Below, piece after piece: positions 1 through 64,000 of a DNA stretch of 64,000 bases (position 1 is the stretch's first letter; every line of letters begins with the position of its first letter). This stretch comes from Sphaerochaeta pleomorpha str. Grapes. GTDB lineage: Bacteria; Spirochaetota; Spirochaetia; Sphaerochaetales; Sphaerochaetaceae. Where the stretch lies: positions 2,232,001-2,296,000 of the forward strand of contig NC_016633.1 of assembly GCF_000236685.1 (NCBI RefSeq), read 5' to 3'. Below the pieces are notes generated by a model. It saw only the letters and a program-made list of their open reading frames with translations, was not told the DNA's origin and searched no databases. The position numbers and the translations under genes are program-made.

Positions 1-1753
1 AATCCTTTTCCACTACATTGTTGTTGATATCAGAAGTAAGCTTTTCGATTAGCTCCTTGATTTCCCCAACGATATTCTCAAGGTCATAGGAAAGGGTTTC
101 TTCGAGGTTGCTCCGCAATTTGACTTCAACCTTTCCTTCCTTGAGCGAGCGGTTGCCCACGGTAATGCGGATAGGAAGACCGATGAGGTCGGCATCGGCG
201 AATTTTACTCCTGCCGATTCCTTCCTGTCGTCAAAGAGGACCTCGATACCACTGTCTGACAGATCTTTGTAGATTTTCTCCCCGACTTCGATATCTTTGA
301 CCAAACTTACCAGATGGACCTGATAAGGGGCAACGGTAATGGGAAGTGCCAAGCCTTTGTCGTCGTTGAAGTTTTCGGCAAGGCAGGCAAGCATTCTTCC
401 GACCCCGATTCCATAGGATCCCATAATGACAGGGCGCCTTACCCCGTCCACATCCTGGAAATAACAGTTCATTGATTCGCTATACCGAGTTCCCAGCTGG
501 AAAATATTTCCAACTTCAACGCCTTTTGAGGAAACCAGTGAGCCTTTGCAGGTTGGGCAGGTATAGCCGGAAGTTGCACTGGCAATGTCAGCGACCATTC
601 CAGAGTAGTCCCGCTCAAAATTGGTATTCAGAAGATGGTAACCTTCTTCATTCGCACCGGCTACAAGGTTGTTGCTTTTAGCCACGGAATCATCAACAAT
701 TACCAGTACATCCTTATGGGCCCCGATGGGAGACCCAAAGCCGGGAACCATTCCCCCTGCCAGGATTTCCTCGACATGGGCAGGGCGGAGAGAATTGGCC
801 TTTGCTGCATTCTGCAGTTTGTTTTCCTCTACATCCATGTCGCCACGGATAACCCCAACGATGAGCTTTTCCTGCTCTTCACCGTTTTCCGCATTGATGA
901 AGGTTCCTACCATGAACACTGCTTTTGCCGTTTGTCTCTTTTCAATCTTGAGAAATGCACAGAGGTCTTCAATGGTTTTACAATCGGGGGTAAGGACCTT
1001 CTCGGTTGGCTTCATTTCTTCGGTATAGTATTCTTTGCTGAAGGTTGCAACTTGACGGTTTGCCGTATATCCACATTCCGGACAGGTGATAATCGTATCT
1101 TCCCCGATGGGGGAGAGGTACATGTACTCATGGGAAATTTTCCCACCCATCATGCCACTATCGGCACCAACGACGATAACAGGGAGTCCGCAACGACTGA
1201 AAATCCTGAAATAAGCCTTGTAATGGTCAGCATACACAGCATCGAGACCTTCTTGGTCGCGGTCGAAAGAATAGCTGTCTTTCATGGTAAATTCGCGTAC
1301 CCGGATAAGGCCGGCGCGGGGACGGGGGTCGTCACGCCATTTTGTCTGGATTTGATAGACAAGCTGGGGAAGACGCTTGTAGCTGTCGATTTCGCCCCTT
1401 GCAACGTCGGTTACGCACTCTTCGTGGGTCATGGCAAGGACCATATCCCTTCCCCCCCGGTCCTGGAAGCGACTCATTTCCTTGTCGATGCTGTAAAACC
1501 TTCCGGTTTCTTTCCAGATATCGGCTGGGTTTACCAGTGGCATGAGAATTTCCTGACCGCCGATGGCGTTCATCTCTTCGCGGATAACCTTTTCGATTTT
1601 CCTGGTTGCATTGAACCCGAATGGAAGCAGAGAGAAAATACCGGCACCCATCTGACGGATAAATCCTGCACGCAGCAGATATTCATATCCCTTGCAGTCG
1701 GCACCGTTTGGGGCTTCCCTGAGGGTTCTGGAAAACAACGTGGACATTCTCAT
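1..1753 (-). CDS. proS: Prolyl-tRNA synthetase, 3' end beyond window
   Basis: Class II aminoacyl-tRNA synthetase that charges tRNA-Pro. The reading frame runs uninterrupted from the ATG at 1751-1753 to the left edge, giving 584 codons, close to the usual bacterial length of about 570-620, so little is missing. The N-terminus begins MRMSTLFSRTLREAP and continues with the family hallmark RAGFIRQMGAGIFSLLP. The middle contains the inserted editing domain of bacterial-type ProRS, followed by the motif 3 and anticodon-binding region (GSYGIGVGRMLACLAE). A GAGGAGAC Shine-Dalgarno lies about 7 bases upstream. A second in-frame ATG two codons in could also serve. The gene is divergent from the aldolase operon. 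Confidence 0.95.
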   Translation of the reverse strand, partial: MRMSTLFSRTLREAPNGADCKGYEYLLRAGFIRQMGAGIFSLLPFGFNATRKIEKVIREEMNAIGGQEILMPLVNPADIWKETGRFYSIDKEMSRFQDRGGRDMVLAMTHEECVTDVARGEIDSYKRLPQLVYQIQTKWRDDPRPRAGLIRVREFTMKDSYSFDRDQEGLDAVYADHYKAYFRIFSRCGLPVIVVGADSGMMGGKISHEYMYLSPIGEDTIITCPECGYTANRQVATFSKEYYTEEMKPTEKVLTPDCKTIEDLCAFLKIEKRQTAKAVFMVGTFINAENGEEQEKLIVGVIRGDMDVEENKLQNAAKANSLRPAHVEEILAGGMVPGFGSPIGAHKDVLVIVDDSVAKSNNLVAGANEEGYHLLNTNFERDYSGMVADIASATSGYTCPTCKGSLVSSKGVEVGNIFQLGTRYSESMNCYFQDVDGVRRPVIMGSYGIGVGRMLACLAENFNDDKGLALPITVAPYQVHLVSLVKDIEVGEKIYKDLSDSGIEVLFDDRKESAGVKFADADLIGLPIRITVGNRSLKEGKVEVKLRSNLEETLSYDLENIVGEIKELIEKLTSDINNNVVEKD

Positions 1754-1852
1754 GATAATACGTCTCCTCTAATTACTGGAACATCGCCCATTGTAGCAAA
1801 ACAACCTTCCCTTCTCAAGCTATAAACATCCTTACATCAGGAATGAACAACT

Positions 1853-1881
1853 TTAACAGGAAGGGGGATGCATGCTATACT
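1853..1881 (+). promoter_or_regulatory. Promoter of aldolase-transketolase operon, leaderless type
   Basis: TTAACA at 1853-1858, a 17-base spacer and TATACT at 1876-1881, followed by only six bases before the ATG at 1888. Transcription should therefore start at or next to the start codon. A purine-rich stretch at 1859-1868 lies inside the spacer and cannot act as a ribosome site. Confidence 0.65.
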
Positions 1882-1887
1882 CCGCCC

Positions 1888-2553
1888 ATGGATATACATC
1901 AGTACGATGAACAAAGACGACAGGTAGCCGCCTTTATGACGCGATTATATAATCGACAGCTTACTACCGCTTCCGGTGGCAATATCAGTTTTCGCATCAA
2001 CGATGATTTGTTTTGCATCACCCCTTCGGCACTTGATAAGGCTTCGTTGAACTATGAACAGATTGCCATAGTAACTCTGGAAGGAAAAAACCTGACAGAG
2101 AATCTCAAGCTGAGCATAGAGACAGAAATGCACAGGCTCATTCTTGTAAACCGAAAAGACTGCCAGGCTGTTGTGCATGCCCATCCTACCTACGCCTCAG
2201 CCTTTACGGCAATTACCGATAATGGCAAGTGTGCAATCAATACAAAGATGATCGCCGAGTCCTATTATATTCTGGAAGAACCTGAAATGGTCGATTACCG
2301 GTTGATGGGGACAGTGTCCCTTGCCCAGCAAGTGGCAAGCAAAGCAATCGATCATGATGTCCTGCTCATGGAAAACCATGGCGCCTTGACTATCGGGAAA
2401 TCCTTGCTCGAGGCTTTTGACAAAATGGAACTTTTGGAGAGAGCAGCCCAAATGACCGTAATTGCTGCAACAATGGAACGGAAGGGATATACCCTCTCCG
2501 ATTTGAATGCTAATCGGTGTCAGGAATTGATGCAAATGAAAAACAAAAAATAG
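1888..2553 (+). CDS. Class II (zinc) aldolase, FucA/AraD family
   Basis: A 221-residue metal-dependent aldolase or epimerase of the fuculose-phosphate aldolase family. The fold signature SGGNIS is at residues 29-34, the catalytic glutamate is probably Glu78 in SIETEMH, and the zinc ligands are His97 and His99 (VHAHP) and His164 (ENHG). These spacings match FucA, so an active enzyme is likely, but the sugar phosphate cannot be read from sequence. The longer reading frame starting at 1843 is rejected because it would begin upstream of the -10 box. Twelve bases downstream lies a split transketolase, so the three genes probably form one sugar catabolic operon in which the aldolase and transketolase act on the same or consecutive intermediates. 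Confidence 0.88.
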   Translation: MDIHQYDEQRRQVAAFMTRLYNRQLTTASGGNISFRINDDLFCITPSALDKASLNYEQIAIVTLEGKNLTENLKLSIETEMHRLILVNRKDCQAVVHAHPTYASAFTAITDNGKCAINTKMIAESYYILEEPEMVDYRLMGTVSLAQQVASKAIDHDVLLMENHGALTIGKSLLEAFDKMELLERAAQMTVIAATMERKGYTLSDLNANRCQELMQMKNKK

Positions 2554-2564
2554 AGGAGAACACA

Positions 2565-3398
2565 ATGCTTGATGTTAAGGAACTAAAGCTGAAGGCTTTG
2601 GAAATCCGGAAGTTGACAATCGAAGAGATTGGTCATTTCGGATCAGGGCATATCGGTGGCAGCATGTCTATCACTGATTTGTTGACCTATCTGTATTACC
2701 ATGAAATGAGGGTCGACCCTGCCGATCCCAAGAAGATTGACCGTGACCGTCTCGTTTGTTCAAAAGGCCACGCCGGTCCTGCAGTCTATGCAACCCTGGC
2801 CAGTAAAGGATATTTCCCAATTGAAATGCTCATGACCCTCAACCAGGGGGGGACAAAACTCCCCAGTCATTGTGACATGACAAAAACCCCCGGCGTCGAT
2901 TTTACCGGTGGTTCTCTCGGACAGGGCTTCAGTGCTGCAGTAGGCATCGCCCTTGGCCAGAGAATCCAGAAAATCGAAGCTAATACGTTTGCCATCATCG
3001 GTGATGGTGAGAGCCAGGAAGGCCAAATCTGGGAAGCAGCAGAGACTGCAGCCCAATGGAAGCTTGGAAACCTGATTGCCTTTACCGATTTCAATAAGCT
3101 CCAGCTGGACGGGCCTACCTCTGATATTGTCAATATGGATAATATCGATACCCGTTGGCTTGGTTTCAACTGGCATGTCCAGAGAATCAACGGACATGAT
3201 TTCAACCAAATCGACCATGCCGTCCAGGTTGCAAAAACCGTGACCGACAGGCCTAGCATGATTATCATGGATACCATTAAATCCTATGGGTTCATCCCAG
3301 GCGAAGGCATCACTGGGAACCATAGCATGGCATTCGATACTGCTACTGCCGAGAAGGCAGTACACGACCTCTATGCACGTGAGGGGGTACAGGAATGA
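2565..3398 (+). CDS. Transketolase, N-terminal (TPP-binding) subunit
   Basis: A 277-residue protein covering the first third of a classical transketolase. It starts with an ATG preceded by AGAGGAGA. The GSGHIGGSMSITDLL segment is typical of the N-terminal half. The thiamine diphosphate motif begins GDGESQEGQ near residue 147 and closes with the FTDFN asparagine about 30 residues later. It must pair with the next gene, whose start overlaps its stop by four bases (ATGA), giving an alpha2beta2 enzyme that moves two-carbon ketol units between sugar phosphates. Split transketolases are common in bacteria. One studied class is the apulose-4-phosphate transketolase AptAB, so a specialised role is possible given the aldolase upstream. 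Confidence 0.93.
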   Translation: MLDVKELKLKALEIRKLTIEEIGHFGSGHIGGSMSITDLLTYLYYHEMRVDPADPKKIDRDRLVCSKGHAGPAVYATLASKGYFPIEMLMTLNQGGTKLPSHCDMTKTPGVDFTGGSLGQGFSAAVGIALGQRIQKIEANTFAIIGDGESQEGQIWEAAETAAQWKLGNLIAFTDFNKLQLDGPTSDIVNMDNIDTRWLGFNWHVQRINGHDFNQIDHAVQVAKTVTDRPSMIIMDTIKSYGFIPGEGITGNHSMAFDTATAEKAVHDLYAREGVQE

Positions 3399-4342
3399 GA
3401 GATACAAGTACAATTTCCAATATGCGCGATGCCGTAATGGCTGCTATCAATGATTTGGCTACCGAAAACCAAAAAGTGGTTATGCTTGACGCTGACCTTT
3501 CGAGTTGCATTGGCTCAGGTTCTTTTTGTAAGGTTTTCCCCAACAGATTCTATAACTGTGGAATTGCCGAGGCCAATATGATCGGGGTTGCCGCCGGTCT
3601 TGCCTCTACAGGCCTGATTCCTTTTGCCCATACCTTCGGCTGTTTTGCCAGTCGCAGGGCCTATGATCAGTTCTTCATTTCCGTAGGGTATACCCATCAG
3701 GTAATCCACCTTGTTGGAAGTGACCCCGGTATCACGGCCCAGCTCAATGGTGGCACCCATATGCCCTTCGAGGACATTGCCCTTATGCGACAGGTCCCCG
3801 GTGTAACAATCATTGACCCGAGCGATACCCAGAGCTGTTATGAGTTGATGAGACAAGCCTATGACCTAAACAAGACTTCCTATACCCGGGCTGCCCGTAA
3901 GGGTGCTTCCCATCGGTATCCAGTCGGAACCAAGATTGAACTTGGTAAGGGTATTGTTCTCAATGAAGGTGATGATGTTGGCATCTTTGCAACCGGTGAG
4001 GTTCTGGTAGCTGCTGCAGAGAAAGCCCTGCCCTTGCTGAAGGAAAAGGGAATCAATGCAACATTGGTTGATCTTCACACCATTCGCCCGCTTGACTATG
4101 CTTTGGTCGATCAGGTAGCAAAGCGTTGCAAACGCATCCTAGTCTGTGAAAACGGACGGTATGCCGGTGGTGTTGGCGAGGAAATCGCCGGATATCTGGT
4201 CAAGACCAATCCTGTTTTGATGGATTTTGTCAATGTTGGCGAGCAGTTCGGTGAGGTTGGCAAACTCGATTATCTTGCAAAGGTTTTTGGCTTTACAGCC
4301 GAGAATATTGCCAAGAAAGCAGAGGACCTCGTCAGAAGGTAG
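3395..4342 (+). CDS. Transketolase, C-terminal subunit
   Basis: A 315-residue partner of the preceding gene, with the pyrimidine-binding and C-terminal domains of transketolase. The cofactor-activating glutamate sits in GIAEANMIGVAAGL (about residues 59-72). The substrate-side segment GSDPGITAQLNGGTHMPFED follows, and the C-terminal domain contains VDLHTIRPLD. Translation is probably coupled to the upstream subunit through the ATGA overlap. A terminator follows at about 4368. Confidence 0.93.
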   Translation: MRDTSTISNMRDAVMAAINDLATENQKVVMLDADLSSCIGSGSFCKVFPNRFYNCGIAEANMIGVAAGLASTGLIPFAHTFGCFASRRAYDQFFISVGYTHQVIHLVGSDPGITAQLNGGTHMPFEDIALMRQVPGVTIIDPSDTQSCYELMRQAYDLNKTSYTRAARKGASHRYPVGTKIELGKGIVLNEGDDVGIFATGEVLVAAAEKALPLLKEKGINATLVDLHTIRPLDYALVDQVAKRCKRILVCENGRYAGGVGEEIAGYLVKTNPVLMDFVNVGEQFGEVGKLDYLAKVFGFTAENIAKKAEDLVRR

Positions 4343-4367
4343 ATCTAACTTATAGTTTTATAGGGCG

Positions 4368-4404
4368 AAGCCAGGTTGTCTAAACGATAATCTGGCTTTT
4401 CCTT
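4368..4404 (+). terminator. Terminator after transketolase
   Basis: AAGCCAG at 4368-4374 pairs with CTGGCTT at 4392-4398, extended by flanking A-T pairs, with a loop of about 13 bases and a following TTTTCCTTT tract. It ends the aldolase-transketolase operon. Confidence 0.7.
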
Positions 4405-4431
4405 TATTTCCATAAAATACAGGAAAACCAA

Positions 4432-4459
4432 TTTGAAGAAACCTGAAACATGCTACAAT
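4432..4459 (+). promoter_or_regulatory. Promoter of DUF6062 gene, leaderless type
   Basis: TACAAT at 4454-4459 is followed by eight bases and then the ATG at 4468. The -35 is weaker: TTTGAA at 4432-4437 with a 16-base spacer. There is no Shine-Dalgarno between the -10 box and the start. Confidence 0.5.
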
Positions 4460-4467
4460 CGGGGACT

Positions 4468-5199
4468 ATGAAGATAGAACTAGAAACAATCCCTGTCTGG
4501 GATGGGGTAAAAAGCGGAAGCGAATGTTTTGTATGTGACTTGATGGAAGAGTCAGAAAAATATGCAATCTCCTTTTATCTTGGGAATTCAGTCATGAATC
4601 CCGAGACACGGGTAAAAGTCAATGAACATGGGTTTTGCCCGACCCATTACCAGATGCTTCTCTCGGCGAACAAGCCGCAGGGCCTTGCCTTGATGACCGA
4701 TACCTATCTTTCCACCACTGTAGAGAAGTTCGAAAAAAGCTTTGAGGCCTTGCTCGGGGCCAAGCCTGGCAGGAAAATGCAGGCAGCCATTGCAGATTTT
4801 TCAATCCAACTGGAAAAAAGGGAGCAAGGATGCCTTGTCTGTACTTCCATGCAAGACCGGCTTACCCGGTATTGCTTTACCATTGCCTATCTATGGAACC
4901 AAGATCCTGAGTTTAAAGAGGCTTTGGCAAAGGGGAAAGGATTTTGCCTGCATCATTTCCAGAAATTATTGGAAATCTCCCCAAAGGTCTTGTCAGGTTC
5001 TTCCCATGCCGAATTTGTAAAAGCAATAACTGAATTGGAACTTGCCAACATCGACCGGATTAAAAAAGACGTATGGTGGATGACCCAGAAGTATAAATCT
5101 GAGAATTATGAGGAAAGCTGGAAAGGCTGCGAGGATGCACACAGAAGGGGAGTAAACAAGATTACAGGGAAAAGCCGGGTTATTGATCCGTTGAAATAG
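4468..5199 (+). CDS. DUF6062 family protein with two CxxC/CxxH modules
   Basis: A 243-residue protein of unknown function that opens with the DUF6062 signature ETIPVWDG. It has two copies of the same cysteine module. In the first, Cys20-x2-Cys23 pairs with Cys57-x2-His60 (GFCPTHY). In the second, Cys122-x2-Cys125 pairs with Cys160-x2-His163 (GFCLHHF). This looks like two structural zinc sites in an all-helical protein arisen by internal duplication. There is no signal peptide or membrane segment, so it should be cytoplasmic. The ATG at 4468 is preferred over the upstream one at 4450, which lies before the -10 box. Its end overlaps the convergent gene by 20 bases. Confidence 0.75.
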   Translation: MKIELETIPVWDGVKSGSECFVCDLMEESEKYAISFYLGNSVMNPETRVKVNEHGFCPTHYQMLLSANKPQGLALMTDTYLSTTVEKFEKSFEALLGAKPGRKMQAAIADFSIQLEKREQGCLVCTSMQDRLTRYCFTIAYLWNQDPEFKEALAKGKGFCLHHFQKLLEISPKVLSGSSHAEFVKAITELELANIDRIKKDVWWMTQKYKSENYEESWKGCEDAHRRGVNKITGKSRVIDPLK

Positions 5200-5788
5200 T
5201 ATGGTTTTTCTTTTTCCTGGATTTCCGGGTTTTTATTCCCAGCGAAAGCTGGAGATCTCCAGAATCATGATCCATTTCCTTCTGCATGAAGAGGGAGCTC
5301 ATCCCTTCCTGTTTGTTAAAATGGTAGTAGTCAATCCTAGGGCCATTGGAACGATAGATTAGTATATAGTCTTTCTGAGGAAGAAATGCTACGGCCAAAA
5401 CGAGGCTGCATCCCAGTCCTTGCAGTTTTCTCAGCCTGTCCATTTGGCTTTTGTTAAGGTAATCATTATAGAACACCACTGCCAAAGGCCGGCTCTCTTT
5501 GCGGTCATGAACCAACAGGTCGACTGGAACTGTTCCCACAATCGGGTAAATATCAACTTTCATGTTTTGCGGCAATGCAAGAGAGGATTTGGAACTGGGG
5601 TCAAGGGAAAGGCCAAGAACTTTTCTCAGCTCTCGCTGCAAATGTGAGGCAAAACAATGGGCGATGCTTATCTTTGCCTTATGCCACTCAAAAAGCTCGC
5701 TGTCTTCTGTCAACAAATAACTCAGGGCACTTTCAAATGCATCGAAAAGCAAAATATTTGAATATCGCCCCTTGTTTTCTGTTTCCAC
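5180..5788 (-). CDS. Uncharacterised cytoplasmic protein
   Basis: A 202-residue protein I do not recognise. The centre reads as alternating beta and alpha segments (VDIYPIVGTVPVDLLVHDRK, then PLAVVFYNDYLNKSQMDRL, then LGCSLVLAVAFL), and the C-terminus is lysine- and arginine-rich (KTRKSRKKK). The strand-helix order with acidic residues on two strands is faintly like the PD-(D/E)xK nuclease fold, but the key lysine is not evident, so this is only a suggestion. The stop is one base before the OsmC gene's stop side, so it is probably co-transcribed with the OsmC gene upstream. Coding status rests on length, codon quality and tight packing. Confidence 0.6.
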   Translation of the reverse strand: METENKGRYSNILLFDAFESALSYLLTEDSELFEWHKAKISIAHCFASHLQRELRKVLGLSLDPSSKSSLALPQNMKVDIYPIVGTVPVDLLVHDRKESRPLAVVFYNDYLNKSQMDRLRKLQGLGCSLVLAVAFLPQKDYILIYRSNGPRIDYYHFNKQEGMSSLFMQKEMDHDSGDLQLSLGIKTRKSRKKKNHTISTDQ

Positions 5789-5789
5789 C

Positions 5790-6182
5790 TTATCGCTCCT
5801 GGGAGAAATCGACTGTCCAATGCATTTCTGCGACTTTGGAGAGGGTCTGGTATATGGAACAATACCGTGTAGCTGTCTCGAACGCCTTCAAAAATTTCTC
5901 TTGGTTGTCGCACCCGGTTGCCGTAACGTTGATAGTGCATTCCTTGAGTGTGGTTGGAGAGGTTTCCCTCTTTGTTCCGAGCACTTCAAATCCTACATGT
6001 TCCCAGGCAACCTGCATTTTGACCGAAAGGGCCTCAAACGTGCTGAACAGACACCCGCTCAGAGCACCCAGCAAATAATCATAGGGACCTGTAGACCCCA
6101 GCTCATATACCGATCCATCAGAGGTGTTGAATTGGTAGTGTCCATGGACAAAATCGGCACGTATATGTTTTGATTCACTCAT
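5790..6182 (-). CDS. OsmC/Ohr family protein
   Basis: A 130-residue protein of the OsmC family, whose best-known members reduce organic hydroperoxides with two redox cysteines. Both candidate cysteines are present: one in GALSGCLFSTFEAL on the central helix and one in RYCSIYQTLSKVAE near the C-terminus, at the family spacing. The N-terminal beta region (FVHGHYQFNTSDG) also fits. The gene lies 26 bases downstream of the CDF exporter and is probably translated from the same mRNA, which would link peroxide defence to metal export. The exact substrate is unknown; many short OsmC members are uncharacterised. Confidence 0.85.
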   Translation of the reverse strand: MSESKHIRADFVHGHYQFNTSDGSVYELGSTGPYDYLLGALSGCLFSTFEALSVKMQVAWEHVGFEVLGTKRETSPTTLKECTINVTATGCDNQEKFLKAFETATRYCSIYQTLSKVAEMHWTVDFSQER

Positions 6183-6208
6183 TGTCTAACTCCATGCCCA
6201 ATAGTAAC

Positions 6209-7120
6209 TCATTTGTCTGCGGTAATGCTAGTATAATTCTTTTTGAAAGGATTTACATGGACCATACAGTGTTTTACCTCAGGGAAATTAAGTTCAATTG
6301 CATGGTGAACCCGCTCAGCAATTGCATGGGCTTCTACCAGACTCAGTTTTCCGTCTGCAGAGATCTCTACATCGACATAGGCTCTAGAGCTGAACTGCCG
6401 GGTATTAAGCACATCAAGGGACAGTACCCCTTTCTGGTCTAGTACGACTCCCGTGATAGCTTCTACAGTTTCCTGTGGACATGCCTGGTCGACCATTTTA
6501 TTCATACCATCCATAAAAATCTGGATTCCTACCTTGAGGATGAAACCGGCGATGATAATTGCAGCAAAAGAATCTGCAATGGGGAATCCGAATCTCGAAC
6601 CGGCAATGCCGATCAAGCCCCCGGTCGTGGCCAAAACATCACTTTGTGAATCCCATGCCGAAGCCATCAGGGCTGATGATTTAAGTTTCTTTGCCCCCCA
6701 TCTGGTATAGATAAACATAATTTCCTTTATGATTATCGAGGCTCCAGCAGCAATCAATGCCAAAATCCCTGGCATCGGGAGATTTTTGTAGGTACCTTTG
6801 AATATTTTTTGAATACCATCGACGCCGAGGCCGAACCCGACAGCCATGACAATCCCTGAAAGCAGAATGGATGCAACACATTCAAGCCTTTCGTGTCCGT
6901 ATTGGTGGTTTTTATCCGATGCCTTTGATGCTGCGCGAAGACCGATGATGACAATTATGGAACTGACTACATCGGAAGCATTGTTTATTCCATCGTTTAC
7001 CATTGCGCTGGAATTGGCGACTACACCAACGATTAGCTTGGATACAGAGAGAAGCGCGTTCAGAAAGATATTCCCACGAGAAATTCTCATGGCAATTTTT
7101 CGATCAGTTTGATGTTCCAT
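6209..7120 (-). CDS. Cation diffusion facilitator, manganese-type metal site
   Basis: A 303-residue inner-membrane metal exporter with six predicted membrane helices and a cytoplasmic C-terminal domain. The transport site residues are Asn46 and Asp50 in helix 2 (DGINNASD) and Asp157 and Asp161 in helix 5 (AWDSQSD). Zinc exporters usually carry His/Asp at these positions. The Asn-Asp-Asp-Asp set is that of MntE-like manganese exporters, so Mn(II), or possibly Fe(II), is the likely cargo. The start has a CGGAGGTAACTG Shine-Dalgarno. Expression appears to pass through a 200-base leader with a terminator, which suits metal-responsive control. It is followed by an OsmC gene. Confidence 0.85.
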   Translation of the reverse strand: MEHQTDRKIAMRISRGNIFLNALLSVSKLIVGVVANSSAMVNDGINNASDVVSSIIVIIGLRAASKASDKNHQYGHERLECVASILLSGIVMAVGFGLGVDGIQKIFKGTYKNLPMPGILALIAAGASIIIKEIMFIYTRWGAKKLKSSALMASAWDSQSDVLATTGGLIGIAGSRFGFPIADSFAAIIIAGFILKVGIQIFMDGMNKMVDQACPQETVEAITGVVLDQKGVLSLDVLNTRQFSSRAYVDVEISADGKLSLVEAHAIAERVHHAIELNFPEVKHCMVHVNPFKKNYTSITADK

Positions 7121-7170
7121 CAGTTACCTCCGGTAGCTTTTGGCACTCCTTATGATTCGACTATATCCCC

Positions 7171-7322
7171 GGTGAATAAAAAAAATACATCCGTGGGGAT
7201 ACTAACCGTCCCACAGATGTTTCTATTCACCTGTTGTCCTTACGGACCCAGCCCCACAGGCCAGAAGGCCCATCGCCTGCTCAGTTTGTACTGTAGATTC
7301 ATATTGCAGTGCAAATTCAGAT
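7171..7322 (-). ncRNA. Structured leader RNA with intrinsic terminator upstream of the CDF exporter
   Basis: The minus-strand transcript starting near 7322 contains a GGCC hairpin (7259-7270), then a stem CCTGT/ACAGG (7230-7234 with 7256-7260) capped by a GTCC-GTAA-GGAC hairpin. Next comes a strong terminator: an 11-bp stem with one G-U pair (7187-7197 with 7210-7220) and a run of eight U. An outer 7-bp stem, GGTGAAT/ATTCACC (7171-7177 with 7225-7231), embraces the terminator and shares bases with the CCTGT/ACAGG stem, so the two cannot form together. This is the layout of a riboswitch or attenuator. I could not match it to yybP-ykoY, NiCo, fluoride or SRP RNA. Confidence 0.6.
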
Positions 7323-7328
7323 GTATGT

Positions 7329-7357
7329 AAGGTACAAAACAATTATGCATTTGTCAA
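7329..7357 (-). promoter_or_regulatory. Promoter of the CDF leader
   Basis: On the minus strand, TTGACA (7352-7357), a 17-base spacer and TACCTT (7329-7334). A copy of TACAGTACAAAC lies just upstream of the -35, and a second copy sits in the transcribed leader near 7284-7295. Confidence 0.65.
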
Positions 7358-7375
7358 TGTTTGTACTGTAAGAGA

Positions 7376-7406
7376 AAAAGAAAGCCCCGAGGTTTAATTC
7401 GGGGCT
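7376..7406 (-). terminator. Terminator of aspS
   Basis: AGCCCCGA/TCGGGGCT stem (7383-7390 with 7399-7406), followed on the minus strand by a T-rich tract. It lies a few bases after the aspS stop and separates it from the CDF leader promoter. Confidence 0.85.
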
Positions 7407-7412
7407 GTTGTA

Positions 7413-9209
7413 CTATTCTTTTTGTTTTGGCTTGTTGATGATCAAGTGCAAATCATCAAGTTGCTGTTGGTCGAGCTCTGAAGGGGAGTCGTCCATCGGG
7501 CTTACTGCCGCGGTGTTCTTCGGGAATGCAATGACTTCATGGATTGAGGTTTGCTCACTCATAATCATTACCATCCTGTCGATACCGGGGGCAATCCCGC
7601 CATGCGGGGGTGGTCCATACCTAAAGGCATTGAGCAGGAACCCGAACCTTTCCTCTGCTGTCTCATCATCAAAGTTACAGATTCTGAAAATCCTCTTCTG
7701 CAATTCGACATCATGGATACGGATAGAACCGCTTGCACACTCATATCCGTTGCAGACCAAGTCATAGAGGTCACCTTTTACGCTACCTGGATCGGACTCA
7801 AGTGTGTCGAGGTATTCAATCTGGGGCATGCTGAACATGTGGTGAGCAGCTTCCCAGTGGCCTTCCTCTTCATTGTATTCAAACAAAGGAAAGTCGATAA
7901 TCCAGCAGAATTCAAAGCTTTTTCGGATCAACTTCAAATCCTTGCCGAGTTTAGTTCTTACAGCCCCAAGGCTGGTGCAACACTTTTTCCAGTTTTCATG
8001 GGCAACGAACAGGATCAAATCGCCCTCATTGGCACCAAGCCGATCTATGAGCTCACTCTCCAAGCCCCCGAAGAATTTTGTTACACCACCGGAGAGGGCT
8101 TTGTCTGCTCCGACTTTGATCCATGCCAACCCCTTGGCCCCATAGATCTTTGCAGCGTCTTCAAGTTCAGTGATGTACTTGCGTGAGAAATCAACACCCT
8201 CGGTCTTGGGAGCACACAGTGCCTTTACATGGCCACCGTTTGCCAAAATCTCTCCAAAGGTCCCAAAACTACTTTTTGATGCAAGGTCATCGACATCAAA
8301 CATGGGGATATCGAACCGCAGGTCAGGCTTGTCACAGCCATAGGTATTCATGCTCTCATGGTAGGAAAGCCTGGTAAAATGAGCAGGAAGATCGTAGTCC
8401 ATAACTTCCTTGAAGACATGGTTGAACAACTCTTCAATAAGGAGCAGGACATCGTCACGCTTCACGAAGCTCATTTCGATATCAAGTTGTGTGAATTCCA
8501 GCTGGCGGTCTCCGCGGGCATCCTCATCACGGTAACAACGGGCAATCTGGAAATACTTGTCGATACCGCCAACCATCAGGATTTGCTTGAAAAGCTGAGG
8601 GCTTTGGGGAAGGGCATAGAATTTTCCAGGATAAATGCGGCTGGGAACGACAAAGTCCCTGGCTCCTTCCGGAGTACTCTTAATGAGTGTGGGGGTCTCG
8701 ATTTCAAGAAAGTTTTTTTCTTCAAGGTATTTTCTGATGGAGAAAATGAAATCGTTTCGCAATTTCATTCTCTGTTGCATGCCTTGTGTACGCAAATCGA
8801 GATAACGATATTTAAGCCTGAGATCCTCACGTGGTTCATTCCCGTCGTCAATCTGGAACGGAAGTGGAGCACACTTGGAAAGAATTTCGATTTTTTCGGC
8901 TTTTACTTCGATTTCTCCGGTTGCCATCTCAGGATTGACCATTGAATCTGGGCGAAGGCGGACAATGCCCGTCACGGCGATACAAAATTCCATCCTGAGT
9001 TCTTTAGCGGTATCCTGTAATTCGATACTGGCATCGTCGTCGACGACGACCTGGGTAATACCATATCGGTCTCTCAGGTTGATAAAATGGAGTGCACCGT
9101 GGTTTCGGTCCCTATGGACCCATCCATTGAGAATAACGGTCTTGCCGTTATCTGCTTTCGTAAGTGCCCCGCACGTAGCTGTTCGTTGTGAAAATGCTTC
9201 TTCTGCCAT
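7413..9209 (-). CDS. aspS: Aspartyl-tRNA synthetase, bacterial type
   Basis: A 598-residue class II synthetase that charges tRNA-Asp. It has the N-terminal OB-fold anticodon domain (VILNGWVHRDRNHGALHF), motif 2 (QIARCYRDEDARGDRQLEFT), the inserted GAD domain of the bacterial enzyme in the middle, and motif 3 near the C-terminus (GIAPGIDRMVMIM). The length matches the usual 590-600. I chose the ATG at 9207-9209 (MAEEAFSQRT), with GGGGA about seven bases upstream. The longer frame from 9248 starts within the likely -10 region. It is followed by its own terminator. Confidence 0.96.
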   Translation of the reverse strand: MAEEAFSQRTATCGALTKADNGKTVILNGWVHRDRNHGALHFINLRDRYGITQVVVDDDASIELQDTAKELRMEFCIAVTGIVRLRPDSMVNPEMATGEIEVKAEKIEILSKCAPLPFQIDDGNEPREDLRLKYRYLDLRTQGMQQRMKLRNDFIFSIRKYLEEKNFLEIETPTLIKSTPEGARDFVVPSRIYPGKFYALPQSPQLFKQILMVGGIDKYFQIARCYRDEDARGDRQLEFTQLDIEMSFVKRDDVLLLIEELFNHVFKEVMDYDLPAHFTRLSYHESMNTYGCDKPDLRFDIPMFDVDDLASKSSFGTFGEILANGGHVKALCAPKTEGVDFSRKYITELEDAAKIYGAKGLAWIKVGADKALSGGVTKFFGGLESELIDRLGANEGDLILFVAHENWKKCCTSLGAVRTKLGKDLKLIRKSFEFCWIIDFPLFEYNEEEGHWEAAHHMFSMPQIEYLDTLESDPGSVKGDLYDLVCNGYECASGSIRIHDVELQKRIFRICNFDDETAEERFGFLLNAFRYGPPPHGGIAPGIDRMVMIMSEQTSIHEVIAFPKNTAAVSPMDDSPSELDQQQLDDLHLIINKPKQKE

Positions 9210-9311
9210 AATGGGTCCCCGTGGGCCTCCTTTGCAAAGTACTCCCATACTATAACATCAAGATTCAAAAGGCAATTGCCTGGTTGTAAGGAAACCGGAA
9301 GCTGGAAAAGG

Positions 9312-12300
9312 TTATTGGGGGAGTTCCCTTACGGTAAATTGCTTTTTCTGGAGATATTCAATAGCTTGGACTGCCGCGCTTGCCGCACTGGTTGTGGTAG
9401 TATAGGGAATTTTTAAACGCATTGCTTCACTTCGTATTTCATCGTCACTTTTATGGGCATGGAAGCCTACAGGGGTATTGATTACCAAATCTACCTGTTT
9501 TGCCCTAAGGTAGTCGGTAATATTTGGGTTGCCCTCATGGACTTTCTGGACCACTTCGCTCAAGATACCCTCTTCAAACAACGATCTGGCAGTTCCTCGG
9601 GTCGCTGCAATGGAAAAACCCATTTCCTGAAGTTTTTTTGCAATGGGAATAATTGCTTTCCTGTCTTTTGCATTGACGCTTATGATTACTTTTCCTGAAA
9701 CCGGTAGGCGATTTCCTGCACTTGCCTGGCTTTTGGCAAAGGCTTCACCGAACGTCTTCCCCATTCCTATGGACTCCCCAGTAGAGCGCATTTCCGGCCC
9801 GAGCAACGGGTCGACATTGGAGAACCTATCAAAAGAAAATACGGCTTCCTTGATAGCCCACCCGGTCAGGCAACGCCCTTCGCTGTAGGTACCCTGTCTT
9901 TTGACTAGGTTTTGGCTGACAAGGTCTTGTCCTTCCCATACCCTTACCGCTGCCTCAATCAGGTTGACCCCTGAAGCCTTTGATATGAAAGGGACAGTAC
10001 GGGAGGCCCTTGGGTTGACCTCGATAAGATACAGTTTGTCATCCTTGGCTGCAAACTGGATATTCATCAAGCCTTTAACCTCCAAGGCAATTGCAAGCTT
10101 GTGTGCCCATTCTTTCATCTGGGACAATATCTCGGGCTTGGATTTGTAAGGGGGGAAAACCGCAGCAGAGTCGCCACTGTGAATCCCTGCTGCTTCAATA
10201 TGCTGCAAAATGCCCCCTATATAGAGGTTTGTCCCATCAGAAACGGCATCAAGGTCATATTCGAAGGCATCGTCGAGGAATTGGTCGATAAGGACAGGAG
10301 CTTTTTTACTAGCCTCAATCCCGCTGTTTGAGCAGAAATCGTTGATTCCCTGTTCATCGTAGACAATGAACATTCCTCGTCCACCGAGCACAAAGGAAGG
10401 ACGAATCAGCACAGGAAAGCCTACCTCGATGGCCATCGGCAGTATTTCTTCTTTGCTTCTAGCAATTCTGTTTGCTGGTTGCCTTAATTTCAATCTTTTG
10501 ACCAATTGGGAAAAACGATCCCTGTCTCCTGCTTCGTCGAGTCCTTCAAGCCGTGTACCTATGATGTCTGCCCCGCTGTTTTGGAGGCTGTCAGCCAGAT
10601 TCAGTGGCGTCTGGCCTCCAAGCTGGACCACAACGTGCTTGGTTTGTTCCTGCCTGAGTATTTCTTTTACATGCTCTGTTGCTAAAGGCTCTATATACAG
10701 CCTGTCGCTTATGTTGAAGTCGGTTGAAACGGTTTCGGGGTTGCTGTTCACCATAATGGTTTTTCTCCCGAGTTTTTGGTAGGCCAGGGAAGCCAGCGTG
10801 CAGCAGGTGTCGAATTCAAGTCCCTGGCCGATTCTGTTAGGTCCGCTTGCCAAAATAACTACAGCGTCTTTTCCCAGGGGCTTAGGTTCATTTATTTCCC
10901 CATAGGTGGTGTAGCAATAGGGGGTGAGTGCTTTGAATTCCCCGGCACAGGTATCGACGAAATGGGTCGAGGGATGGATTACCTGGGCAAAGCGAAGCCT
11001 TTCGATATCTTGCTCATCCTTCTTGAGGAGCTTGGCGATACGCTTGTCGCTCATTCCGGCCTTCTTTGCTCGCTCCAAGAGAGTTGGGGTGAGTCCTTTG
11101 ACAATCTCTTTGTCCAGTCTGGTTTGTTGCACCAGCAGATAGAGGAACCAAGGGTCAAAAGCTGTAATCGAGGCAACCTCATCCAGTTTTTCCTCCCCGT
11201 CCTGACTCAAGACGGAATAGGCGGCCATCAAACGCAAAGGATGGGCACTATGGAGCAATTCATCAACATGTTCCCTGCTGAATTTTGTATCTTCACATAG
11301 ATCGGTCAAACCCTCGAAGCCCCTCTCTGAAGATCTGATGCCTTTATTAAGGGCCTCAAGGGCTGTCCTGCCAAGGGCAAGAGCTTCTCCGACACTTCTC
11401 ATCTGGGTCCCCAGGGCGCTGCAGGGAAGAGGGAATTTTTCAAGTTCGAAGCGGGGGACCTTTACTGCGCAGTAATCGAGAGCGGGTTCAAAACAGGATA
11501 CCGATTGGCCCGTGATTTCGTTCAGTACTTCGTCAAGCGTATAACCGACAGCAAGTTTTGCAGAACATCTGGCAATTGGGAAGCCTGTGGCCTTGCTGGC
11601 AAGTGCGGAGGATCGGGAAACCCTGGGGTTCATCTCGATGACAATCATTTTTCCGGTTTTTGGATCGAGGGCAAACTGAACATTGCTTCCGCCGCAGTCA
11701 ACCCCGACAGCGCGAAGGATGTTTATCGAAGCATCCCGCATTATCTGGTATTGCCGGTCGTCGAGCGTTTGGATTGGGGCTATGGTAATGCTATCGCCGG
11801 TATGGACCCCCATCGGGTCGATATTTTCTATTGAACACACAACAATTGCATTGTCGTTCTTGTCCCGCATTACCTCCATTTCAAATTCTTTCCATCCGAT
11901 AAGTGATTCTTCAACCAGTGCTTCGTGATTGGGGCTGGTCTGCAGGGCATGTTCTATGAGAGTTGGGAATTCCTCTTCAGTGTAGGCAATCGATCCCCCC
12001 ATGCCCCCAAGGGTAAAACTGGGGCGAATAATGAGCGGGAGTCCGAGCTTTTCTTTGAAAGCCTGGGCTTCCGAAAGTGAATGGATGACTACACTTTTAG
12101 CACTCTCAAGACCCAGTCCCTCTACGATTTTTTTAAAGGATCCCCTGTCTTCAGCAAGGCCAATCGATTTGATTGAGGCTCCGATTACTTCGACCCCGTA
12201 CTGATTTAGAAGCCCCAGGTTATCAAGCTCGATGGCGAGGTTCAATCCTGTCTGCCCTCCCATGGTGGTCAGGATGGCATCGGGTCTTTCCCGCTGGAAA

Positions 12301-12530
12301 ATCTGCTCGATATATTCGGGTTTCAGAGGTTCCATATAAATATGGTCTGCAATACCAGGGGTTGTCATAACCGTGGCTGGGTTGGGATTGACGAGAATAA
12401 CCTCATAGCCTTCTTCTTTGAGTGCTTTCACTGCCTGGGTTCCGCTATAGTCGAATTCACAGGCTTGACCGATTACAATTGGACCGCTTCCGATAACCAG
12501 GATTCGATGAATGTCTGTTCTTGCGCTCAT
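9312..12530 (-). CDS. carB: Carbamoyl-phosphate synthase, large subunit
   Basis: A 1072-residue subunit that makes carbamoyl phosphate from bicarbonate, ATP and ammonia delivered by CarA, for pyrimidine and arginine synthesis. It has the duplicated ATP-grasp halves, each opening with a nucleotide-binding segment (ILVIGSGPIVIGQACEFDYS, then VVILASGPNRIGQGLEFDTC) and each with an MGGQT or LGGQT loop. A C-terminal MGS-like allosteric domain ends the protein. The length is normal. The ATG overlaps the carA stop as ATGA, so translation is coupled. The longer frame starting inside carA is not needed. A short palindrome, GGCAATTGCC, after the stop may be a weak terminator. Confidence 0.97.
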   Translation of the reverse strand: MSARTDIHRILVIGSGPIVIGQACEFDYSGTQAVKALKEEGYEVILVNPNPATVMTTPGIADHIYMEPLKPEYIEQIFQRERPDAILTTMGGQTGLNLAIELDNLGLLNQYGVEVIGASIKSIGLAEDRGSFKKIVEGLGLESAKSVVIHSLSEAQAFKEKLGLPLIIRPSFTLGGMGGSIAYTEEEFPTLIEHALQTSPNHEALVEESLIGWKEFEMEVMRDKNDNAIVVCSIENIDPMGVHTGDSITIAPIQTLDDRQYQIMRDASINILRAVGVDCGGSNVQFALDPKTGKMIVIEMNPRVSRSSALASKATGFPIARCSAKLAVGYTLDEVLNEITGQSVSCFEPALDYCAVKVPRFELEKFPLPCSALGTQMRSVGEALALGRTALEALNKGIRSSERGFEGLTDLCEDTKFSREHVDELLHSAHPLRLMAAYSVLSQDGEEKLDEVASITAFDPWFLYLLVQQTRLDKEIVKGLTPTLLERAKKAGMSDKRIAKLLKKDEQDIERLRFAQVIHPSTHFVDTCAGEFKALTPYCYTTYGEINEPKPLGKDAVVILASGPNRIGQGLEFDTCCTLASLAYQKLGRKTIMVNSNPETVSTDFNISDRLYIEPLATEHVKEILRQEQTKHVVVQLGGQTPLNLADSLQNSGADIIGTRLEGLDEAGDRDRFSQLVKRLKLRQPANRIARSKEEILPMAIEVGFPVLIRPSFVLGGRGMFIVYDEQGINDFCSNSGIEASKKAPVLIDQFLDDAFEYDLDAVSDGTNLYIGGILQHIEAAGIHSGDSAAVFPPYKSKPEILSQMKEWAHKLAIALEVKGLMNIQFAAKDDKLYLIEVNPRASRTVPFISKASGVNLIEAAVRVWEGQDLVSQNLVKRQGTYSEGRCLTGWAIKEAVFSFDRFSNVDPLLGPEMRSTGESIGMGKTFGEAFAKSQASAGNRLPVSGKVIISVNAKDRKAIIPIAKKLQEMGFSIAATRGTARSLFEEGILSEVVQKVHEGNPNITDYLRAKQVDLVINTPVGFHAHKSDDEIRSEAMRLKIPYTTTTSAASAAVQAIEYLQKKQFTVRELPQ

Positions 12531-13690
12531 AGTGTAGTAACTCCTTGTTTTGCCACTTCTAGGAAGCGGTCGAAGATCCAAGAGCCATCATGGGGTCCAG
12601 GAGAAGCTTCAGGGTGAAACTGGACTGACATAACCGGTAAGTCAGTATGGATCAAACCCTCATTGGAATTATCATTTGCATTCATGAACCATTGGTTTGT
12701 GCAGGGAGGTAGTGATTCTCTATCAGCCATAAATCCATGGTTCTGGCTGGTGACGAAAGTCCGGCCCGTCACACAATCACGGACAGGATGGTTCGCCCCG
12801 TGATGTCCAAATTTCATTTTTACCGTCTTCCCTCCCAATGCGCAGGTAATAATCTGGTGTCCGAGACAAATACCAAATACGGGTAGCTTGCCGATTACTT
12901 CTTTGGTCATACGTACTGCATGGGTGAGTAGTGCAGGATCTCCAGGTCCATTGGAAAGAAACATAGCTGAACATCCTGAATTGAGGATTTCTTCACTGGT
13001 CACTGAACTTGGGAACAGGGTTACCCGTACTTGTCGTTTGTACAATTCATTGATAATGGATTTCTTAATCCCGAAATCGACCACGGCAAACCGTAGGGAT
13101 TCTTTTTCAGGAATAGGAATCTCAACAACAGGGTCGACACAGATTTTTTTGACCGAGACTCCTTCGATGAGGTCTCGCTCACTGATTGAGGGAAAAGCGT
13201 GTAAGGCTTTCATTGCCAGGATAAGTTCTTTGCCTTTCAAGGTAGAGCAATCGGACCGGACCAAAAGGGCATTGCAGGAACCGAAATCGCGAAGGTGTAA
13301 TGTCAGCCTTCTTGTATCTACGCCTGTGATTCCGTACACCTCATGCTTTTCCATGAATGAACGTAGGGAAGTTTTTCCCTGGGGAAGGGGTCCGTCATAC
13401 AATTCGTGTACAACCAGGGCCGTTGCCGGTATGGCTTGCGGGCAAAGGGCGTTTTCGTTCAGATTTTCTTCACAACCATAATTCCCGATGTGTGGATAGG
13501 TCATTACTACCATCTGGCCATGGTAGGAAGGGTCTGTAAGGATTTCCTGGTAACCGGTCATGCTGGTATTGAATACCGCTTCCCCTATCGGGGGGAATGC
13601 ATTCAGTTCGGAAGGTTTTGGAGCGAGTTTTCCAAATCCGTAGCCAGAAAAAATGCTACCGTCCGAAAGGACGAGAAAAGTTTTTTCCAT
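12527..13690 (-). CDS. carA: Carbamoyl-phosphate synthase, small (glutaminase) subunit
   Basis: A 387-residue glutamine amidotransferase subunit that hydrolyses glutamine and channels ammonia to CarB. The N-terminal CarA domain contains GEAVFNTSMTGYQEILTDPS. The class I amidotransferase domain has the catalytic cysteine in GICLGHQ, the oxyanion segment SNGPGDP and the catalytic His-Glu in FHPEASPGP. The start has AGAAGGTG seven bases upstream. The promoter overlaps one of four phased repeats, suggesting regulation by a DNA-binding protein rather than a PyrR-type attenuator, for which I saw no structure. Confidence 0.96.
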   Translation of the reverse strand: MEKTFLVLSDGSIFSGYGFGKLAPKPSELNAFPPIGEAVFNTSMTGYQEILTDPSYHGQMVVMTYPHIGNYGCEENLNENALCPQAIPATALVVHELYDGPLPQGKTSLRSFMEKHEVYGITGVDTRRLTLHLRDFGSCNALLVRSDCSTLKGKELILAMKALHAFPSISERDLIEGVSVKKICVDPVVEIPIPEKESLRFAVVDFGIKKSIINELYKRQVRVTLFPSSVTSEEILNSGCSAMFLSNGPGDPALLTHAVRMTKEVIGKLPVFGICLGHQIITCALGGKTVKMKFGHHGANHPVRDCVTGRTFVTSQNHGFMADRESLPPCTNQWFMNANDNSNEGLIHTDLPVMSVQFHPEASPGPHDGSWIFDRFLEVAKQGVTTL

Positions 13691-13719
13691 GGTTGCACCT
13701 TCTAGTTCAAATTGATGGG

Positions 13720-13748
13720 ATGATATCCGAATATTTTAGAATATGCAA
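13720..13748 (-). promoter_or_regulatory. carAB promoter
   Basis: On the minus strand, TTGCAT (13743-13748), a 17-base spacer and TATCAT (13720-13725), about 30 bases before the carA start. The -35 box is part of the first repeat described in the next entry. Confidence 0.65.
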
Positions 13749-13833
13749 CATAATTTTTAAGAAATGCAACAAAATATAGGTAAGTGCTGGAAATCTATTA
13801 AAAACAGCAACAAATAATGCCTATATGCAACAA
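13743..13833 (-). repeat. Four phased TGTTGC repeats upstream of carA
   Basis: The core GTTGC (plus-strand GCAAC) occurs at 13745, 13766, 13807 and 13827 in an AT-rich stretch, three of the four as TGTTGCAT or its close variant. Start-to-start distances are 21, 41 and 20 bases, that is two, four and two helical turns, so all copies face the same side of the helix. They do not resemble ARG boxes. A cooperative regulator binding direct repeats is a reasonable inference. Confidence 0.55.
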
Positions 13834-13860
13834 AAGACCCAAGATTTTCAATCCTGAGTC
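13831..13860 (-). terminator. Terminator of the first psp operon
   Basis: GACTCAGGATT and AATCTTGGGTC form a near-perfect stem (13836-13860) with a short loop, followed on the minus strand by TTTTG. It lies about 100 bases after the pspC stop. Confidence 0.6.
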
Positions 13861-13963
13861 CTCGTTTCTTTCAATTTTATCATTGTATCGACATTCCCAG
13901 GGAAATTGGCGGAACCAGAGAATGTATGAAAAAGCCTTTGCTTCCTTTGCATAGTTACGTATG

Positions 13964-14344
13964 CTATTTCCCTTCGTGGAAGCGGTCTTCCCAGTCTCGT
14001 TCCTTGTTGAAGATGTCGTTCTCCATTTTTTCCACTTTCCGTTTCAACCGCTCGTATTCCGATTGCAGGTCCTCGTCGGAACGAGGGTCGTCGTCATCCT
14101 TTTCTCCGGAGTAATGAGTCCCGCCGTTCCCGTAGATTGTATCTGCAGGGTTCATGGGGATGATCAGTGCTGCCAGGAGGTAGAGTATTGCCCCGGGGAA
14201 GATACCGGTCACTATAATCGTAATGAACACAATCAAACGTATCGGGTCGACCGGTAAGTCACGCCATTCAGCCAGACCTGCACAAACCCCGAAAATCTTG
14301 CCCCTGGGTGACCTGTAAAGTTTTTTCGTTGCCATAGCTGTCAT
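13964..14344 (-). CDS. pspC: PspC domain protein with C-terminal coiled coil (copy 1)
   Basis: A 126-residue inner-membrane protein of the envelope stress response. It has the PspC signature KLYRSPRGKIFGVCAGLAEW at about residues 7-26, a membrane helix pair (about 33-64), and a charged C-terminal helix with heptads (SEYERLKRKVEKMENDIFNK). The last feature is not part of minimal PspC and may contact PspA or the PspB-like protein. Two starts are possible: ATG 14342-14344, or the ATG three codons later, which has better Shine-Dalgarno spacing. It is the last gene of the operon pspA-pspB-pspC. The copy at 18764 is about 80% identical in protein. Confidence 0.85.
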   Translation of the reverse strand: MTAMATKKLYRSPRGKIFGVCAGLAEWRDLPVDPIRLIVFITIIVTGIFPGAILYLLAALIIPMNPADTIYGNGGTHYSGEKDDDDPRSDEDLQSEYERLKRKVEKMENDIFNKERDWEDRFHEGK

Positions 14345-14365
14345 TTCCTTTGTTCCTTATTCGTT

Positions 14366-14707
14366 CTAGCCGTTGGAATTTCCCTTGCGGCTGTTCATGA
14401 TGGTTTCGATGTTGTCGAGACGTTTCTGCAGATCGTCGATGCCTTTCTTCACCTGGGCCCTGTTGTTCTCTTTCTCCCAGGATCCGAGGGTATCGCTCTC
14501 GTCTGCCGTTTCTATTGTATGTTTGTATTTGTGTGTTCTTTCGCTTCGCCTCATCGAGCTGTACGTGCCGGGCTTGATGCCCTGGGACATCTCCTGCATC
14601 CTTAGCGCGGCGTCGAGCTTTCTCTTTTTGAGCTCGTGCCGGTTGTTGATGGCCGAGATGATTATCACGAAACTGAAGATTACCACGAGAATCCAAGCGG
14701 CTTCCAT
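14366..14707 (-). CDS. PspB-like membrane protein (copy 1)
   Basis: A 113-residue protein with one N-terminal membrane helix (AAWILVVIFSFVIIISAI) followed by a highly charged, helical cytoplasmic tail. The tail ends in a likely coiled coil (KKGIDDLQKRLDNIETIMN). The architecture and its place between pspA and pspC match PspB, though it is longer than the 74-residue E. coli protein and shows little clear sequence identity. It probably forms the membrane complex that senses stress and releases PspF from PspA. The central part differs strongly from copy 2 while both ends are nearly the same. Confidence 0.7.
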   Translation of the reverse strand: MEAAWILVVIFSFVIIISAINNRHELKKRKLDAALRMQEMSQGIKPGTYSSMRRSERTHKYKHTIETADESDTLGSWEKENNRAQVKKGIDDLQKRLDNIETIMNSRKGNSNG

Positions 14708-14726
14708 TTATTCTCTCCCCTATGTG

Positions 14727-15383
14727 CTATTTGCCTGCTATCTTGAGCAGCTCGGCGATCTCGGCGTCGATGTCATCCATCTGTTCGAGGTCCTTGAACC
14801 TGTCGTCCAGATTGCTCGAACGGGCCCTGTTGAGGGTGTTCCCTGCCTGCATGCGGTCGATTTTCTCCTCCATGGAGGAGAACCGGTCGTACGTGGCGCT
14901 TTCGGCCGCGCGCCGGAGCGTGTCCTGGGCCGCCTGCTCTTCCTTCGCCCGCTTCGCCCGCTCCACCATCACCTGGTACTTCTGCTTGACGGAGGCGAGC
15001 TTGTCCTCGATCTGGTTGATCTCGTCCTTGCTGGTCTTGATCAGCCCGTCGGCCACGTCCAGTTCCCCCGACAGCCTGTCCACCTCAGCCTTCGCCCGCT
15101 TCTTCTCCAGCAGCGCCTCGCGTGCAAGGTCCTCGCGCCCCTTGGCTATCGCCAGCTCTGCGCGGCTCTGCCAGCGCTGCATGGCGTTCTCGCTCTCCTT
15201 GTACATGCGCTCGGTCTTGGCCCTGCCGGCCATCTTCGCCGCGCAGGAGCTCTTCAGCTCAATGAGGGTATCTTCCATTTCTTGCATCATCAGCCTGATC
15301 ATCTTCTCGGGGTCTTCGGCCTTGTCGAGAAGCGAGTTGATGTTGGCATTCACTATATCTAAGAACCTTGAAAAAACGCCCAT
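14727..15383 (-). CDS. pspA: PspA/IM30 family protein, type 1 (copy 1)
   Basis: A 218-residue ESCRT-III-like membrane-remodelling protein. It starts MGVFSRFLDIVNANINSLLD, the amphipathic N-terminal helix that binds stressed membrane, followed by EDPEKMIRLMMQEME and long coiled-coil helices. The segment AKGREDLAREALLEKKRA is the strongly conserved PspA core. In known systems PspA both coats damaged membrane and holds PspF inactive. The gene is first in pspA-pspB-pspC behind a sigma-54 promoter. Its base composition is clearly richer in G+C than the flanking housekeeping genes. It differs from copy 2 at one residue near the C-terminus (LLKIAGK against LLKRAGK). Confidence 0.93.
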   Translation of the reverse strand: MGVFSRFLDIVNANINSLLDKAEDPEKMIRLMMQEMEDTLIELKSSCAAKMAGRAKTERMYKESENAMQRWQSRAELAIAKGREDLAREALLEKKRAKAEVDRLSGELDVADGLIKTSKDEINQIEDKLASVKQKYQVMVERAKRAKEEQAAQDTLRRAAESATYDRFSSMEEKIDRMQAGNTLNRARSSNLDDRFKDLEQMDDIDAEIAELLKIAGK

Positions 15384-15431
15384 CTTATGCTCCTTGGGTA
15401 GTCATGCCACCCGTGTTTGTACAAACCTATT

Positions 15432-15447
15432 TGCAGGAACCGTGCCA
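15432..15447 (-). promoter_or_regulatory. Sigma-54 promoter of pspA type 1 (copy 1)
   Basis: On the minus strand, TGGCACGGTTCCTGCA: a perfect TGGCACG -24 element and a CTGC -12 element at the right spacing. It lies about 50 bases before the pspA start and is the expected target of PspF. Confidence 0.85.
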
Positions 15448-15556
15448 AACCCGCCTTCCCGGCAAAAAAACCCGCCAATTCCTTGTTTGCCAATGTATTG
15501 GCCCGCCTGGGGGGGCAGGGTGCTTTCCTCTCCCTGCTCCCCGTGATACTCTTCGG

Positions 15557-15592
15557 TTGGTAAAACCTGCCATGTATGGCTTATTTTACCAA
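15557..15592. promoter_or_regulatory. 36-bp palindrome between pspA and pspF
   Basis: TTGGTAAAA, three bases, GCCAT, two bases, ATGGC, three bases, TTTTACCAA: both arms are perfect. It lies just upstream of the pspF ribosome site and about 110 bases upstream of the sigma-54 promoter of pspA. That is where a PspF enhancer, also able to repress pspF, would be expected. A transcribed hairpin is the alternative. Confidence 0.65.
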
Positions 15593-15606
15593 ATCGGAGG
15601 GCTCCC

Positions 15607-16605
15607 ATGGAATCAGGACATAATGGTTACAACCAGCAACCTTTAGGCGAGAGTGAAGTCTTTCTTGACTTTCAAAACCAATTGAGCAGGGCTGCGACGG
15701 TAAACAGGTCTGTCCTGCTGGTAGGGGAACGGGGAAGCGGGAAGGAAATAGCAGCCCGCAGACTTCATTTCCTTTCCCCTCGTTGGCAACAGAACCTCGT
15801 GACAGTGAACTGTGCAGCCCTTCCTCCTTCCTTGATAGAGACGGAACTGTTCGGATATGAGCAAGGAGCGTTCACCGGGGCCCAGAAAACCCGGAAGGGG
15901 CGTTTCGAGGAAGCCGAGGGAGGTACGCTCTTTCTTGATGAAATCGGCATCATCCCCCTTGAAGTCCAAGAAAAAATCCTTAGGGTTGTCGAATATGGTA
16001 CCTATGAGCGGGTTGGATCTTCTGTTACCCACGAAACGAATGTCCGTATCATCGGTGCGACCAATGCAGACCTTCCCCAACTTTGCAAGGAAGGTAAGTT
16101 CAAGGAAGATTTGCTCGACAGGCTTTCCTTTGAGGTGCTGTTTCTTCCCCCTCTGCGAAAAAGAGGTGATGACATCCTTCTATTGGCAAACTATTTTGCC
16201 GCGAAAATGGCCTTGGAATGTGGGAGGCAGGAGATGCCTATCCTTAGCGAAGAGGTATCTGCAGTCCTTCTTGGTTACTCGTGGCCAGGAAATGTCCGTG
16301 AATTGAAGAATGTGATAGAGCGGGCCGTGTATCGTAGCGATGGTCAAGTCATTGAACAACTTACGCTGGATCCTTTCGAAAATCCGTATACGATGGAAAA
16401 GGCTGCCGTTGCTGAAAATCAGGAAATGCCAAAGAAACCCTTTGATCTTTCCCAATATGAGACGGCAAGGCAAGAGTTGGACCTCCTCTACCTCCGCGAA
16501 GCACTTGCAAGGGCCAAAGGTAACCAGAAAGAAGCTGCCAAGCTTTTGTCCCTTACCTATGACCAGCTTCGCGGACTCTACCGGAAGTTCCAGGACAGGC
16601 TATAA
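15607..16605 (+). CDS. pspF: PspF-type sigma-54 enhancer-binding activator
   Basis: A 332-residue AAA+ activator without a receiver domain, as in PspF. The ATPase domain carries Walker A GERGSGKE (about residue 40), the sigma-54 contact loop GAFTGA (about 93), Walker B GTLFLDEI (about 112) and the arginine-finger region after DLLDRLSFEVLFLPPLRKR. A C-terminal Fis-like helix-turn-helix (KGNQKEAAKLLSLTYDQLRG) binds the enhancer. It is divergent from pspA, the classical arrangement in which PspA inhibits PspF. The start has CGGAGGG upstream. It is the only intact pspF here and should drive all four sigma-54 promoters. Confidence 0.93.
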   Translation: MESGHNGYNQQPLGESEVFLDFQNQLSRAATVNRSVLLVGERGSGKEIAARRLHFLSPRWQQNLVTVNCAALPPSLIETELFGYEQGAFTGAQKTRKGRFEEAEGGTLFLDEIGIIPLEVQEKILRVVEYGTYERVGSSVTHETNVRIIGATNADLPQLCKEGKFKEDLLDRLSFEVLFLPPLRKRGDDILLLANYFAAKMALECGRQEMPILSEEVSAVLLGYSWPGNVRELKNVIERAVYRSDGQVIEQLTLDPFENPYTMEKAAVAENQEMPKKPFDLSQYETARQELDLLYLREALARAKGNQKEAAKLLSLTYDQLRGLYRKFQDRL

Positions 16606-16636
16606 AAAAACAGGAGATCAACGATATCCTGTTTTT
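16604..16636. terminator. Bidirectional terminator between pspF and the second psp operon
   Basis: AAAACAGGA pairs with TCCTGTTTT around an 11-base loop, with A and T runs on the two sides. It can end pspF on the plus strand and pspC2 on the minus strand. Confidence 0.8.
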
Positions 16637-16681
16637 ACAACAACTCACATGGAAACGTCACCTGGCGCGAACAGCTTGCAG

Positions 16682-16888
16682 CTAGTAGCGCGGGGGCATC
16701 AGCACTGCGGCCAAGAGGTACAGTGCTGCCACCTTGAAGAACCCGACGCTGAAAAGCAGGATGAGGCCGATGATCCTCAGGGCCCAGGCAGGGAGGCCCG
16801 ACCAATTGGCAAGCCCCTGGAAGACCCCGAGGAACATACCGTCGTGCTCCCTGTAGAGCTTGTTCGAATCATGTCTGTAGTAGGTCAT
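16682..16888 (-). CDS. Minimal PspC domain protein, type 2 (copy 1)
   Basis: A 68-residue protein consisting of little more than a PspC domain: KLYREHDGMFLGVFQGLANW, then a hydrophobic segment (WALRIIGLILLFSVGFFKVAALYLLAAVL). It should sit in the inner membrane. Its ATG shares a base with the stop of the upstream type 2 pspA (TAATG), so the two are translationally coupled. The second copy at 20519 has the same protein sequence. Confidence 0.85.
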   Translation of the reverse strand: MTYYRHDSNKLYREHDGMFLGVFQGLANWSGLPAWALRIIGLILLFSVGFFKVAALYLLAAVLMPPRY

Positions 16889-17550
16889 TACAGGTTCTCC
16901 TTCATGGAGGCCTTGAGCTGGGCAAGCTCGGACTCGATGGCGCTGTCGCTCTCCATCTTGCCGAACTCGTCGGTGGGGGAGGCCCTGTGGTACCCGGCCA
17001 TCTGTGCGTCTGCCTCCATGCGCTCGATCTTGCTCTCCAGCTCATTGAACTTGCCGGCGAGCTCGCTGCTGTCGCTGCTTCTCAGCGTGTCGGCGACCTT
17101 CTTCTTTTCCTTTGCGCTCCTGGCCCTCTGGACGAGGATCTGCTGCTTGTCCTTCACTTCCTTGAGCTTGTCGGCGATCTGGGAGAGCTGGGCGTCCTGG
17201 CTGGAGAGTATCGACCCGAGGTTCTCCAGCTGCGCCTCGATGCTGCGCACCCGCTCGGTAGCCTGCTTCTTCTCCACCAGGGCCTCGCGGGCGAGGTCCT
17301 CGCGGCCGTTGGCTATGGCGAGCTTGGCGCGGTCCTCCCAGCGTGCGACCGACTTCAGCAGCTCCCCCCTCTCCCTCTCGAGGCTGGTTTTCTCAGCCAG
17401 GCGGGCGGCCTTGGAGGTCCGTGCCTTGGTCAGTGTATCCTGCAGCTCGGCTATCATGTAGCTGATCATCTTCGCCGGGTCCTCGATCCTGTCCAGAGCG
17501 CTGTTTACGTTAGAGTTGAAGATATCCGCGATCCTTTTGAACATTTGCAT
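16888..17550 (-). CDS. pspA: PspA/IM30 family protein, type 2 (copy 1)
   Basis: A 220-residue second type of PspA, starting MQMFKRIADIFNSNVNSALD with an AAGGAG site upstream. It shares the family core ANGREDLAREALVEKKQATE with type 1 but differs clearly elsewhere, so it is a paralogue rather than a redundant copy. The body is predicted coiled coil. It is paired with a minimal PspC instead of a PspB/PspC set. The longer frame reaching 17694 would start upstream of the sigma-54 promoter and is rejected. The copy at 20725 encodes an identical protein. Confidence 0.92.
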   Translation of the reverse strand: MQMFKRIADIFNSNVNSALDRIEDPAKMISYMIAELQDTLTKARTSKAARLAEKTSLERERGELLKSVARWEDRAKLAIANGREDLAREALVEKKQATERVRSIEAQLENLGSILSSQDAQLSQIADKLKEVKDKQQILVQRARSAKEKKKVADTLRSSDSSELAGKFNELESKIERMEADAQMAGYHRASPTDEFGKMESDSAIESELAQLKASMKENL

Positions 17551-17610
17551 TATTGTCTCCTTGCGCCACCGGGTGGCTTGTCTGTATGGTTTTGTGTACG
17601 CAAATACCAT

Positions 17611-17626
17611 TGCAGATGGCGTGCCA
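17611..17626 (-). promoter_or_regulatory. Sigma-54 promoter of pspA type 2 (copy 1)
   Basis: On the minus strand, TGGCACGCCATCTGCA, with a perfect -24 and the same CTGC -12 variant as the type 1 promoters. It lies about 60 bases before the start. An imperfect palindrome of TTTTTGCC and GGTAAAAA about 90 bases further upstream resembles the arms of the pspA-pspF palindrome and may be a PspF site. Confidence 0.85.
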
Positions 17627-17830
17627 ACTTTCCCCGATTCGCTAAGCAGGGCCTTGGATTGATGTTTTCCCTTCGGTTCCGGCGAAAAAAGCATTCTTTT
17701 TGCCGTGCAATGGTAAAAAATGCCAATGTGCCAAAGGCAAAGATGCCATCTTGTCCCCTATTGTGAAGAAAGGCTGAAAAGCTTCAGCCAATCCTATTGG
17801 CTGCAACCTATCGATTAACCGGATGTAAAA

Positions 17831-17860
17831 CAAAAGACCCTGCATTTTCAGTGCAGGGCC
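17831..17860 (-). terminator. Terminator of the DUF4097 gene
   Basis: GGCCCTGCA/TGCAGGGTC stem with a seven-base loop, followed by TTTTG on the minus strand, 27 bases after the stop. The rest of 17551-17886 holds the type 2 promoter region and a small palindrome, CAGCCAAT/ATTGGCTG, at 17785-17803. Confidence 0.8.
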
Positions 17861-17886
17861 TTCTTAAGATAGTTGATGACTATTGG

Positions 17887-18762
17887 TCAATACAGAAGCT
17901 TGATTGCTCCGCTTATGGTTTTTGCAGATACCTGGGTAACACCTGTTCCTGTCTTGTCTGAGAAGGAATGAGTCTCTTGGTCTTTTGCATGTACCTGTAT
18001 ATCACCGCTTGTCGACCCGGCTGTAACAGATAGGTTTTCATTCCCTCTGAGATCAAGCTGTATTTCACCACTGGTAGATGAAGTCTTGATTTCTCCACCT
18101 GCTTTAACTCTTGCAGTTGCCTCGATATCGGAGCTGATGGTGCGAAGTTCTATATCTGCTCCCTGTACTTCATTGATATCAATCTGCCCGCTAGTCGTGG
18201 CTATAGAGGCTTTGTTTTCGGATTTGATGGAATAACAGCTTATTTGTCCGCTCACTGTGGCAATCGAAACCGAATTCTCTGCATTGAGGTTCAATGCATC
18301 AATGTTTCCGCTGATTGTTTTGACCGCAATAGTTTCTGCAGCAATATCTTTCATGATATCGATATCACCGCTGACAGTAGTAATGGAAAGTCTTGCGAGA
18401 TACCTTTCCGGAATAATTATAACCAGACGAGAGGTATTGGTGGGGGAGAAGGAAAAGAATCCTCTCTTAATGGTACTGACCTTTATAGAAACCTTTGTTC
18501 CTATTTTTTCAACTGAAAGGCTGGCAGTTTTCCCTCCGCCAAAACTCGCAGAGGCCTGCTTTGCCTTGGGGTCTATTTCCAAAGAAATATCATTGCTTAT
18601 TGTAGTGATTTCCAGTGAATCCGATTTGTTGAGGCTGAAAGTCTCTTCATTCCTATTGGCAAGGTCCTTTTTATTGCCCGAGTATTGTATCGACGTTACC
18701 AGGGCAATTACCAGAACCAGTGCCAGCATGAAAACCTTGTTGGCTTTTGAGTCGTTGAGCAT
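17887..18762 (-). CDS. DUF4097 membrane-anchored beta-repeat protein
   Basis: A 291-residue protein with one N-terminal membrane helix (VFMLALVLVIALVTSI, about residues 10-25). The extracytoplasmic part is built from short repeats around the phrase TxSGxI (TVSGDIDI, TISGNIDAL, TVSGQISCY, TTSGQIDI, STSGEIQLD, STSGDIQVH, TISGAIKL), the pattern of DUF4097 parallel beta-helix domains. DUF4097 proteins are often encoded beside PspC-domain proteins, as in Bacillus yvlB-yvlC. Here it follows pspC of copy 2 by one base, with AAGGGA upstream, so it is the fourth gene of pspA-pspB-pspC-DUF4097. It may be an envelope-side sensor or scaffold. Copy 1 has no equivalent. Confidence 0.85.
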   Translation of the reverse strand: MLNDSKANKVFMLALVLVIALVTSIQYSGNKKDLANRNEETFSLNKSDSLEITTISNDISLEIDPKAKQASASFGGGKTASLSVEKIGTKVSIKVSTIKRGFFSFSPTNTSRLVIIIPERYLARLSITTVSGDIDIMKDIAAETIAVKTISGNIDALNLNAENSVSIATVSGQISCYSIKSENKASIATTSGQIDINEVQGADIELRTISSDIEATARVKAGGEIKTSSTSGEIQLDLRGNENLSVTAGSTSGDIQVHAKDQETHSFSDKTGTGVTQVSAKTISGAIKLLY

Positions 18763-18763
18763 G

Positions 18764-19129
18764 TTATTTCCCTTCGTGGAAGCGGTCTTCCCAGTCTCGT
18801 TCCTTGTTGAAGATGTCGTTCTCCATTTTTTCCACTTTCCGTTTCAGCCGTTCGTATTCCGATTGCAGGTCCTCGTCGGAACGAGGGTCGTCGTCTGCGG
18901 TGTGTTGTCCGTTTTCATATACGGAATCAGCAGGGTTCATGGGGATGATCAGTGCTGCCAGGAGGTAGAGCACGGCCCCGGGGAAGAACCCGGTCACCAA
19001 AATAGTGATGAGCACAATCCATCGTACCGGTTCGACCGGCAAGTCGCGCCATTCGGCCAGACCCGCACACACCCCAAAGATCTTGCCCCTGGGCGACCTG
19101 TAAAGTTTTTTCGTTGCCATAGCTGTCAT
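18764..19129 (-). CDS. pspC: PspC domain protein with C-terminal coiled coil (copy 2)
   Basis: A 121-residue counterpart of the gene at 13964. The first 30 and last 45 residues are almost the same. The membrane part has several conservative changes (VEPVRWIVLITILVTGFFPGAV), and the linker between membrane part and coiled coil is five residues shorter. The gene is followed directly by the DUF4097 gene, unlike copy 1, which is followed by a terminator. Confidence 0.85.
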   Translation of the reverse strand: MTAMATKKLYRSPRGKIFGVCAGLAEWRDLPVEPVRWIVLITILVTGFFPGAVLYLLAALIIPMNPADSVYENGQHTADDDPRSDEDLQSEYERLKRKVEKMENDIFNKERDWEDRFHEGK

Positions 19130-19139
19130 TTCCTTTTCC

Positions 19140-19490
19140 TCATTCGTTATCGCCGTAGGATGTACCCTTGCGGCTGTTCATGATGGTTTCGATATTGTCG
19201 AGGCGTTTCTGCAGATCGTCGATGCCTTTCTTCAGCTGGGCCCTGTTGTTCTCTTTCTCCCAGGCCCCGGTGCCATCGCCCTCGTCTGCCGTTCCCTCTG
19301 TATGTTTGCGTTCGCGTCTTCTGTCCCTGCGCCTCAAGGAGCTGTACGTCCCCGGCTTGATGCCCTGGGACATCTCCTGCATCCGCAATGCGGCGTCGAG
19401 CTTTTTCTTCTTGAGCTCGTGCCGGTTGTTGATGGCCGAGATGATTATCACGAAACTGAAGATTACCACGAGAATCCAAGCGGCTTCCAT
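19140..19490 (-). CDS. PspB-like membrane protein (copy 2)
   Basis: A 116-residue counterpart of the gene at 14366, with the same N-terminal membrane helix and the same C-terminal coiled coil. The middle is different and more basic (RRRDRRRERKH). The divergent middle between near-identical ends suggests partial gene conversion between the two copies. Confidence 0.7.
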   Translation of the reverse strand: MEAAWILVVIFSFVIIISAINNRHELKKKKLDAALRMQEMSQGIKPGTYSSLRRRDRRRERKHTEGTADEGDGTGAWEKENNRAQLKKGIDDLQKRLDNIETIMNSRKGTSYGDNE

Positions 19491-19508
19491 CTCTTTCTCC
19501 CCTGCCTG

Positions 19509-20165
19509 TTATTTGCCCGCTCTCTTGAGCAGCTCAGCGATCTCGGCGTCGATGTCATCCATCTGTTCGAGGTCCTTGAACCTGTCGTCCAGATTGCTCG
19601 AACGGGCCCTGTTGAGGGTGTTCCCTGCCTGCATGCGGTCGATTTTCTCCTCCATGGAGGAGAACCGGTCGTACGTGGCGCTTTCGGCCGCGCGCCGGAG
19701 CGTGTCCTGGGCCGCCTGCTCTTCCTTCGCCCGCTTCGCCCGCTCCACCATCACCTGGTACTTCTGCTTGACGGAGGCGAGCTTGTCCTCGATCTGGTTG
19801 ATCTCGTCCTTGCTGGTCTTGATCAGCCCGTCGGCCACGTCCAGTTCCCCCGACAGCCTGTCCACCTCAGCCTTCGCCCGCTTCTTCTCCAGCAGCGCCT
19901 CGCGTGCAAGGTCCTCGCGCCCCTTGGCTATCGCCAGCTCTGCGCGGCTCTGCCAGCGCTGCATGGCGTTCTCGCTCTCCTTGTACATGCGCTCGGTCTT
20001 GGCCCTGCCGGCCATCTTCGCCGCGCAGGAGCTCTTCAGCTCAATGAGGGTATCTTCCATTTCCTGCATCATCAGCCTGATCATCTTCTCGGGGTCTTCG
20101 GCCTTGTCGAGAAGCGAGTTGATGTTGGCATTCACTATATCTAAGAACCTTGAAAAAACGCCCAT
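19509..20165 (-). CDS. pspA: PspA/IM30 family protein, type 1 (copy 2)
   Basis: A 218-residue protein identical to the type 1 PspA at 14727 except for one residue near the end (LLKRAGK). The two genes differ at only a few bases, so the duplication or a conversion event is recent. It is first in the operon with PspB-like, PspC and DUF4097 and has its own sigma-54 promoter. Confidence 0.93.
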   Translation of the reverse strand: MGVFSRFLDIVNANINSLLDKAEDPEKMIRLMMQEMEDTLIELKSSCAAKMAGRAKTERMYKESENAMQRWQSRAELAIAKGREDLAREALLEKKRAKAEVDRLSGELDVADGLIKTSKDEINQIEDKLASVKQKYQVMVERAKRAKEEQAAQDTLRRAAESATYDRFSSMEEKIDRMQAGNTLNRARSSNLDDRFKDLEQMDDIDAEIAELLKRAGK

Positions 20166-20213
20166 CTTATGCTCCTTGGGTAGTCATGCCACCCGTGTTT
20201 GTACAAACCTATT

Positions 20214-20229
20214 TGCAGGAACCGTGCCA
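20214..20229 (-). promoter_or_regulatory. Sigma-54 promoter of pspA type 1 (copy 2)
   Basis: The same TGGCACGGTTCCTGCA element as in copy 1, at the same distance from the gene. It no longer has a linked pspF, so activation must come from the PspF encoded at 15607. Confidence 0.85.
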
Positions 20230-20339
20230 AACCCGCCTTCCCGGCAAAAAAACCCGCCAATTCCTTGTTTGCCAATGTATTGGCCCGCCTGGGGGGGGCA
20301 GGGTGCTTTCCTCTCCCCACTCCCCGTGATACTCTTCGG

Positions 20340-20374
20340 TTGGTAAAACCTGCCATGTATGGCTTATTTTACCA
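20340..20374. promoter_or_regulatory. Palindrome retained in psp copy 2
   Basis: The same palindrome as at 15557, kept up to its penultimate base. The sequence then departs from copy 1: 21 bases (20375-20395) match neither flank, and the tail of pspF follows. Its survival without pspF argues for a role in pspA activation rather than only in pspF repression. Confidence 0.6.
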
Positions 20375-20395
20375 GAAAGATACTACCCTGATTTA

Positions 20396-20441
20396 ATGAC
20401 CAGCTTCGCGGACTCTACCGGAAGTTCCAGGACAGGCTATA
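20396..20441 (+). pseudogene. pspF: pspF remnant (last 15 codons)
   Basis: Bases 20396-20441 are identical to the 3' end of pspF at 16559-16604, including the stop and the following terminator. Everything from the ribosome site to codon 318 is missing, about 970 bases, and is replaced by a 21-base filler. This is a deletion inside a duplicated psp block. Confidence 0.85.
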
Positions 20442-20473
20442 AAAAAACAGGAGATCAACGATATCCTGTTTTT
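20441..20473. terminator. Terminator after pspF remnant, copy 2
   Basis: Same hairpin as at 16604: AAAACAGGA with TCCTGTTTT. It now mainly serves the minus-strand pspA2-pspC2 operon of copy 2. Confidence 0.75.
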
Positions 20474-20518
20474 ACAACAACTCACATGGAAACGTCACCT
20501 GGCGCGAACAGCTTGCAG

Positions 20519-20725
20519 CTAGTAGCGCGGGGGCATCAGCACTGCGGCCAAGAGGTACAGTGCTGCCACCTTGAAGAACCCGACGCTGAAAAGCAGGATG
20601 AGGCCGATGATCCTCAGGGCCCAGGCAGGGAGGCCCGACCAATTGGCAAGCCCCTGGAAGACCCCGAGGAACATACCGTCGTGCTCCCTGTAGAGCTTGT
20701 TCGAATCATGTCTGTAGTAGGTCAT
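20519..20725 (-). CDS. Minimal PspC domain protein, type 2 (copy 2)
   Basis: A 68-residue protein identical to the one at 16682. It overlaps the upstream type 2 pspA stop by one base (TAATG). It lies in a block of about 1.2 kb that matches copy 1 without insertions or deletions. Confidence 0.85.
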   Translation of the reverse strand: MTYYRHDSNKLYREHDGMFLGVFQGLANWSGLPAWALRIIGLILLFSVGFFKVAALYLLAAVLMPPRY

Positions 20726-21387
20726 TACAGGTTCTCCTTCATGGAGGCCTTGAGCTGGGCAAGCTCGGACTCGATGGCGCTGTCGCTCTCCATCTTGCCG
20801 AACTCGTCGGTGGGGGAGGCCCTGTGGTACCCGGCCATCTGTGCGTCTGCCTCCATGCGCTCGATCTTGCTCTCCAGCTCATTGAACTTGCCGGCGAGCT
20901 CGCTGCTGTCGCTGCTTCTCAGCGTGTCGGCGACCTTCTTCTTTTCCTTTGCGCTCCTGGCCCTCTGGACGAGGATCTGCTGCTTGTCCTTCACTTCCTT
21001 GAGCTTGTCGGCGATCTGGGAGAGCTGGGCGTCCTGGCTGGAGAGTATCGACCCGAGGTTCTCCAGCTGCGCCTCGATGCTGCGCACCCGCTCGGTAGCC
21101 TGCTTCTTCTCCACCAGGGCCTCGCGGGCGAGGTCCTCGCGGCCGTTGGCTATGGCGAGCTTGGCGCGGTCCTCCCAGCGTGCGACCGACTTCAGCAGCT
21201 CCCCCCTCTCCCTCTCGAGGCTGGTTTTCTCAGCCAGGCGGGCGGCCTTGGAGGTCCGTGCCTTGGTCAGTGTATCCTGCAGCTCGGCTATCATGTAGCT
21301 GATCATCTTCGCCGGGTCCTCGATCCTGTCCAGAGCGCTGTTTACGTTAGAGTTGAAGATATCCGCGATCCTTTTGAACATTTGCAT
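20725..21387 (-). CDS. pspA: PspA/IM30 family protein, type 2 (copy 2)
   Basis: A 220-residue protein identical to the type 2 PspA at 16888. The start MQMFKRIADIF with AAGGAG upstream is used as in copy 1; the longer frame reaching 21654 would run through the sigma-54 promoter and into the rsmI start. Its upstream region ends abruptly against the rsmI promoter. Confidence 0.92.
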   Translation of the reverse strand: MQMFKRIADIFNSNVNSALDRIEDPAKMISYMIAELQDTLTKARTSKAARLAEKTSLERERGELLKSVARWEDRAKLAIANGREDLAREALVEKKQATERVRSIEAQLENLGSILSSQDAQLSQIADKLKEVKDKQQILVQRARSAKEKKKVADTLRSSDSSELAGKFNELESKIERMEADAQMAGYHRASPTDEFGKMESDSAIESELAQLKASMKENL

Positions 21388-21447
21388 TATTGTCTCCTTG
21401 CGCCACCGGGTGGCTTGTCTGTATGGTTTTGTGTACGCAAATACCAT

Positions 21448-21463
21448 TGCAGATGGCGTGCCA
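21448..21463 (-). promoter_or_regulatory. Sigma-54 promoter of pspA type 2 (copy 2)
   Basis: TGGCACGCCATCTGCA on the minus strand, identical to the element at 17611 and in the same relative position. Confidence 0.85.
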
Positions 21464-21587
21464 ACTTTCCCCGATTCGCTAAGCAGGGCCTTGGATTGAT
21501 GTTTTCCCTTCGGTTCCGGCGAAAAAAGCATTCTTTTTGCCGTGCAATGGTAAAAAATGCCAATGTGCCAAAGGCAAAGACGCCATC

Positions 21588-21616
21588 TTGTCCCAGCATG
21601 CCTAAGCGTGTAGACT
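21588..21616 (+). promoter_or_regulatory. Promoter of rsmI operon, leaderless type
   Basis: TTGTCC (21588-21593), a 17-base spacer and TAGACT (21611-21616), then seven bases to the ATG at 21624. The -35 is contributed by the end of the psp repeat: copy 1 has the same TTGTCCC at 17751. Confidence 0.6.
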
Positions 21617-21623
21617 ACGGTGC

Positions 21624-22331
21624 ATGAATACTCTATATATGGTTGCCACCCCAATCGGGAATCTGGAAGATATCACCTACAGGGCAGTAAGAATCCTGAA
21701 GGAAGTCGACATAATTGCCTGTGAGGATACCCGGCATACGCAAGCCCTGCTCCAGAGATACGATATCCAGAAGCGTCTTATTGCCTGTCATGCACACAAC
21801 GAGATTAATTCCGCACAGGGTATTGTCTCTCTTTTAGAGGCAGGAAATGACATTGCCTATGTCAGTGATGCAGGAACCCCTGGTATCAGTGACCCCGGGG
21901 CGAGGGTTGTCACCTCAGTACGCTCTGCAGGTTTTTCCGTTGTTCCCATCCCTGGGGCTTCCGCTGTAGCAACTTTGGTGAGTGTTGCCGGTTATGTTGG
22001 CAAGACCTTCACATTTGAAGGGTTCCTCAGTCCCCGCAAAGGCAGGCGGACAAAACGTCTGCAACTCCTTTTGGACCGTGACGAAGCTTTCATTATCTAT
22101 GAATCACCGTATCGGGTAGTAAAAACACTTTTGGAAATCTTTGAGCTGGCTCCCCAGAGAAGAGTACTGGCCGGCAGGGAAATGACGAAGGCCTTCGAAG
22201 AATTTTTGGACGGTGATGCCAAGACGGTTGCCGATTCCCTTTCTTCCAGGCAAAGTATCAAGGGTGAATTCGCAATCTGCATATGTCCTAGTGAGGCCCA
22301 GAACACCGATGATAACGATAACGAAGCTTAA
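21624..22331 (+). CDS. rsmI: 16S rRNA (cytidine-1402-2'-O)-methyltransferase
   Basis: A 235-residue SAM-dependent methyltransferase of the tetrapyrrole-methylase fold that modifies C1402 in the decoding centre of 16S rRNA. Family motifs are clear: YMVATPIGNLEDITYRA at the N-terminus, CEDTRHTQALL, YVSDAGTPGISDPG around residue 75, PIPGASAVATL, and FEGFLSPRKGRR. The length is slightly short because the C-terminal extension is reduced. The start is the first base or so of the predicted transcript. The end overlaps the next gene by 23 bases. Confidence 0.95.
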   Translation: MNTLYMVATPIGNLEDITYRAVRILKEVDIIACEDTRHTQALLQRYDIQKRLIACHAHNEINSAQGIVSLLEAGNDIAYVSDAGTPGISDPGARVVTSVRSAGFSVVPIPGASAVATLVSVAGYVGKTFTFEGFLSPRKGRRTKRLQLLLDRDEAFIIYESPYRVVKTLLEIFELAPQRRVLAGREMTKAFEEFLDGDAKTVADSLSSRQSIKGEFAICICPSEAQNTDDNDNEA

Positions 22332-23112
22332 AAGCCTGAAGAATAGGACGTGTGTACGTAAAACTGCACTGCTTTTTCATGAACAGGCTTTGCTTGCCAC
22401 CCAAGGGGAAAAGCCAGATACTGCTTACCTTGCAAGTCTTCTTTCCCTTTTTCAGGAGAACCAATTCAAACAGGTCCTTTCTCCTGGGCAAGAATCAAAA
22501 CTAGAGGAGCTTGCAAAGAAAATTGCCCCTGCACAAGGTGAGGCTCTAGCCTTTGCCTGTGAGGATATCCACCAGTTTTTACTGTCCGTACTGGGTAGCG
22601 AACCTTCTGACTGGGATTTTATCCAGAAAGACGGCGAGCTTGATAGCTCCCATCGGACAATCCTTCCCCATATCCTTATACTTGACCGTCTCCGTTCCCC
22701 CTTCAATGTGGGGTCTGTTTTCAGAACAGCCGATTCTTTTGGAATTGAGGAAATCTGGCTGGTTGAAGGAACTGCAGATATCAACCATCCCCGGTGCCAA
22801 AGGACTGCAAGGGGGTGCACCCAGACTATTCCCTACCGCATAATGGATGAGAAACTGGTCGTCTCTGAACTGGAGAGGTTGAACCTTCCCTCCTTTGCCT
22901 TAGAACTCGGCGGGTGTGACCTTGCCTCTTTTTGCTTCCCTGAACGGGGAGCTGTGGTAATCGGAAGTGAAGAACTTGGGGTGAGTCCCGAACTGCTTTC
23001 TTTCTGTGACCGCTCGCTGGGAAGGGTTTCCATTCCCTTGTCTGGTACAAAAGGCTCTTTGAATGTATCTGTAGCGACAGGAATCATGCTATTCCAGTGG
23101 TTCTCCCGGTGA
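22309..23112 (+). CDS. TrmH/SpoU family RNA 2'-O-methyltransferase
   Basis: A 267-residue SPOUT-class methyltransferase for tRNA or rRNA. The catalytic domain has motif 1 ILDRLRSPFNVGSVFRTADS, motif 2 around GAVVIGSEELGVSPELL, and motif 3 VSIPLSGTKGSLNVSVATGI, which form the knotted SAM site. The N-terminal 130 residues are a helical domain without a recognisable signature. I chose the ATG at 22309, which overlaps rsmI in another frame; an alternative start further in is possible because no strong ribosome site is seen. The target nucleoside cannot be told from sequence. Confidence 0.85.
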   Translation: MITITKLKSLKNRTCVRKTALLFHEQALLATQGEKPDTAYLASLLSLFQENQFKQVLSPGQESKLEELAKKIAPAQGEALAFACEDIHQFLLSVLGSEPSDWDFIQKDGELDSSHRTILPHILILDRLRSPFNVGSVFRTADSFGIEEIWLVEGTADINHPRCQRTARGCTQTIPYRIMDEKLVVSELERLNLPSFALELGGCDLASFCFPERGAVVIGSEELGVSPELLSFCDRSLGRVSIPLSGTKGSLNVSVATGIMLFQWFSR

Positions 23113-24479
23113 GTAACTCACATAACCTCTCCATTGAAGAAAATTATAAGAGAATGATTGATACACCGGTCAAGGACCTGATACTCACCTTGGCTGTCCC
23201 GACTATCATCTCCATGCTAATCACCTCATTCTACAGCATGACCGACACTATTTTTGTCAGCCATATCGGTACGACTGCAAGCGCTGCCGTGGGGATTGTC
23301 TTTTCCCTTATGAGCATTATCCAGGCAATCGGGATTACCTTTGGACAGGGGTCGGCTAATGTCGTTGCACGGCTATTGGGGGCAAAGGAGAACAAACGTG
23401 CCGATGAAGTGTTCAGCACGGCATTTTTTACCTCAATTGGAGTTGCTCTCTGCCTGTCGTTCTTTGGGTTGACCCATATGACTGGCCTGGTAAGATTTCT
23501 AGGATCTACTTCCACGATTGAACCGCTTGCCATAGCCTATGGTTCGACCATTTTGATCGGAGCCCCATGGATGACCGTATGCTATACGATGAACAACAAC
23601 CTGCGCTCGGAAGGTAAGGCAACATTGGGGATGATAGGCATGAGCAGTGGGGCTATTATCAATGTTATACTGGATCCGGTCTTTATCTTTGGTCTTGATC
23701 TGGGCATCCGTGGGGCGGCACTGGCTACCATTATCAGTCAATTGATCAGTTTTGGTATCCTGCTCTCCCATTTTCTTTACCATCGGAGCAATTTGCATCT
23801 CTCAATACGGAACTTCCGTTTTTCTTGGAAGGTATATAAGGATATCTTCAAAGTTGGGCTTCCCTCGTTGATACGAAACCTTATGGGAACAGTTTCCGTA
23901 ATTTGTCTCAACGTATTTGCCGGTCCCTTTGGGGATGCTGCGATTGCAGCCATGTCTATTACGAATAGGATTATGCAGTTTCTCAATTCTGCCCTGATAG
24001 GGTTCGGGCAGGGGTTCCAGCCGGTCTCCGGGTTCAGCTGGGGAGCCAAACGGTATGACCGGCTCAAAAAAGCTTTTGTTTTCTGCGTAAAAGTCGGAGT
24101 GAGCTCGTTTGCGATTATTGGGTTTCTCTGCTTTCTTGGGGCAAATAGCATAATACGGGTATTCATTTCCGACCCCAAGGTACTTGAAATCGGTACCGTA
24201 GCCATTCGGTTTCAGTGTATCTTGATGCCGTTCATGGCATTCAATACCCTTAGCGGGATGCTGTTTCAGAGTACTAACCATGGGGCGAAGAGCTCAGTGT
24301 TGGCTCTGGCAAGGCAAGGGATTTTCTTTGTTCCGCTTATAGCAACCCTACCGAAATTTGTAGGAATTCTCGGGATTCAGATTTCCCAGCCTATTGCAGA
24401 CCTGCTAAGTGTTGTCCTTTCCCTTGCCCTTGTATTTCCCTTCATGAAGGAACTGTCAGAGCCAGATTCTAGCCTCTAG
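23109..24479 (+). CDS. MATE family efflux transporter
   Basis: A 456-residue inner-membrane transporter with about twelve hydrophobic helices in two homologous halves. The N-terminus (NYKRMIDTPVKDLILTLAVPTIISMLITSFYSMTDT, cited by its ends) and FVSHIGTTASAAVGI are typical of the bacterial DinF/NorM-like group that exports drugs or metabolites in exchange for Na+ or H+. The GTG at 23109 overlaps the upstream stop as GTGA, which I prefer over the GTG at 23097. No good Shine-Dalgarno is present, so coupling is likely. The substrate is unknown. Its 3' end overlaps the convergent protease gene by 11 bases. Confidence 0.88.
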   Translation: MSNSHNLSIEENYKRMIDTPVKDLILTLAVPTIISMLITSFYSMTDTIFVSHIGTTASAAVGIVFSLMSIIQAIGITFGQGSANVVARLLGAKENKRADEVFSTAFFTSIGVALCLSFFGLTHMTGLVRFLGSTSTIEPLAIAYGSTILIGAPWMTVCYTMNNNLRSEGKATLGMIGMSSGAIINVILDPVFIFGLDLGIRGAALATIISQLISFGILLSHFLYHRSNLHLSIRNFRFSWKVYKDIFKVGLPSLIRNLMGTVSVICLNVFAGPFGDAAIAAMSITNRIMQFLNSALIGFGQGFQPVSGFSWGAKRYDRLKKAFVFCVKVGVSSFAIIGFLCFLGANSIIRVFISDPKVLEIGTVAIRFQCILMPFMAFNTLSGMLFQSTNHGAKSSVLALARQGIFFVPLIATLPKFVGILGIQISQPIADLLSVVLSLALVFPFMKELSEPDSSL

Positions 24480-26502
24480 TCGCAACCACTGCCTGATACA
24501 TCTTGCGCAACCTGTCCTCAATACTGTAATTGAAGTTGTCCGGGGTGAAGTTGCCTTTTGTATTGCGCTTCCCCGGCGGTCTACCACTCAATACCTGCAT
24601 CCCTTCATCAATGGTTTTGATCGGATAGATATGGAAGGTATGGTTTTTGATAGCATCCAGGATTTCATAGGGGAGAATCAGGTTTTTTACATTCTGATAG
24701 GGGATGATAACCCCCTGCTTCCCCGTGAGGCCTGTTGCCTGGCAAGTCCTGAAGAACCCTTCGATCTTCTCATTGATACCGCCTACTGGCTGTATCATGC
24801 CCATCTGGTTGACCGAACCTGTCACGGCAATTTCCTGCCGTATCGGAAGTTCCCCGATTGCAGAGAGCAGGGCATATAATTCAGAGGAAGAGGCGCTGTC
24901 TCCATCGACTTCTGCATAGGACTGTTCGAAAGCAATCCCTGCATAGATGGAAAGCGGAAAGGTCCTTGCATAGTGCTTGCGCAGATAACCCTCAAGGATA
25001 AGCAGTCCCTTGTCATGGATTTCCCCGCTCAGCCCGGCCTCATGTTCAATGTTGACGATTCCTTCATTCCCCGGTGCGACAGTTGCAGAAATTACCGTTG
25101 GGGTTCCAAAAGAAGCCGCACCACGGTCCATGACAGCCAAACCGTTAACTACTCCGGTTTTGGAACCGGTAAGGCTGATAATCATTTCGCCATTGAGAAT
25201 TTCATCATTGATGCGGCTTTCCGAGATTCCGCTTATGTAACTGCGTTCGTCGTTGGCTTTGAGGATCATTGCGCCGTCTATGGAATCCTTGCCTGCTGCC
25301 CTTGCCCAGTAATCTGCCTCGATAAGGACATCGAATAACTGGGAGAACTGGGTTGCCAGTTCGTTTCTTGATTCCGAGAACCAGGCACTGTAACGCAGCA
25401 TCTGGCTGAGGGCGTCATCGCTGAGTGGAAGGAGATTGTTTTTCTCGGCATATCTGGTCAATACGGAAATCGTCTTGGCAATGTTTTCCGCAGTAGCTGC
25501 CATCGAGTAATCAAACTGTGCCGAAATCTTGAAGAGTCCCAGAAACCGTTCATCATGTTCAGTCAGGGTGTCGAAGGTATCCTCGCTTCCAATAAGTATC
25601 ACTTTAACACTGATAGGGGCCATCTGTGGTCGGATACCGCCGCTTCGCATCTCTCCTTTGGGGAAACATTTGCCTTCAAGGGCCAATGCGTTGGAGTCTA
25701 GATAACGCTTGAGGGCATCCCAGAGGCCGGTTTCAGCCAATAATTCCTCGGCATTTATGACAATGAAGCCTCCTGCAGCTTCAAGAAGCGATCCTGCATG
25801 GAGCGCAAGGTGATAGTTGCTTTGGTGGGCATCCACAGAGCCGAAGAGATTGGAGAAGGTCGGGTGAGACTCGATTACCAATGGCCTGAGGGTGGTGTCA
25901 GCATGGTTGACCAGCAGATTTACCCTATAGCGTCCAGTGATCGGGTCTTTCAGGATTTTTTCCTCATTGAGCGTATTGATGCGTGGTTCCTGCCTGATAA
26001 GGTCATCTTTCAGGTGCTTGAGGAACACGACAATCTGTTTGTCCTGAAACTGTTTTTCTAGGCTTTCTACCAGTTTGGAGGACGCTTCAAGGAAATTTGT
26101 CTTCTCTACGGCAAGCTGGACAAGTTTCCGGGAGAAAATTTCCATTGCATCGGCAAATTCCTGCCCTTTTCCAGGTGAGAAGGTCAAGGCAAGAGGGCTG
26201 TCGCTTTGGGTGAAGTTACAGACGTAGGCAATATCTTTTACATGGGAGATATCCATACGTGCCTTTTCAGCCATCTGTTTGACAGCCTCCAATCTTCCGC
26301 TTCCTGTGTTTCCGCTTACAAATATGTTATATCCGGCTTTTTCAAGGGCAAATCCCATAGCAAGGGAACGTATAGCCCTCGGTTGTCCGATGATGCCTTC
26401 ATCGGAAACATTCTTGCGGCATTCATGTATCATTTCGAGATCAAAGTCAAAGCAGGCTTCTTCGTAGGGAAGTTCTTTGACGGTTGTTACCATTGCAGTC
26501 AT
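24469..26502 (-). CDS. Lon-like protease with altered Walker A (LonC/AAA_32 type)
   Basis: A 677-residue protein with the AAA_32-type nucleotide-binding region and a C-terminal Lon protease domain. The proteolytic serine lies in GDSASSSELYALLSAI (about residue 545) and the partner lysine in GGINEKIEGFF (about residue 588), so the protease site looks intact. The P-loop reads SGNTGSGRLEAVK, with arginine in place of the usual lysine, as in other members of this branch, so ATP hydrolysis may be weak or absent. There is no N-terminal LAN substrate domain. It is probably a cytoplasmic quality-control protease. The promoter is close to consensus and leaderless. Confidence 0.88.
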   Translation of the reverse strand: MTAMVTTVKELPYEEACFDFDLEMIHECRKNVSDEGIIGQPRAIRSLAMGFALEKAGYNIFVSGNTGSGRLEAVKQMAEKARMDISHVKDIAYVCNFTQSDSPLALTFSPGKGQEFADAMEIFSRKLVQLAVEKTNFLEASSKLVESLEKQFQDKQIVVFLKHLKDDLIRQEPRINTLNEEKILKDPITGRYRVNLLVNHADTTLRPLVIESHPTFSNLFGSVDAHQSNYHLALHAGSLLEAAGGFIVINAEELLAETGLWDALKRYLDSNALALEGKCFPKGEMRSGGIRPQMAPISVKVILIGSEDTFDTLTEHDERFLGLFKISAQFDYSMAATAENIAKTISVLTRYAEKNNLLPLSDDALSQMLRYSAWFSESRNELATQFSQLFDVLIEADYWARAAGKDSIDGAMILKANDERSYISGISESRINDEILNGEMIISLTGSKTGVVNGLAVMDRGAASFGTPTVISATVAPGNEGIVNIEHEAGLSGEIHDKGLLILEGYLRKHYARTFPLSIYAGIAFEQSYAEVDGDSASSSELYALLSAIGELPIRQEIAVTGSVNQMGMIQPVGGINEKIEGFFRTCQATGLTGKQGVIIPYQNVKNLILPYEILDAIKNHTFHIYPIKTIDEGMQVLSGRPPGKRNTKGNFTPDNFNYSIEDRLRKMYQAVVATRG

Positions 26503-26508
26503 GACCGA

Positions 26509-26537
26509 ACTATAGGTGGTGGAACAAATGGTGTCAA
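26509..26537 (-). promoter_or_regulatory. Promoter of the Lon-like protease, leaderless type
   Basis: On the minus strand, TTGACA (26532-26537), exactly 17 bases, TATAGT (26509-26514), then six bases and the ATG. This is the best-formed promoter in the window and leaves no room for a ribosome site. Confidence 0.8.
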
Positions 26538-26548
26538 CTCTTTATACT
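26520..26548 (+). promoter_or_regulatory. Promoter of the Nif3 gene, leaderless type
   Basis: TATACT at 26543-26548, then six bases to the ATG at 26555. The -35 position (26520-26525, TGGAAC) is poor. It overlaps the divergent Lon-like promoter, so the two probably compete. Confidence 0.45.
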
Positions 26549-26554
26549 GCAACC

Positions 26555-27307
26555 ATGAAACGTGATGTATTGATAAACTATCTTGACCAGTATCTGGATA
26601 TTGCCTCCTTTGCCCCTATCGATCGTTCTTCGAATGGATTGGTTGTCGGGGGCCCTGACAGGGAAGTAAAGCGCGTGGCGTTTGCCGTTGATGCATGTCA
26701 GAAGACCTTTGACCTTGCCATTGAGGCCAAATCCGATCTGCTTATCGTGCACCATGGCCTTTTCTGGGGTTCCCCCCTTCCTATAACAAAGAGCCATTAT
26801 AACAGGGTCAAAACATTACTTGACAATCATTTGGACCTTTATGCAGCCCATCTGCCCCTTGATGCCCACAGTGAAGTCGGGAACAATGCGGTAATGGCCC
26901 GTTTGCTTGGCTTGCTGCAGATTGAGCCTTTTGCCTTATACAAAGGAAAGACCCTTGGGTTCAAGGGTGTCTCTGCCGTTTCCCTAGACCCTGCCTCCAT
27001 CGCAAAGACCTTGGGATTCTTGAATCCCATTATCCTTCCGTTCGGAAAACAGGAGATAAGGACAATCGGTATCGTAAGCGGTGGGGCAAGCGATGATGTC
27101 TATGCAGCGCTGGATGAGGGGCTTGACTGCTTCATTACAGGCGAATGTGAACATCAGGTGTATAACGATTGCCTGGAAAACAAGATTACCCTCATTGCCG
27201 GTGGCCATTATCTCAGTGAGGTGTTCGGGGTGCAGGAACTTGCAGGACACCTGAAAAAGAACTTTGGCCTGGAAACTGTCTTTGTTGCTAACCCAACGGG
27301 TCTGTAG
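26555..27307 (+). CDS. Nif3/YbgI family dinuclear metal protein
   Basis: A 250-residue member of the Nif3 family, formerly labelled GTP cyclohydrolase I type 2, whose true role is unsettled. Conserved metal ligands are visible in VHHGLFWG (about residues 68-75), in AAHLPLDAHSEVGNNAVMAR (about 97-116), and near the C-terminus in TGECEHQVYND and GGHYLSE. These match the dinuclear centre of the family. The ATG at 26555 is preferred over the upstream in-frame ATG that lies ahead of the -10 box. The lspA promoter is embedded in and just after its 3' end. Confidence 0.88.
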   Translation: MKRDVLINYLDQYLDIASFAPIDRSSNGLVVGGPDREVKRVAFAVDACQKTFDLAIEAKSDLLIVHHGLFWGSPLPITKSHYNRVKTLLDNHLDLYAAHLPLDAHSEVGNNAVMARLLGLLQIEPFALYKGKTLGFKGVSAVSLDPASIAKTLGFLNPIILPFGKQEIRTIGIVSGGASDDVYAALDEGLDCFITGECEHQVYNDCLENKITLIAGGHYLSEVFGVQELAGHLKKNFGLETVFVANPTGL

Positions 27308-27313
27308 TATATT
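27285..27313 (+). promoter_or_regulatory. Promoter of lspA operon, leaderless type
   Basis: TTGCTA (27285-27290), 17 bases, TATATT (27308-27313), then six bases to the ATG at 27320. The -10 begins on the base after the nif3 stop codon. Confidence 0.6.
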
Positions 27314-27319
27314 GCCGTT

Positions 27320-27850
27320 ATGGATACTAAACCCCGAAACAGATTTCTTCCGTTATTCTTAACCTTGCTGGTGCTTGCAGCTGACCAGCTTACAAAGGCT
27401 TGGATTGTCACCCATATTGCTGAAAACACCATTGGATATACGTTTTTCGGGGATTTCCTGTATATAGTGCATGTCCGCAATACGGCAATAGCTTTCAGTA
27501 TGGGGCTTGGTTTGCCTATACTTGTAAAGTTGCTGGGATTCATCATCTTTCCTGTATTTCTTCTCATTGGCGTTGCCTATGTCTTTTTTTCGAATAAGTA
27601 TAGCCTTTCCCCCTTGCAACGATGGGTTCTTGCCTTGTTCCTTGGTGGTGGGATGGGTAATCTTACCGACCGTATATTCCGTTCTTTCAGGGTGGTTGAT
27701 TTTATTTCAGTCAACACCTATGGTTTTCTAGGGTTTGACCGTTGGCCGACCTGGAATATTGCCGATGCCTCTTTGGTGGTAAGCGGAATTCTCCTTGCCC
27801 TTACTTTACTATTCCCCCCGAAGGGAGAAAAGGAAACAACCGATGTCTAA
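27320..27850 (+). CDS. lspA: Lipoprotein signal peptidase II
   Basis: A 176-residue inner-membrane aspartyl protease that removes signal peptides from prolipoproteins. Four hydrophobic helices are evident. The family boxes are present: LAADQLTKAW near residue 20, VRNTAIAFS, GGGMGNLTDRIFRSFRVVDF with the first catalytic aspartate, and WNIADASLVVSG with the second. Its stop overlaps the next gene by eight bases, and the three genes lspA, the small membrane protein and the propeller protein form one operon. Confidence 0.95.
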   Translation: MDTKPRNRFLPLFLTLLVLAADQLTKAWIVTHIAENTIGYTFFGDFLYIVHVRNTAIAFSMGLGLPILVKLLGFIIFPVFLLIGVAYVFFSNKYSLSPLQRWVLALFLGGGMGNLTDRIFRSFRVVDFISVNTYGFLGFDRWPTWNIADASLVVSGILLALTLLFPPKGEKETTDV

Positions 27851-28130
27851 GAAATCCAATACTGTCTGGTTTATGCTTGCAGCCACTATCCTGAATATAG
27901 TGATCATGCTCCTTCTCTTTGTAATCTGTTTTATATTGATTACACGCTTTGTCGACCCGAATAGCAACTTTGTTCCCCTTTGGCTTGGTTTGTCTTTTTT
28001 GGTAAGTATCGGAGGGAGTTTCTGGTTGTATTCGATTGTTATCAAATGGATGACAAAAAAATTCCAGCTTGAGGATAAATTGGCCCCACTGGTATCCAAA
28101 CGGAAAAAAAACCCTCGACGTGAGGACTGA
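27843..28130 (+). CDS. Small two-helix membrane protein
   Basis: A 95-residue protein with two hydrophobic segments (VWFMLAATILNIVIMLLLFV at about residues 8-27 and PLWLGLSFLVSIGGSFWLYS at about 41-60) and a basic, lysine-rich C-terminus. No family is recognised. The position directly after lspA with an eight-base overlap implies co-translation and a possible role at the membrane. The ATG at 27843 with GGGAGAAAAGG upstream is chosen over the longer frame. Confidence 0.65.
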   Translation: MSKKSNTVWFMLAATILNIVIMLLLFVICFILITRFVDPNSNFVPLWLGLSFLVSIGGSFWLYSIVIKWMTKKFQLEDKLAPLVSKRKKNPRRED

Positions 28131-28132
28131 CG

Positions 28133-29152
28133 ATGAATCTTCCCTCGGTTTCTTCTTTTTCCAAAATCTCTTGGTTTCCCTTCAGTGATGAACCGGTTCT
28201 CCGAAGTCTCTGGTACCTTGGTCGCCTTTGCGATCCTTGTTTTCTGTTTCCCGACCAGGGGCCTGATGGGAAATGGCATCTCTTTGCCCATACCTGGGTA
28301 GGCCTTGAGCATTTCACCAGTGAAAATGGCATTTCCTGGGAACCTCGGAAAATGATTGAGATGAGAGGGCACTCTCCCTTTGTTTTTTATCAGGATGGTG
28401 TCTGGTATCTGTTATATGAGAAACACGATTCTTCCCTTCCTGCCCTGAGAAAGGGGCATGTGAGAAGAAGGGACTTTGAAAAAATAAGTTCAAGTCGCTT
28501 TGAATTGCGTTCCTCAACCGATCTCATTCTCTTTAGTGAACCAAAAATCATCCTTGACAGCAAGGATGTTCCGTTTGCCTCCTATCGGCTTGATAAACCC
28601 AGAATTTCCCGTCCCCAGCTTTTTAAGACAGATGAAGGGTATAGCCTGTATTTTGGAGCTTCCCATACGGTTCTTGAGGATTCCAGACAAAAAGCCTCAA
28701 CCTATTTTGCCTTGGCAACGGCCGATACCCTGGAAGGGCCTTACATCCTTGCAAATGAAGGAAAGCCCCTGCTCAAGCCGGATGCGAATGACAAGTACAG
28801 GAATATGGCCTGTGGTAGCATTAAGGTCGTGCAGGCAAGCGATGGTTTTGCCGCTTTCGAATGTGCGATGCGCTGGGACAAAAAGAAGGGGAAGACTACC
28901 TCGATTCTCCTTCAGTTGGAAAGTTCCGATGGGATTTCCTGGAAAACATCTTTCAGGGCAGAAATCCTTCCCACCCCTGAGAGAGGGTGGGCTAGCAGGT
29001 ATGTGGTAAGTTGTGATGCAAGGTACAAGAGCGATGAACAATGCTGGTATTGCTATTATTCAGCCAATGAGAAAAAAGGGTTTTTCCCGGTGAGGGAGTC
29101 CATAGGACTCCTGTTGGGAAAAGACCCCTCCCTCAGAAAAGTCTTTATCTGA
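28133..29152 (+). CDS. Five-bladed beta-propeller protein, GH43/GH32-like
   Basis: A 339-residue protein whose repeated blade phrases mark a five-bladed propeller of the glycoside hydrolase 43/32/68 superfamily: WHLFAHTW, HSPFVFYQDGVWYLLYE, ISRPQLFKTDEGYSLYFGAS, YFALATADTLEGPY, and DGISWKTSFRAEIL. There is no signal peptide, so it should be cytoplasmic, which is unusual for a polysaccharide-degrading enzyme and would fit a small oligosaccharide. A catalytic triad cannot be assigned safely: the early DPCFLFPDQGPDGKWHLF offers the nucleophile candidate. It is two bases downstream of the previous stop with GAGGA as ribosome site. Confidence 0.7.
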   Translation: MNLPSVSSFSKISWFPFSDEPVLRSLWYLGRLCDPCFLFPDQGPDGKWHLFAHTWVGLEHFTSENGISWEPRKMIEMRGHSPFVFYQDGVWYLLYEKHDSSLPALRKGHVRRRDFEKISSSRFELRSSTDLILFSEPKIILDSKDVPFASYRLDKPRISRPQLFKTDEGYSLYFGASHTVLEDSRQKASTYFALATADTLEGPYILANEGKPLLKPDANDKYRNMACGSIKVVQASDGFAAFECAMRWDKKKGKTTSILLQLESSDGISWKTSFRAEILPTPERGWASRYVVSCDARYKSDEQCWYCYYSANEKKGFFPVRESIGLLLGKDPSLRKVFI

Positions 29153-29158
29153 TTTTCT

Positions 29159-29986
29159 TCATTCAGGTCGTTTCTGCCAGGTGGTCATTCCTTCCCATAC
29201 TGTTGTTTTGCTCAGGTCCTTTTCAGTCCTCACAATCTTATGAAATAGGACTGGGGTTTCTGATTGGAAGGCTTCGGCATCCAAGCTTCCCGTATATACG
29301 GTAATAGTATCCCCTGCGAATGTCTGTCTGATCCAGGATACATCTATATCCGACACTTTTACCCGGTTCCTGAATGCATCGGGAAGTGATTCCATCGCCC
29401 AGTTCAGATAGGAAATATTGTTTATATGCTGGTTGCTGTCAGAATCGAGATACTGGATGGTTGGCTTGTAGACTGACAAGGTCGTGCAACCGGATTCTTC
29501 ATAGGTAGGTCTTCGTTTTAAATCGACATCAAGGTTGTATTGCTCCAATTCCTCTGGAGGTTGTCCTATGCGTTCGGAGATTACCCCAGGGCGGCAGGGC
29601 CTGCCATTATGCTCGATATCCAAGACTGCCCAGAAGGTTGTCGCGGTAAAGACCGGTTCTTTTTTCTCGTCGACACCTCGTATTACCCTAGGCAGATGCA
29701 GACGCAGCGGTTTTTGGGCCCATGTCTCAATGGAGATTGTCTCCGGCCATCTGGTATATCGGTCTATATGGATTTGGGATCGGGTGATTACCCAGGTTTT
29801 CCCTTCTTTATGCATCTCGGGGATACTGCAACCCCTGCATGCCGCATGGAGACCTGCAGCTTCCTGTACAATTTCAAAATAGAAGGCTAGCCTTGCGTAA
29901 TAATAACTATCTGTCTCGTAGCTATACGTCATGAACTTGCTATGTGATACATTATTTTGGTCAATTGCTGCAAAACTAACTTCCAT
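29159..29986 (-). CDS. Acyl-ACP thioesterase
   Basis: A 275-residue double-hotdog thioesterase (FatA/FatB-like family) that releases fatty acids from acyl carrier protein. The first hotdog contains EAAGLHAACRGCSI and WVITRSQIHIDRYTRWPETI. The second contains DSDSNQHINNISYLNWAMES, with the Asn-His-x-Asn signature of the active site. The ATG at 29984-29986 (MEVSFAAIDQ) has AAGGA upstream and overlaps rsmD by 11 bases. The longer frame lies wholly within rsmD. It is the last gene of the minus-strand run from dnaE. Confidence 0.88.
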   Translation of the reverse strand: MEVSFAAIDQNNVSHSKFMTYSYETDSYYYARLAFYFEIVQEAAGLHAACRGCSIPEMHKEGKTWVITRSQIHIDRYTRWPETISIETWAQKPLRLHLPRVIRGVDEKKEPVFTATTFWAVLDIEHNGRPCRPGVISERIGQPPEELEQYNLDVDLKRRPTYEESGCTTLSVYKPTIQYLDSDSNQHINNISYLNWAMESLPDAFRNRVKVSDIDVSWIRQTFAGDTITVYTGSLDAEAFQSETPVLFHKIVRTEKDLSKTTVWEGMTTWQKRPE

Positions 29987-30536
29987 TATTTGCGTCTTCC
30001 TTACTATTCCTAAAGAACCGGAGGGTACTCCGGCCGTATTTTCGTTCGTCATAACAGAGAAGGTTTCCGATTTCCTTGGGCCAGTCTTTTTTTTCCTCGG
30101 CGGGATAGTGAATGATAAATAGACCACCCGGGGTCAGCAGCTTTGCTTTATCGATTGCTCTGGCCAGTTCTATTTTCCCATCCATGGGGAATGGAGGATC
30201 TGCATACACAATATCGTATTGCCGTTTTGCCGTAGGGATGAACCGTCTTACATCGGTCATAAACAATTGGATTTCTGACTCAACCATCCCTATGTTATTC
30301 AAGATTGTGGCTTTTTTACCACGGTCCTTCTCGACTAAATGTACGGGGCTAGCCCCTCTTGAGGCTGCTTCGATTCCTACGCAACCGCTTCCGGTAAATA
30401 AGTCGAGCCAGGATTGACCTTCCAAATTTCCGAGAATATCAAATAATGATTCCCTCATACAATCCATTGCAGGTCTGATAACCCCGGGGGGGCACAGAAC
30501 CGTTCTGCCACGATATTTTCCACCTGTAACTCGCAC
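29976..30536 (-). CDS. rsmD: 16S rRNA (guanine-966-N2)-methyltransferase
   Basis: A 186-residue Rossmann-fold methyltransferase acting on G966 of 16S rRNA. The SAM motif is DLFTGSGCVGIEAASRGA (about residues 41-58) and the catalytic motif is DPPF within YDIVYADPPF (about 112-121). The N-terminus MRVTGGKYRGR is typical. Translation starts at a GTG, with GAGGTAG upstream. It sits 56 bases after recG. Confidence 0.95.
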   Translation of the reverse strand: MRVTGGKYRGRTVLCPPGVIRPAMDCMRESLFDILGNLEGQSWLDLFTGSGCVGIEAASRGASPVHLVEKDRGKKATILNNIGMVESEIQLFMTDVRRFIPTAKRQYDIVYADPPFPMDGKIELARAIDKAKLLTPGGLFIIHYPAEEKKDWPKEIGNLLCYDERKYGRSTLRFFRNSKEDANNGS

Positions 30537-30592
30537 TTCGCTACCTCAATGCCTTTGATAATAAAATATGGGAAGCGTTTATTCAAGGCAAC

Positions 30593-32683
30593 TCAAAAAA
30601 CCTCTTGGTTTTCTTCCTCAAATGGAGATGACTCTGAGAGGGTTCTCCTGATTACGCTATTGTCTTCAGTCAAGAAAGCCGGGTCTGTCAGCAGAATCCG
30701 GTCTGCCTCTTTCCTCGCCTGTTCTATTAAATCGAGGTCTTCGCTAAGGGATGCATAGTGGAGGCGGAGGAATCCCGATTGCCGAGTCCCTGTAATTTCC
30801 CCTGGCCCCCTGATAACCAGGTCTTGTTCGGCAATATAGAAACCGTCATTTGATTCCTTCATTACTTTCAATCGCTGTTTGGCATCGTCGGTGAGATCAT
30901 TGCCGAATACCAAAAAACAATAGGATTGCAGATGGCTTCTTCCCACCCGTCCGCGAAGCTGGTGGAGGGCGCTGAGCCCAAATCTATCTGCATGCTCGAT
31001 TACCATACAGGTTGCATTGGGGATGTCGATTCCGACCTCTACGACACTGGTTGAAACAAGGTATTGCAGTTTCCCTTCCTGGTAGTTTTTGAGGATTGCC
31101 ATTTTCTCCTCTTCGTCGAGCTTGCTATGGATGAGGGCAGAAGGAACCTGGGGATAGTGTTCCTTCAAGAACTCAAACATATTGGTCACATCGCGTAGAT
31201 TGCTTTCTCCCGTATCATCGATCCGGGGATAGACAAAATAGGCTTGGTGGCCTCGCTTGAACTCGACAGAAATTGCCTTATACATACGTTCCCTGCTTCC
31301 TTCGCTTACAAGGTGGGTAACGATAGGGACTCTTTGCGGCGGCATGGTCCTGATAGTCGAAACATTCAGGTTTCCAAATACTGTCAGGGAGAGTGTCCTG
31401 GGAATTGGGGTTGCCGTCATAAGCAACAGATCTGGGACCTCGGCTTTCTGCAACAGGGCAAGCCTTTGTTCAACCCCGAAACGGTGCTGTTCATCGATGA
31501 TCACATACCGGAGATTCTTGAAACTCACTTCCTTGGAAAACAGGGCATGGGTTCCGATGATTATATCGACATTTCCCTTTGCAATTGCCTGAAGCAGGAG
31601 TTTCCTTTCTTTCCCCTTGACTGATCCTGTAAGAAATGCAATGCGAATTCCCAGCGGTTCGAGCAGTCTTGCCGCTGATTCGGCATGTTGGCGGGAAAGC
31701 AACTCAGTTGGGGCCATGAAGGCTACCTGTGCTCCGGTTGAGAGTACATGCAAAGAACTTATCCAGGCAACCAGTGTCTTGCCGCTACCTACATCTCCTT
31801 GGAGCAATCGGTTCATGGCTTGCTCGCTGTCCAGATCCTTACGGATTTCTTTTAGGACTGTCATTTGGTCTGCGGTAAGGGGAAATGGAAGATCCTCAAT
31901 GAATTTCAGTTCCAGTTTTGTAGGAGTGGACGGTCCCTGGGAAGTCCCCCTTGCCAGGGAAACATTTCTCCGTCTGGCTACAAGCTGCAGGTAGAATAGC
32001 TCACTGAAGGCAAGCGTCTTTCGCGCATGGTCATGGGAAGAAAGACTTGGAGGGAAATGCCAGATCCTCAGTGCTTCATCAAAAGAGAGGAGCGAATGCT
32101 TTGTGCGGATCGAGAGCGGTAATTCTTCTTCGAAGCGGTCGACTTTTGAGAGGATTGCCAAGACATCCCGGCGTATGATCCTCTGGCTTAGGGTTCCCTT
32201 AAGCGGGTAGATAGGGAGAATTTTCCCGAAGGAATCAGGAAAGTCACCGTCCTCCGTTGCAGGGGTCATCTCGAATTGCGAACATTGCAATTCTCCCATA
32301 TGGCGGCTTACTGTCCCATACAGATAGTAGATATGTCCTACTTTGAGTGTTTTCTCCAGGAAGTTCCTGCCGAAACACACGAGGGAAAGTCTTCCGTAAC
32401 CTTTCTGTGAGACATCCTTTACAAGGATTTTCAAGGTTCTTTTATTTGAAAACTTTGGACCGAAGTAGGAATGGGCAACCACTTCAACGAGTGTATTTGC
32501 CGTCATCCCGTCCTCAAGCTCTCCCAAGGCATGTATCATACTCCTGTCTTCCCACGCACGGGGTGAGAGTGACAAGAGGTCAGAGAATGTAAAAATGCCC
32601 ATCTCTGAGTAACATTTAGTGGCTGAAGGGCCTACTTTTGGTAATGTAGAGATACTGTCCTTGAGGTTGCGGAGATATTGCAT
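30593..32683 (-). CDS. recG: ATP-dependent DNA helicase RecG
   Basis: A 696-residue branch-migration helicase that remodels stalled forks. It has the N-terminal wedge (OB) domain (about residues 60-150), then helicase motifs: Walker A QGDVGSGKTLVAW, DEQH box IIDEQHRFGVEQR, TATPIPRTL, and motif VI QLRGRVGRS. The C-terminal TRG-type segment is present. The length is normal. It begins one base after the YggT stop. Confidence 0.96.
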   Translation of the reverse strand: MQYLRNLKDSISTLPKVGPSATKCYSEMGIFTFSDLLSLSPRAWEDRSMIHALGELEDGMTANTLVEVVAHSYFGPKFSNKRTLKILVKDVSQKGYGRLSLVCFGRNFLEKTLKVGHIYYLYGTVSRHMGELQCSQFEMTPATEDGDFPDSFGKILPIYPLKGTLSQRIIRRDVLAILSKVDRFEEELPLSIRTKHSLLSFDEALRIWHFPPSLSSHDHARKTLAFSELFYLQLVARRRNVSLARGTSQGPSTPTKLELKFIEDLPFPLTADQMTVLKEIRKDLDSEQAMNRLLQGDVGSGKTLVAWISSLHVLSTGAQVAFMAPTELLSRQHAESAARLLEPLGIRIAFLTGSVKGKERKLLLQAIAKGNVDIIIGTHALFSKEVSFKNLRYVIIDEQHRFGVEQRLALLQKAEVPDLLLMTATPIPRTLSLTVFGNLNVSTIRTMPPQRVPIVTHLVSEGSRERMYKAISVEFKRGHQAYFVYPRIDDTGESNLRDVTNMFEFLKEHYPQVPSALIHSKLDEEEKMAILKNYQEGKLQYLVSTSVVEVGIDIPNATCMVIEHADRFGLSALHQLRGRVGRSHLQSYCFLVFGNDLTDDAKQRLKVMKESNDGFYIAEQDLVIRGPGEITGTRQSGFLRLHYASLSEDLDLIEQARKEADRILLTDPAFLTEDNSVIRRTLSESSPFEEENQEVF

Positions 32684-32684
32684 G

Positions 32685-33341
32685 TCAGAACGGGATCTTT
32701 GCCAGGGCTGCTACCGCAAAACCGAGAAAACCAGCACATATAAAATAGACCAGCACAAAGAACACCAGGCTTGTCGTAACGAGTTGCCGGTCATTTATGG
32801 TTCTGTTCTTGTAGAACAATCCCTGTACCCAATTCAAGACGCCCCCGATCATAGAGTCGAGCATCTTGATGTACTGGATAGTGTTGGGTCCTCGCTTATA
32901 GCAGAAAACCAATCGGATTATCAATAAGATAATAATAAACCACAGTATAGGGCTAAGGATATAACCCCAGAGGGTTTGCAAGACCAAACCAAATACCAGT
33001 CCAACAGTAATCTTGCCGTAGGCTCCGAAAAGCCTGAGGATGCTCTGGACAATCGAGAGGGCAGCCAATGCAACCAGAGGGGTGAGGTCGAGCCTGCTTC
33101 TACGTAGCGAGGTAATTCCCTTGAACCAGGCAAGGTATGGGTCAACAATCTTGCCCAAAAACCGTGCTACGCTGTTTTCCTGCGTTTGCCCAGGAATCTT
33201 TATCCAGGTCAATATGATTCTGAGCCAGATGCATATGGAATAGAGTGAGATTATGGTCGCTAAAACATTCGCAATCGTCATAAGAGCCTGAGAAGAAGAA
33301 AAAACCCCAGGGTTGATATCATATGAATAGGTCTGGTTCAT
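32685..33341 (-). CDS. YggT family membrane protein, duplicated
   Basis: A 218-residue inner-membrane protein containing two YGGT units. The first is ISLYSICIWLRIILTWIKIP with DPYLAWFKGI (about residues 30-75). The second is ILSPILWFIIILLIIRLVF and the following helix. Four or five membrane helices are predicted. YggT proteins are linked to cell division, osmotic stress and cofactor handling in various bacteria, without a settled function. The gene lies between dnaE and recG, with short spacings on both sides. Confidence 0.82.
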   Translation of the reverse strand: MNQTYSYDINPGVFSSSQALMTIANVLATIISLYSICIWLRIILTWIKIPGQTQENSVARFLGKIVDPYLAWFKGITSLRRSRLDLTPLVALAALSIVQSILRLFGAYGKITVGLVFGLVLQTLWGYILSPILWFIIILLIIRLVFCYKRGPNTIQYIKMLDSMIGGVLNWVQGLFYKNRTINDRQLVTTSLVFFVLVYFICAGFLGFAVAALAKIPF

Positions 33342-33380
33342 GTGGGTCCTCCATGTATTAAGATATCCAACTTTTCCAAA

Positions 33381-36300
33381 TTAGTCGAACCATATATTCT
33401 GAACTGCAGGGATCTTTCTCACTTCACGGATGAAATCCTCACAAAAGCGGACTGCAAATTCCCTTCCGCAGGTAATGGAACTCTTTGTAAGGTCTTCTGA
33501 ATTTTTTATAATAAGCTCGAGTGAACAGAGCCCCCCGAAACTGAGGCAGATATCCCTCAGCTCGGTGATATGTTCATTGGTACAGAAAGACTTTTCCATT
33601 TCTATATGGCAAGAGGAAACAGCTACCGGTGCAAGTTCGTTTGGGTCCGTGTAGACTTGGTCGATGAGGTAGGAAACCTTTTCAATACCCCTTGAATTGT
33701 CGAATTTCCCACTAAACCCGTAGATTCCATCCACATGGAGGGTATCCTTGAACTGCTCATAGGATTTCGGGAAAAGCGTTGCGTCAAAGGTGGCGTTTAG
33801 ATCGGTAAGCTGCAAGAAGCACATAATCGAGCCCTTTTTGGTTGTGTAGGGCCTGAGACCTGTTACCATGGCAATGATGTTCGTGTTCTTGCCGAACGGG
33901 AGTTGTTCGGGTTTTGAGGTATTAACCGTTACCCTCTCCTTGATTGCCTGTTTGAATGCATCCATTGGGTGTCCTGAGATATAGAAACCCAAGAGTTCTT
34001 TTTCGGTTTCCAGTTTTTCCTTCAGTTCCCAGTCTTCCATCGGTCGCATGGTGAAGGTATCCATTTCGGCTTCCTGCTCTTCGTCAAAGAGCGAAATCTG
34101 TCCGAAAGCGTTCGCCTCTTTCCTTTTTTGCACATAGGTTACGGCATCAGATACGTTCTCTAGCAAGGTAGGACGGTTTACCCCCATAGTGTCGAACGCC
34201 CCGGCCTTGATCAGGGACTCAAGGAGCTTTGAGTTCGCAGCCTTTGCCTCGATGCGCATCAAGAAGTCGAGAAAATCCTTGAAGGGACCGTTTTTCTCAC
34301 GTTCCTTGACAAAGGACTCTACCACTGCCTCCCCTACGTTCTTGATACCGGCCAACCCGTATACGATTTTACCTTCTACGACAGAGAAGTGTTTGTCTGA
34401 GTAATTTACAGAAGGCGGCATTATCTCCAGACCCATATCCTTGGCAACCTGGAGATATTCGGTGAATTTGTCAGGACTCCCCATCTCGTTGGTCAGGTTT
34501 GCAGCAAGGAACTCGGCAGGGTAGTTGGCTTTCATGTAGGCTGTCTGGTAGGCAACAACCGAATAGGCCACGGCATGGGATTTGTTGAATCCATACCCGG
34601 CAAACGGTTCTAGCATTTCAAATATTTCAGCTGCATGTTTTTCGGTTCTTCCCAGAGCCTTGGCTCCTTCGATGAATTTGACCTTCTCTTTCTCCAGGGC
34701 CGCAACTTTTTTCTTACCCATGATTCGTCTGAGGATGTCAGCACCGCCAAGGGAATACCCTGCGATTATCTGGGCGACCTTCATGACCTGTTCCTGGTAC
34801 ACAATGACCCCATAGGTTGTCTTGAGTTCGTTTTCCAATTCGGGGTTCGCATAGGTAATGGGTTGTTTTCCCAGTTTGCAGGCTACGAATTGCGGGATAT
34901 AGGCCATGGGGCCTGGGCGGTACAGGGCATTCAAGGCAACCAGGTCTTCCAGGTTCGAGGGTTGCGCCTCACGCAGAATATTCTGCATTCCTGTGCTTTC
35001 AAACTGGAAAACGGCAGTACTGTCCCCCTTGCAGAGCATAGCAAAGGTCTTGGGGTCCTGTTCGTCAAGGTTCTCCATAGTGAAGTCGGGGTGTTTTTTC
35101 TTGACCAGATCTTCCGTATGTTTAAGGAGGGTCAAGGTTTTCAACCCCAGAAAGTCCATCTTTACCAAGCCACATTCTTCGATGAGGTCCATCGTGTACT
35201 GGGTTGAGATTGCCCCGGTTTTGGCATCACGATAGAGAGGGACATAGTTTATGAGCTTTTCCTTGCCAATGACGACACCTGCGGCATGGGTCGATGTATG
35301 CCTGTTAAGCCCTTCAAGACGCCTTGCGACATCAAACAACTCCGCATAGAGACCCCCGCGCGCCTCGAGTTCCCCGAGTTCCTTGTTCTGCTCAAAAGCC
35401 TTGGTCAGGTTCATCTTGGGTTCATCAGGGATGAGTTTGCAGATGTTGTTCGATTCATCGAAGGGAATGTCGAGAACCCTTGCAACGTCTTTTACGACTG
35501 CCTTCGCCTTCAAGGTTCCAAAGGTGGCAATCTGTGCTACCCTGTCCGTACCGTAATGCTCAGTGACATAGGTTATTACCTCCTGTCTTCTTTCGAAACA
35601 GAAGTCGATATCGAAGTCAGGCATGCTCACCCGTTCAGGGTTCAAAAACCGTTCGAACAGAAGGTTGAATTTTATAGGATCGACATCGGTAATGGAAATG
35701 GAATAGGCAACGAGAGATCCTGCTCCGGAACCGCGGCCCGGGCCTACGGGGATATCATGGGTTTTGGCCCAATAGATATAATCGCGGACAATAAGGAAAT
35801 ATCCCTCGAATTTCATTTTTATGATAATGCCCAGCTCATAGTCCAGTCGCTGCTGTAACTCTGGGGTAATTACTTTATAGCGTTCTTTCAACCCCTCGTT
35901 CGAAAGATAGGTCAAATACTGTGCAGGGTCGGTAAATCCCTCAGGGACCTCGAATTCCGGGAGCAAGGGGCCTGGGAAGTTAATCTCAAGGTTACATCTT
36001 TTTGCTATCCGATTTGTGTTAGCCAGGGCCTCGGGACACCAGGAGAAAATCTTTTCCATCTCCTGGGGGGTTTTCATATAGAACTCGGAGTTGGGGAAAC
36101 GCATCCGGTCTGGGTCATTTTTTTTAGAGTTGGTGCCGATACACAGCAACAAGTCCTGGGCATTCGCATCACTTTGCTCGATATAGTGGATATCGTTGGT
36201 ACAGACAAGGGGAATCCCTGTCTCCTCGCTCAGTTTTTTGAGCAGTGGGTTTGTCTGTTTCTGTTCGGGGAGGTTATGATCCTGCATTTCGATGAAATAG

Positions 36301-36842
36301 CGGTCGTCGTCGAAAACCGTGGAGAACCAGAGAGCCCGTTCTTTTGCTTCTTCATATTGTCCCTTGAGCAATAACTGTAGGATTTCTCCCCCCAGACAGG
36401 CTGACAGGCAGATGAGCCCCTCATTATGGGACTTCAGCAATTCGTCGTCTATTCTGGGTTTGAAATAGAAACCTTCGGTATAGGCAATCGAGTTGAGTTC
36501 CATCAGGTTGTGATACCCCTTCTCATTCATCGCAAGAAGGATCAAATGGTATTGGTGGGTCTTCTTACCGCCGGGGGCCGGTTTCTCGGTACGGCTAGAA
36601 GGGTTGCAGTAGAACTCGCAACCCAAAATCGGATTGATACCGGCTTCCCTTGCTGCATTATAGAACCGTAAGGCTCCGAACATGTTGCCATGGTCGGTGA
36701 TGGCGAGACTCGTCATTCCCATTTCTTTTGCTTTTGCCATGTATTTGGGAATTGAAGCAGCTCCGTCAAGCAGAGAAAAGTCAGTATGGTTGTGTAAGTG
36801 GACAAAGCCGCCTTCCGGGATTTGCGTATCGGTAACTTCCAT
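33381..36842 (-). CDS. dnaE: DNA polymerase III alpha subunit
   Basis: A 1153-residue replicative polymerase of the DnaE type. The N-terminal PHP domain begins FVHLHNHTDFSLLDGAAS. The palm carries the catalytic aspartates in PDFDIDFCFERR (about residue 400) and GPGRGSGAGSLVAYSI. Further on are the fingers, the helix-hairpin-helix region and a C-terminal OB-fold with VTGLRPYTTKKG. I chose the ATG at 36840-36842 (MEVTDTQIP), which has GGAG seven bases upstream and leaves no overlap with the previous gene. Confidence 0.96.
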   Translation of the reverse strand: MEVTDTQIPEGGFVHLHNHTDFSLLDGAASIPKYMAKAKEMGMTSLAITDHGNMFGALRFYNAAREAGINPILGCEFYCNPSSRTEKPAPGGKKTHQYHLILLAMNEKGYHNLMELNSIAYTEGFYFKPRIDDELLKSHNEGLICLSACLGGEILQLLLKGQYEEAKERALWFSTVFDDDRYFIEMQDHNLPEQKQTNPLLKKLSEETGIPLVCTNDIHYIEQSDANAQDLLLCIGTNSKKNDPDRMRFPNSEFYMKTPQEMEKIFSWCPEALANTNRIAKRCNLEINFPGPLLPEFEVPEGFTDPAQYLTYLSNEGLKERYKVITPELQQRLDYELGIIIKMKFEGYFLIVRDYIYWAKTHDIPVGPGRGSGAGSLVAYSISITDVDPIKFNLLFERFLNPERVSMPDFDIDFCFERRQEVITYVTEHYGTDRVAQIATFGTLKAKAVVKDVARVLDIPFDESNNICKLIPDEPKMNLTKAFEQNKELGELEARGGLYAELFDVARRLEGLNRHTSTHAAGVVIGKEKLINYVPLYRDAKTGAISTQYTMDLIEECGLVKMDFLGLKTLTLLKHTEDLVKKKHPDFTMENLDEQDPKTFAMLCKGDSTAVFQFESTGMQNILREAQPSNLEDLVALNALYRPGPMAYIPQFVACKLGKQPITYANPELENELKTTYGVIVYQEQVMKVAQIIAGYSLGGADILRRIMGKKKVAALEKEKVKFIEGAKALGRTEKHAAEIFEMLEPFAGYGFNKSHAVAYSVVAYQTAYMKANYPAEFLAANLTNEMGSPDKFTEYLQVAKDMGLEIMPPSVNYSDKHFSVVEGKIVYGLAGIKNVGEAVVESFVKEREKNGPFKDFLDFLMRIEAKAANSKLLESLIKAGAFDTMGVNRPTLLENVSDAVTYVQKRKEANAFGQISLFDEEQEAEMDTFTMRPMEDWELKEKLETEKELLGFYISGHPMDAFKQAIKERVTVNTSKPEQLPFGKNTNIIAMVTGLRPYTTKKGSIMCFLQLTDLNATFDATLFPKSYEQFKDTLHVDGIYGFSGKFDNSRGIEKVSYLIDQVYTDPNELAPVAVSSCHIEMEKSFCTNEHITELRDICLSFGGLCSLELIIKNSEDLTKSSITCGREFAVRFCEDFIREVRKIPAVQNIWFD

Positions 36843-36859
36843 TGAAAACTCCAGGGAAA

Positions 36860-37747
36860 TCAAGTTAACAGGGCTTGCGAGTTCATGCCATGCAGGACAG
36901 ATTCAAACATCCTTCGGCCTCGTTCAAGCTGCAGTTCGGTGATTGAACTATGTTGTTTTTTTAATTCGGCAACCAGTTCATACGAAATTGTATTGACACG
37001 TTCGGGGTTGATCGGAAGGGTTTGACCTGACAACTTTGCCTCGATGTCTTTGTTGATATGAAAAGCTTTCTGGGGAAAGTTCATACAGAACTTTACCTTG
37101 TTGAGGGAGCTTTGTGTACTTTTGGCCTGAAATGCGAAGATAACGCATTCCTCCATGTTCCGTATAGGGTCTTCCACGATATAAAAGCGTTGGTAGTCGC
37201 CAAAATCCAGTCCAATCCTGATTCTGGTCATGAGTATTTTATCTGCATTGACCACGAGTTTCCCGTTTTTATCGTAGAGCCTGGAAATCGGTATCCATTG
37301 GGTCGAGACTTTATTTCCCTGGAAAAGCTTGATTTCGGCAGTTGCATCAAGGACCGCCAGGGTTGTGGAGAGGGAAAGCCTTTTGTCGGGGATGCAGAGT
37401 GTGCCGCCTATGGTGATTTGTCGGCGGACTATCTGGGAAGAAAGCGACTGCAGGGTTTCCAGCAGTATATCCGGCAAAACCAATTTGCCTGCAGAAAGCA
37501 GCTGGGATGCCGTAACCATTGAACCGATTTCCACGAATCGGTCATTCCTGGTTATTTTCTTCAATTCTTCCATATCCCCAAGGTCGATTATATCCTCATT
37601 GGTCTCACTGGGGTAGTAATTTTTCTGGCTCATCAGATAGGTCCCGCCAGCCCAGATTTTTGCTTTTGGGTATCGTAATGCAATGGAATTGAATTCTGAC
37701 ATGTTTTTAGGTATGTGGATGGCTGGGGACCTAATTCCTTCGTACAC
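36860..37747 (-). CDS. FAD-binding subunit, molybdenum hydroxylase-like (CoxM/XdhB type)
   Basis: A 295-residue protein of the CoxM/CutM family, which passes electrons from the iron-sulfur subunit to FAD. Features include YPKAKIWAGGTYLM (FAD loop region), IGSMVTASQLL and RQITIGGTLCIPD, which corresponds to the usual TIGGN segment, with Thr-Leu-Cys in place of the Asn-rich motif. The C-terminal CO-dehydrogenase flavoprotein domain is present. A perfect AGGAGG seven bases before the GTG at 37745-37747 decides the start, giving a 17-base overlap with the [2Fe-2S] gene. It is the third gene of a split xanthine dehydrogenase-like set and leads into dnaE. Confidence 0.82.
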   Translation of the reverse strand: MYEGIRSPAIHIPKNMSEFNSIALRYPKAKIWAGGTYLMSQKNYYPSETNEDIIDLGDMEELKKITRNDRFVEIGSMVTASQLLSAGKLVLPDILLETLQSLSSQIVRRQITIGGTLCIPDKRLSLSTTLAVLDATAEIKLFQGNKVSTQWIPISRLYDKNGKLVVNADKILMTRIRIGLDFGDYQRFYIVEDPIRNMEECVIFAFQAKSTQSSLNKVKFCMNFPQKAFHINKDIEAKLSGQTLPINPERVNTISYELVAELKKQHSSITELQLERGRRMFESVLHGMNSQALLT

Positions 37748-38282
37748 GTTTTCGCCTCCTGTAGCCAAGGGCAAGCTCCACTATCTGGAGCATTTCCGAC
37801 ATATCCATGCAATTGCAGGTATTCAGGGACAATTCCTGGATGATGTTTTTGTCGTCAAACGACTCATTGGTATCACTGGTAAAACGAAGCCGGCCAGTAA
37901 GCGAGGAACTGGTTTGTTCCGGATGGCTATTGGTCAGGTCCTGCAAGATCGATTCGATAATGAGGGTTTTTGATGCATAGCAGTTGGGACAGGGTGTGTT
38001 TCCCGTTGCATGGTATGCACGTTCTATATCCCTGTATTGCCTTGTTTTCTGGAAACTGTCAAAGGTCCTGATGGTTGCCTCCCTGAGACGGAAGGCCGGG
38101 ACCATACAGCTCAGTACGGCCTCTTCGTTCAAGAGTACGATACAGTTTCCGCATCCGTTTCCCTGGCAATGGCTCATCAGCGACCTGTTTCCTACGTCTT
38201 CCATGAGGATCAAAGAGAGCGGTTTGTTTGAATTGACGGAAAGTGATAAGGCTTTCCCATCTATTGAGCATTCAATTTTCAT
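37731..38282 (-). CDS. [2Fe-2S] subunit, molybdenum hydroxylase-like (CoxS/XdhC type)
   Basis: A 183-residue iron-sulfur subunit. The plant-ferredoxin-like cluster motif is HCQGNGCGNCIVLL with a fourth cysteine in VLSCMVPAF. The second, helical cluster domain has PCPNC and NTCNCMDMSEMLQIV in place of the usual QCGFCTPG and NLCRCTGY. The cysteine pairs are kept, but the surrounding residues are not, and the linker between the pairs is longer than normal. It overlaps its neighbours on both sides, so the three subunits are co-translated. Confidence 0.82.
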   Translation of the reverse strand: MKIECSIDGKALSLSVNSNKPLSLILMEDVGNRSLMSHCQGNGCGNCIVLLNEEAVLSCMVPAFRLREATIRTFDSFQKTRQYRDIERAYHATGNTPCPNCYASKTLIIESILQDLTNSHPEQTSSSLTGRLRFTSDTNESFDDKNIIQELSLNTCNCMDMSEMLQIVELALGYRRRKRVRRN

Positions 38283-40234
38283 GTCTTTGCCCTCATCGTT
38301 GACAGGATTGTATCCCCACTGACAGGAACATTTGGAATATTTGACCCAAGGGCCTGCTCCAAAGCCGACAGGAAGGATGCGGTGACAACCCCCTTGAGGG
38401 CACTGGAAAAGGAAGATGATATCTGATTCCCGTCTCCGACAATCTGGATATCGATGGAAAAGCTTTTCCCGCTGGAAAGCAACGCTCCTCCCTCCCTCAA
38501 GGTAGTTACGATGGTATGCCGTATTTTGCTTTTAAGGCTCTGGTCATCAAAGATTCTGCCAGTGGCGATTGTCACCCAGACATTTCGGACCAAGGGTTGA
38601 AGGGTCACCGTGTCTATCTCCAGTTCCAAGGCAACGGCGATCCAGTTGTTGCTGTAGAACATGGCATTGTTTTTGCCCGATTGCTTAGCCGAAATGACGG
38701 TCTCACAAATGGGAAGGGGTTGTAGAAACCGTTTTTCCTTGACCTGCATACAGGCTTTCTGAATTTGGAAGGGCATTCTGCCACTGTTGGCAGAAAGAAC
38801 GGAAGGACCGCTGTCGATAAGTTCCTTTTCTTCGGTTGCGAAAGAGATATTGTCTTTTTCGACGTTCAGCTCCTCAGAGATTATTTGCTTCCATATTTCT
38901 GAGCTGGATCCCGTGGTATAGAACGACGTATTGCACTCGACTTTATTGTTTGGATTGAGCTGGACCTGCACTGACTGCTGCGGTAATTTCTGGCAGGAAG
39001 TGCTGAAACCGCTTATTCCCGCTCCGCAGGCCACCCCGATACCTCTGCTGTAGTTAAAGAACGTAGACATTTTCACCCGCATCTGGGATTGCATCTCATA
39101 AGCGGCATTTTTACGCTGGAAATCACAACGGAGACAAGTGTCGTTGATAATTTCTTTGAGCCTTGCATATTTTTCGCTTCGTATCACCTGGTTGTGCTCT
39201 GGGGTTTCCGAGGCATATTTGATTCTCCAGGCAGCAGGGCTGTATCCAGTCATTTTAGCCAGTACCGAGTAATGGGCTTCTGTGCAGGATAGCGCCTCAC
39301 AATACCCAAGGTCGCCATAGAAGTGAGCCGGCCGGGAAGCATCTGTTTCGATTTTGATGGTTATTTCCAGGGCTTCCAACGGATAGAGGGGGACAAGCCC
39401 TGCGATCAATTGATTGCCCATCTCTTCACTGAAAAAGGGGGCAACCCCTTGGTTTACCTTGGCAAGGATTTTCTCAGCCTGTACACGCCCATCGGGGTAA
39501 TACCAGGATTTCCTTGAGATTTCAATTGTAGGGCGCTTGTTTGCAATCCTGCTCTGGATTTCAACAGGGCATTTTCCCTTGAGGCAGGCTATGGCTGCAA
39601 TCGAAGCCAAAATAGATGGATTGATCAGCATTTCATCGTGCGGAGCATAAAAAGGAAGCTTGTGGATAATAATTTTCTTTCTGGGAAATGTTGTTATCTC
39701 ACTGACTGTGTCTCGTACATGCGATGGCCATTGGGTCGGGGTATAGATATGGAGCTTGTCTTCTTCCTGTTCTGCGGTGATACGGGTGATATCATTGCAT
39801 CTTTCGTGTGGGTCGGAAAAATGGTAATTTCGTTCCAGTACAAGCAACCCCGCCGCATCAATGGCGGTCTGCAGGTTTCCATGGCTATACTCAAAGGGTT
39901 TCCTATTGTCTGTTTCCCCTTTTTCAGCATCAATATCCTGTATTTTTATCTCAATTTCTTTGCTTTTGAGTTGGACTGATTCACTGTCAAATCCGAACAT
40001 GGCAAGTATGGGTTGTCCGAGGTAGGATATTTGCGAGGAGGTAAGCAAAGGAATGGATTCATCCAGCACCCTTACCCTGTTTGTCCCGGGTATATCGCGC
40101 GTTCCCACCACGACGAAATTGTTGTCGAGTTCCGGAATGCGGATTTCCCCGATTTTCCCGGAACCGACTTTTGAGGATATGACAATTCCATGGAGCATGT
40201 TAATTTTTGCATATGAAGGTTTCTTTTCTGCCAT
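38279..40234 (-). CDS. Molybdopterin-subunit-like protein, divergent xanthine dehydrogenase family
   Basis: A 651-residue protein related to the large subunit of xanthine dehydrogenase and aldehyde oxidase, about 100 residues shorter than usual. The substrate channel entry domain (HGIVISSKVGSGKI to PILAMFGFD) and the Mo-domain strand order are recognisable. The glycine-rich GGGFGGK loop is absent: the position reads PFYAPHDEMLINPSIL. The usual RGFG is replaced around HFYGDLGYCEALSCTEAHY, and no C-terminal GEPP glutamate is evident. It could be an unusual hydroxylase or a member that lost the cofactor. The start MAEKKPSYAK is chosen because the longer frame starts inside the -10 region. Confidence 0.72.
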   Translation of the reverse strand: MAEKKPSYAKINMLHGIVISSKVGSGKIGEIRIPELDNNFVVVGTRDIPGTNRVRVLDESIPLLTSSQISYLGQPILAMFGFDSESVQLKSKEIEIKIQDIDAEKGETDNRKPFEYSHGNLQTAIDAAGLLVLERNYHFSDPHERCNDITRITAEQEEDKLHIYTPTQWPSHVRDTVSEITTFPRKKIIIHKLPFYAPHDEMLINPSILASIAAIACLKGKCPVEIQSRIANKRPTIEISRKSWYYPDGRVQAEKILAKVNQGVAPFFSEEMGNQLIAGLVPLYPLEALEITIKIETDASRPAHFYGDLGYCEALSCTEAHYSVLAKMTGYSPAAWRIKYASETPEHNQVIRSEKYARLKEIINDTCLRCDFQRKNAAYEMQSQMRVKMSTFFNYSRGIGVACGAGISGFSTSCQKLPQQSVQVQLNPNNKVECNTSFYTTGSSSEIWKQIISEELNVEKDNISFATEEKELIDSGPSVLSANSGRMPFQIQKACMQVKEKRFLQPLPICETVISAKQSGKNNAMFYSNNWIAVALELEIDTVTLQPLVRNVWVTIATGRIFDDQSLKSKIRHTIVTTLREGGALLSSGKSFSIDIQIVGDGNQISSSFSSALKGVVTASFLSALEQALGSNIPNVPVSGDTILSTMRAKT

Positions 40235-40263
40235 TATGTATCGGATAGACTCCCTAGTACTGA

Positions 40264-40292
40264 AAGATACCATGTTGCACCATTATCTGCAA
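40264..40292 (-). promoter_or_regulatory. Promoter of the molybdenum hydroxylase-like operon
   Basis: On the minus strand, TTGCAG (40287-40292), 17 bases, TATCTT (40264-40269). The leader would be about 25-30 bases with TAGGGAG in it, somewhat far from the ATG. Confidence 0.5.
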
Positions 40293-40350
40293 TGATAGAC
40301 GTCTCTTTGCAACCGACCTGATAAAGACGAAAAAGTCGAAGTATACTGCC

Positions 40351-40379
40351 TTGTCAGGAAAACTTGCGAACAGTAAACT
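40351..40379 (+). promoter_or_regulatory. Promoter of ligA, leaderless type
   Basis: TTGTCA (40351-40356), exactly 17 bases, TAAACT (40374-40379), then six bases to the ATG at 40386. Confidence 0.7.
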
Positions 40380-40385
40380 ACCCCT

Positions 40386-42509
40386 ATGGAAGAAAACAAA
40401 CAAACCCTGCTTGAAGAGGTCCTGCAACTGTCCTCCCGTCTTAGGGAGTATCAGAAGGCCTATTATGTGGATAATCACCCCTTGGTGAGTGACTTGGAAT
40501 ATGACCGGTTTTTCGATAGGCTCAGCAACCTGGAGAAAGAATATCCAGAGTTTAGGTTTCCTGATTCCCCGACCCAGCGTGTCGGTAGTGACCTCAGTAG
40601 CGATTTTCCGGAAGTAGTACATTCTATTCCGGTTCTCAGTCTCGATAAAGCCTATAGCAATGAGGCCGTACTTTCCTGGGTCGCCAAGAGCCAGCAGAAA
40701 ATGAGACAGGGATTGAGCTACGTCATAGAGGAGAAGATTGATGGAATTTCCATGGTCCTCTACTATGAAAAAGGGTTGCTGGTAAAGGCTGTAACCCGTG
40801 GGAACGGCACCGTGGGAAATGATGTCACCGCAAATGTGAAGACGATAGCCTCCATCCCATTGCGCCTGCCCCATCCCGATACCCTGGCAGTGAGGGGCGA
40901 AGTCTATCTGCAGAAAGCTGATTTTCTCAAATTGAACAAATCCATGGAAATACCCTATGCGAATCCAAGAAACCTCGCGGCGGGGACTATCAGAAGGATA
41001 AAAAGCAGTGAAGTGGCCAAGGTCCCCCTGCAAATGTTCGTATATGAAGGATTCTGGGAAGAAGGCCTTCCCCTTGACGACCATGTCATGATTCTCTCGA
41101 AACTTAAGGAATATGGTTTTCGGATCAACCCTACCATAGGGTTGTTCTGCAAAACGAAAGAAGAAGCACAAAAAAGACTCAAGGAGGCCTCCCTTGAAGG
41201 ATTTGGTGGTTCGTTTTCCGATATCCCTTCCTATATCCAAGCGCGTACGGATGGCCGAAATGCTTTGCTCTACGAGATTGACGGGCTTGTGGCAAAGGTG
41301 AATGAATTGGCAATCCGTGAGCAGTTCGGATATACCTCGCACCATCCCCGTTGGGCGATAGCCTATAAATTCGAATCTCCCCAGGCTACGACTGTCGTGC
41401 AAAAAATTGATATCCAGGTCGGCAGGACCGGCAGGGTTACGCCTGTTGCAAGGGTGAAACCAGTCTTGATAGGGGGGTCAACGGTTTCCAATGTCACTTT
41501 GCACAACCAAGATTATATCGATATGCTTGAACTGGCCATCGGTGATACCGTGGAAATATCCAAGCGGGGTGATGTTATCCCGGCAGTTGAGCGTGTAATT
41601 GAAAAAAACGAGAACGGGGAAGCTGTTTGGAAAATGCAGGATACCTGTCCAAGTTGCCAGAAGCTATTGGTCAAAAACGGTGCCCATACCTTTTGTCCGA
41701 ACCCCCTCTGTCCTGACCAGGTAAAGGGAAGGGTTGCCTTTTTCATCGGAAAAGCACAGATGGATATTGAATCCTTTGGCCCTGAGACTGCTTCGGCCTT
41801 GTTGGAAAAAGGCCTGTTGAAGGATGTAGACGATATTTATACCATTGACTACAGAAAGGTCCTCAGCGATACCCCCGGTTTCGGGGTAAAGAAAATTGAG
41901 GCGATCATTGAAGGGGTAGAAAAAAGCAAGGAGCAACCGTTCCGCCGGGTACTGGTTTCCCTCGGTATTAGTGAATTTGGGAAAAAGGCTGCCGATTTGT
42001 TGGTTTCCAGTGGAATTACCAGCATGGATGAACTTTTGACGATTGCGAGAAACGAAGACATTGAAAGATTGGTTGCTATCAAACAAATGGGCGAAAAAAC
42101 CGCCCGGCTGCTTGTGGACAGTCTCAACGACCCCTCAATGCAAAGGCGAATCGAAGCACTTCGCAAGGCGGGACTCTGCTTTGAGGAATCTGGAAACAAG
42201 GATACTGGGCTCGAGCAGGTTTTCGCAGGTCAGGTTTGGTGTGTGACTGGTTCCTTCGACCATTTCAATCCAAGGGATCTGGCCTTGGAAGAGATTGAGA
42301 AGCGTGGAGGGCGTACTGTTTCCTCTATCACAGGGAAAACCACCCATCTTTTGGCGGGTAGTGGGGCCGGGAGCAAACTCACCAAGGCAGAGAATCTTTC
42401 TGTGCATATCGTAAATGAGGAAGCGTTCCTTGATTTGATTGCAGAAAAACAGTCCAGGGTGAAAAAAGAGTTGTCCAAGGAAGAATTGCAAGGCGAATTC
42501 TCTTTTTAA
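40386..42509 (+). CDS. ligA: NAD-dependent DNA ligase
   Basis: A 707-residue ligase that seals nicks in replication and repair. It has the Ia domain (YYVDNHPLVSDLEYD), the adenylated lysine Lys117 in EEKIDG, the OB-fold, and the four-cysteine zinc finger CPSCQ...FCPNPLCPDQ. Helix-hairpin-helix repeats (GFGVKKIEAI, IKQMGEKTARLLVDSL) and a C-terminal BRCT domain (VWCVTGSFDHFNPRDLALEE to VNEEAFLDLI) follow. The family average is about 670 residues; the excess is spread over loops and the C-terminal tail. Confidence 0.96.
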   Translation: MEENKQTLLEEVLQLSSRLREYQKAYYVDNHPLVSDLEYDRFFDRLSNLEKEYPEFRFPDSPTQRVGSDLSSDFPEVVHSIPVLSLDKAYSNEAVLSWVAKSQQKMRQGLSYVIEEKIDGISMVLYYEKGLLVKAVTRGNGTVGNDVTANVKTIASIPLRLPHPDTLAVRGEVYLQKADFLKLNKSMEIPYANPRNLAAGTIRRIKSSEVAKVPLQMFVYEGFWEEGLPLDDHVMILSKLKEYGFRINPTIGLFCKTKEEAQKRLKEASLEGFGGSFSDIPSYIQARTDGRNALLYEIDGLVAKVNELAIREQFGYTSHHPRWAIAYKFESPQATTVVQKIDIQVGRTGRVTPVARVKPVLIGGSTVSNVTLHNQDYIDMLELAIGDTVEISKRGDVIPAVERVIEKNENGEAVWKMQDTCPSCQKLLVKNGAHTFCPNPLCPDQVKGRVAFFIGKAQMDIESFGPETASALLEKGLLKDVDDIYTIDYRKVLSDTPGFGVKKIEAIIEGVEKSKEQPFRRVLVSLGISEFGKKAADLLVSSGITSMDELLTIARNEDIERLVAIKQMGEKTARLLVDSLNDPSMQRRIEALRKAGLCFEESGNKDTGLEQVFAGQVWCVTGSFDHFNPRDLALEEIEKRGGRTVSSITGKTTHLLAGSGAGSKLTKAENLSVHIVNEEAFLDLIAEKQSRVKKELSKEELQGEFSF

Positions 42510-42573
42510 CAAAGGTTTAGTGACATTTTTTCAGGAAACGTATATACAGGTATAAGTAAGTGGAGGATCCGTT

Positions 42574-43872
42574 ATGCATGAACTTGCCATCGAATTGAAT
42601 GAGATATTGAAAGGTACCATCGTTGACGAAATGCTATCCGACGTGGGACGTCGAATGTTTTTCCCCAAGGGGATTGTAGCCCAGAGCGCCGAGGCAAAAC
42701 TGAAGGCGACTCGCTTCAATGCTACGATAGGTATGGCTACATCTGATGGACAGCCCATGTATCTTAGCGATATCTACAACCAGTTTTCCCAGGATTCCCT
42801 GACTCCTGCAGAAATTTTCTCCTATGCAGCAGGCGGTGGAGACCCTCAGCTTCGTGCTCTCTGGAAGGAAATGCTTTTCAAAAAGAATCCTTCACTGCAG
42901 GGGAAGCATTTTTCCCTTCCGATCGTAACCGGTGGTTTGACCCACGGGTTGAGTTGTCTGGCCCAGCTTTTTGCCCAGAGTGGTGACACTTTGGTTATTC
43001 CCGACCTTGCCTGGGATAACTATGAGCTGATCTTTGCCCAGCAGGTCAATGCGACGGTCAAGACGTTCCCTTTGTATGACGACAAAGGTGGCTTCAATGT
43101 GGCTGCCATGAAAGAGGTCCTTGCCTCGGTGAGCGGGGGTAAAGCCCGTATCCTTTTGAATTTTCCCAACAACCCTACCGGGTATACCCCGAGTGAGACT
43201 GAGATGAACGCTATCGCAGAGGCCTTGATCGACCTTGCCGAAGATGGCATGAAATTGATGGTTCTTTGTGATGATGCCTATTTCGGTCTGTTCTTTGAAG
43301 AGGAGACAGCCAAGGAAGGCCTTTTTACCCGGATAGCAAATGCCCATGACAATATTTTTGCCATCAAGTGTGACGCTGCGACAAAGGAAGATATGGTCTG
43401 GGGGTTTAGAATCGGGTTCTTGACCTATGCCTCCAAGTCTTTGACCCCCGCCCAGTACGATGCCTTGAATAAAAAAACCCTTGGGATTATCCGTAGCACG
43501 GTTTCCAACTGTGACCGTCCGGGGCAGAGCCTCCTGCTCCATGCGATGCGCGACGGAAAGAACTATCTCAGGGATAAAGAGAATGCCAGATTGGAGATGG
43601 CAAAGCGTTTCCATGCGTTGACAAAGGCCTTGGAAAAACATGCCGGTTCCGAGCTGTTGAAACCCTATCCGTATAATAGCGGGTATTTTATGGCATTCAA
43701 GTGCAAGGGCAGTTCCGAACAACTCAGGCAATATCTGCTTGAGAAATATCAGGTCGGATGTATCAGCATTAAAGATGATACCCTCCGCCTTGCCTATTGT
43801 TCGGTAGAATGTGATAAAATACCAGAATTGGTTGACCTGGTTTACCAGGCTGCTGGCGAAGCATGGAAGTAA
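42574..43872 (+). CDS. PLP-dependent aminotransferase, class I/II
   Basis: A 432-residue fold-type I aminotransferase. Visible landmarks are the VTGGLTHGLSCLAQLF helix, the Asn-Pro motif LLNFPNNPTGYTP (about residue 190), the PLP-ring aspartate in VLCDDAYFGLFFEE, the Schiff-base lysine probably in CDAATKEDMVWGFRIGF, and the substrate-carboxylate arginine in DDTLRLAYCSVE. It begins behind a GGAGG site with its own leader. It overlaps the ModE-like gene by ten bases, so both it and the downstream phosphofructokinase are co-translated. The amino-acid substrate is not evident. Confidence 0.88.
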   Translation: MHELAIELNEILKGTIVDEMLSDVGRRMFFPKGIVAQSAEAKLKATRFNATIGMATSDGQPMYLSDIYNQFSQDSLTPAEIFSYAAGGGDPQLRALWKEMLFKKNPSLQGKHFSLPIVTGGLTHGLSCLAQLFAQSGDTLVIPDLAWDNYELIFAQQVNATVKTFPLYDDKGGFNVAAMKEVLASVSGGKARILLNFPNNPTGYTPSETEMNAIAEALIDLAEDGMKLMVLCDDAYFGLFFEEETAKEGLFTRIANAHDNIFAIKCDAATKEDMVWGFRIGFLTYASKSLTPAQYDALNKKTLGIIRSTVSNCDRPGQSLLLHAMRDGKNYLRDKENARLEMAKRFHALTKALEKHAGSELLKPYPYNSGYFMAFKCKGSSEQLRQYLLEKYQVGCISIKDDTLRLAYCSVECDKIPELVDLVYQAAGEAWK

Positions 43873-44252
43873 AAACAAAAATATACCTGGTCGATGAAGA
43901 TGGTGAAAAATTCATGGGAATCGGGGTGCTCTGGCTTTTACAACAGGTACAGGAACAGAAGTCGCTTAGAAAAGCAGCGTCTGTTCTCGATCTCTCCTAT
44001 TCAAAAGCCTTTGGTATGGTTAAGAACCTTGAGAAAAACCTTGGTATTGCTGTCCTTGACCGCAAAAAAGGGGGCGCGAATCGCGATGGTGCGACGCTGA
44101 CCCCTTTTGCCGAACGGTTTATAGAACTCTATGAAACCTTCGAGCAGGGCGTCAAAGAGCAGGTTTCGATACCATATAACCGATTTTCCGAACAACTTTC
44201 CCAATTGCTTGATGAAGCAGGTTCATCGGAAGAATTTCACGGAGGTGTGTGA
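43863..44252 (+). CDS. ModE-like winged helix regulator without molybdate domain
   Basis: A 129-residue protein that corresponds to the N-terminal LysR-type winged helix of ModE: VLWLLQQVQEQKSLRKAASV, then LSYSKAFGMVKNLEKNLG, then a wing with RKKGGANRDGATLTPFAERF. The molybdate-binding Mop domains are absent; only about 30 residues follow. It probably binds DNA as a dimer. Such stand-alone proteins are often annotated as molybdate regulators, but without the sensor domain this is not supported. A molybdenum hydroxylase-like operon lies 4 kb away. It is tightly coupled between an aminotransferase and a phosphofructokinase. Confidence 0.8.
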   Translation: MEVKTKIYLVDEDGEKFMGIGVLWLLQQVQEQKSLRKAASVLDLSYSKAFGMVKNLEKNLGIAVLDRKKGGANRDGATLTPFAERFIELYETFEQGVKEQVSIPYNRFSEQLSQLLDEAGSSEEFHGGV

Positions 44253-45586
44253 TGAGTTCAAATAAGATTGATTTTTCTATTCCAAGCCTGGGAGAGGCAA
44301 AGATTTCCTCCCCTATAATGATGAGTACGACCCATGATGACGGGCAGGCTGACTATGTAACCGACGATGACCATATCTTGTACAGTATCGACACCGATAT
44401 CGACGAGAAAGGGCATCCTGTTCCCCGCCATGAAGAAACCTTGGAAGTTGCCGGCCCACGTGCGAAAATCTATTTCAACCCAGCTCATGTACATGCCGCA
44501 ATCTGTACATGTGGGGGAATATGCCCAGGTTTGAATAATGTAATCCGTGCGGTTGTCAGATGTTTCTGGTATCGTTACGGGGTGAGAAGGATCAGCGGAG
44601 TCCAGTATGGATACCAGGGCCTTCTCGAAAACAGTCCTTGGCCCTTGATTCCCCTTGACCCCGATGTAGTTGATGACATCCAGGAAAAGGGCGGTACCAT
44701 TCTCGGTTCTGCCCGCGGTGGTGGAAAACAGGTCGAGGAAATCGTTGATTCGCTTGAGAGGATGAATATAAACATCCTTGTTACCGTCGGCGGTGACGGA
44801 ACGCTCCGAGGGGCCTTTGATATCAGCGAGGAAGTCAAAAAGAGAGGGCTTAAGATATCTGTTATCGGAATTCCCAAGACAATCGACAATGATCTTTCGT
44901 TCATCCAAAGTTCCTTTGGCGTCGATACTGCAGTACAGATGGCAGTCCCTGTTGTTCGCTGTGCCCATATCGAAGCAAAGAATTCAATCCATGGCATCGG
45001 GCTTGTAAAGGTCATGGGCCGTGAGTCAGGATTCATTGCGGCAAACACCTCCCTCGCCCAGAGCGATGTCAATTTCTGCCTGATCCCAGAGAATCCGTTC
45101 GATCTCGATGGCCCTGAGGGTTTACTTGCAAGGCTGAAGCAGAGAATCCTTGAAAGAAGCCACGCAGTGGTACTCATTTCGGAAGGAGCAGGACAGGACT
45201 TGGTTCCCTCTACCGGGGAAACCGACGCCTCGGGCAATGTGAAATACCAGGATATCGGTATTTTCCTCAAAGACAGGATTAATGCCTATTTCAAACAAGA
45301 GGGAATCGATACCAATGTCAAGTATATCGATCCTTCATACATCATCCGAAGTGCCCCTGCAGATTCTTTTGACTCGATCTATTGTGCACGGCTTGGTGCT
45401 CATGCAGTCCATGCGGCAATGTCAGGAAAAACCCAGGCCTTGATTGCGCAGGTAAACAATAGGTTCGTTCACCTTCCTATCAAAGTGGCGGTAAGTACAA
45501 GAAACCATGTGGATCTTGAGGGTTCTCTCTGGAGGGATGTCTTGGAAAATACCAGACAGCCCTTTATGATGAAGAACAAGGATTGA
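44252..45586 (+). CDS. Phosphofructokinase, pyrophosphate-enzyme lineage
   Basis: A 444-residue phosphofructokinase with a long N-terminal extension (about 70 residues), like the spirochaete and trypanosome group. The active site includes CTCGGICPGLNNVIR, GGDGTLRGA and PKTIDND. Gly183 after GGD is the residue of ATP-using enzymes, whereas Lys209 in PKTIDND is the residue of pyrophosphate-using ones. This mixture is known from the ATP-dependent enzymes that arose within the pyrophosphate lineage, so ATP is the more likely donor but pyrophosphate cannot be excluded. The ATG at 44252 has GGAGG six bases upstream and shares one base with the previous stop (TGATG). Confidence 0.9.
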   Translation: MSSNKIDFSIPSLGEAKISSPIMMSTTHDDGQADYVTDDDHILYSIDTDIDEKGHPVPRHEETLEVAGPRAKIYFNPAHVHAAICTCGGICPGLNNVIRAVVRCFWYRYGVRRISGVQYGYQGLLENSPWPLIPLDPDVVDDIQEKGGTILGSARGGGKQVEEIVDSLERMNINILVTVGGDGTLRGAFDISEEVKKRGLKISVIGIPKTIDNDLSFIQSSFGVDTAVQMAVPVVRCAHIEAKNSIHGIGLVKVMGRESGFIAANTSLAQSDVNFCLIPENPFDLDGPEGLLARLKQRILERSHAVVLISEGAGQDLVPSTGETDASGNVKYQDIGIFLKDRINAYFKQEGIDTNVKYIDPSYIIRSAPADSFDSIYCARLGAHAVHAAMSGKTQALIAQVNNRFVHLPIKVAVSTRNHVDLEGSLWRDVLENTRQPFMMKNKD

Positions 45587-45604
45587 CTACTATCCCATTC
45601 CCTG

Positions 45605-45637
45605 AAAAGGCGTTGCAGAAATGTGGCGCCTTTTTTC
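45605..45637 (+). terminator. Terminator of the aminotransferase-ModE-phosphofructokinase operon
   Basis: AAAAGGCG (45605-45612) pairs with CGCCTTTTTT (45628 onward) around a 15-base loop, followed by T residues. Confidence 0.85.
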
Positions 45638-45866
45638 ATTTGTCCGTGTACAAAGAGCCCGTGCCGAGAAAATTCGGATACAGGGCTAGGTGCGTAGGAA
45701 TGCAAGTATTTATGCATTGATGCAATAATTTTATGAAAAGCGAGTAGGGTTTTTGTTAATTAGTGGCATTGTAACTAAAAGGAATAAAATATTTTTATAA
45801 AAAATTGAATAACTGCTTGATTTTTTCTCCCGTTGTTTGTACCGTACAAATCAGAAAGAGAACGAC

Positions 45867-45917
45867 ATGCTTCTGCATCCGTTGGATCAGATAGCAATTG
45901 ATTCGGATTTTTTCTAA
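45867..45917 (+). CDS. Possible 16-residue peptide reading frame
   Basis: ATG preceded by AGAAAGAGA, encoding MLLHPLDQIAIDSDFF and a TAA that touches the first arm of a repeated hairpin leading to the terminator. It could be a leader peptide or small protein, but such a short frame can arise by chance. There is no downstream plus-strand gene to attenuate before the convergent pgi. Confidence 0.25.
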   Translation: MLLHPLDQIAIDSDFF

Positions 45918-45970
45918 CCTCCTTTTGTTCCCTCTAGGGTTTAACCTCCTTTTCCCTAGGGGGTTTTTTT
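45916..45970 (+). terminator. Tandem hairpin and terminator, candidate small RNA 3' end
   Basis: AACCTCC (45943-45949) pairs with GGGGGTT (45959-45965), followed by seven T. Directly upstream, a second AACCTCCTTTT (45916-45926) precedes CCCTCTAGGG, so two near-copies of the arm compete for the same partner. This defines the 3' end of a plus-strand transcript starting somewhere before 45860. Confidence 0.65.
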
Positions 45971-46136
45971 ATACTTTTGCAAAATAATATGAAAAATGGA
46001 ACATTATTGGGAAAATATTTGTTTATACACCCTATGTTTTATTTGAAACGCTATTCCATTCATATATTCAAACCTGCTGTTGCAATTTTTTCTACACAAA
46101 TTGGCCGGCTTACATGGTAGCTTTTAGCAGGAGAAA

Positions 46137-46172
46137 AGAAAAACGGAGTCCGGGCAAGAAACCTGGACTCCG
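46137..46172 (-). terminator. Terminator of pgi
   Basis: CGGAGTCC/GGACTCCG stem (46144-46151 with 46165-46172), followed on the minus strand by TTTTTCTTTTC. Confidence 0.85.
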
Positions 46173-46192
46173 GGGTTTACCATCATTTTTCT

Positions 46193-47755
46193 CTAGAGCA
46201 GGTCGGCATAGGCTTTTAGGATTGGGTCATCCTTGCATCCTTCGAGCACTTTCTTTGCAAGGATTTTCCCTAGCTGGACACCTTCTTGGTCAAAGCTGTT
46301 GAGATTCCAAGCAAAACCCTGGAACATCACCTTGTTTTCATAGTGGGCAAGCAATGCCCCAAGGGTCCTGGCATTGAGGGTCCTGGCGGTAAGCAGGGAA
46401 GAATATCGGTTCCCTTCAAATTGTTTGTTGGGGTTTTTGTCGTCTTTTCCCCGGGCGAAGGCTACAATCTGCGCAGCAAGGTTTGCATTGAGTTTTTTCT
46501 GACTGGTCGACCCTTCCACCACGATGTCCTTGCCATACTGGGATTCAGAGAACCCAATGAACTGCAAGGCGACGGTATCGGTTCCCTGATGTAACAACTG
46601 ATAGAAAGAATGTTGTCCATTGGTCCCGCTTTCCCCGAAAATGACCGGTCCTGTTGCATAGGAGACTTTTTCGCCCGAACGGTTCACGTGTTTTCCGTTG
46701 CTTTCCATATCCACTTGCTGCAAATGGGCAGGGAACCGGTTCAGGCCCTGGGAATAGGGCAGGATCGCAGTGGTAGGCAAGGCTAGTACGTTGCGAAGGT
46801 ATACGCCGATAAGGGCATCCATGAGGGCTGCGTTTTTGGTTATGTCATTTTCGAGGGCCATCTTGTCTGCCTCATGGGCTCCTTGTAGTAGTTCTGCAAA
46901 GGTTTCATATCCAAAGGCAAGAGAAAGGAGTACTCCACCGACTGCACTGGTGGAGCTGTAACGTCCTCCGATGTAATCATCAATGAAGAAGGCGTCCAAT
47001 ACGGTATCGGATGAAGCAAGGGGGCTGGTTTTGCTGGTAACAGCTACAATATGCCTTGACGGGTCTATTCCCTTGATTCCGCTTGCCTTGATTGCTTCTA
47101 TCACAAGGTCCCTGTTTGTGAGGGTTTCCAAAGTAGTTCCGCTTTTTGAGACAAGGATGAACAAGGTAGTCTCGAAATCGAGCCCACTTATCACATCGGC
47201 GGCATCATCAGGGTCGACGTTGCTGATGAACTTGGCTGCAAGCTGCTTTTCGTCCTGGCTTCCTTTCAAAGCAAGGTAGAGGGCCCTTGGGCCAAGGTCG
47301 CTCCCCCCGATTCCAATCTGGACAACGGTGGAAAATGGCTTTCCCGTGGAACCGGTGATTTCCCCCTTACGGACTTTTGAGGAGAACTCTTTGATTTTCT
47401 CGAGCTGCCCCTGGTAGAACTTGCCTTTGTCTTCATTATCTGCAAAGACAGGATTCAGTATCTGGCCACGGGTAAGTTGGTGAAGCACCAGACGGTTTTC
47501 CCCGGTATTCATTGTTTCCCCGTTCAGCAGGGCTATGTATTTTTCAATTAACTGCTGTTCATTGCTGAGTTCTTGTAAAGTCTGGATGGTTGCCTCGGTA
47601 ACCGGCATAGCTGCATAGTTATAGGTAAGGCCACCGCCTTCAAGAATGGAAAAGGCTTGGATACGTTCTTTCGTAAGCATGTCTTTCACTGAACAGGGTT
47701 CCTGGTTCCTGAGTTTGGCGAACGATGTACAAGAATCGAGATTTTTGAATTCCAT
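46193..47755 (-). CDS. pgi: Glucose-6-phosphate isomerase
   Basis: A 520-residue glycolytic isomerase interconverting glucose 6-phosphate and fructose 6-phosphate. Signatures are QIGIGGSDLGPRALY, LILVSKSGTT-like FILVSKSGTTLETLTN, GGRYSSTSAVG, the catalytic region GESGTNGQHSFYQLLHQGT, and the C-terminal lysine segment NSFDQEGVQLGK. The length and domain order are normal. It has its own promoter region after the argR terminator and ends in a strong terminator, so it is a single-gene unit. Confidence 0.97.
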   Translation of the reverse strand: MEFKNLDSCTSFAKLRNQEPCSVKDMLTKERIQAFSILEGGGLTYNYAAMPVTEATIQTLQELSNEQQLIEKYIALLNGETMNTGENRLVLHQLTRGQILNPVFADNEDKGKFYQGQLEKIKEFSSKVRKGEITGSTGKPFSTVVQIGIGGSDLGPRALYLALKGSQDEKQLAAKFISNVDPDDAADVISGLDFETTLFILVSKSGTTLETLTNRDLVIEAIKASGIKGIDPSRHIVAVTSKTSPLASSDTVLDAFFIDDYIGGRYSSTSAVGGVLLSLAFGYETFAELLQGAHEADKMALENDITKNAALMDALIGVYLRNVLALPTTAILPYSQGLNRFPAHLQQVDMESNGKHVNRSGEKVSYATGPVIFGESGTNGQHSFYQLLHQGTDTVALQFIGFSESQYGKDIVVEGSTSQKKLNANLAAQIVAFARGKDDKNPNKQFEGNRYSSLLTARTLNARTLGALLAHYENKVMFQGFAWNLNSFDQEGVQLGKILAKKVLEGCKDDPILKAYADLL

Positions 47756-47778
47756 TATTTTTTCTCCTCATGACGAAA

Positions 47779-47807
47779 ACGCCCCTCCATTGTATTGGGA
47801 GGGGCGT
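47779..47807 (-). terminator. Terminator of argR
   Basis: ACGCCCCTCC and GGAGGGGCGT form a perfect ten-base-pair stem with a nine-base loop, followed by TTTTCG on the minus strand. Confidence 0.88.
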
Positions 47808-47824
47808 GTATGTGCAAGGCTGCT

Positions 47825-48295
47825 TTATTCTTCTATTTCAGGTATGCGGGTTTTGAAGCTGTCCTGAAGGTCTTCTTTGCTCATTCCTTCGCGAAGGATT
47901 ACGAAAATCGTATCGTCGCCTGCAAGGGTTCCCAGTATTTCTGGCAAAGCAAGGACATCGAGGGCGATGCCCACGCTGTTTGCATGTCCGGGTCTGGTTT
48001 TGATGACACCGAAATTGCCTGAGAATTCAATAGAGAGGATACCTCTGCGGACGTCTTGTATATAGCTTTTCTCTGATTCGCTTATCAGATCATTTTCGGG
48101 AAGGGCGTAATAATATCCTGACCAGCCATCAGATATTTTTCCGACTTTCAGCATTTTTAGGTCTCTCGAAAGGGTGGCCTGCGTTACGTTGTATCCTTCT
48201 GTCTTGAGCATTTCAAGTAACGTGTCCTGATTGTCTATACGGTTGTTTTTTATCAATTCTTTTACAACGGCCAACCGGTTGTGTCTTTCCCTCAT
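47825..48295 (-). CDS. argR: Arginine repressor ArgR
   Basis: A 156-residue regulator. The N-terminal winged helix has TLLEMLKTEGYNVTQATLSRDLKMLKV with the ArgR recognition helix. The C-terminal oligomerisation and arginine-binding domain has KTRPGHANSVGIALDVLALPEILGTLAGDDTIFVI, including the GTLAGDDT arginine pocket. The length is normal. It begins behind AGGAG. A likely ARG box lies between its promoter and the gene, suggesting autoregulation. Natural targets would include arginine genes and perhaps carAB, although no ARG box is seen at carA. Confidence 0.96.
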   Translation of the reverse strand: MRERHNRLAVVKELIKNNRIDNQDTLLEMLKTEGYNVTQATLSRDLKMLKVGKISDGWSGYYYALPENDLISESEKSYIQDVRRGILSIEFSGNFGVIKTRPGHANSVGIALDVLALPEILGTLAGDDTIFVILREGMSKEDLQDSFKTRIPEIEE

Positions 48296-48329
48296 GGTGA
48301 TAATTCTCCTGTCTTACTTTATATAAACG

Positions 48330-48341
48330 GAATATTTATGC
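48330..48341. promoter_or_regulatory. Candidate ARG box in the argR leader
   Basis: GAATATTTATGC differs at two positions from the palindromic ARG box core GAATAATTATTC. It sits about 15 bases downstream of the argR -10 element, where a bound repressor would block transcription. Confidence 0.35.
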
Positions 48342-48355
48342 GTTTTACACGAATA

Positions 48356-48384
48356 AAGATACAGTACAATTGTCTGCAATGCAA
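48356..48384 (-). promoter_or_regulatory. Promoter of argR
   Basis: On the minus strand, TTGCAT (48379-48384), 17 bases, TATCTT (48356-48361), giving a leader of about 55 bases. Confidence 0.6.
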
Positions 48385-48469
48385 GATTGAACTGGCCTCT
48401 TTTTCTATCAACCCTTGACCGACACTGTATTGTGATGCATGCTAGCGCTATATTGATAAGGAGTGTCAT

Positions 48470-49021
48470 ATGGTAGCTGTATTTATTATCATCGCAATCA
48501 TAGTAGTTCTCGCAATGTATTTTGTTGGGGTATACAATCGGTTGGTCAGACTCAGAAACCAGGGAGAAGAGGCCGCTTCAGCCATTGATGCACATCTGAA
48601 ACAGAGATATGACCTTGTTCCCAATCTTGTTGAGACCGTAAAAGGGTATGCCAAACATGAGCAGGGAACCCTCACAGCAGTCATTGAAGCTCGGAACAAA
48701 GCGATGAGTGCAACCACCCTTGAAGAAAAAGATGCCTTGAACAAAGGCTTTAGCTCGACCTTGAAATCACTTTTTGCACTCAGCGAAGCCTATCCGGACC
48801 TGAAAGCAAATGCAGGGTTTTTGGATTTGCAGAAGCAATTGCAGAAAATTGAGGAACAGCTTCTCTCAGCCCGAAAGTACTACAACGCAATTATCAAACA
48901 ATTCAATACTATTACCGAAGTTTTTCCCTCGTCTCTGGTTGCCTCAATGGCCCATTTTTCTAAAAAACAATACCTTGCAATCGAGGAAGAGGCAAAAGCG
49001 CGCGTTGAGGTGAAATTCTAA
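48470..49021 (+). CDS. lemA: LemA family protein
   Basis: A 183-residue protein with one N-terminal membrane helix (FIIIAIIVVLAMYFVGVYN) followed by the LemA helical bundle: RNQGEEAASAIDAHLKQRYD, LVPNLVETVKGYAKHE, and LLSARKYYNAIIKQFNT. The helix is short and the bulk should face outward. The function is unknown. It is followed after one base by a DUF2207 protein, a pairing widely seen in bacteria. An AAGGAG site precedes the start. Confidence 0.92.
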   Translation: MVAVFIIIAIIVVLAMYFVGVYNRLVRLRNQGEEAASAIDAHLKQRYDLVPNLVETVKGYAKHEQGTLTAVIEARNKAMSATTLEEKDALNKGFSSTLKSLFALSEAYPDLKANAGFLDLQKQLQKIEEQLLSARKYYNAIIKQFNTITEVFPSSLVASMAHFSKKQYLAIEEEAKARVEVKF

Positions 49022-49022
49022 T

Positions 49023-50879
49023 ATGAAAAAATGGTTGATTTCCTTTCTTGTATTGTTTGTCTGTTCATTTGTCTGGGCATCCGACTACTACATAGAAACT
49101 TACAACATGGATATCGCCCTCTCGCCGAGTAACGTATATTCCATACGCGAGGATTTTCAGGTCAATTTTTCGATTCCCCGCCATGGGATATTCCGCGAGA
49201 TTCCTATTCGGTTTGGTAAAAAAAGGGTTGAGCTCACCAATCTCAAAAGTTCTGATCCGATACAGCAGGATTCTGTGTCTGCCGACTATGTGACCTTTCG
49301 GCTGGGTTCCGCTGACAAGACGGTTGTGGGGTTGAAGAGCTATGCAATTTCCTATGACTATGATATCGGGGATGATGGATACAGTGACTATGATGAAATG
49401 TATTTCAACCTTGTAGGGACAGGTTGGCAATGTCCGATTGCCTCATTTTCCTATACCCTCCATTTTCCCAAGCCAATTGATCCCTCAATGGTATGGTTGA
49501 CCGGTGGTGCCTATGGTTCAACGCAGCAAGTAGGAGACTATTCCATTTCCGCTGACCGAAAGACCATTACGGGAACAGCCCATAATCTTTCCCCGGGAGA
49601 AGCCTTGACCATACGCGTACAGATGCAACAGGGGTATTTTACCGGGATGAGAACCTATCGGGACTATACCGTGCCTGCTTCCCTCCTAGCGGTAATCTTC
49701 GGTCTTGCCCTCTGCATCCTTGCCCTGCTTATTTTTAAAAAATATGGTAAAGAGGATTTGTTTGTCCCTGTAGTTCGTTTTGATCCGCCTGAGGGGCTTT
49801 CTCCTCTTGAAGTAGGGTATCTTGCAGACGGAAGCGTCGACAACAAGGATTTGACTTCATTGATTTTCTATTGGGCTGACCAAGGGTGCCTGACTATTGA
49901 AGAGGAAACCAAGAAGAAGATGACTTTCACCAAAGTGAAGGAACCTGCCACTGAAAAAAAACATGAGCTGCTCTTGTTTGATGCCTTGTTCGACTGCGGT
50001 GATGGGTCTAGCGTAACGCTTAAGGAACTGGAAACCAATAAGTTTGCCTCTGCAATGCAACGCGCTAAAAGTGGTGTCCATTCCTACTTCAAGGGAGAGA
50101 GGAATCTAAAAAACAGCAAATCTGAATCCAAGCGTATTATCGTTGTACTTTTTGCAGCTTTGGTAGTAGTAGGGAATTCCATCGCGTCTACGGTTATGTA
50201 TCTTGCAGAGGGAACCCTTACTTTGATGGCCTTTGGTGGGTTCATTGCCCTGGCAAGCGGTTTCATTACTTGGAACATGATGCGCAAATGGGAAATCCTC
50301 AGAAGAGGCCAGCAGATTTTCAAAGTGTTTTCCTTTGGGCTCTTTGCTCTGGTTACCTATGCCGTAATGGTTTTCCTGCAGGTTTACCTGATTGGAAACA
50401 GTTCCCTCTATGCTATCCTGATGGCAATTCCCTCTACGGTATTTCCTTTGTGCCTTTCTTTTCTTGCAATCGTAATTTCAAAGCGAAGCGACTATGCCAA
50501 TAGTCTCCTTGAACAGACTGTTGGATACCGGGAGTTTATTGATAAGGTGGAAATTGATAAGCTCAAGATGATGATCGATGATGATCCCCAGCTTTTTTAC
50601 CATGTACTGGGGTATGCGATTGTCCTTGGACTCGAAGACAAGTGGGCCAAGAAATTCAAGAGCCTTACCCTAGAGCCTCCCAATTGGTATCGTGGTACGA
50701 ATCCCATGTATGATGCATTGTTTTATAGTGCCCTTGCCCATAGACTCCACTCAAACGTCATGGAACATACGATGTATGCCCAGGCAAAAGGAGGGGCTTC
50801 CAGTCCGGTCCGCTCGTCATTTGGGTCGAGCGGCTTCAGTGGAGGCGGGTTCGGAGGCGGAGGTGGCGGTGCATGGTAA
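49023..50879 (+). CDS. DUF2207 membrane protein
   Basis: A 618-residue protein with a signal peptide (about residues 1-19), then an extracytoplasmic DUF2207 beta domain of about 200 residues (SIREDFQVNFSIPRHGIFRE). A membrane helix lies at about 222-240 and a cytoplasmic segment at about 245-360, followed by further membrane helices at about 365-480 and a C-terminal tail ending in a Gly/Ser/Phe-rich run. That tail recalls the glycine-rich ends of TPM and DUF2207 proteins that pair with LemA. The role is unknown; envelope maintenance is plausible. Confidence 0.88.
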   Translation: MKKWLISFLVLFVCSFVWASDYYIETYNMDIALSPSNVYSIREDFQVNFSIPRHGIFREIPIRFGKKRVELTNLKSSDPIQQDSVSADYVTFRLGSADKTVVGLKSYAISYDYDIGDDGYSDYDEMYFNLVGTGWQCPIASFSYTLHFPKPIDPSMVWLTGGAYGSTQQVGDYSISADRKTITGTAHNLSPGEALTIRVQMQQGYFTGMRTYRDYTVPASLLAVIFGLALCILALLIFKKYGKEDLFVPVVRFDPPEGLSPLEVGYLADGSVDNKDLTSLIFYWADQGCLTIEEETKKKMTFTKVKEPATEKKHELLLFDALFDCGDGSSVTLKELETNKFASAMQRAKSGVHSYFKGERNLKNSKSESKRIIVVLFAALVVVGNSIASTVMYLAEGTLTLMAFGGFIALASGFITWNMMRKWEILRRGQQIFKVFSFGLFALVTYAVMVFLQVYLIGNSSLYAILMAIPSTVFPLCLSFLAIVISKRSDYANSLLEQTVGYREFIDKVEIDKLKMMIDDDPQLFYHVLGYAIVLGLEDKWAKKFKSLTLEPPNWYRGTNPMYDALFYSALAHRLHSNVMEHTMYAQAKGGASSPVRSSFGSSGFSGGGFGGGGGGAW

Positions 50880-51130
50880 AGCAGGAAGTTGATCGAAAGA
50901 AGATTGAAAAAGGGGTATACCGTCATTTCAAGGGCGGTCTCTATGAGGTTTTTGATACGGTTATAGATAGTGAGACGCTTTCTACGATGGTATTGTACCG
51001 TCCGGAGGGAAGCCAGTCTCTCTGGGTCAGGCCGTACGAAATGTTTGTATCTATGGTCGATCGCGACGGGGTGATCCAAAAGCGGTTTTCGTTCGTGAGG
51101 GACTTGGAAAAGGGTTCTCTCCCTGTTTAG
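50873..51130 (+). CDS. DUF1653 family protein
   Basis: An 85-residue protein with the DUF1653 pattern GVYRHFKGGLYEVFD, VLYRPEGSQSLWVRPYEMF and RFSFVRD. It is cytoplasmic and of unknown function. The start overlaps the DUF2207 stop by seven bases, so it is the third gene of the lemA operon. Confidence 0.85.
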   Translation: MVKQEVDRKKIEKGVYRHFKGGLYEVFDTVIDSETLSTMVLYRPEGSQSLWVRPYEMFVSMVDRDGVIQKRFSFVRDLEKGSLPV

Positions 51131-51140
51131 CACAAATAAA

Positions 51141-51160
51141 CGGAGCCATCGCTGGCTCCG
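51141..51160. terminator. Terminator between lemA operon and RRM gene
   Basis: CGGAGCC/GGCTCCG stem with a six-base loop. T-rich sequence follows on the minus strand, so it mainly serves the RRM gene. It may also end the lemA operon. Confidence 0.65.
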
Positions 51161-51204
51161 CCCCATTACTGAATCATAATATATCCAAGTGAAAAAATGC
51201 GAAA

Positions 51205-51483
51205 TTAATCGCGGTAGTTATTGCGTGCCGGACGTGGCTTTGCAATTGCCTCGTTGACACGAAGGTTGCGTCCACCCAGATCCTTGCCATCGAGCTGGGA
51301 AATTGCGGCATCGGCTGCAGAATCTTCTTCCATCTCTACAAATCCGAACCCCTTGGGGCGACGGGTTTCACGGTCGATGATGATACTGGCACTGAGCACG
51401 GTACCATACTGAGAAAACAGGTCCCGAAGTTCTTCCTCGGAAGTGTTGTAACTCATGTTACCAACGTAAATTTTCTTGGCCAT
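51205..51483 (-). CDS. Single RRM RNA-binding protein
   Basis: A 92-residue protein that is essentially one RNA recognition motif: RNP2 KIYVGNM at residues 4-10, RNP1 KGFGFVEM at about 44-51, and a short basic tail (KPRPARNNYRD). It resembles cold-induced Rbp proteins of cyanobacteria and spirochaetes that bind single-stranded RNA. It begins behind AAGGATG. The 5' leader contains a small ACAGG/CCTGT hairpin. It is transcribed alone. Confidence 0.93.
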   Translation of the reverse strand: MAKKIYVGNMSYNTSEEELRDLFSQYGTVLSASIIIDRETRRPKGFGFVEMEEDSAADAAISQLDGKDLGGRNLRVNEAIAKPRPARNNYRD

Positions 51484-51723
51484 AAAAAAGCATCCTTCAC
51501 AGGTTTGTTCCCTGTATATACAATTATTGCTTCATTTGGCGCAGTCTTGAACTTTTACCTGTCTGCGGGAGCGATTCAGTAACGCACACGGCCATAGGGT
51601 AGGATAACGGACTAGCTGCAACTCAAAATCGAAAGCAGATTAACGTTAGCATGAGCAGTATTGCATGTCAATTGAGATAGGGGTTCGTTTAAATAAGGAT
51701 TTGTTATTCGTGGTCTGTTCCCC

Positions 51724-51752
51724 TTGCATTTATTTCACCTTCTTTGCATGAT
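51724..51752 (+). promoter_or_regulatory. Promoter of the polyprenol kinase-like operon, leaderless type
   Basis: TTGCAT (51724-51729), 17 bases, CATGAT (51747-51752), then six bases to the ATG at 51759. The 240 bases between the RRM start and this promoter hold no other feature I can identify. Confidence 0.5.
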
Positions 51753-51758
51753 ACCCCC

Positions 51759-52427
51759 ATGGATAACAATATTGCAGGTTTGGTCGTGTCGTTTATTTTC
51801 CTTGGTTCGATAATTGTTTTTGCTATTGCACTGGGGAAATTTGCCAAGGTTTCGAGCGAAACGGTTCGGAAGATAGTTCATGTTGGGGTTTCAAACTGGT
51901 GGTTTGTGGAAATGTTCTATTTTACCCAGCTCAAGTTTGCCTTGGTAGGACCGATTGTTTTTATCATTACCAATAGTCTCTTCACGTTTCTTGATTGGGG
52001 TAAGGCTATCGGTTTCGATGACCGGAAGCGTAATTACGGGTTGATTTATTTCCCTGTAACTCTCCTTCTTCTTGTCCTTTTACAGTACAACGGATTTCTT
52101 TCAAGCCTTGCCTGCCTAATCGGTGTTTTGGTGATGGGGTATGGTGATGGGTTTGCTGCACTGATTGGAAAAAAATGGGGTAAAAAGAAATTGCCGATTC
52201 CTTCGGGCGGTAAAACCTATGTAGGGACTCTTGCAATGTTCCTGATAAGTTTGACTATCAGCCTCGTGCTGATTCTTACGCTTTCCTCCCTTCCTTTGGC
52301 AACGGCTGTCGGGGTTTCTCTGTTAATAGGTGCTGTCGCTTCCTTGATCGAGGCTATTACCCCGTTGGGGATAGACAATCTGTCAGTCCCCCTGATCTGT
52401 GCTTTCATCGCGGGGGTTTTCGTATGA
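51759..52427 (+). CDS. Phytol/dolichol kinase-like membrane protein
   Basis: A 222-residue membrane protein with about seven helices, of the CTP-dependent polyprenol kinase family (VTE5, SEC59, DGK1). Family landmarks are TVRKIVHVGVSNWWF near the N-terminus, and the nucleotide and substrate region GYGDGFAALIGKKWGKKKLP followed by GGKTYVGTLAMF and SLIEAITPLGIDNLSVPL. It should phosphorylate a lipid alcohol such as phytol, a polyprenol or diacylglycerol. It overlaps the DUF92 gene by four bases (ATGA). The start at 51759 is used because the longer frame begins inside the promoter. Confidence 0.85.
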   Translation: MDNNIAGLVVSFIFLGSIIVFAIALGKFAKVSSETVRKIVHVGVSNWWFVEMFYFTQLKFALVGPIVFIITNSLFTFLDWGKAIGFDDRKRNYGLIYFPVTLLLLVLLQYNGFLSSLACLIGVLVMGYGDGFAALIGKKWGKKKLPIPSGGKTYVGTLAMFLISLTISLVLILTLSSLPLATAVGVSLLIGAVASLIEAITPLGIDNLSVPLICAFIAGVFV

Positions 52428-53302
52428 ACTCCTTTGCAAACCTAGTTCCCCCGTCAGGTTCTTTTGCAAGCTTTCTCAACGGTTGGTTTTTTTCGCTTGG
52501 GGGTGCTTTCTGGATTCTTGCCTTGGTTATGGTTTGTATAGCCCTTGTTTCATATCTGACCAAGCAACTTACCATCGGTGGGGCCTTGTCCTCCCTCTTG
52601 GTTGGATTTGGGACTACTTGGGTCCTGGGGTTCGGGGCATTGTTCTCGCTCATGCTTTTCTTTATTGCCGCAGGAGTCCTTGGTGTCATTGGGAGGGGCC
52701 GAAAGGCCAAGGAAACTTCCAAGATACAGAAAAAGGGTGGGTGTCGTGATTCCATGCAAGTGTTTGCGAATGGAGGAATGGCCCTTTTGTGTGCTTTGCT
52801 GTATGCCCTCTCTCCTTCTATGATCACATTGGTAATGTTCGGTACAGCAATTGCAGAGGCTGCAAGCGATACGTTTGCCGGAGAAGTCGGGATCCTTTCC
52901 AAATCAAAGCCCGTATCGATTATCACGGGTAAGCCCATGGCTCCGGGGCTTTCAGGGGCCGTAAGTACCTTGGGAAGCGTAGCCGGTCTGCTTGGTTCTT
53001 TCCTGGTCGCCCTTTGTTGGCTCGGAAATTTCCTTCCCCTTTCCGGAAAAAATATTGCCTATGCCTCTGTCATTACCCTTGGAGGGTTTGCAGGTTGTCT
53101 GTTTGATAGTATCCTGGGTGCAACGGTACAGGCCCATTATTTCGACGAAAAGTCGGATCTGCTTACTGAGCATCGGTATTTGCATGGGAAGCAACTTCCC
53201 TTGGCAAGGGGGATTCATTGGGTAGACAACGATATGGTCAATCTAATAAGTAATATTTTCGGGGCGATTCTTAGTGGAGCTCTTGCACTAGTAATAGGAT
53301 AA
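52424..53302 (+). CDS. DUF92/TMEM19 family membrane protein, VTE6-like
   Basis: A 292-residue polytopic membrane protein of the DUF92 family. Conserved pieces are LTIGGALSSLLVGFG, ANGGMALLCALLY, AEAASDTFAGEVGILS, and GSVAGLLGSFLVAL, with DNDMVNLISNIFGA at the C-terminus. Plant VTE6 in this family phosphorylates phytyl phosphate to phytyl diphosphate, the step after the VTE5-type kinase that the preceding gene resembles. The pair could thus turn a polyprenol into its diphosphate. The ATGA overlap makes co-translation likely. Confidence 0.85.
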   Translation: MNSFANLVPPSGSFASFLNGWFFSLGGAFWILALVMVCIALVSYLTKQLTIGGALSSLLVGFGTTWVLGFGALFSLMLFFIAAGVLGVIGRGRKAKETSKIQKKGGCRDSMQVFANGGMALLCALLYALSPSMITLVMFGTAIAEAASDTFAGEVGILSKSKPVSIITGKPMAPGLSGAVSTLGSVAGLLGSFLVALCWLGNFLPLSGKNIAYASVITLGGFAGCLFDSILGATVQAHYFDEKSDLLTEHRYLHGKQLPLARGIHWVDNDMVNLISNIFGAILSGALALVIG

Positions 53303-53396
53303 TTGGTTTTTTCACTTGCTTCTCAGCGTTTTTATTTGTATGTTACATGTCGGTGGGCGTGACGCTACGCTTTCCCATTCGTTTATTACGAACTAA

Positions 53397-55055
<1,659 letters not shown>

Positions 55056-55074
55056 GGGGAAAAACCTCTGGGAG

Positions 55075-55106
55075 AGGCCGCGAAGAAGCGATTCTTTGCG
55101 GCCTTA
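55075..55106 (+). terminator. Terminator of groEL
   Basis: AGGCCGC (55075-55081) pairs with GCGGCCT (55098-55104), with additional pairing of AAGAA and TTCTT in the loop, followed by TATT. Confidence 0.75.
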
Positions 55107-55262
55107 TTCATGTTTATCCCTAGTCTGAATACTGCTAATGGTAAAACTTGACTACCATAGCTTGAACGTGCTACTTTTATCGGTACTTGGAAAATTGGAT
55201 GCGAATAGCGTATTCCATCTCTTTCAGGCATCCGATTTCTATCTAAAAGCGAGGATTCAACC

Positions 55263-55727
55263 ATGCTGTCATTACTTAGTGCTTTGGCGACTCCAGAAAG
55301 TTCAGGGGCTGCATCTGGCTCCACCGGTTCGATGATGACGACGTTCGTTACGTTTGGCCTTATCATCGTTATCTTTTATTTCTTAATTATCAGGCCACAA
55401 AAGAAACGGGACAAAGAAACCAAGGACATGCTTTCATCTATCAAGAAGGGAGACAAAGTGGTATCCATTGGTGGAATTCATGGCACGGTTATGGCTGTTA
55501 AGGAAACTACCGTCGTTGTGAAGGTTGATGACAATACCCGTATGGAATTCTCCAAGAGTGCAATCAGCAACATCGTTGACCGAAAGGCTGAACCTGCTTC
55601 TGCTTCCAAGAAAAAGGGGAAGAAAGAGTCCAAGGCCGACGAGAAAGTAGAGAAAGTGAGTGCTCCTGAGAAGGATGCTGCCACCGATGCGACCGTTATT
55701 GAGACAGCCCCTGAGACTGACAAATAA
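55263..55727 (+). CDS. yajC: Preprotein translocase accessory protein YajC
   Basis: A 154-residue member of the SecDF-YajC complex. One membrane helix (TFVTFGLIIVIFYFLII) is followed by RPQKKRDKETKDMLSSIKKGDKVVSIGG, here given in two parts as RPQKKRDKETKDML and SSIKKGDKVVSIGG, typical of the family. The C-terminus is extended by about 50 charged residues rich in Lys, Glu and Ala, which is longer than in most YajC. It precedes secD by 32 bases. Confidence 0.94.
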   Translation: MLSLLSALATPESSGAASGSTGSMMTTFVTFGLIIVIFYFLIIRPQKKRDKETKDMLSSIKKGDKVVSIGGIHGTVMAVKETTVVVKVDDNTRMEFSKSAISNIVDRKAEPASASKKKGKKESKADEKVEKVSAPEKDAATDATVIETAPETDK

Positions 55728-55759
55728 TATAAAACTATAGAGACATTCTGGAGAGTATC

Positions 55760-57487
55760 ATGAAAAAACGGAGTCGTCTGGTGATTGTTCTTTTGGTTGT
55801 TCTGATGTGTGGGTACTTTTTGTATCCTACATTCAAGTGGTACACCGCTGTACCTAAGGCTACCAAAGAATTGGCAACAGGCTCGAACGTGCAGATCAAG
55901 GAATATTCACGCGGACAAGCTTCGCGGGACCTTCGTGCACTTAAGGAATTGGTGGCGAAGGATTCCCAAGCAGCCCTTCCTGACGAGTATGGGTATCTGA
56001 AGGACGTGGCCAAGGCCAACTATAAAGCAATGAAACAGCCAGTTCCCAAGACTTGGACAGTAGAAGCTCTCTTTGGTGGTTTCTACAATGAACAGGGGTT
56101 GTTTGATTCCTGCGAAGACCATTATCGTACGGAACTGCTTGCCTACAAAAAACTAAGTAACAAAGCACTTCAACTTGGCTTGGACCTCCGTGGAGGTATG
56201 AGCATACTGCTTGAAGCTGACAAGGCTTCCTACGAGGAAAAGAAGGGTTCTTCTGTTTCCGCCGGTGAAGTTACTGCTGCTGTTAATCAGGATATCGAAA
56301 TCCTGGAAAAAAGAATTGACCAGTTTGGCGTAAGTGAACCGGTTATTCGTTTACAGGGTACCGATCAGATTTTGGTTGAGATTCCAGGAGCTGCAGACCC
56401 TGAACGAGTGAACTCGTTCCTTAGGGGAAAAGGGTCCTTGGTTTTCAAAATGGTTGATCCTGACCTTACAAGCCAGTTGACTGAGTACTATAAGGCAAAT
56501 CCTTCAGAGGTTTATACCGATGCAGGTGTGCTGAAACAGCCAGATTTCCTCCCTGCAGGAAAGATTGCAACCGGTTATTACGTGAGTGATAACTATGGGA
56601 TTGACGAGCTGAAAAGCTTTGTAGTAGTCAATGAGGAAGTTGGTCTTGACGGTAGCCATTTGCAGAGTGCCACGACAAGTACTGATGGAATTACCGGTAA
56701 ACCTGTTGTAAATTTCCAGCTTGATGATGTTGGCGGAGATGTTTTCTATAAACTTACTTCAACCCATGTCAATGAGACTTTGGCTGTCGTAATGGATGGA
56801 AAAGTCAAGGCAATGGCAAATATCAACGAAGGAATCCGTAGTTCGGTTCAGATTTCTGGATTTACCTCAGCTGAAGCCAGTGACCTTGCCATCGTGCTTC
56901 GTACTGCAGCCCTGCCTATCGAGTTGATTGTTTCCAGCCAGCAGGCTGTCGGCGCTACCCTAGGTGAAGATGCCGTTGCAGTTGGTTTGAAAGCCATTGC
57001 CATTGGATTGGTGCTTGTTGTAATCCTGATGTTTGCCTTCTACAGTATAAGTGGATTGGTTGCCGACCTTGCTTTGATATTCAACCTGTTCATCATGATG
57101 GCTATCCTTTCTGCTTTCAATTTTACCTTGACGCTCACCAGTGTTGCCGGTCTTATCCTGACTTTGGGTATGGCAGTCGATACAAACGTTATTATCTTTG
57201 AAAGAATGAAAGAAGAACGTCGTCTGAAGAAGACCGCTCAGGCCTCCGTTAAAGCAGGTTTTGACAAGGCGTTCTGGACCATTATGGATGCAAATATCAC
57301 AACGATCATTGCAGCACTGGTTCTTTCCCAGCTTGGAAGCAGTACGGTCAAGGGTTTTGCAAACACCTTGGCAATCGGTATCATAAGCTCCTTGTTCACT
57401 GCCTTGTTTGTATCTCACTTGATTTTTGATGCAGCAGTTACAGACCGTGAAGGGAAAAAGTTGCATATCAGCTGGAGGAAAAACTAA
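55760..57487 (+). CDS. secD: Protein-export membrane protein SecD
   Basis: A 575-residue RND-type subunit that uses proton or sodium flow to complete preprotein translocation. It has an N-terminal helix (LVIVLLVVLMCGYFLYPTF), the D1 signature LGLDLRGGMSILLEAD, the large periplasmic domain, and five C-terminal helices containing GATLGEDAVAVGLKAI, LALIFNLFIMMAILSAF and LTLGMAVDTNVIIFERMKEE. The stop is followed immediately by secF behind a GGAGG site. Confidence 0.95.
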   Translation: MKKRSRLVIVLLVVLMCGYFLYPTFKWYTAVPKATKELATGSNVQIKEYSRGQASRDLRALKELVAKDSQAALPDEYGYLKDVAKANYKAMKQPVPKTWTVEALFGGFYNEQGLFDSCEDHYRTELLAYKKLSNKALQLGLDLRGGMSILLEADKASYEEKKGSSVSAGEVTAAVNQDIEILEKRIDQFGVSEPVIRLQGTDQILVEIPGAADPERVNSFLRGKGSLVFKMVDPDLTSQLTEYYKANPSEVYTDAGVLKQPDFLPAGKIATGYYVSDNYGIDELKSFVVVNEEVGLDGSHLQSATTSTDGITGKPVVNFQLDDVGGDVFYKLTSTHVNETLAVVMDGKVKAMANINEGIRSSVQISGFTSAEASDLAIVLRTAALPIELIVSSQQAVGATLGEDAVAVGLKAIAIGLVLVVILMFAFYSISGLVADLALIFNLFIMMAILSAFNFTLTLTSVAGLILTLGMAVDTNVIIFERMKEERRLKKTAQASVKAGFDKAFWTIMDANITTIIAALVLSQLGSSTVKGFANTLAIGIISSLFTALFVSHLIFDAAVTDREGKKLHISWRKN

Positions 57488-58693
57488 ATGCTCAAGAAAG
57501 ATATTCCTGTTATCAAATTCCGCTGGTATACCAGCGCTTTGGCAGTAATCCTTTTGATTTCTGGCATTGTTGCCCTTATTGTCAACGGCGGGTTTAACCT
57601 CGGCGTAGATTTTGAGAGCGGCTTAAGCCAGCGGATTCAATTTGCTCCTACTGGTTTGACTGTCTCCTATTCCGGTGGCGATGATGCAACCCTCTCCATT
57701 TCAGGTTCTTCCCTTTTGCTGGAAGTCCGTGGTGCTGATGGTGTTTCCACTACTGTTCTTGATTCGGTTGGCTATCCAACTGCTGCAGACCTTGCAAAGG
57801 GCCTGTCCAGCGTAGCCAAGATATCGACAACGGTTGTGGATGGTTCCTTGAAGACTGAAAATCTGCTTTCAGGTTATGGGTTCCCTGCAACCCTTACCGC
57901 AGAGCCGACTCTCTTGAACTTCCAGGCAACCGGTGACAAAACCATAGAGACTATCCGTGAGGCCCTCTCTTCCCTCGGGAACGTTAAGGTCCAGACCGTT
58001 GGGGCTAGCGAGAACCAGACTTTCCAGGTCAGGCTCGGGATCAAAGACGGTGACACACAGTCCTCCATGGAGAGTGCAGTCAAGGCTGCCCTTGATTCCT
58101 ATTTCGGTAAGGGAAGTGCTGTTATCCTCCAGAGTGATTACATCGGTGCAAAATTCAGTGCTACTTTGGTTTCAAGCTCCATTCTCGCAATTATCGTTGC
58201 GATGGGTTTGATTCTGGTGTATGTCTGGATTCGATTCCGTTTTGCTTTCGCCGTTTCTTCGTTGATTGCCCTTATGCACGACATTTTGATGATGCTGGGT
58301 GTTATAGCTATTTTCCGGTTTGAGTTCTCAGGTACCACCATTGCGGCACTTTTGACAATCATCGGTTATTCGTTGAACAACACCATAGTCATTTTTGACC
58401 GTGTCCGTGAAAACATCAGCCTGAATAAAGGGGCAACACTTGCCTCCCAGATTGATAAGAGCGTAACGCAGTCAATGACAAGAACGATGATGAGTGGTAT
58501 TACAACCTTGATTGCAATTATGCCTCTGGCGATTTTCGCTTCTGGTGACATCAAGATGTTCGCTATCAATATGGGCTTCGGAATTATTTTCGGTACCTAT
58601 TCATCTAACTTCCTTGCACCTTCCTTCCTGTACTGGATCAGTAAGGCGCAGAAAAAAGATAATGCGGTTGAAAAGGCGCCTAAAAAGGTCTGA
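57488..58693 (+). CDS. secF: Protein-export membrane protein SecF
   Basis: A 401-residue partner of SecD. It has an N-terminal helix and the VDF motif (FNLGVDFESG), an enlarged periplasmic part of about 200 residues compared with the roughly 300-residue minimal SecF, and five helices with GYSLNNTIVIFDRVREN. The extra periplasmic length is also seen in other spirochaete SecF proteins, as far as I recall. It ends the yajC-secD-secF operon. Confidence 0.93.
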   Translation: MLKKDIPVIKFRWYTSALAVILLISGIVALIVNGGFNLGVDFESGLSQRIQFAPTGLTVSYSGGDDATLSISGSSLLLEVRGADGVSTTVLDSVGYPTAADLAKGLSSVAKISTTVVDGSLKTENLLSGYGFPATLTAEPTLLNFQATGDKTIETIREALSSLGNVKVQTVGASENQTFQVRLGIKDGDTQSSMESAVKAALDSYFGKGSAVILQSDYIGAKFSATLVSSSILAIIVAMGLILVYVWIRFRFAFAVSSLIALMHDILMMLGVIAIFRFEFSGTTIAALLTIIGYSLNNTIVIFDRVRENISLNKGATLASQIDKSVTQSMTRTMMSGITTLIAIMPLAIFASGDIKMFAINMGFGIIFGTYSSNFLAPSFLYWISKAQKKDNAVEKAPKKV

Positions 58694-58714
58694 TCCCCTG
58701 TATTTTGCTAATTG

Positions 58715-58747
58715 CGCCGCCGTAGGGATTCCTTGCGGCGGCGTTTT
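58715..58747 (+). terminator. Terminator between secF and ispH
   Basis: CGCCGCC (58715-58721) pairs with GGCGGCG (58737-58743) around a 15-base loop, followed by TTTTGC. The T-run is short and ispH starts 15 bases later, so partial readthrough into ispH is likely. Confidence 0.7.
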
Positions 58748-58761
58748 GCATTGGAGGCACA

Positions 58762-59622
58762 ATGGAACTTATCCTTTCCGATACCATGGGCTATTGTGGA
58801 GGGGTCTCCCGGGCAATCGATTTGGTTGAACAAGCAATCAAGACGGCAAGGGAGAGCGGAAAACCTGTCTATTCAGTTGGGAATGTAATTCACAATACCC
58901 AGGTTTGCGATTCATTCTCCCGTGAAGGTCTCATAGCTATCGAATCTCCAGAAGGTCATGATCCGGGGTATGTGGTTCTCAGGGCCCATGGGGTTCCTGA
59001 CCGGCTCCATCGGGTTTTCCTTGAGGCCGGGTTTACTGTAATCGATGCAACTTGTCCTGTCGTTAAGAGAAACTTGTCCCTCCTTGCCGAATATTGTGCG
59101 GAGTATTCAATCATTGTCATAGGGAAAGAAGGTCACCCGGAAACAATTGCGCTCCAGGGCGTTGAAAGGGATGGCAAGGTGTGCCCTACTATACTGATTA
59201 GTGAAAGCAGTCAGGTTTTACAGCTTCCCAAAGGCAAAAAATTTGCGGTATTTGTCCAGACCACGTTTGAAAGAACCGTTTGGGATGAAATACGGGTTGC
59301 TTTGCATATGATGGAAAAAGAGGGAAGGTCGTTTGTTTTCGCCAATAATGTATGTCCTAGTTCCCGTAATAGGCGCAACGCAGCCTTGCGGTTATGTTCA
59401 CAGTGTGATGCTATTATAGTAATTGGTGGGAAAAATAGTGCAAACACTACTGCGTTGTATCAATTGATCAAGCAACAAGGCAAGAAAGTGTGGCATATTG
59501 AAACAGAGCAAGAGGTAACGGAGGAAATGCGCTCATACTCGCCTTTGGGACTTACCGCCGGGGCTTCTACACCTCCGTCGACCATCGAAACCGTAAGAAT
59601 GAAATTAATGGAGGAAAAATAA
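58762..59622 (+). CDS. ispH: 4-hydroxy-3-methylbut-2-enyl diphosphate reductase
   Basis: A 286-residue iron-sulfur enzyme for the last step of the MEP isoprenoid pathway. The three cluster cysteines are in GYCGGVSRA, IDATCPVVK and NNVCPSSRNR. HGVP and GKEGHPE substrate motifs are present, as is the C-terminal TAGASTPPSTIETV. The third cysteine motif differs slightly from the common TICDATxxRQ form. Four bases separate it from rex, so the two are probably co-transcribed. Confidence 0.95.
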   Translation: MELILSDTMGYCGGVSRAIDLVEQAIKTARESGKPVYSVGNVIHNTQVCDSFSREGLIAIESPEGHDPGYVVLRAHGVPDRLHRVFLEAGFTVIDATCPVVKRNLSLLAEYCAEYSIIVIGKEGHPETIALQGVERDGKVCPTILISESSQVLQLPKGKKFAVFVQTTFERTVWDEIRVALHMMEKEGRSFVFANNVCPSSRNRRNAALRLCSQCDAIIVIGGKNSANTTALYQLIKQQGKKVWHIETEQEVTEEMRSYSPLGLTAGASTPPSTIETVRMKLMEEK

Positions 59623-59625
59623 ACT

Positions 59626-60297
59626 ATGGAAGATTTAAAACGGGGTATTCCGATACCTACAATCAAAAGATTTCCTTCATATCTGAGGTTGCTCAGGCAA
59701 TACCTGGAAGAAGGTAAGGAAATGGTCTCTGCAACTACCTTAGCCGAGGAACTTGGATTGAAGCCAATACAGGTGAGAAAAGATATTTCTTGCACGGGGA
59801 TTGAAGGGAAACCTAAAGTAGGGTTCATCATCTCCTATCTTATCGAAGCTATCGTGCATACCCTGGGTTGGGATAATGCAACCGATGCAGTGCTCATCGG
59901 TGCCGGCCATCTTGGTTCAGCTTTAGCAAGATATGAAGGTTTCGAGAGCTATGGATTGAAAATTGTTGCTGCATTTGATATCGACAAGGATAAGTGTGGG
60001 ACAAAACTTGGGGAGGTCCCGGTGTTCCCCCTCGAAAGTCTGAAGGGCTATATCAAGGAAAACCATGTGAATATCGGGGTTGTGGCGGTTCCGGCAATCC
60101 AGGCACAGGGCATTGCAGAGCTTCTGGTAGAATGTGGTATTGTAGCGATTTGGAACTTTGCCCCGAAGGATTTGAAGCTCCCGGAGAATGTTGTTGTCCA
60201 GAGGACAGATCTTGCTACGAGTTTTGCTGTCTTGTCTGCGAAAGTCAAACGAAAGATAGCAAATGATGAGCTGTCTGGCGAAGTTGATGAATGGTAG
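59626..60297 (+). CDS. rex: Redox-sensing transcriptional repressor Rex
   Basis: A 223-residue repressor that senses the NADH/NAD+ ratio. The N-terminal winged helix is PTIKRFPSYLRLLRQYLEEG with LKPIQVRKDISCTG as recognition helix. The Rossmann domain has the NAD motif VLIGAGHLGSALARYEGF and the domain-swapped C-terminal helix. It lies just upstream of the hydrogenase-like sensory genes, which are natural targets for a fermentative redox regulator. Confidence 0.95.
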   Translation: MEDLKRGIPIPTIKRFPSYLRLLRQYLEEGKEMVSATTLAEELGLKPIQVRKDISCTGIEGKPKVGFIISYLIEAIVHTLGWDNATDAVLIGAGHLGSALARYEGFESYGLKIVAAFDIDKDKCGTKLGEVPVFPLESLKGYIKENHVNIGVVAVPAIQAQGIAELLVECGIVAIWNFAPKDLKLPENVVVQRTDLATSFAVLSAKVKRKIANDELSGEVDEW

Positions 60298-60436
60298 ATG
60301 ATGGGAAGCGGTAATAGTGGTATTCTGTGCAGATGTAAAATAATGTGTAATCAGTAATATTAAAACTATAAAAAACAGGGTTAAGATTCATATAATCATG
60401 TAAAAAGTATAATTAATTTTAAAAAAAGATTGATTG

Positions 60437-60465
60437 TTGACTCTTTAGCGGGAAATTGTTAACAT
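60437..60465 (+). promoter_or_regulatory. Promoter of the HydS module
   Basis: TTGACT (60437-60442), 17 bases, TAACAT (60460-60465). The -10 overlaps the small palindrome TTGTTAACA (60456-60464), which resembles one half of known Rex sites; the second half is not convincing. The leader to the ATG at 60491 is about 20 bases. Confidence 0.5.
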
Positions 60466-60490
60466 CTTTTTATAAAAAATGGGGTTTGTA

Positions 60491-60748
60491 ATGGAAAAGG
60501 TAAAGGTTGAATTGTGCATGGGTAGTTCTTGTTTTGCCCGGGGAAATTCGCAGGCGCTTGCTAATCTGGAAAGTTATATTTCCGAGAATCATCTGGAAGA
60601 CCGCGTAGAATTGATCGGGCATCTTTGCCTTGGAGCCTGTTCAAGTGGTCCTAACATGAAAATAGATGATATCTCTTTTTCTGGTGTCCGCAGTGAATGT
60701 GTTGTAGACTTGCTCATCGATGCCCTCAATCGAAAAGATAACTCCTAA
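60491..60748 (+). CDS. Thioredoxin-fold [2Fe-2S] protein (NuoE/HydC-like)
   Basis: An 85-residue protein with the four-cysteine pattern of thioredoxin-like ferredoxins: Cys9-x4-Cys14 in ELCMGSSCF and Cys46-x3-Cys50 in LCLGACSSGP. It should carry one [2Fe-2S] cluster and pass electrons to the hydrogenase-like protein encoded next. The internal ATG at 60491 is preferred to the one at 60479. It is the first gene of the module. Confidence 0.85.
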   Translation: MEKVKVELCMGSSCFARGNSQALANLESYISENHLEDRVELIGHLCLGACSSGPNMKIDDISFSGVRSECVVDLLIDALNRKDNS

Positions 60749-60762
60749 GGGCGGAGGCCACA

Positions 60763-62589
60763 ATGATTCATCCGATTTACACTGAACTGACAGAATGCCG
60801 GGATTGCTATAAATGTGTTCGCTCTTGTCCTGTAAAAGCCATTCAGGTAAAGGATGGGTCGGCTGTCGTAGTAAAAGACCGGTGTATTTATTGTGGCCAT
60901 TGTGTCGATACCTGTCCTTCCCATGCAAAGAAAATCAGAAATGATATTGCACGGGTACAACTCTTTTTGAAAAGCGGGAGAAAGGTATACTGCAGCCTTG
61001 CCCCATCGGTGTCCTCCGAGTTTCCCCAGTCGGTAGACGCTTTGCTCGTTGCCCTGAAGCGATTGGGGTTCACTGGAATCAGTGAAACTGCCATAGGGGC
61101 TACCCTTGTCAGTGCCGGTATCGAAAGATATGCAGAGGAACATGGTGGGGAATGCCCTTGGATTTCTACAGCCTGCCCCACTGTCGTGCAGTTAGTGAAA
61201 AAATATTATCCACAACTGGTTCCCAATCTAAGCAAAATGCCTTCCCCCTTGCAGTGCCATAGCGCCTACCTAAGGTCTCTTTATGGGGAGGATATCGGTA
61301 TTGTGTTTATCGGCCCCTGTATTGCAAAGAAAGTGGAAGCTGACGATACCCCAGGATACCCCGATTTTGCCCTTACTTTCGGGGAATTGAGGACTTGGCT
61401 TGAGAGGGAGAACCTTGATCTCGATACCATAGAGAATGAGTTGGATGCCCACCAAGTGGAAATTCCGCCGTTTGTGCCCTGTTCTGCAGGCAAGTCGACA
61501 CTCTACCCGGTTGAGGGTGGAATGATTGCTTCCATGAAATGGGGTAGCGATCCTTTTCAAACCAAGGCAGTGGCTATCAGTGGTTCTGAACAGGTTCTTG
61601 GAACCTTGAGGGAATTACAGCCACTGGGCTCTGGCCAGAATGCAGATTTTTTGGAGCTGCTTTTTTGTGAGGGGGGTTGTATCAACGGTCCTGGGAGTAT
61701 CCCCGGCAAATCTTCGGCATTTAAGAAAGGGTATGCAAGCAGATTTACAAGAAGGCGTATAGAAAAACCAATAGAGACCTTCCAGGCTCCTCCTTCTTTT
61801 GTGGAGAGACTACTCAAGGAAGGGTATAGGATTATCAGGGAACCCGAAGTCGGTATATCCGCTCTGCCAGGAGTGTTTTCAGCAAAACACAAGGAAGACG
61901 AAATCCAGAAGGCTCTCAAAGCCTTGGGGAAAACAGATAGGAGTGACGAACTCGATTGTGGTGGGTGTGGCTATAATAGTTGCCGGGAAATGGCGATTGC
62001 CTATCTTGACGGCATGGCGGAACCCGAAATGTGTGTAACCAAAATGCGTAAAGAAGCCCAGAGCAAAATTGATGTTCTTCTAAGGACTATACCCATTGGT
62101 GTCGTAATAGCCGATGACCAGCTTCGTATCGTAGACTGCAACAGCGGTTTTCTCAATCTTTTCGGGGATGTAGATTATCCTGTTGAAAAAGAAATCCTGG
62201 ACCTTATCAGTGGGTTGCCCCTTGAGCGGTTTGTCCCTTTCATTGATAAGTTCCAAGAACAGTTTTCGAATGCGAAAACCGAGCAATACCGATTACATTA
62301 CAAGGACAAATTTCTTCGGGTTACCTTTTTCTCCGTTGAGAAACAGAGGTTGGTAGGGGCTTTATTTGAAGATATCACCACGCCTACGGTCCGAAGGGAG
62401 ACTGTCGTCAAAAAGGCTGAGGATGTTATCCAGAAGAGTCTGGAGACGGTCCAGCAGATTGCCTCTCTGCTGGGAGAGAACGCCGCCGATACGGAAATAA
62501 TGCTCAATAGCCTCATTGATGCATTCAAAGTACCGGGTAACGGGGAGATTGATGGATTTACCCGCGATGACCAACAGGATTTTTCATGA
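60763..62589 (+). CDS. HydS-like sensory [FeFe]-hydrogenase with PAS domain
   Basis: A 608-residue protein. The N-terminus holds two [4Fe-4S] motifs (Cys12, 15, 18, 22 and Cys41, 44, 47, 51). The hydrogenase domain has L1 TACPTVV (Cys138), L2 GPCIAKK (Cys186) and L3 FCEGGCINGPG (Cys302, Cys306). These supply the four H-cluster cysteines. The proton-transfer cysteine of catalytic enzymes is Ala137 here, as in the sensory groups C and D. A further cluster motif follows (CGGCGYNSC, with Cys399, 402, 407 and 424), then a PAS domain at about 437-545. It probably senses hydrogen or redox state and signals to the SpoIIE-like phosphatase it overlaps. Confidence 0.88.
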   Translation: MIHPIYTELTECRDCYKCVRSCPVKAIQVKDGSAVVVKDRCIYCGHCVDTCPSHAKKIRNDIARVQLFLKSGRKVYCSLAPSVSSEFPQSVDALLVALKRLGFTGISETAIGATLVSAGIERYAEEHGGECPWISTACPTVVQLVKKYYPQLVPNLSKMPSPLQCHSAYLRSLYGEDIGIVFIGPCIAKKVEADDTPGYPDFALTFGELRTWLERENLDLDTIENELDAHQVEIPPFVPCSAGKSTLYPVEGGMIASMKWGSDPFQTKAVAISGSEQVLGTLRELQPLGSGQNADFLELLFCEGGCINGPGSIPGKSSAFKKGYASRFTRRRIEKPIETFQAPPSFVERLLKEGYRIIREPEVGISALPGVFSAKHKEDEIQKALKALGKTDRSDELDCGGCGYNSCREMAIAYLDGMAEPEMCVTKMRKEAQSKIDVLLRTIPIGVVIADDQLRIVDCNSGFLNLFGDVDYPVEKEILDLISGLPLERFVPFIDKFQEQFSNAKTEQYRLHYKDKFLRVTFFSVEKQRLVGALFEDITTPTVRRETVVKKAEDVIQKSLETVQQIASLLGENAADTEIMLNSLIDAFKVPGNGEIDGFTRDDQQDFS

Positions 62590-63779
62590 ATGATATTTTC
62601 ATCGATGTAGACTATGCACAGATGTACAAGCATGGTCAGCAAATTGGAGGAGACGTATTTCTCTTGTCCCGTAATCCTGAGAGCGATCAGATTGTCTGTA
62701 CGCTCAGTGATGGGTTGGGAAGTGGCGTAAAAGCCAATGTATTGGCCAGCCTGACAGCACATATGGCACATAAATTGAGCTTCAGTCCAATGGATCTTAC
62801 ACACTCTGCGAAGATTATCATGAATACTCTTCCGGTCTGCAAGGAAAGGAAGATAAGCTACTCGACCTTTACCATTGCCGATATCCGTCACCTTTCCCTT
62901 GACGATATTCGAGTGAACCTTGTTGAATATGACAACCCGCTTTCCCTGCATTTCAAGGGGAGTGAGTGTCTTTCCTGGAACCGTGAGAAGATTGACCTGA
63001 TGCGTGAGGGAGCCTTCAAGAAAGAAGAGCTGATCTGTTCCCATTTTAAACTTGAGGTCGGCGACCGTCTCATTATGTTCAGCGATGGGGTGACCCAGGC
63101 GGGTCTGGGCAAGGCATTGCCTTTGGGGTGGCGACTGGATGGAGTGAAGAAATATGCTGCACAGGTAATAGAGAAGAATCCGGGGATTTCGTCCCATGAT
63201 CTTTCTCTTGCCATCGTCCAGAAAGCAAATACCTTGGATGGATTATCTTCCAAGGATGATATTACTTGTGTGGCTGTGTATGTCAGGGCTCCGAGGAGAA
63301 CAGTCGTAGTGACTGGACCTCCGTTTACCAAAGACAAGGATGCCTTGCTTGGTGAAAAACTAAAGCAATTCGAAGGCAAGAAAATTGTTAGTGGCGGCAC
63401 TACTGCCTTGATCGTTTCCCGGCTGTTTGACAAAAAGCTTAAAGTTGACATGCATTGTTGGTCACCGGATGTCCCCCCTTCCTCCACCATGGAGGGTGTC
63501 GACTTGGTAACAGAGGGGATGCTTACCCTTAGCAAGGTAGCAAATGTTTTGGAGGCAAAGACTCCGACGAATAAGCTCCCCTGCGATGCCGTAAAGAAAT
63601 TTGTTGAGATTTTGCAGGATAGTGACCAAGTGCATTTCATTGTAGGAACTAAAATCAACGAGGCTCACCAGGACCCCAACATTCCTGTGGAAATCGGGAT
63701 CAGGCGGACCATTATCGGTAGGCTGCGGAAAGCCCTCGAAGATAATTATTTAAAAGAAACCTCGCAAGAATACTTGTAG
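62586..63779 (+). CDS. SpoIIE/PP2C-type serine phosphatase
   Basis: A 397-residue protein with an N-terminal PP2C-like domain: GGDVFLL, TLSDGLGSGVKANVLASL, MFSDGVTQAG and SSKDDITCVAVYV carry the metal-binding aspartates. The C-terminal 150 residues (VVVTGPPFTKDKDALLGEKL onward) form a separate domain of unknown role. The start overlaps the HydS stop as ATGA. SpoIIE-like phosphatases beside HydS are known in clostridia and Thermotogales, supporting a hydrogen or redox signalling pathway acting on an unidentified phosphoprotein. Confidence 0.88.
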   Translation: MNDIFIDVDYAQMYKHGQQIGGDVFLLSRNPESDQIVCTLSDGLGSGVKANVLASLTAHMAHKLSFSPMDLTHSAKIIMNTLPVCKERKISYSTFTIADIRHLSLDDIRVNLVEYDNPLSLHFKGSECLSWNREKIDLMREGAFKKEELICSHFKLEVGDRLIMFSDGVTQAGLGKALPLGWRLDGVKKYAAQVIEKNPGISSHDLSLAIVQKANTLDGLSSKDDITCVAVYVRAPRRTVVVTGPPFTKDKDALLGEKLKQFEGKKIVSGGTTALIVSRLFDKKLKVDMHCWSPDVPPSSTMEGVDLVTEGMLTLSKVANVLEAKTPTNKLPCDAVKKFVEILQDSDQVHFIVGTKINEAHQDPNIPVEIGIRRTIIGRLRKALEDNYLKETSQEYL

Positions 63780-63803
63780 GGGAAATGTAGAGAGGAGTTT
63801 TGT

Positions 63804-64000
63804 ATGGGCAAGAAAGAGAAAGTGATGGTGAGAATTTGTGTGGGTACGGCCTGTTTTGTGCAGGGCGGCGCCGATTTGCTGCTCTATAATGACTTTTTGG
63901 ATCCGGTTGTTCTTGCAAACTGTGATATTGAGGGGGTTTCCTGCCTCAATATGTGTAAGCAGGTTGCTACAGACTCCCCCCAGAATGCAAAACCCCCATT
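63804..64000 (+). CDS. Thioredoxin-fold [2Fe-2S] protein, cut by right edge
   Basis: The first 65 codons of another ferredoxin-like protein. RICVGTACFVQGG and SCLNMCK repeat the C-x4-C and C-x3-C pattern of the gene at 60491, although the rest is different. An AGAGGAG site precedes the ATG. It may be a stand-alone protein or the start of a larger hydrogenase subunit beyond the window. Confidence 0.75.
   Translation, partial: MGKKEKVMVRICVGTACFVQGGADLLLYNDFLDPVVLANCDIEGVSCLNMCKQVATDSPQNAKPP

Follow-up and report, generated by a model that had tools for sequence, protein, structure and literature searches.

A NiCo/czcD-class riboswitch with a conserved 5′ module precedes a CDF exporter operon in Sphaerochaeta pleomorpha

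Which regulatory RNA stands before the CDF metal exporter gene of Sphaerochaeta pleomorpha str. Grapes? The gene heads an operon that continues with an OsmC-like gene and a third reading frame (ORF3), and it is preceded on the minus strand by a leader of about 200 bases, as the original prediction, made from the sequence alone, had correctly described. According to that prediction, the leader is an unassigned regulatory RNA in which a ligand controls a terminator, and it may belong either to a new metal-sensing class or to a strongly diverged version of the yybP-ykoY manganese riboswitch. The locus was analysed within a window of 64,000 nucleotides (NC_016633.1, positions 2,232,001 to 2,296,000), and its features are collected in Table 1.

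Table 1. Features of the leader and of the exporter operon (window positions)
Feature	Position	Strand	Basis or remark
aspS	7413-9248		borders the leader upstream
-35 box TTGACA	7352..7357	-	sequence; same place in sister species G410 (L127)
-10 box TACCTT, weak	7329..7334	-	sequence; 17-base spacer to -35
Leader RNA, ~200 bases	between aspS and CDF gene	-	
Putative P0, 5′ strand; 5′ half of conserved module, UUUGCACUGCA	7305..7315	-	
Variable linker of 5′ module	7295..7304	-	10 nt here; covarying hairpin in other members
Putative P0, 3′ strand; 3′ half of module, ACAGUACAAA	7285..7294	-	nearly all treated as unpaired in RF02683
NiCo/czcD riboswitch aptamer	7204..7294	-	RF02683, model 1-96; own model 76.5 bits
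Invariant GGG of aptamer core	7247..7249	-	by alignment, guanines of the metal site in this class
Invariant GGGAC, second metal-site segment	7208..7212	-	G's also in terminator 5′ arm
Intrinsic terminator hairpin	7187..7220	-	RNAfold -18.1 kcal/mol; overlaps P4 3′ strand and GGGAC
U8 tract of terminator	7178..7185	-	
Ribosome binding site GGAGG of exporter gene	7127..7131	-	sequence
CDF metal exporter, A-site N46-D50-D157-D161 (NDDD)	6209..7120	-	Pfam PF01545 139.5 bits, PF16916; TIGR01297
OsmC-like protein, second operon gene	5790..6182	-	PF02566 45.2 bits; synteny kept in relatives
ORF3, 202 aa, third operon gene	5180..5788	-	keeps its place after CDF and OsmC within the genus

The leader was thought to have a near-consensus promoter of its own. 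This holds for the -35 box, which is a perfect consensus, and for the 17-base spacer, but the -10 box agrees with the consensus at three of six positions, and the promoter is not among the matches reported by a consensus promoter scan. Transcription probably starts near 7322. A strong intrinsic terminator had been placed about 60 bases before the coding region, and it was indeed found there, followed by eight U and separated from the CDF start by 58 bases. Just 5′ of the -35 box, ACAGTACAAAC (7374-7362, minus strand) is a second copy of the start of the aptamer flank.

A search with Infernal against Rfam 15 shows what the leader is. Positions 7294-7204 (minus strand) match RF02683, the NiCo/czcD family, over the whole model (positions 1-96 of 96) with 65.8 bits, where the gathering score is 37 (E 6.3e-13), and this is the single gathering-level Rfam match across the whole window. 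The RNA is thus not unassigned, and the idea of a new class falls with the very kind of result, a significant match to a known family, that the original prediction had named as decisive. For yybP-ykoY, no Rfam match to the leader was obtained at gathering level or up to E 10, in agreement with the earlier remark that the conserved loops of this riboswitch are not seen; a strongly diverged yybP-ykoY is thereby ruled out as well. In favour of either idea, there was the NDDD quartet of the exporter, tied to manganese by a published analysis (PMC5703985), but with a sole, full-length match far above the gathering score, and with core residues and helices that are those of NiCo, the probability left for them is next to nil. 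The yybP-ykoY and NiCo-type leaders have in common that they are metal-responsive, precede metal-exporter genes, and follow an ON logic, but the leader in the window shares neither a sequence nor a structure match with the manganese riboswitch. As judged by its sequence, the leader clearly adds a member to a riboswitch class that is already known, NiCo/czcD, and does not found a new one.

The assignment extends to individual residues and helices. Both the GGG and the GGGAC segments are invariant in 19 of 19 aligned diverse members, and in the NiCo class conserved guanines coordinate the metal (PMC7689651). In the same alignment, double-sided changes occur at 17 of 25 pairs with a covariation score of 0.444 versus 0.187 for shuffled alignments (0 of 500 shuffles reach the observed score), and four helices around the junction are supported. 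Conservation and covariation among relatives, proposed earlier as a check of the riboswitch idea, are therefore strong, but the structure they support is that of NiCo. Leaders before relatives of the window CDF in Clostridia and Negativicutes likewise match NiCo, and a search of plasmids for relatives of the leader gave zero matches. For L073 and L086, a search of the genomes gave no NiCo, but the class search that started from one of the two did. The window member has all core residues, the P1-P4 layout, an overlapping intrinsic terminator, and the place before a CDF exporter in common with RF02683. It differs in its host, a Sphaerochaeta-group spirochaete, in the NDDD A-site of its exporter (most NiCo-linked CDFs have HDHD), and in an added 5′ module (UUUGCACUGCA/ACAGUACAAA), the 5′ half of which lies beyond the Rfam model.

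How would such a leader switch? The 5′ arm of the terminator is formed by the 3′ strand of aptamer P4 together with the GGG of GGGAC, so the aptamer and the terminator are mutually exclusive, and the same overlap recurs at 45 of the 49 Clostridia NiCo loci that were drawn independently. A transcript ending at the U-run folds with the terminator at -47.9 kcal/mol when unconstrained versus about -35 when the aptamer is enforced; the resting state is therefore expected to be OFF, and metal to turn the switch ON. Since the terminator reuses P4 and the GGGAC core, the best candidate mechanism is that of the NiCo class itself, metal-dependent readthrough (PMC7689651; PMC7917058). When free metal is scarce, GGGAC and the 3′ strand of P4 would pair with CCCACGGATGT to give the terminator. 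A divalent metal filling the GGG/GGGAC sites would hold the four-helix aptamer together and block the terminator, the polymerase would read into the CDF-OsmC-ORF3 operon, and excess metal would be exported. It is thus very probable that this NiCo/czcD-class riboswitch is a genetic ON switch acting by transcription antitermination. The original picture, in which the exporter and OsmC operon has a leader that responds to metal through a terminator, is supported.

The sister species G410 (L127) keeps the promoter, the module, the aptamer, and the terminator before the same gene, and in its leader P4 still overlaps the terminator and the helices of the Rfam model are retained. The principle of mutual exclusion had been anticipated for two other stems, CCTGT/ACAGG and GGTGAAT/ATTCACC. 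These complementarities are real, but they are not aptamer helices and both are absent from the G410 leader, and so they were dropped as the switch; the relevant exclusion is between P4 with GGGAC and the terminator. A hairpin competing with the flank and P1 (CAGU-ACAA-ACUG) was also considered as a conserved switch element and was weakened by the flank reading CAUU in L213 and L215.

The exporter itself has the Asn-Asp-Asp-Asp manganese-type site that had been recognised at the outset: Asn-Asp and Asp-Asp are contributed by TM2 and TM5, respectively, and the quartet is kept in 19 of 19 genus orthologues aligned across the site. The NDDD quartet is linked to manganese, and A-site composition predicts the metal only loosely (PMC5703985). 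It is shared with MntE and the clade-1 manganese CDF exporters (PMC5703985), but the window CDF scores 99.7 bits in the NCBIfam MntE model (NF052621), whose equivalog cut-off is 500, and its place in a tree of 55 CDFs is inside HDHD Clostridia CDFs, away from the separate NDDD clade. The CDFs of the genus fall into a single NDDD clade of this tree (100/100); the Clostridia CDFs that surround it mostly have HDHD, and many are NiCo-linked. Five NiCo-controlled Clostridia CDFs make up a second, distant NDDD group. Manganese-type exporters therefore appear to stand under NiCo control in two lineages. The quartet varies further among NiCo-linked exporters, with DDND and DDHD A-sites in L042, L045, L050, L075, and L077. 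ORF3 has no Pfam or NCBIfam family match. In the sister species, two OsmC-like genes lie near the CDF gene on opposite strands (L127:3820-4290, minus, and 5254-5730, plus).

Which metal the RNA would sense is a wider question, since the ligand of the NiCo class is itself under debate (PMC9294342) and unsettled between Ni/Co and Fe (PMC9294342; PMC7689651; PMC9481103). Reported affinities combined with estimates of availability speak for Fe(II) and Mn(II) inside the cell (PMC7689651), and, together with the occurrence of NDDD both in the genus and in the five Clostridia CDFs, this brings up the possibility that the NiCo scaffold here responds physiologically to Mn(II) or Fe(II) rather than to Ni(II)/Co(II), in keeping with the exporter. 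Besides, in the same genus and at 17 of 49 Clostridia loci, NiCo stands before the gene of an ATPase; this protein has its best NCBIfam match, below the cut-off, in a PMR1-type calcium-transporting model. On the other hand, the A-site is a loose guide, HDHD prevails among NiCo-linked CDFs, and the metal-contact residues are identical to those of HDHD-linked members, so that nothing in the RNA indicates an altered specificity. A Mn(II) or Fe(II) ligand is therefore regarded as a reasonable option, at somewhat less than an even chance; as far as its sequence goes, the RNA core gives no pointer to the metal sensed. What is left of the earlier manganese idea concerns the NDDD site of the exporter.

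The riboswitch is not a constant companion of the exporter. In other genus members, the same NDDD exporter follows aspS with no riboswitch and a gap of 47-146 bases; the aspS-CDF gap is about 290 bases in the window and 270 in G410. The exporter can therefore do without the riboswitch at this locus. Since the riboswitch is present in the Clostridia outgroup and in the window lineage, which is the first to branch off, its loss in the other genus members would be the simpler reading.

Further NiCo riboswitches occur in the genus. A second one in the S. pleomorpha genome (L003:8004-8097, minus strand; G000:C1:1930003-1930096; 73.4 bits) has the module and the terminator but is not followed by an exporter gene. 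In G406, a PMR1-like ATPase gene comes after the riboswitch, and then ApbA-like and ATC-hydrolase-like genes; at the second S. pleomorpha locus, the ATC hydrolase and ApbA genes remain and the ATPase gene is gone. In two other species of the genus (L124:4531-4628 and L125:5349-5446, both minus strand), NiCo has no same-strand gene directly behind it, and these copies give the impression of orphans left over from the ATPase operon.

The 5′ module deserves separate consideration. UUUGCACUGCA sits upstream of the Rfam boundary, 10 bases before the aptamer flank ACAGUACAAA, to which it is complementary. The module was first noticed in the initial set of NiCo loci and then tested on NiCo loci taken independently from 391 Clostridia genomes. 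There, the motif occurs at 23 of 49 NiCo loci, and all 23 also have the flank (21 exactly); among the 26 motif-less loci, an exact flank is found once, at a locus with a degenerate motif. Co-occurrence of the two halves is highly significant (Fisher p about 4e-13). There are 15 occurrences of the exact two-part pattern in the 391 Clostridia genomes and 2 in the genome of the window, all 17 of them at a NiCo aptamer; a reversed control pattern had 0 occurrences in the same genomes. All 7 NiCo loci of the window's genus have the module, as do 5 of 14 Bacilli-class loci and 0 of 11 other spirochaete loci. Two ideas about the module were set aside: P1 is not longer in module-less members, which rejects the module as a replacement for a longer P1, and TTTGCACTGCA does not mark a wider regulon in this genome, its six other copies having no partner half and mostly lying inside long reading frames.

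The module reads most naturally as an RNA helix, P0, placed before P1. Its halves can pair as UUUGCACUG/CAGUACAAA in eight pairs. Among 49 distinct sequences, most of these pairs are retained in 96-100% and the outermost one in 86%. At two Bacilli-class loci, C-G is replaced by A-U on both sides of P0, which gives modest support (44 of 2000 shuffles score as high). Alone, P0 is weak (-3.2 kcal/mol), but directly before P1 it may help P1 to form against the terminator. A plain helix would hardly be expected to have two nearly invariant C-A mismatches, and the halves also make up an inverted repeat, though an imperfect one (TTTGCACTGCA/TACAGTACAAA), close to the start of transcription, so the nearly invariant sequence could instead be a DNA operator for a regulator. 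This is rather unlikely in view of the spacing between the halves, which varies between 3 and 35 nt and shows no helical phasing, of the long linkers, which form a hairpin with compensatory changes, and of the fact that in 392 genomes the exact two-part pattern never stands at a gene without a NiCo aptamer. No description of the module was found in the literature searched, which did not include the founding NiCo paper.

In itself, an exporter gene preceded by a riboswitch of a known class is ordinary; the 5′ module and the type of exporter matter more. It may be tentatively proposed, with some doubt prevailing, that about half of NiCo riboswitches, the one in the window among them, carry a P0 domain as part of the switch and that those with NDDD exporters may be tuned to Fe(II)/Mn(II) rather than to Ni/Co. 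Should the module contribute to the function of the RNA, constructs that begin at the Rfam 5′ edge are without it, and the affinity and selectivity measured with them for a class of disputed ligand could be affected. The NDDD exporters under NiCo control in two lineages would offer direct genetic test systems for this dispute.
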